Assembly: GCA_019417795.1 (NCBI GenBank)
Contig: DXUR01000188.1
Coordinates: 1-5,936, forward strand
DNA length: 5,936 bases
Reading direction: 5' to 3'
Source of the DNA: Clostridiales bacterium
GTDB lineage: Bacteria > Bacillota_A > Clostridia > Oscillospirales > Oscillospiraceae
This document shows positions 1-5,936 of this stretch, one piece after another. The notes beneath the pieces are model-generated. The model saw only the letters and a program-made list of their open reading frames with translations, had not been told where the DNA came from and did not search any database. Position numbers and translations under genes: made by a program. Numbering within the stretch: position 1 is the first letter of the stretch; each line of letters starts with the position of its first letter.

Positions 1-236
1 GCAGTGGGAGCAGTCTTGTTCAGCTTGTCAGCATCCTTCCAAATGCTCTCAGCCTTGCTGTCCATACCACTCTTGTGGTTGTAGTCGACGGTAACAGTCC
101 CCTGAGTACCCTTAGCGTTCAGAGCCTTCTCCAGAGCCTTGCTGGCAGCAGCATCGCCCAGAGCACAGCCGGTCAGCATGGAAACTGCCAGTGCGCCGGT
201 CAGAACAACAGCCATGAGTTTCTTGAACATTTTCAT
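1..236 (-). CDS. Small lipoprotein, 5' part (runs off window start)
   Basis: The first 78 codons are visible and the frame is open to the window edge, so the 3' end lies outside. The N-terminus is a bacterial lipoprotein signal: basic MKMFKK, a hydrophobic core at about residues 8-20, then lipobox LTGC with the lipidated cysteine at residue 24. The mature part is Ala/Lys-rich and hydrophilic (residues 25-78), and I match it to no family. The start at 236 is chosen because GGAGG (250-246) lies 9 nt upstream; the Met two codons later would be 15 nt away. A strong sigma-A promoter lies upstream (316-344), giving a ~73-nt leader, so the gene begins its own transcript. The expected product is a membrane-anchored extracytoplasmic protein of unknown function. 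The lipoprotein call is firm; the role is open. Confidence 0.85.
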   Translation of the reverse strand, partial: MKMFKKLMAVVLTGALAVSMLTGCALGDAAASKALEKALNAKGTQGTVTVDYNHKSGMDSKAESIWKDADKLNKTAPT

Positions 237-245
237 AGTGGTATT

Positions 246-298
246 CCTCCAATAAAAAATGATTTTTATTTCGGCAAACCACTACAATTATTGTGTGG
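246..298 (-). promoter_or_regulatory. Structured leader with AU hairpin abutting the RBS
   Basis: Two inverted repeats lie in the leader of the 1-236 gene. The arms CCAC.ACAAT and ATTGTGTGG (279-298) form a ~9-bp stem with one bulged base. AATAAAAA (251-258) and TTTTTATT (263-270) form an 8-bp AU stem with a 4-nt loop that ends one base before the GGAGG at 250-246. They may stabilise the mRNA or tune ribosome access. The 279-298 palindrome, at about +11 to +30, could instead be an operator. Confidence 0.45.
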
Positions 299-315
299 CT
301 TGTCTCGATAGGCCT

Positions 316-344
316 AGTATAGTTCATTTTCACAAGATTGTCAA
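316..344 (-). promoter_or_regulatory. Sigma-A promoter of the 1-236 lipoprotein
   Basis: On the minus strand, -35 TTGACA (344-339) and -10 TATACT (321-316) are separated by exactly 17 bp. The expected start is near 309, leaving ~73 nt before the ATG at 236. No other gene lies between this promoter and the lipoprotein. Confidence 0.85.
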
Positions 345-629
345 GATACGGTATTTGTTTCGGCGTTTTGCCTAATCAAGCCCTTAAAAAAATGGCAAAG
401 TGTTGGTTCGCCGTGCATTTGTGCCGGAGTTTGGGGCGCAAAACCCGGGTGTTTGTGATAGATTTGTGGCGAAGATGTGATAACCCGCTCCGCGCAGTCC
501 GGCAGGCCGGCGGCTCGGCTGTGACGGGCCTGCCCTCTCCGTCCCCTTTGGTGACACCTCTCCCAAAGAGAGAGGCTTTTGGCCTGCGGAAACGCTCCGC
601 GGTATGCCCTAACAAAAAGGGCAGTGTGC
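345..629. other. Gene-free intergenic region with palindromes
   Basis: I see no credible gene here: open frames lack ribosome binding sites and run across the repeats. The region separates the 1-236 lipoprotein promoter (firing leftward) from cassette 1. Its visible structure is the palindromic cluster at 501-576, a hairpin with arms at 584-590 and 596-602, and a 6-bp hairpin TGCCCT/AGGGCA (605-610/618-623) just before the cassette 1 promoter. None of these has a U-run, so they do not read as terminators. Confidence 0.6.
501..576. repeat. REP-like palindromic intergenic repeat
   Basis: Stacked inverted repeats: GGCAGGCC (501-508) pairs perfectly with GGCCTGCC (527-534), and CCTCTC (557-562) pairs with GAGAGG (570-575). 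Between them a GTCCCC-TTT-GGTGAC mini-hairpin (541-555) has one mismatch. From memory, the pattern of CCCTCTCC, a short inner hairpin, then ACCTCTCCCAAAG-GAGAGGC resembles dispersed intergenic repeats of Faecalibacterium-type genomes. This copy looks degenerate. Only one copy is in the window, so repeat status rests on recall. Confidence 0.45.
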
Positions 630-631
630 GC

Positions 632-660
632 TTGACAATCCGCGTGCTGACGTCTATAAT
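632..660 (+). promoter_or_regulatory. Antisense-RNA promoter, cassette 1
   Basis: TTGACA (632-637), 17-bp spacer, TATAAT (655-660): both hexamers match the sigma-A consensus exactly. It fires toward the 3' end of the convergent peptide gene, with an expected start near 667. Confidence 0.88.
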
Positions 661-666
661 AAAGAT

Positions 667-770
667 AAGGAAAGGCGCTGTCCGCACAGTGGTCAGCTTC
701 CCTCCTCGGATGTCACATTAGAAAATATGACCGCCGTGAGTTGGTAGCTTTGGGGCGGTCATTTTTCTTG
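667..770 (+). ncRNA. Candidate antitoxin RNA, cassette 1 (~100 nt)
   Basis: The predicted transcript runs from the consensus promoter (start near 667) to the U-rich tail after the 727-762 hairpin. It has no convincing coding potential. The 5' part can form a CGCTGT/ACAGTG hairpin, followed by a C/U-rich segment CCTCCT (701-706) able to pair with AGGAGG of the peptide's ribosome binding site. The 3' part is complementary to the end of the peptide mRNA through the terminator. The convergent arrangement is that of Fst RNA II or RatA. Ends are predicted, not measured. Confidence 0.65.
727..762. terminator. Bidirectional terminator, cassette 1
   Basis: ATGACCGCC (727-735) pairs perfectly with GGCGGTCAT (754-762), with an 18-nt loop. 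The plus strand continues with TTTTCTT. The minus strand continues with ATTTTC, a weaker tail. One hairpin can therefore end both the antisense RNA and the peptide mRNA. Confidence 0.75.
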
Positions 771-773
771 TCA

Positions 774-911
774 TTATTTTTTCGAATCGTGTTTTGCGCG
801 GTGCGAGTCACGAAAAATCGCTTGGGCAATCGTCCAAGTGATCTTGGCTGTGCCAATGATGACAGTGACCAAAAGGGTGAGCAGGGCGAGAACATTATTC
901 CAAATTTCCAT
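774..911 (-). CDS. 45-aa hydrophobic peptide, putative type I toxin (copy 1)
   Basis: The peptide starts MEIWNN, has one hydrophobic segment (about residues 7-28, with conserved Gly20 and Trp26), then a polar basic tail with FRD at 33-35, RAKHDSKK at the C-terminus. The size and layout fit a single membrane-spanning helix, as in type I toxins of the Fst, TxpA and BsrG kind. I do not recognise the exact family, and toxicity is inferred. The start is set by AAGGAGG (927-921), 9 nt before ATG. A longer in-frame opening to 1064 exists, but it would run through the leader hairpin. Identity to copies 2 and 3 is about 25/45, with no indels, so the reading frame has been kept during divergence. The gene is expressed from the 1068-1096 promoter and convergent to an antisense RNA. 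Confidence 0.75.
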   Translation of the reverse strand: MEIWNNVLALLTLLVTVIIGTAKITWTIAQAIFRDSHRAKHDSKK

Positions 912-950
912 AACGGAATACCTCCTTGAGTAACTCATGTATAAAAACAC

Positions 951-999
951 TCGTACCCTCGGAGGGCGACAAAAAATTGAACTTCCTCTAAGGGTACGA
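951..999 (-). promoter_or_regulatory. Long leader hairpin of peptide mRNA, cassette 1
   Basis: Arms 951-965 and 985-999 form 14 pairs out of 15 (one G-U, one C-A mismatch) around a 19-nt loop. The arm sequences differ from those of copies 2 and 3, yet pairing is kept. The sense-strand loop keeps the AAGTTCAATTTTTTGTC core shared by all copies. One arm carries CCTCC on the sense strand, which could also pair with the ribosome binding site at 927-921. Confidence 0.75.
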
Positions 1000-1067
1000 C
1001 ACATCGGTGACCCCAAGAAGGGAAGCATGACCGCTGCACTTGCAGAACAGCGTCTTTCCTGCAAATA

Positions 1068-1096
1068 AGGATACCATAAAAATCGACGGATTGCAA
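1068..1096 (-). promoter_or_regulatory. Peptide mRNA promoter, cassette 1
   Basis: On the minus strand, TTGCAA (1096-1091) and TATCCT (1073-1068) have a 17-bp spacer. The expected start is near 1061, giving a ~150-nt leader. Position and sequence are the same in copy 2. Confidence 0.7.
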
Positions 1097-1109
1097 TGCC
1101 TTCCGGTGC

Positions 1110-1138
1110 TTGACAATCCGCGTGCTGACGTCTATAAT
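1110..1138 (+). promoter_or_regulatory. Antisense-RNA promoter, cassette 2
   Basis: TTGACA (1110-1115) and TATAAT (1133-1138) with a 17-bp spacer, identical in design to copy 1. The -35 lies 13 bp past the end of the copy 1 peptide -35, so the two promoters are back to back and divergent. Confidence 0.88.
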
Positions 1139-1144
1139 AAAGAT

Positions 1145-1248
1145 AAGGAAAGGCGCTGTCCGCACAGTGGTCAGCTTCCCTCCTTGAGTGTCACATTAGA
1201 AAACATGACCGCCGAAGTTTGGGATGCTTGGGGCGGTCATTTTTCTTG
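1145..1248 (+). ncRNA. Candidate antitoxin RNA, cassette 2 (~100 nt)
   Basis: Predicted from promoter 1110-1138 to the U-tail after the 1205-1240 hairpin. Its 1179-1196 segment (CCTCCTT, then GA, GT, TC, CAT) is an imperfect direct repeat of 1400-1418, the complement of its own peptide's RBS region. It matches the copy 1 RBS complement better (11 contiguous bases, 921-931). The 3' end overlaps the peptide mRNA at the shared terminator. Ends are predicted. Confidence 0.66.
1205..1240. terminator. Bidirectional terminator, cassette 2
   Basis: ATGACCGCC (1205-1213) pairs with GGCGGTCAT (1232-1240), with an 18-nt loop. The plus-strand tail is TTTTCTTG and the minus-strand tail is GTTTTC. The stem is identical in all three cassettes, while the loop differs. 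Confidence 0.77.
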
Positions 1249-1253
1249 TCATT

Positions 1254-1391
1254 TTATTTTTTCGAATAGTGTTTTGCCCGAGGTTTGTCCCGAAAGACGT
1301 CCCTCGAAATCATCCACGTCACATTGATGACGCCGATGACGACTGTAGCCAAAAGGTTCAGTGCGGAAAAAACAATATTTAAAATTTCCAT
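1254..1391 (-). CDS. 45-aa hydrophobic peptide, putative type I toxin (copy 2)
   Basis: This short gene is easily missed. The protein begins MEILNIVFSALNLL and ends RAKHYSKK, 45 residues, with one predicted membrane helix (about residues 5-28) and a charged, mostly basic tail from residue 30. It differs from copy 3 only at residue 2 (Glu/Asp) and 42 (Tyr/Asp). The two genes differ at about 8 nt and five of the seven changed codons are silent, which points to selection on the protein. The RBS AAGGAGG (1406-1400) is 8 nt before ATG. The mRNA is predicted to start near 1540 and end at the 1205-1240 hairpin, where it meets the convergent RNA. Membrane toxicity is inferred from architecture. A non-toxic membrane peptide or secreted peptide remains possible. 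Confidence 0.78.
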   Translation of the reverse strand: MEILNIVFSALNLLATVVIGVINVTWMISRDVFRDKPRAKHYSKK

Positions 1392-1434
1392 GATGGAATC
1401 CTCCTTCAAGTATCTCATGTAAAAACAATCGAAC

Positions 1435-1473
1435 CGTCAGGAGGATGACAAAAAATTGGACTTCCTCCTGACG
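1435..1473 (-). promoter_or_regulatory. Long leader hairpin of peptide mRNA, cassette 2
   Basis: CGTCAGGAGGA (1435-1445) pairs perfectly with TCCTCCTGACG (1463-1473), 11 bp, with a 17-nt loop. The stem buries both an SD-like AGGAGGA and an anti-SD TCCTCCT, so the anti-SD arm could swap between this stem and the true RBS at 1406-1400. Confidence 0.78.
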
Positions 1474-1546
1474 ATGACACGAACAATGACACCGAGGAGG
1501 GAAGCATGACCGCTGCACTTGCAGAACAGCGCCTTTCCTACCGATA

Positions 1547-1575
1547 AGGATACCATAAAAATCGACGGATTGCAA
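1547..1575 (-). promoter_or_regulatory. Peptide mRNA promoter, cassette 2
   Basis: On the minus strand, TTGCAA (1575-1570), 17-bp spacer, TATCCT (1552-1547), with a start expected near 1540. The -35 shares bases with the stem of the 1574-1603 terminator. Confidence 0.7.
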
Positions 1576-1603
1576 CAGCTCCACCTTCCCGGGTGGAGCT
1601 GTT
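1574..1603 (+). terminator. Strong hairpin terminator at the cassette 2 edge
   Basis: AACAGCTCCACC (1574-1585) pairs perfectly with GGTGGAGCTGTT (1592-1603), 12 bp with a 6-nt loop. The plus-strand tail is CTTTCTTTCT; the minus-strand side has no U-run. No plus-strand gene precedes it, so it would stop read-through of the cassette antisense RNAs before the 1695-1723 promoter, or it is left over from an earlier arrangement. Confidence 0.65.
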
Positions 1604-1694
1604 CTTTCTTTCTCCCGGAATTGTTCAATTTGCCGGTTTCCGGCATTTCGAATTGGGCATCCATCCAGACTTTTTTCGATTTTACGTCAGAATG

Positions 1695-1723
1695 TTGACA
1701 TCTTCCCGTCATCGTCTTATCAT
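1695..1723 (+). promoter_or_regulatory. Promoter of the 1919-2494 lipoprotein
   Basis: TTGACA (1695-1700), 17-bp spacer, TATCAT (1718-1723). The expected start near 1730 gives a long leader of ~190 nt. A weaker pair nearer the gene (TTGCAC 1859-1864, GATAAA 1881-1886, 16-bp spacer) could give a short leader instead. From 1604 to the gene I see only this promoter, the following leader and a small GCCGG/CCGGC hairpin (1632-1644). Confidence 0.6.
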
Positions 1724-1791
1724 TGTGTTGTAGAAGCCGTAAGTGTTTTAAAGCGCTGTTCGCCGTCTGTTTCAACGGTTTTCGAATCATA

Positions 1792-1848
1792 GCAATTCAA
1801 CTTTTTAATGCAACAGCAACAGCGTTGAATTGCATATCGCAAATATGC
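1792..1848 (+). promoter_or_regulatory. Leader with mutually exclusive hairpins
   Basis: GCAATTCAAC (1792-1801) pairs perfectly with GTTGAATTGC (1824-1833). GCATAT (1832-1837) pairs perfectly with ATATGC (1843-1848), followed by TGTTTT. The two stems share bases 1832-1833. A third option is ATGCAA (1808-1813) with TTGCAT (1830-1835). This could be an attenuator or a protein-binding leader. It matches no riboswitch class I know, and the second stem is weak (6 bp, AT-rich). Confidence 0.4.
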
Positions 1849-1918
1849 TGTTTTCATGTTGCACTAATTTCTTGCCTTGCGATAAACAGTCGGACTGCGC
1901 AGACGGGAGGGTTCTGCC

Positions 1919-2494
1919 ATGACACGATGCACAAACCGCCGCACTGCCATCCTTACGCTCATTCTGGGCCTTACACTCCTGCTTTGCGGCTGTCAGATCG
2001 GCGGCGGGGTATTCGTCCTGCCGGACATTTCCACAAAAGACAGCACGCAGGGCAAAACTCAGCTTCTCGCCGCCCTGAATAAACATTATTACACCCACTT
2101 TGACAACAGCGATTCCAGCCACTTTATCTATGGCAATGACTCCGCCGCCGAGGCTGTCCTTGCCTATCTTCAAAAAGTTTGCGCCGACGACGCCAGCAAG
2201 GTGGCCTCGCTCCTCTCCGACAGTACGGGTGATACCAGCCCGGTGCATTGTGCCGACAGCTTGCTGGCCAGCTATCCTTCCCTATCCGCAAGGCCATGCA
2301 AGGTCAGCTACGCCGCGCTGGACTCCGACTTATCGGATGATGCCCTTCTCTCATCCGCTGCCCAGACGCTACTCAAAAATCGGAGATTCCTCGTCCTGCC
2401 TGATATTTCTTCCAATATCGATTGCTGTCAGGTCAGTTTTGCCGTCGGCACCATCGGCGGACAGACCTTCGTGATCGCCGTCTTTACCTCCTGA
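1919..2494 (+). CDS. Lipoprotein of unknown function, 191 aa
   Basis: GGAGG (1906-1910) is 8 nt before the ATG. The N-terminus is basic (residues 3-8) with a hydrophobic core (10-22) and LCGC as lipobox, lipidated at Cys25. Cysteine at position -2 is unusual but compatible with the motif. The mature domain (about 26-191) is Ser/Asp/Ala-rich, has several cysteines including an adjacent pair at 169-170, and ends in a hydrophobic strand-like stretch. The hexapeptide VLPDIS occurs twice, at 33-38 and 159-164. I recognise no domain; the C-terminal VSFAVGTIGGQTFVIAVF faintly recalls the last strands of CAP/SCP proteins, but the catalytic residues are not evident. The product should be anchored on the outer face of the membrane. 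It is monocistronic, with a promoter and structured leader upstream and a terminator 10 bp downstream. Confidence 0.82.
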   Translation: MTRCTNRRTAILTLILGLTLLLCGCQIGGGVFVLPDISTKDSTQGKTQLLAALNKHYYTHFDNSDSSHFIYGNDSAAEAVLAYLQKVCADDASKVASLLSDSTGDTSPVHCADSLLASYPSLSARPCKVSYAALDSDLSDDALLSSAAQTLLKNRRFLVLPDISSNIDCCQVSFAVGTIGGQTFVIAVFTS

Positions 2495-2496
2495 TA

Positions 2497-2570
2497 AAAA
2501 CAAAAAGCCAGCCGCAGTTTTCCGTTCTGCGGCTGGCTTCATCTTTTACTTGCTCAAGCGGGCATTTTCT
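2497..2570 (-). ncRNA. Candidate ~75-nt small RNA convergent to the lipoprotein
   Basis: A consensus minus-strand promoter (2577-2604) predicts a start near 2570, and the 2505-2539 hairpin with its strong minus-strand U-tail predicts an end near 2497. No useful reading frame fits; the only ATG opens MPA then stop. It overlaps the 3' end of the lipoprotein mRNA only across the terminator. It could be a regulatory RNA or a decayed relative of the cassette antisense RNAs. Predicted from sequence only. Confidence 0.45.
2505..2539. terminator. Bidirectional terminator after the lipoprotein
   Basis: AAGCCAGCCGCAG (2505-2517) pairs perfectly with CTGCGGCTGGCTT (2527-2539), 13 bp with a 9-nt loop. 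The plus-strand tail is CATCTTTTA. The minus-strand tail is TTTGTTTTT, the better U-run, so the site also suits a leftward transcript. Confidence 0.85.
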
Positions 2571-2576
2571 CCGGCT

Positions 2577-2604
2577 ATTATAAAATGTCATCTCCGTTTG
2601 TCAA
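2577..2604 (-). promoter_or_regulatory. Consensus promoter of the candidate small RNA
   Basis: On the minus strand, TTGACA (2604-2599), 16-bp spacer, TATAAT (2582-2577). Both hexamers are perfect. The spacer shares a TGAC with the cassette antisense promoters. The -35 lies 12 bp from the cassette 3 peptide -35, pointing the other way. Confidence 0.6.
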
Positions 2605-2616
2605 TAGGGAAAGAGA

Positions 2617-2645
2617 TTGCTTTCTGTCCAATTTTATGGTATCCT
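2617..2645 (+). promoter_or_regulatory. Peptide mRNA promoter, cassette 3
   Basis: TTGCTT (2617-2622), 17-bp spacer, TATCCT (2640-2645), with an expected start near 2652 and a ~145-nt leader. The -35 is weaker than TTGCAA in copies 1 and 2. Confidence 0.62.
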
Positions 2646-2716
2646 TATCGGTAAGAAAGGCGCTGTTCTGCAAGTGCAGCGGTCATGCTTCCCTCCTTCG
2701 TATCACATTGTGCCGC

Positions 2717-2753
2717 GTCAGGAGGAAGTTCAATTTTTTGTCATCCTCCTGAT
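2717..2753 (+). promoter_or_regulatory. Long leader hairpin of peptide mRNA, cassette 3
   Basis: GTCAGGAGGA (2717-2726) pairs with TCCTCCTGAT (2744-2753): 9 Watson-Crick pairs plus one G-U, with a 17-nt loop. TCCTCCT (2744-2750) could instead pair with AGGAGGA of the RBS (2783-2789). A second anti-SD, CCTCCTTC (2692-2699), can pair over 8 bp with GAAGGAGG (2781-2788). Confidence 0.77.
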
Positions 2754-2796
2754 GGTTCGAATGTTACACATCCGCTACTTGAAGGAGGAGTCCATT

Positions 2797-2934
2797 ATGG
2801 ATATTCTGAATATTGTTTTTTCCGCACTGAACCTTTTGGCTACAGTCGTCATCGGTGTCATCAATGTGACATGGATGATTTCGAGGGACGTCTTTCGGGA
2901 CAAGCCTCGGGCAAAACACGATTCAAAAAAATAA
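2797..2934 (+). CDS. 45-aa hydrophobic peptide, putative type I toxin (copy 3)
   Basis: The protein begins MDILNIVFSALNLL, has one predicted membrane helix (about 5-28, with Gly20, Asn23 and Trp26) and ends RAKHDSKK. The start is fixed by GGAGG (2784-2788), 8 nt upstream. A frame open upstream to 2617 is rejected because it would begin inside the promoter and run through the leader hairpin. It is 43/45 identical to copy 2. The mRNA is predicted from about 2652 to 2990 (~340 nt), convergent to a minus-strand RNA that starts 3' of the gene. This layout is known from Fst/par and TxpA/RatA type I systems, where a short membrane peptide is silenced by an antisense RNA. The family itself is unknown to me, so the toxin role is inferred. 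Confidence 0.8.
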   Translation: MDILNIVFSALNLLATVVIGVINVTWMISRDVFRDKPRAKHDSKK

Positions 2935-2939
2935 AATGG

Positions 2940-3046
2940 CAAGAAAAATGACCGCCCATAGCTCCTACACTCTGGCGGTCATATTTTCTCGTAAAATGTG
3001 TTGCTGAAGGAGGAAGCTGACCACTGTATGGGCAGCGCCTTTCTTT
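2940..3046 (-). ncRNA. Candidate antitoxin RNA, cassette 3 (~105 nt)
   Basis: Predicted from the minus-strand promoter at 3053-3081 to the U-tail after the 2948-2982 hairpin. Its C/U-rich segment is the complement of TGAAGGAGGA (3005-3014), which is identical to TGAAGGAGGA of the peptide RBS (2780-2789). The RNA can therefore form 10 perfect pairs with the RBS in addition to the overlap at the terminator. Ends are predicted. Confidence 0.68.
2948..2982. terminator. Bidirectional terminator, cassette 3
   Basis: ATGACCGCC (2948-2956) pairs with GGCGGTCAT (2974-2982), with a 17-nt loop. The plus tail (peptide mRNA) is ATTTTCTC and the minus tail (antisense RNA) is TTTTCTTG. It may also end the exchanger transcript, which comes from the right on the minus strand. 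Confidence 0.77.
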
Positions 3047-3052
3047 ATCTTT

Positions 3053-3081
3053 ATTATAGACGTCAGCACGCAGATTGTCAA
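3053..3081 (-). promoter_or_regulatory. Antisense-RNA promoter, cassette 3
   Basis: On the minus strand, TTGACA (3081-3076), 17-bp spacer, TATAAT (3058-3053), identical hexamers to copies 1 and 2. It begins 3 bp after the exchanger stop codon (3087-3085) on the same strand. Confidence 0.88.
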
Positions 3082-3084
3082 GCC

Positions 3085-4041
3085 TCACAGCGTGAACTGC
3101 ACCGCGCAGAACGCGGCATAGATGCAGAGCAGCGCCACGCCCTGCACGCGGGAGAGTCTGCCGCGCACCAGCGCCGGGATGGTCAGCAGGATCATCACCA
3201 GCAGCATCACGGGCAGTTCGAGCACGAGGCTCGAGTTGATGCCGAACAGAGTCGCGCTCTGCGGAATATCAAACGGTGCCAGCGCCACCGACACGCCGCT
3301 GACCAGCACGAGATTGAAGACGTTCGCGCCCACGATGTTGCCCAGCGAGAGGTCGCTGTGGCCCTTCATCAGCGAGGTGATGGCCGTGACCAGCTCGGGC
3401 AGCGAAGTGCCCAGCGCCACGAAGGTGAGTGCGATGACGGATTCGGGCACGCCCAGCGCCTGTGCAATGATGGTGCCGTTGTCCACCAGCAGGTTCGCAC
3501 CCAGCGCGATGAGGGTCGCGCCCACCACCAGCCGCAGAACGATCCGCCCAAGGCTCATCAGCTCTTCTTCGTGCTCCGGCTCTGCCGGGGCATTTTTCAT
3601 CTGCCAGACATTCGCCACCATATAGGCTGCGAACATTGCCAGCATCAGCAGACCCAAAGGCCGGGTGAAGCGGCCCATCCCGTAAGCGGCGAAGCAGTAG
3701 ACGGCCGCCGCCGCGAAGAAAAAGGCCACTGGCACCCGCAGGGTCTTGGGGTCCACCTTGGCGGGCCGCACGGCCACCGTGATGGCCGCGATGAGGGCCG
3801 CATTGCAGATGACCGAGCCGATGGCGTTGCCGTAGGCGATCTCGCCATGGCCGGACACGGCTGAGATGGTGGACACCATCACCTCAGGCAGGGTGGTGCC
3901 GATGGACACCACCGTTGCGCCGATGAGCAGCTCCGGCAGGTGGAACCGGCGGGCCAGCGCCGATGCGCCGTCCACGAACCAGTCGCCGCCCTTGATGAGG
4001 CAGAGCAGACCCAGAACGAACAGAATGCCGGGGATTATCAT
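3085..4041 (-). CDS. Calcium/sodium antiporter, CaCA family (YrbG-like), 318 aa
   Basis: An integral membrane exchanger, expected to move Ca2+ (or another divalent cation) against Na+ or H+. Both alpha repeats are present: GTTLPE (48-53) with GNAIGSVICN (71-80), and GTSLPE (211-216) with GNIVGANVFN (234-243). Glu53/Asn80 and Glu216/Asn243 stand at the positions that bind ions in the family, each pair 27 residues apart. About ten hydrophobic helices flank an acidic cytoplasmic loop (PAEPEHEEE, 152-160). Length is typical of prokaryotic members. The start at 4041 is chosen for GGAGG (4052-4048), 6 nt upstream; an in-frame ATG at 4083 has no such site and would add 14 polar residues before the first helix. 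It is transcribed alone from 4127-4155. Cation choice cannot be read from the sequence. Confidence 0.93.
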   Translation of the reverse strand: MIIPGILFVLGLLCLIKGGDWFVDGASALARRFHLPELLIGATVVSIGTTLPEVMVSTISAVSGHGEIAYGNAIGSVICNAALIAAITVAVRPAKVDPKTLRVPVAFFFAAAAVYCFAAYGMGRFTRPLGLLMLAMFAAYMVANVWQMKNAPAEPEHEEELMSLGRIVLRLVVGATLIALGANLLVDNGTIIAQALGVPESVIALTFVALGTSLPELVTAITSLMKGHSDLSLGNIVGANVFNLVLVSGVSVALAPFDIPQSATLFGINSSLVLELPVMLLVMILLTIPALVRGRLSRVQGVALLCIYAAFCAVQFTL

Positions 4042-4095
4042 AGTACTCCTCCAAAACCGGGCGCAGCGTGCGCCGTATCCCATAACGCATATTCA

Positions 4096-4118
4096 ACGGC
4101 CCGCACTTTCCGGGCCGT
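4096..4118 (-). promoter_or_regulatory. 5'-terminal hairpin of the exchanger mRNA
   Basis: ACGGCCCG (4096-4103) pairs perfectly with CGGGCCGT (4111-4118), 8 GC-rich pairs with a 7-nt loop. With transcription expected to start near 4120, the stem lies at the extreme 5' end, which would suit a stabilising cap. No U-run follows, so it is not a terminator. Confidence 0.5.
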
Positions 4119-4126
4119 ATCTTTAT

Positions 4127-4155
4127 ATGATACCAGATTTACCCCCGGAATACAA
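4127..4155 (-). promoter_or_regulatory. Promoter of the exchanger gene
   Basis: On the minus strand, TTGTAT (4155-4150), 17-bp spacer, TATCAT (4132-4127), with a start expected near 4120 and a ~79-nt leader. It lies downstream of the ABC operon terminator, so the exchanger is a separate unit. Confidence 0.65.
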
Positions 4156-4209
4156 CGTCCCACCACGAAACATTTTGCAGCGCTATTATATATAAGGTAG
4201 CCGGAGCGC

Positions 4210-4234
4210 AAAAAAGCTCCCCCGGAGGGGAGCT
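4210..4234 (-). terminator. Intrinsic terminator of the ABC transporter operon
   Basis: On the minus strand, AGCTCCCC (4234-4227), TCCG loop, GGGGAGCT (4222-4215), then TTTTT (4214-4210). It starts 8 bp after the stop codon of the OppF-like gene. Confidence 0.92.
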
Positions 4235-4242
4235 GAACGGTC

Positions 4243-5175
4243 TTATTTGCACCATTTGGCAAATTCTTCATCCGTACACTTGACGTAATGGCTGCCCTCC
4301 ACATGGTGGCTGGTGCCCTTGGAATAGTCGATGCCGGAGGTGGCGTAGTCGTAGGTCTCGGCCACCCGGCGCTTCTCCACCACCGGGTTCGGCAGCGGGA
4401 TGGCCGACAGCAGGCTGCGGGTATAGGGGTGGATGGGATTTGCAAAGATCTCCTCCGTTGTGCCCGTTTCCAGCAGGTGGCCCAGATGGAGCACGCCGAT
4501 GCGGTCGGAGATGTACTTGACCATCGACAGGTCGTGGGCGATGAACAGATAGGCCGTGCCCGTCTCCTGCTGGATGTCCTTCATCAGGTTGACGACCTGC
4601 GCCTGAATCGACACGTCCAGCGCCGAGATGCACTCGTCGGCGATGATGAGCTTCGGGTTCATGATGAGGGCGCGGGCGATGCCGACGCGCTGACGCTGGC
4701 CGCCGGAGAACTGGTGGGGGTAGCGCTCGGCGTGTTCCGGTGCAAGGCCCACCTTCGCCAGAATCTTCTCCACCTTCTCGCGGCGCTCGGCCTGCGTCTT
4801 GTACATATGGTGGATGTCCAGACCCTCGCCGATGATGTCCTCCACCTTCTTGCGGGGGTTCAGGGATGCCATCGGGTCCTGGAAGATCATCTGCATCTGG
4901 GTGCGCAGGGTGTTGTTCTGGGCGTGGCTCAGATGGCCGCTGATGTCCTGCCCGTCGAATGTGATCCTGCCTGCGGTGGGGTCATACAGCCGGATGATGC
5001 TGCGGCCGATGGTGGATTTGCCCGAGCCGGACTCACCCACCAAACCATAGGTCTCGCCGGGATAGATCTCAAAGCTGACATCGTCCACGGCCTTGACCGT
5101 GAAGTTTTTGTTCACCTTGAAATACTGCTTCAGCCCCTCGACCTTCAGCAGAGGGGTAGCGCTTTGTGCTGCCAT
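4243..5175 (-). CDS. Oligopeptide/dipeptide ABC transporter ATPase, OppF/DppF-like, 310 aa
   Basis: One of the paired cytoplasmic ATPases that power peptide import through the Opp/Dpp/Nik permease family. All nucleotide-binding motifs are present: Walker A GESGSGKST (47-55), Q-loop Gln99 in FQDPMASLNP, signature SGGQRQR (157-163), Walker B LIIADE (176-181) with catalytic Glu181, D-loop SALD (184-187), and switch His214. The usual Pro after DE in this subfamily is Cys182. The C-terminal part after PYTRSLLSAIP is the short oligopeptide-transporter extension; it ends in a GSHYVKC-type segment and lacks the usual cysteine cluster. The ATG abuts the stop of the upstream ATPase (TAAATG), and GGAGG (5188-5184) lies inside that gene, 8 nt away, which suggests coupled translation. 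Last gene of the operon. Substrate is not decidable here. Confidence 0.93.
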   Translation of the reverse strand: MAAQSATPLLKVEGLKQYFKVNKNFTVKAVDDVSFEIYPGETYGLVGESGSGKSTIGRSIIRLYDPTAGRITFDGQDISGHLSHAQNNTLRTQMQMIFQDPMASLNPRKKVEDIIGEGLDIHHMYKTQAERREKVEKILAKVGLAPEHAERYPHQFSGGQRQRVGIARALIMNPKLIIADECISALDVSIQAQVVNLMKDIQQETGTAYLFIAHDLSMVKYISDRIGVLHLGHLLETGTTEEIFANPIHPYTRSLLSAIPLPNPVVEKRRVAETYDYATSGIDYSKGTSHHVEGSHYVKCTDEEFAKWCK

Positions 5176-5936
5176 TTACTCCGCCTCCTCGATCTTTTTT
5201 GCTTCTGCGCGCATCCGGGCCACACGTTCCTTCAGCTCCGGCGGCATCTCCACCTTGGGGGCACGGGGGTCCAGCAGCCAAGTCGCTGCAAAGTGGGTGT
5301 CGCTGATCTTGAACATGGGCGGGTCGATCTCGTCGTCGATCTTCAGCGCGTACTTGTTGCGGGGTGCAAAGGCGTCGCCGGCCTTTTCGTGCAGCAGGTT
5401 CGGCGGCGAGCCGGGGATGGTGTAGAGCCGCTCGTCAGCCGTGTCAAGGTCGGGCATGGCCGACAGCAGGCCCCATGTGTAGGGGTGGCGGGGGTCGTAG
5501 AAGATCTCATCAATGGTGCCGGTCTCGACGATCTTGCCCGCATACATGACATCGACATAGTCGGCCACCTTTGCCACGACGCCGAGGTCGTGGGTGATGT
5601 AGATGACCGAGATGCCGCGCTCCTTCTGGATGCTGCGGATCAGCTCCAAAATCTTCGCCTGAATGGTCACATCCAGTGCGGTGGTCGGCTCGTCGCAGAT
5701 GAGCAGGTCGGGGTCGCAGGACAGCGCGATGGCGATGACCACGCGCTGCCGCATCCCGCCGGACAACTGGTGGGGGTAGCTCTTCATCCGCTTTTCGGCG
5801 TCGGTGATGCCCACCTCTTCCAGCAGCTCGAGGGCCTTCTTATAGGCCTCGGCCTTGGGCATCTTGAAGTGCCAGAGCATCCCCTCCATGATCTGCTTGC
5901 CGATGGTCATGGTGGGGTCAAGGCTGGTCATGGGGT
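5176..5936 (-). CDS. Oligopeptide/dipeptide ABC transporter ATPase, OppD/DppD-like (5' part missing)
   Basis: The last ~252 codons are visible and the frame stays open across the window edge, so the true start and the Walker A motif lie outside. The edge falls just after the Q-loop, since the first residues read PMTSLDP. With the Met at 5931 as residue 1: signature LSGGMRQR (56-63), Walker B LLICDE (76-81), D-loop TALD (84-87), switch His114 in THD. The C-terminal peptide-transporter domain starts near IPGSPPNLL (172). There, the four cysteines that usually hold a 4Fe-4S cluster in DppD-type proteins are replaced by Asp186, Asn192, Asp199 and Thr217. A charged helix rich in Glu, Lys and Arg ends the protein. 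It forms the heterodimer partner of the abutting OppF-like ATPase. Confidence 0.92.

Follow-up and report, generated by a model that had tools for sequence, protein, structure and literature searches.

Organization of the locus

The window analyzed here, the whole stretch of 5,936 nucleotides, was assigned to Faecalibacterium and contains three units of the same design. The first-pass annotation had placed them at 630–1096 (copy 1), 1108–1575 (copy 2) and 2617–3083 (copy 3), and this placement was confirmed, with a mean column identity of 87% in the three-way alignment. The peptide is encoded on the minus strand in copies 1 and 2 and on the plus strand in copy 3. The single part order that had been described holds in all three units: a weak peptide promoter, a leader of ~145–150 nt, the Shine–Dalgarno (SD) sequence AAGGAGG, a 45-aa open reading frame, a terminator hairpin and an opposing promoter, TTGACA-17-TATAAT, which matches the consensus at 12 of 12 positions in each unit (Table 1). 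A promoter scan of positions 560–3150 returned 9 sites with at least 9/12 matches, compared to a mean of 2.7 in shuffled sequences. The terminator, claimed to be shared by both directions, has a weak tail in the toxin direction (ATATTTTCT or GTTTTCT). The opening stretches of the peptide mRNA and of the antisense RNA nearly match each other and have the same sense, a feature absent from the first-pass annotation.

Table 1. Features of the three units; positions refer to the window.
Feature	Position	Strand	Basis
Copy 1 antisense-RNA promoter TTGACA-17-TATAAT	632..660	+	12/12 consensus
Copy 1 antisense RNA, putative antitoxin (5' hairpin module, linker, terminator)	670..776	+	R1 84.5 bits; model seed sequence
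Copy 1 shared terminator hairpin ATGACCGCC / GGCGGTCAT	727..762	.	sequence; stem covaries in family
Copy 1 45-aa peptide, diverged type MEIWNNVLALL...	774..911	-	ORF; homologues
Copy 1 Shine–Dalgarno AAGGAGG	921..927	-	sequence; predicted paired 0.99
Copy 1 leader hairpin	952..999	-	predicted fold
Copy 1 shared 5' module, mRNA leader, same sense as antisense-RNA start	1013..1058	-	z 9.8 vs shuffled leaders
Copy 1 peptide promoter TTGCAA-17-TATCCT, TATG before -10	1068..1096	-	sequence; promoter scoring
Copy 2 antisense-RNA promoter	1110..1138	+	12/12 consensus
Copy 2 antisense RNA	1148..1254	+	R1 89.4 bits; model seed sequence
Copy 2 shared terminator hairpin	1205..1240	.	sequence; stem covariation
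Copy 2 45-aa peptide MEILNIVFSALNLLATVV...	1254..1391	-	ORF; homologues
Copy 2 Shine–Dalgarno AAGGAGG	1400..1406	-	predicted paired 0.93, partner in 5' module
Copy 2 leader hairpin	1435..1475	-	predicted fold
Copy 2 shared 5' module, mRNA leader	1488..1537	-	z 15.9
Copy 2 peptide promoter	1547..1575	-	sequence; promoter scoring
Copy 3 peptide promoter TTGCTT-17-TATCCT	2617..2645	+	sequence; automatic scorer chose another site
Copy 3 shared 5' module, mRNA leader	2655..2699	+	z 7.8
Copy 3 leader hairpin	2716..2755	+	predicted fold
Copy 3 Shine–Dalgarno AAGGAGG	2782..2788	+	predicted paired 1.00, partner in 5' module
Copy 3 45-aa peptide	2797..2934	+	ORF; pN/pS 0.10 vs copy 2
Copy 3 shared terminator hairpin	2948..2982	.	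sequence; stem covariation
Copy 3 antisense RNA	2934..3043	-	R1 74.4 bits; model seed sequence
Copy 3 antisense-RNA promoter	3053..3081	-	12/12 consensus

The 45-aa peptide

Open reading frames for the 45-aa peptide are present in all three copies as claimed; the peptides of copies 2 and 3 share 96% identity, and copy 1 encodes a diverged version with 56% amino acid identity to copy 2. Purifying selection acts on the peptide (pN/pS 0.23 in 24 non-overlapping pairs). Its peak 17-residue hydropathy is 2.2–2.5 and a single helix is predicted at residues 2–34 in copy 2; as in type I toxin–antitoxin systems, the product is a small hydrophobic peptide with a predicted membrane helix. The window peptides belong to no Pfam or NCBIfam family, and matched no toxin model in either collection, in keeping with the earlier suggestion that the peptide family may be undescribed. 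A PDB sequence search with the peptide and a plasmid search gave no match, nothing stronger than weak matches was found in PHROGs, and the peptide was found in none of the viral contigs searched. Alignment of the peptide against the genome contigs gave one locus. Among matches found by the peptide first (E ≤ 1e-4), the antisense RNA adjoins 8 of 8, two of which are truncated peptides.

Conservation and spread of the antisense RNA

The putative ~105-nt antisense RNA was represented by a covariance model, R1, from which the promoter was left out. At an E-value of 0.01, R1 matched 26 of 31 genomes of the genus and 150 of 297 genomes of the family, and 62 of the 297 at 1e-6. The description of a "three-copy family" is accurate for the window and too narrow in scope, as the RNA extends across the GTDB family and beyond it within the class, with the part order of the window copies conserved in the relatives. 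In the predicted structure 97.1% of cells are paired, compared with 90.2% after shuffling and 31–55% after sliding, and both sides have changed in 11 of its 14 pairs. Promoters with 11–12 of 12 consensus positions precede 50 of 65 R1 matches compared with 18 of 2000 random pieces (0.9%), all 65 having been taken from outside the seed, which was itself promoter-selected. At the sequence level the units contain, as expected of a type I system, a predicted overlapping gene for an antisense RNA that has a promoter and a terminator of its own. Rfam searches of the window gave two chance-level snoRNA matches at E 1 and no antitoxin RNA family, and searches of 12 relative loci gave nothing on the cassettes at E 0.1.

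For the remaining comparisons, 100 distinct RNAs were kept from R1 matches down to ~30 bits, omitting repeat entries for any one locus. The test of the 5' module used the 72 with a clear peptide by our own score and at least 200 nt upstream, and 68 of these were used for pairing, SD closure and peptide promoters; the other 28 of the 100 had no clear peptide by this scoring or too short a flank. Peptide promoters are weaker than those of the antisense RNA, with at least 9/12 matches in 43% of the 68 compared with 5% of controls, using a -35/-10 scorer that for some units, copy 3 included, puts the peptide promoter at the wrong site. At least 6 of 34 seed units have lost the toxin leader and start while keeping the RNA, and these units, with no intact peptide gene, still have antisense-RNA promoters of 11–12/12. 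The promoter-plus-module pattern also matches 56 stretches of viral contigs, and three gut phage fragments, themselves unverified, match as well; 12 of 63 viral or phage sites lack a clear peptide by our scoring or have too short a flank.

The antisense RNA adjoins dissimilar small hydrophobic peptides, one of which is a clear Hol_Tox (E 1.4e-10). The PF16935 cut-off of 23.3 bits is passed by three relatives of the cassette, at loci L197 (41.3), L130 (24.9) and L152 (23.5); the window peptides did not match this model. PepG1, a type I toxin model, was matched weakly by 3 of 30 sampled peptides.

A shared 5' module and predicted closure of the ribosome site

The same module, in the same sense, opens both convergent RNAs in 64 of 72 cassettes. 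It carries an anti-SD stretch that is predicted to close the ribosome site of the toxin mRNA. The predicted SD pairing is 0.89 in native leaders compared with 0.77 in shuffled ones and is higher in the native leader in 63 of 68 cases, a comparison whose p-value is too small because the sequences counted are related. Each RNA is far more like its own leader than most others are (median rank 2 of 72). What is new here is that both convergent RNAs start with one same-sense module that includes the anti-SD stretch.

Pairing in trans between the first 48 nt of the antisense RNA and the ribosome site is slightly better than in shuffled sequences (median z -0.7, 68 cassettes); it is strong for copies 2 and 3 and z is 0.0 for copy 1. 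The cognate pairing beats the mean non-cognate pairing in 62% of cases by RNA and 54% by mRNA, and is thus not cognate-specific. The best duplex over the whole mRNA was not significant (median z -0.37). We therefore rejected the idea that the 5' half of the antisense RNA serves mainly for trans pairing, which we retain only as a possible second contact.

Among 40 related pairs, the mean identity of the terminator loop is 0.71, compared with 0.93 for the coding region, 0.89 for the leader and 0.88 for the RNA 5' module, and the loop is less conserved than the coding region in 37 of the 40; these pairs are non-independent, and the automated partition put the stem of copy 2, and possibly of other units, in the wrong place. 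Pairs that appear orthologous by position are mixed, some having identical loops and one (L110/L117) an identity of 0.71. Strict divergence is opposed by the two RNAs of locus L140 (743 and 1122), which score alike, one having been dropped as identical. Divergence of the terminator loop as a pattern is only suggestive.

Proposed mechanism and alternative explanations

These results lead us to consider it probable that each unit is a type I toxin–antitoxin cassette. Its architecture, conservation, purifying selection, predicted SD closure and wide spread support this by computation; transcription, toxicity, RNA–RNA contact and decay are what we infer. The weak promoter would produce an mRNA of ~340 nt encoding a one-helix membrane peptide. 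Within the ~50 nt that open the leader, a C/U-rich segment would pair with the SD, so that fresh mRNA would be poorly translated. The strong opposing promoter would give the antisense RNA of ~105 nt, and by way of the shared terminator hairpin the 3' half of this RNA would be complementary to the mRNA's 3' end. Contact may begin at the terminator loops and lead to a double-stranded, degradable complex. The 5' half of the antisense RNA would be a near copy of the mRNA 5' module, anti-SD stretch included; in copies 2 and 3 it might additionally act in trans to hold the ribosome site shut. When the antisense RNA runs down, opened mRNA would be translated and the peptide would harm the membrane.

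An unlikely alternative is that the antisense RNA holds down a useful, non-toxic small membrane protein, for example a stress-response peptide. The peptide is indeed conserved under purifying selection, genomes tolerate many copies, and the toxicity of window peptides that match no toxin family is inferred. However, the one RNA chassis is combined with hydrophobic peptides unlike one another, a clear Hol_Tox among them, and the peptide side has been lost from at least 6 of 34 seed units that retain the RNA, so that a poison with its antidote fits better than a useful protein. The loss of the peptide gene from units whose promoter is preserved, together with a CU-rich stretch that amounts to a generic anti-SD, could be expected if the short RNA were mainly a trans-acting regulator of other mRNAs and the peptide secondary. 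We regard this as highly improbable, since the RNA adjoins every one of the peptide-first matches and is far closer to its own leader than to most others.

The matching ends of the units are imperfect inverted repeats, the copies are many, both dispersed and in tandem, and the viral-contig stretches carry the pattern too, all of which would suit a miniature mobile element with terminal inverted repeats and with the ORF and promoters as passengers. This is very unlikely, as the matching ends lie downstream of the promoters and contain a covarying hairpin. In the F. longum unit the match ends before the peptide promoter is reached, and unit ends are therefore not fixed. The difference from a close relative, one unit versus two, reflects a tandem change at the edge of a unit, and comparison of the F. 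longum flanks with window positions 4084–4242 (one site, by eye) revealed no target duplication.

Relationship to known systems

Comparison supports the earlier proposal that a gut Firmicute carries a type I toxin–antitoxin-like plan (Faecalibacterium origin, selection, covariation, the conserved strong antisense promoter, predicted SD closure, decay of the peptide side and the Hol_Tox neighbor). In TxpA/RatA and BsrG/SR4 the toxin mRNA and antisense RNA are convergent and overlap at their 3' ends, as predicted for the units; unlike these systems, the units match no Rfam antitoxin RNA family and their peptide is unmatched in NCBIfam. Hol_Tox (PF16935, a putative holin-like toxin) resembles the window peptides as a small lysine-ended hydrophobic peptide, but its model covers the peptide alone and leaves them unmatched.

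Fst/par (RNA I and RNA II of pAD1), as outlined in the excerpted source, has convergent promoters, a shared bidirectional terminator with complementary hairpins, a toxin SD hidden by leader structure and a small membrane peptide (PMC7472228). The units likewise have convergent promoters and a shared bidirectional terminator, a leader predicted to hide the SD and a small membrane peptide, and to this extent the claim of an Fst/par-like plan stands. Membership in Fst/par was rejected on the peptide and the direct repeats. There is no Pfam Fst match, and PxxxG is absent from the three window peptides by eye. In par, by the same outline, complementarity of the two RNAs around the start codon comes from the direct repeats DRa and DRb; in the units the end module recurs in inverted orientation, which gives it the same sense in both RNAs, and trans pairing at the SD is clear for copies 2 and 3 and weak overall. 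The antisense RNA is also ~105 nt in the units versus ~40 in par. The CD2517.1–RCd8 class of Clostridioides difficile is described, in the part of the source consulted, as convergent overlapping toxin and antisense RNA genes with hydrophobic toxins of 50–53 aa, a long complementary region and an association with CRISPR arrays (PMC6563280). Compared by this description alone, the units share the convergent overlapping arrangement and the hydrophobic peptide, but their overlap is mainly the terminator.

Implications

We tentatively speculate that a single antitoxin-RNA chassis is used across Clostridia. The 5' part of this RNA would duplicate the toxin mRNA's leader module along with its anti-SD switch, and its 3' end would be the shared terminator. 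Control would never lie in the coding region, and dissimilar toxins could therefore be exchanged; the fast-changing terminator loop may serve as an address against cross-talk among the many paralogues of a genome. Faecalibacterium ranks with the most common bacteria of the human gut. Among the papers listed in literature searches, titles and abstract openings revealed no type I toxin–antitoxin system in this genus, and the cassette RNAs are probably unannotated as RNAs, because they have no Rfam family despite R1 matches at E 0.01 in about half of the family's genomes. If our reading is true, these cassettes would offer a natural collection of several toxins under the control of a single RNA design, and how many closely related RNA–toxin pairs in one cell avoid cross-talk would become testable.

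Results

The window contains the three units of about 467 bp proposed in the first-pass annotation, and the order of their parts is the same in all three. Each unit has a 45-aa open reading frame with the Shine–Dalgarno (SD) sequence AAGGAGG behind a leader of about 145–150 nt. A hairpin terminator lies around the 3' end of the frame, and a perfect TTGACA-17-TATAAT promoter faces the frame (3/3 units). Copies 1 and 2 are arranged in tandem on the minus strand, with copy 3 on the plus strand. The peptides of copies 2 and 3 are 96% identical. That of copy 1 has diverged (56% identity to copy 2), although the ends of copies 1 and 2 remain 91–92% identical.

The first-pass annotation considered that the peptide family may be undescribed; Pfam and NCBIfam searches with the window peptides gave no hit better than chance. 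In protein searches the copy 2 peptide had 142 relatives, of which 120 were listed, and the copy 1 peptide had 27; a Pfam domain is absent from all listed relatives. A sequence search of solved structures gave no match for the copy 2 peptide, which is predicted to form a single helix at residues 2–34 (mean pLDDT 84). A profile search found eight places at E ≤ 1e-4 in the 31 genomes of the genus set, two of them truncated peptides; in the sample of 297 family genomes, hits better than E 0.001 came from two genomes only, G001 and G016, which are both part of the genus set. Codon changes are mostly silent, with pN/pS of 0.10 between copies 2 and 3 and 0.23 summed across 24 non-overlapping cassette pairs; one pair, copy 3 and locus L003, differs by one amino-acid change and zero silent changes.

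The antisense RNA forms a family. A DNA search with copy 2 gave matches in 12 of the 31 genus genomes, many of them covering just the antisense part of a unit. We built a covariance model from 34 units (three of them the window's own) selected by promoter and RNA start, leaving the promoter out of the model. At E 0.01 the model matched 26 of the 31 genus genomes (21 of those at E 1e-6) and, with stricter filters, 150 of the 297 in the family sample (a hand count gives 62 at E 1e-6); at E 1e-4 it matched 44 of 291 class genomes. Weak matches enter these counts by E value, and two of them, at loci L131 and L132, lack the promoter and are probably false. A promoter scoring 11–12 of 12 accompanies 50 of 65 non-seed matches, some of them close relatives of seed units, compared with 18 of 2000 random pieces of the same loci. 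Across the alignment of 89 matches, pairing is kept in 97.1% of pair cells, compared with 90.2% after shuffling and 31–55% after sliding, the first value being biased upward because the alignment had been fitted to the same structure; 11 of 14 base pairs vary at both positions. Taken by itself, the 5' hairpin has a median z of −2.1 over 91 distinct RNAs. No Rfam family covers the cassette antisense RNA.

Positions of cassettes and neighbouring features (RNA model, the covariance model of the antisense RNA)
Sequence	Positions	Strand	Feature
Window	630–1096	−	Copy 1
Window	1108–1575	−	Copy 2
Window	2617–3083	+	Copy 3
Window	2604–2577	−	Further perfect promoter, TTGACA-16-TATAAT, pointing to hairpin at 3' end of convergent lipoprotein-like gene 1919–2494
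Window	2491–2568	−	Weak RNA-model match, 19.9 bits, E 0.015
Window	2491–2604	−	May be a further antisense RNA or the remains of a unit
Window	1919–2494		Lipoprotein-like ORF near cassettes, no Pfam match
Window	3–236		Lipoprotein-like ORF near cassettes, no Pfam match
Window	2431–5936		98.8% identical to locus L060 of genus-set genome G003
L115 (L094, same place)	1774–1875		Cassette with 20-aa peptide MPITLTFHLFGFTFTIKVRK, adjoining an oppositely oriented cassette

Of 72 complete cassettes, 64 have an mRNA leader that repeats, in the same sense, the initial 45 nt of the antisense RNA (z > 3 against shuffled leaders). RNAs score 36.6 against their own leader and 20.8 against those of strangers (median rank 2 of 72). 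Within loci, the RNA scored its own leader above the sibling mean in 13 of 19 cases, with 5 ties; the sole exception, the copy 1 RNA, fits the copy 2 leader better, in agreement with recombination between these copies. In the mRNA this module holds a C/U-rich stretch that is predicted to base-pair with the SD sequence. The predicted pairing of the SD averages 0.89 in native and 0.77 in shuffled leaders (native higher in 63/68), and in window copies 1–3 the predicted partner lies within the module (about 0.93–0.99). A second, mid-leader stretch takes the larger share of SD pairing in 26 of 68 leaders (hand count).

The same RNA adjoins different peptides: in Faecalibacterium, peptides such as MTFEQVVLLLTLLGGAIYITFQITWTVSHSDDKKKK and also a 20-aa peptide, and in other family genomes, MVTYSDLIQTGILIVGIISLFIQANKKK-like peptides. 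The IMG/VR contig L197 encodes a clear Hol_Tox peptide (E 1.4e-10, 41.3 bits, cut-off 23.3), and its RNA matches the model with 47.3 bits; Hol_Tox is linked to the window cassettes through the common RNA, the window peptide itself not being Hol_Tox. Among 30 sampled peptides, six match Hol_Tox at E ≤ 0.05 and three match PepG1 weakly. By our own scoring, 28 of 100 distinct RNAs lack a clear peptide or have too short a flank, and a clear peptide is missing at 12 of 63 sites of viral or phage origin. IMG/VR contigs including L178, L192, L201, L206, L220 and L223 carry a distinct class of small peptides with C-terminal KAC or NAC, lying opposite the same promoter-plus-module pattern. Such contigs match the RNA model weakly (21–29 bits) at E 0.01 in L176, L180, L192, L201, L220 and L223, and several others have no match at that threshold.

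In 6 of the 34 seed units (L006, L029, L072, L097, L100 and L105; by eye) the leader and start of the putative toxin are lost and the RNA and promoter kept, a direction of loss that is favoured by the selection of seed units through their RNA. The toxin's last codons are retained in five of the six and unrecognisable in L097; a peptide-type promoter motif is still visible by eye in L029 and L097. Since part of these codons adjoins or falls inside the RNA-complementary stretch, they may be kept for the sake of the antisense RNA. In the reverse check all 8 peptide-first matches have the RNA alongside, two of them being the decayed L006 and L029. The orphan RNAs of L100 and L105, from two genomes, lie beside the start of apparently the same gene, which we take to encode tRNA-dihydrouridine synthase.

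Discussion

A convergent toxin and antisense RNA sharing a terminator is, as the first-pass annotation held, a known plan, with TxpA/RatA, BsrG/SR4 and the Fst Pfam family as points of comparison. What is new is the unnamed peptide family, the non-Rfam RNA family, the same-sense leader module and the use of one RNA design with several peptides. Among the matches listed from the open-licence literature, nothing was recognisable as this cassette system.

The C/U stretch of the module in the antisense RNA could also clamp the toxin SD in trans. Such pairing is clearly predicted for copies 2 and 3 (z −3.0 and −3.4, respectively), absent for copy 1 and weak averaged over cassettes, and the best predicted RNA–mRNA duplex across the whole mRNA is not significant. 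For this reason the complementary terminator end is our preferred site for the main contact, a site like that described for par (PMC7472228), and the 5' mimic would provide a second contact.

By its DNA sequence the window matches Faecalibacterium, at locus L001 of F. longum and at L060 of the genus set. At L060 a single unit stands at the place of copies 1 and 2, with two more cassettes of another peptide type farther on, and 57 bases covering promoter and RNA start are identical between units carrying different peptides. Some genomes carry several copies, and tandem arrays occur, with four cassettes in L140 and five in L167, about 340–380 nt apart. From the unit count at L060 and the identical 57-base stretch, the units seem to behave as modules that duplicate and recombine.
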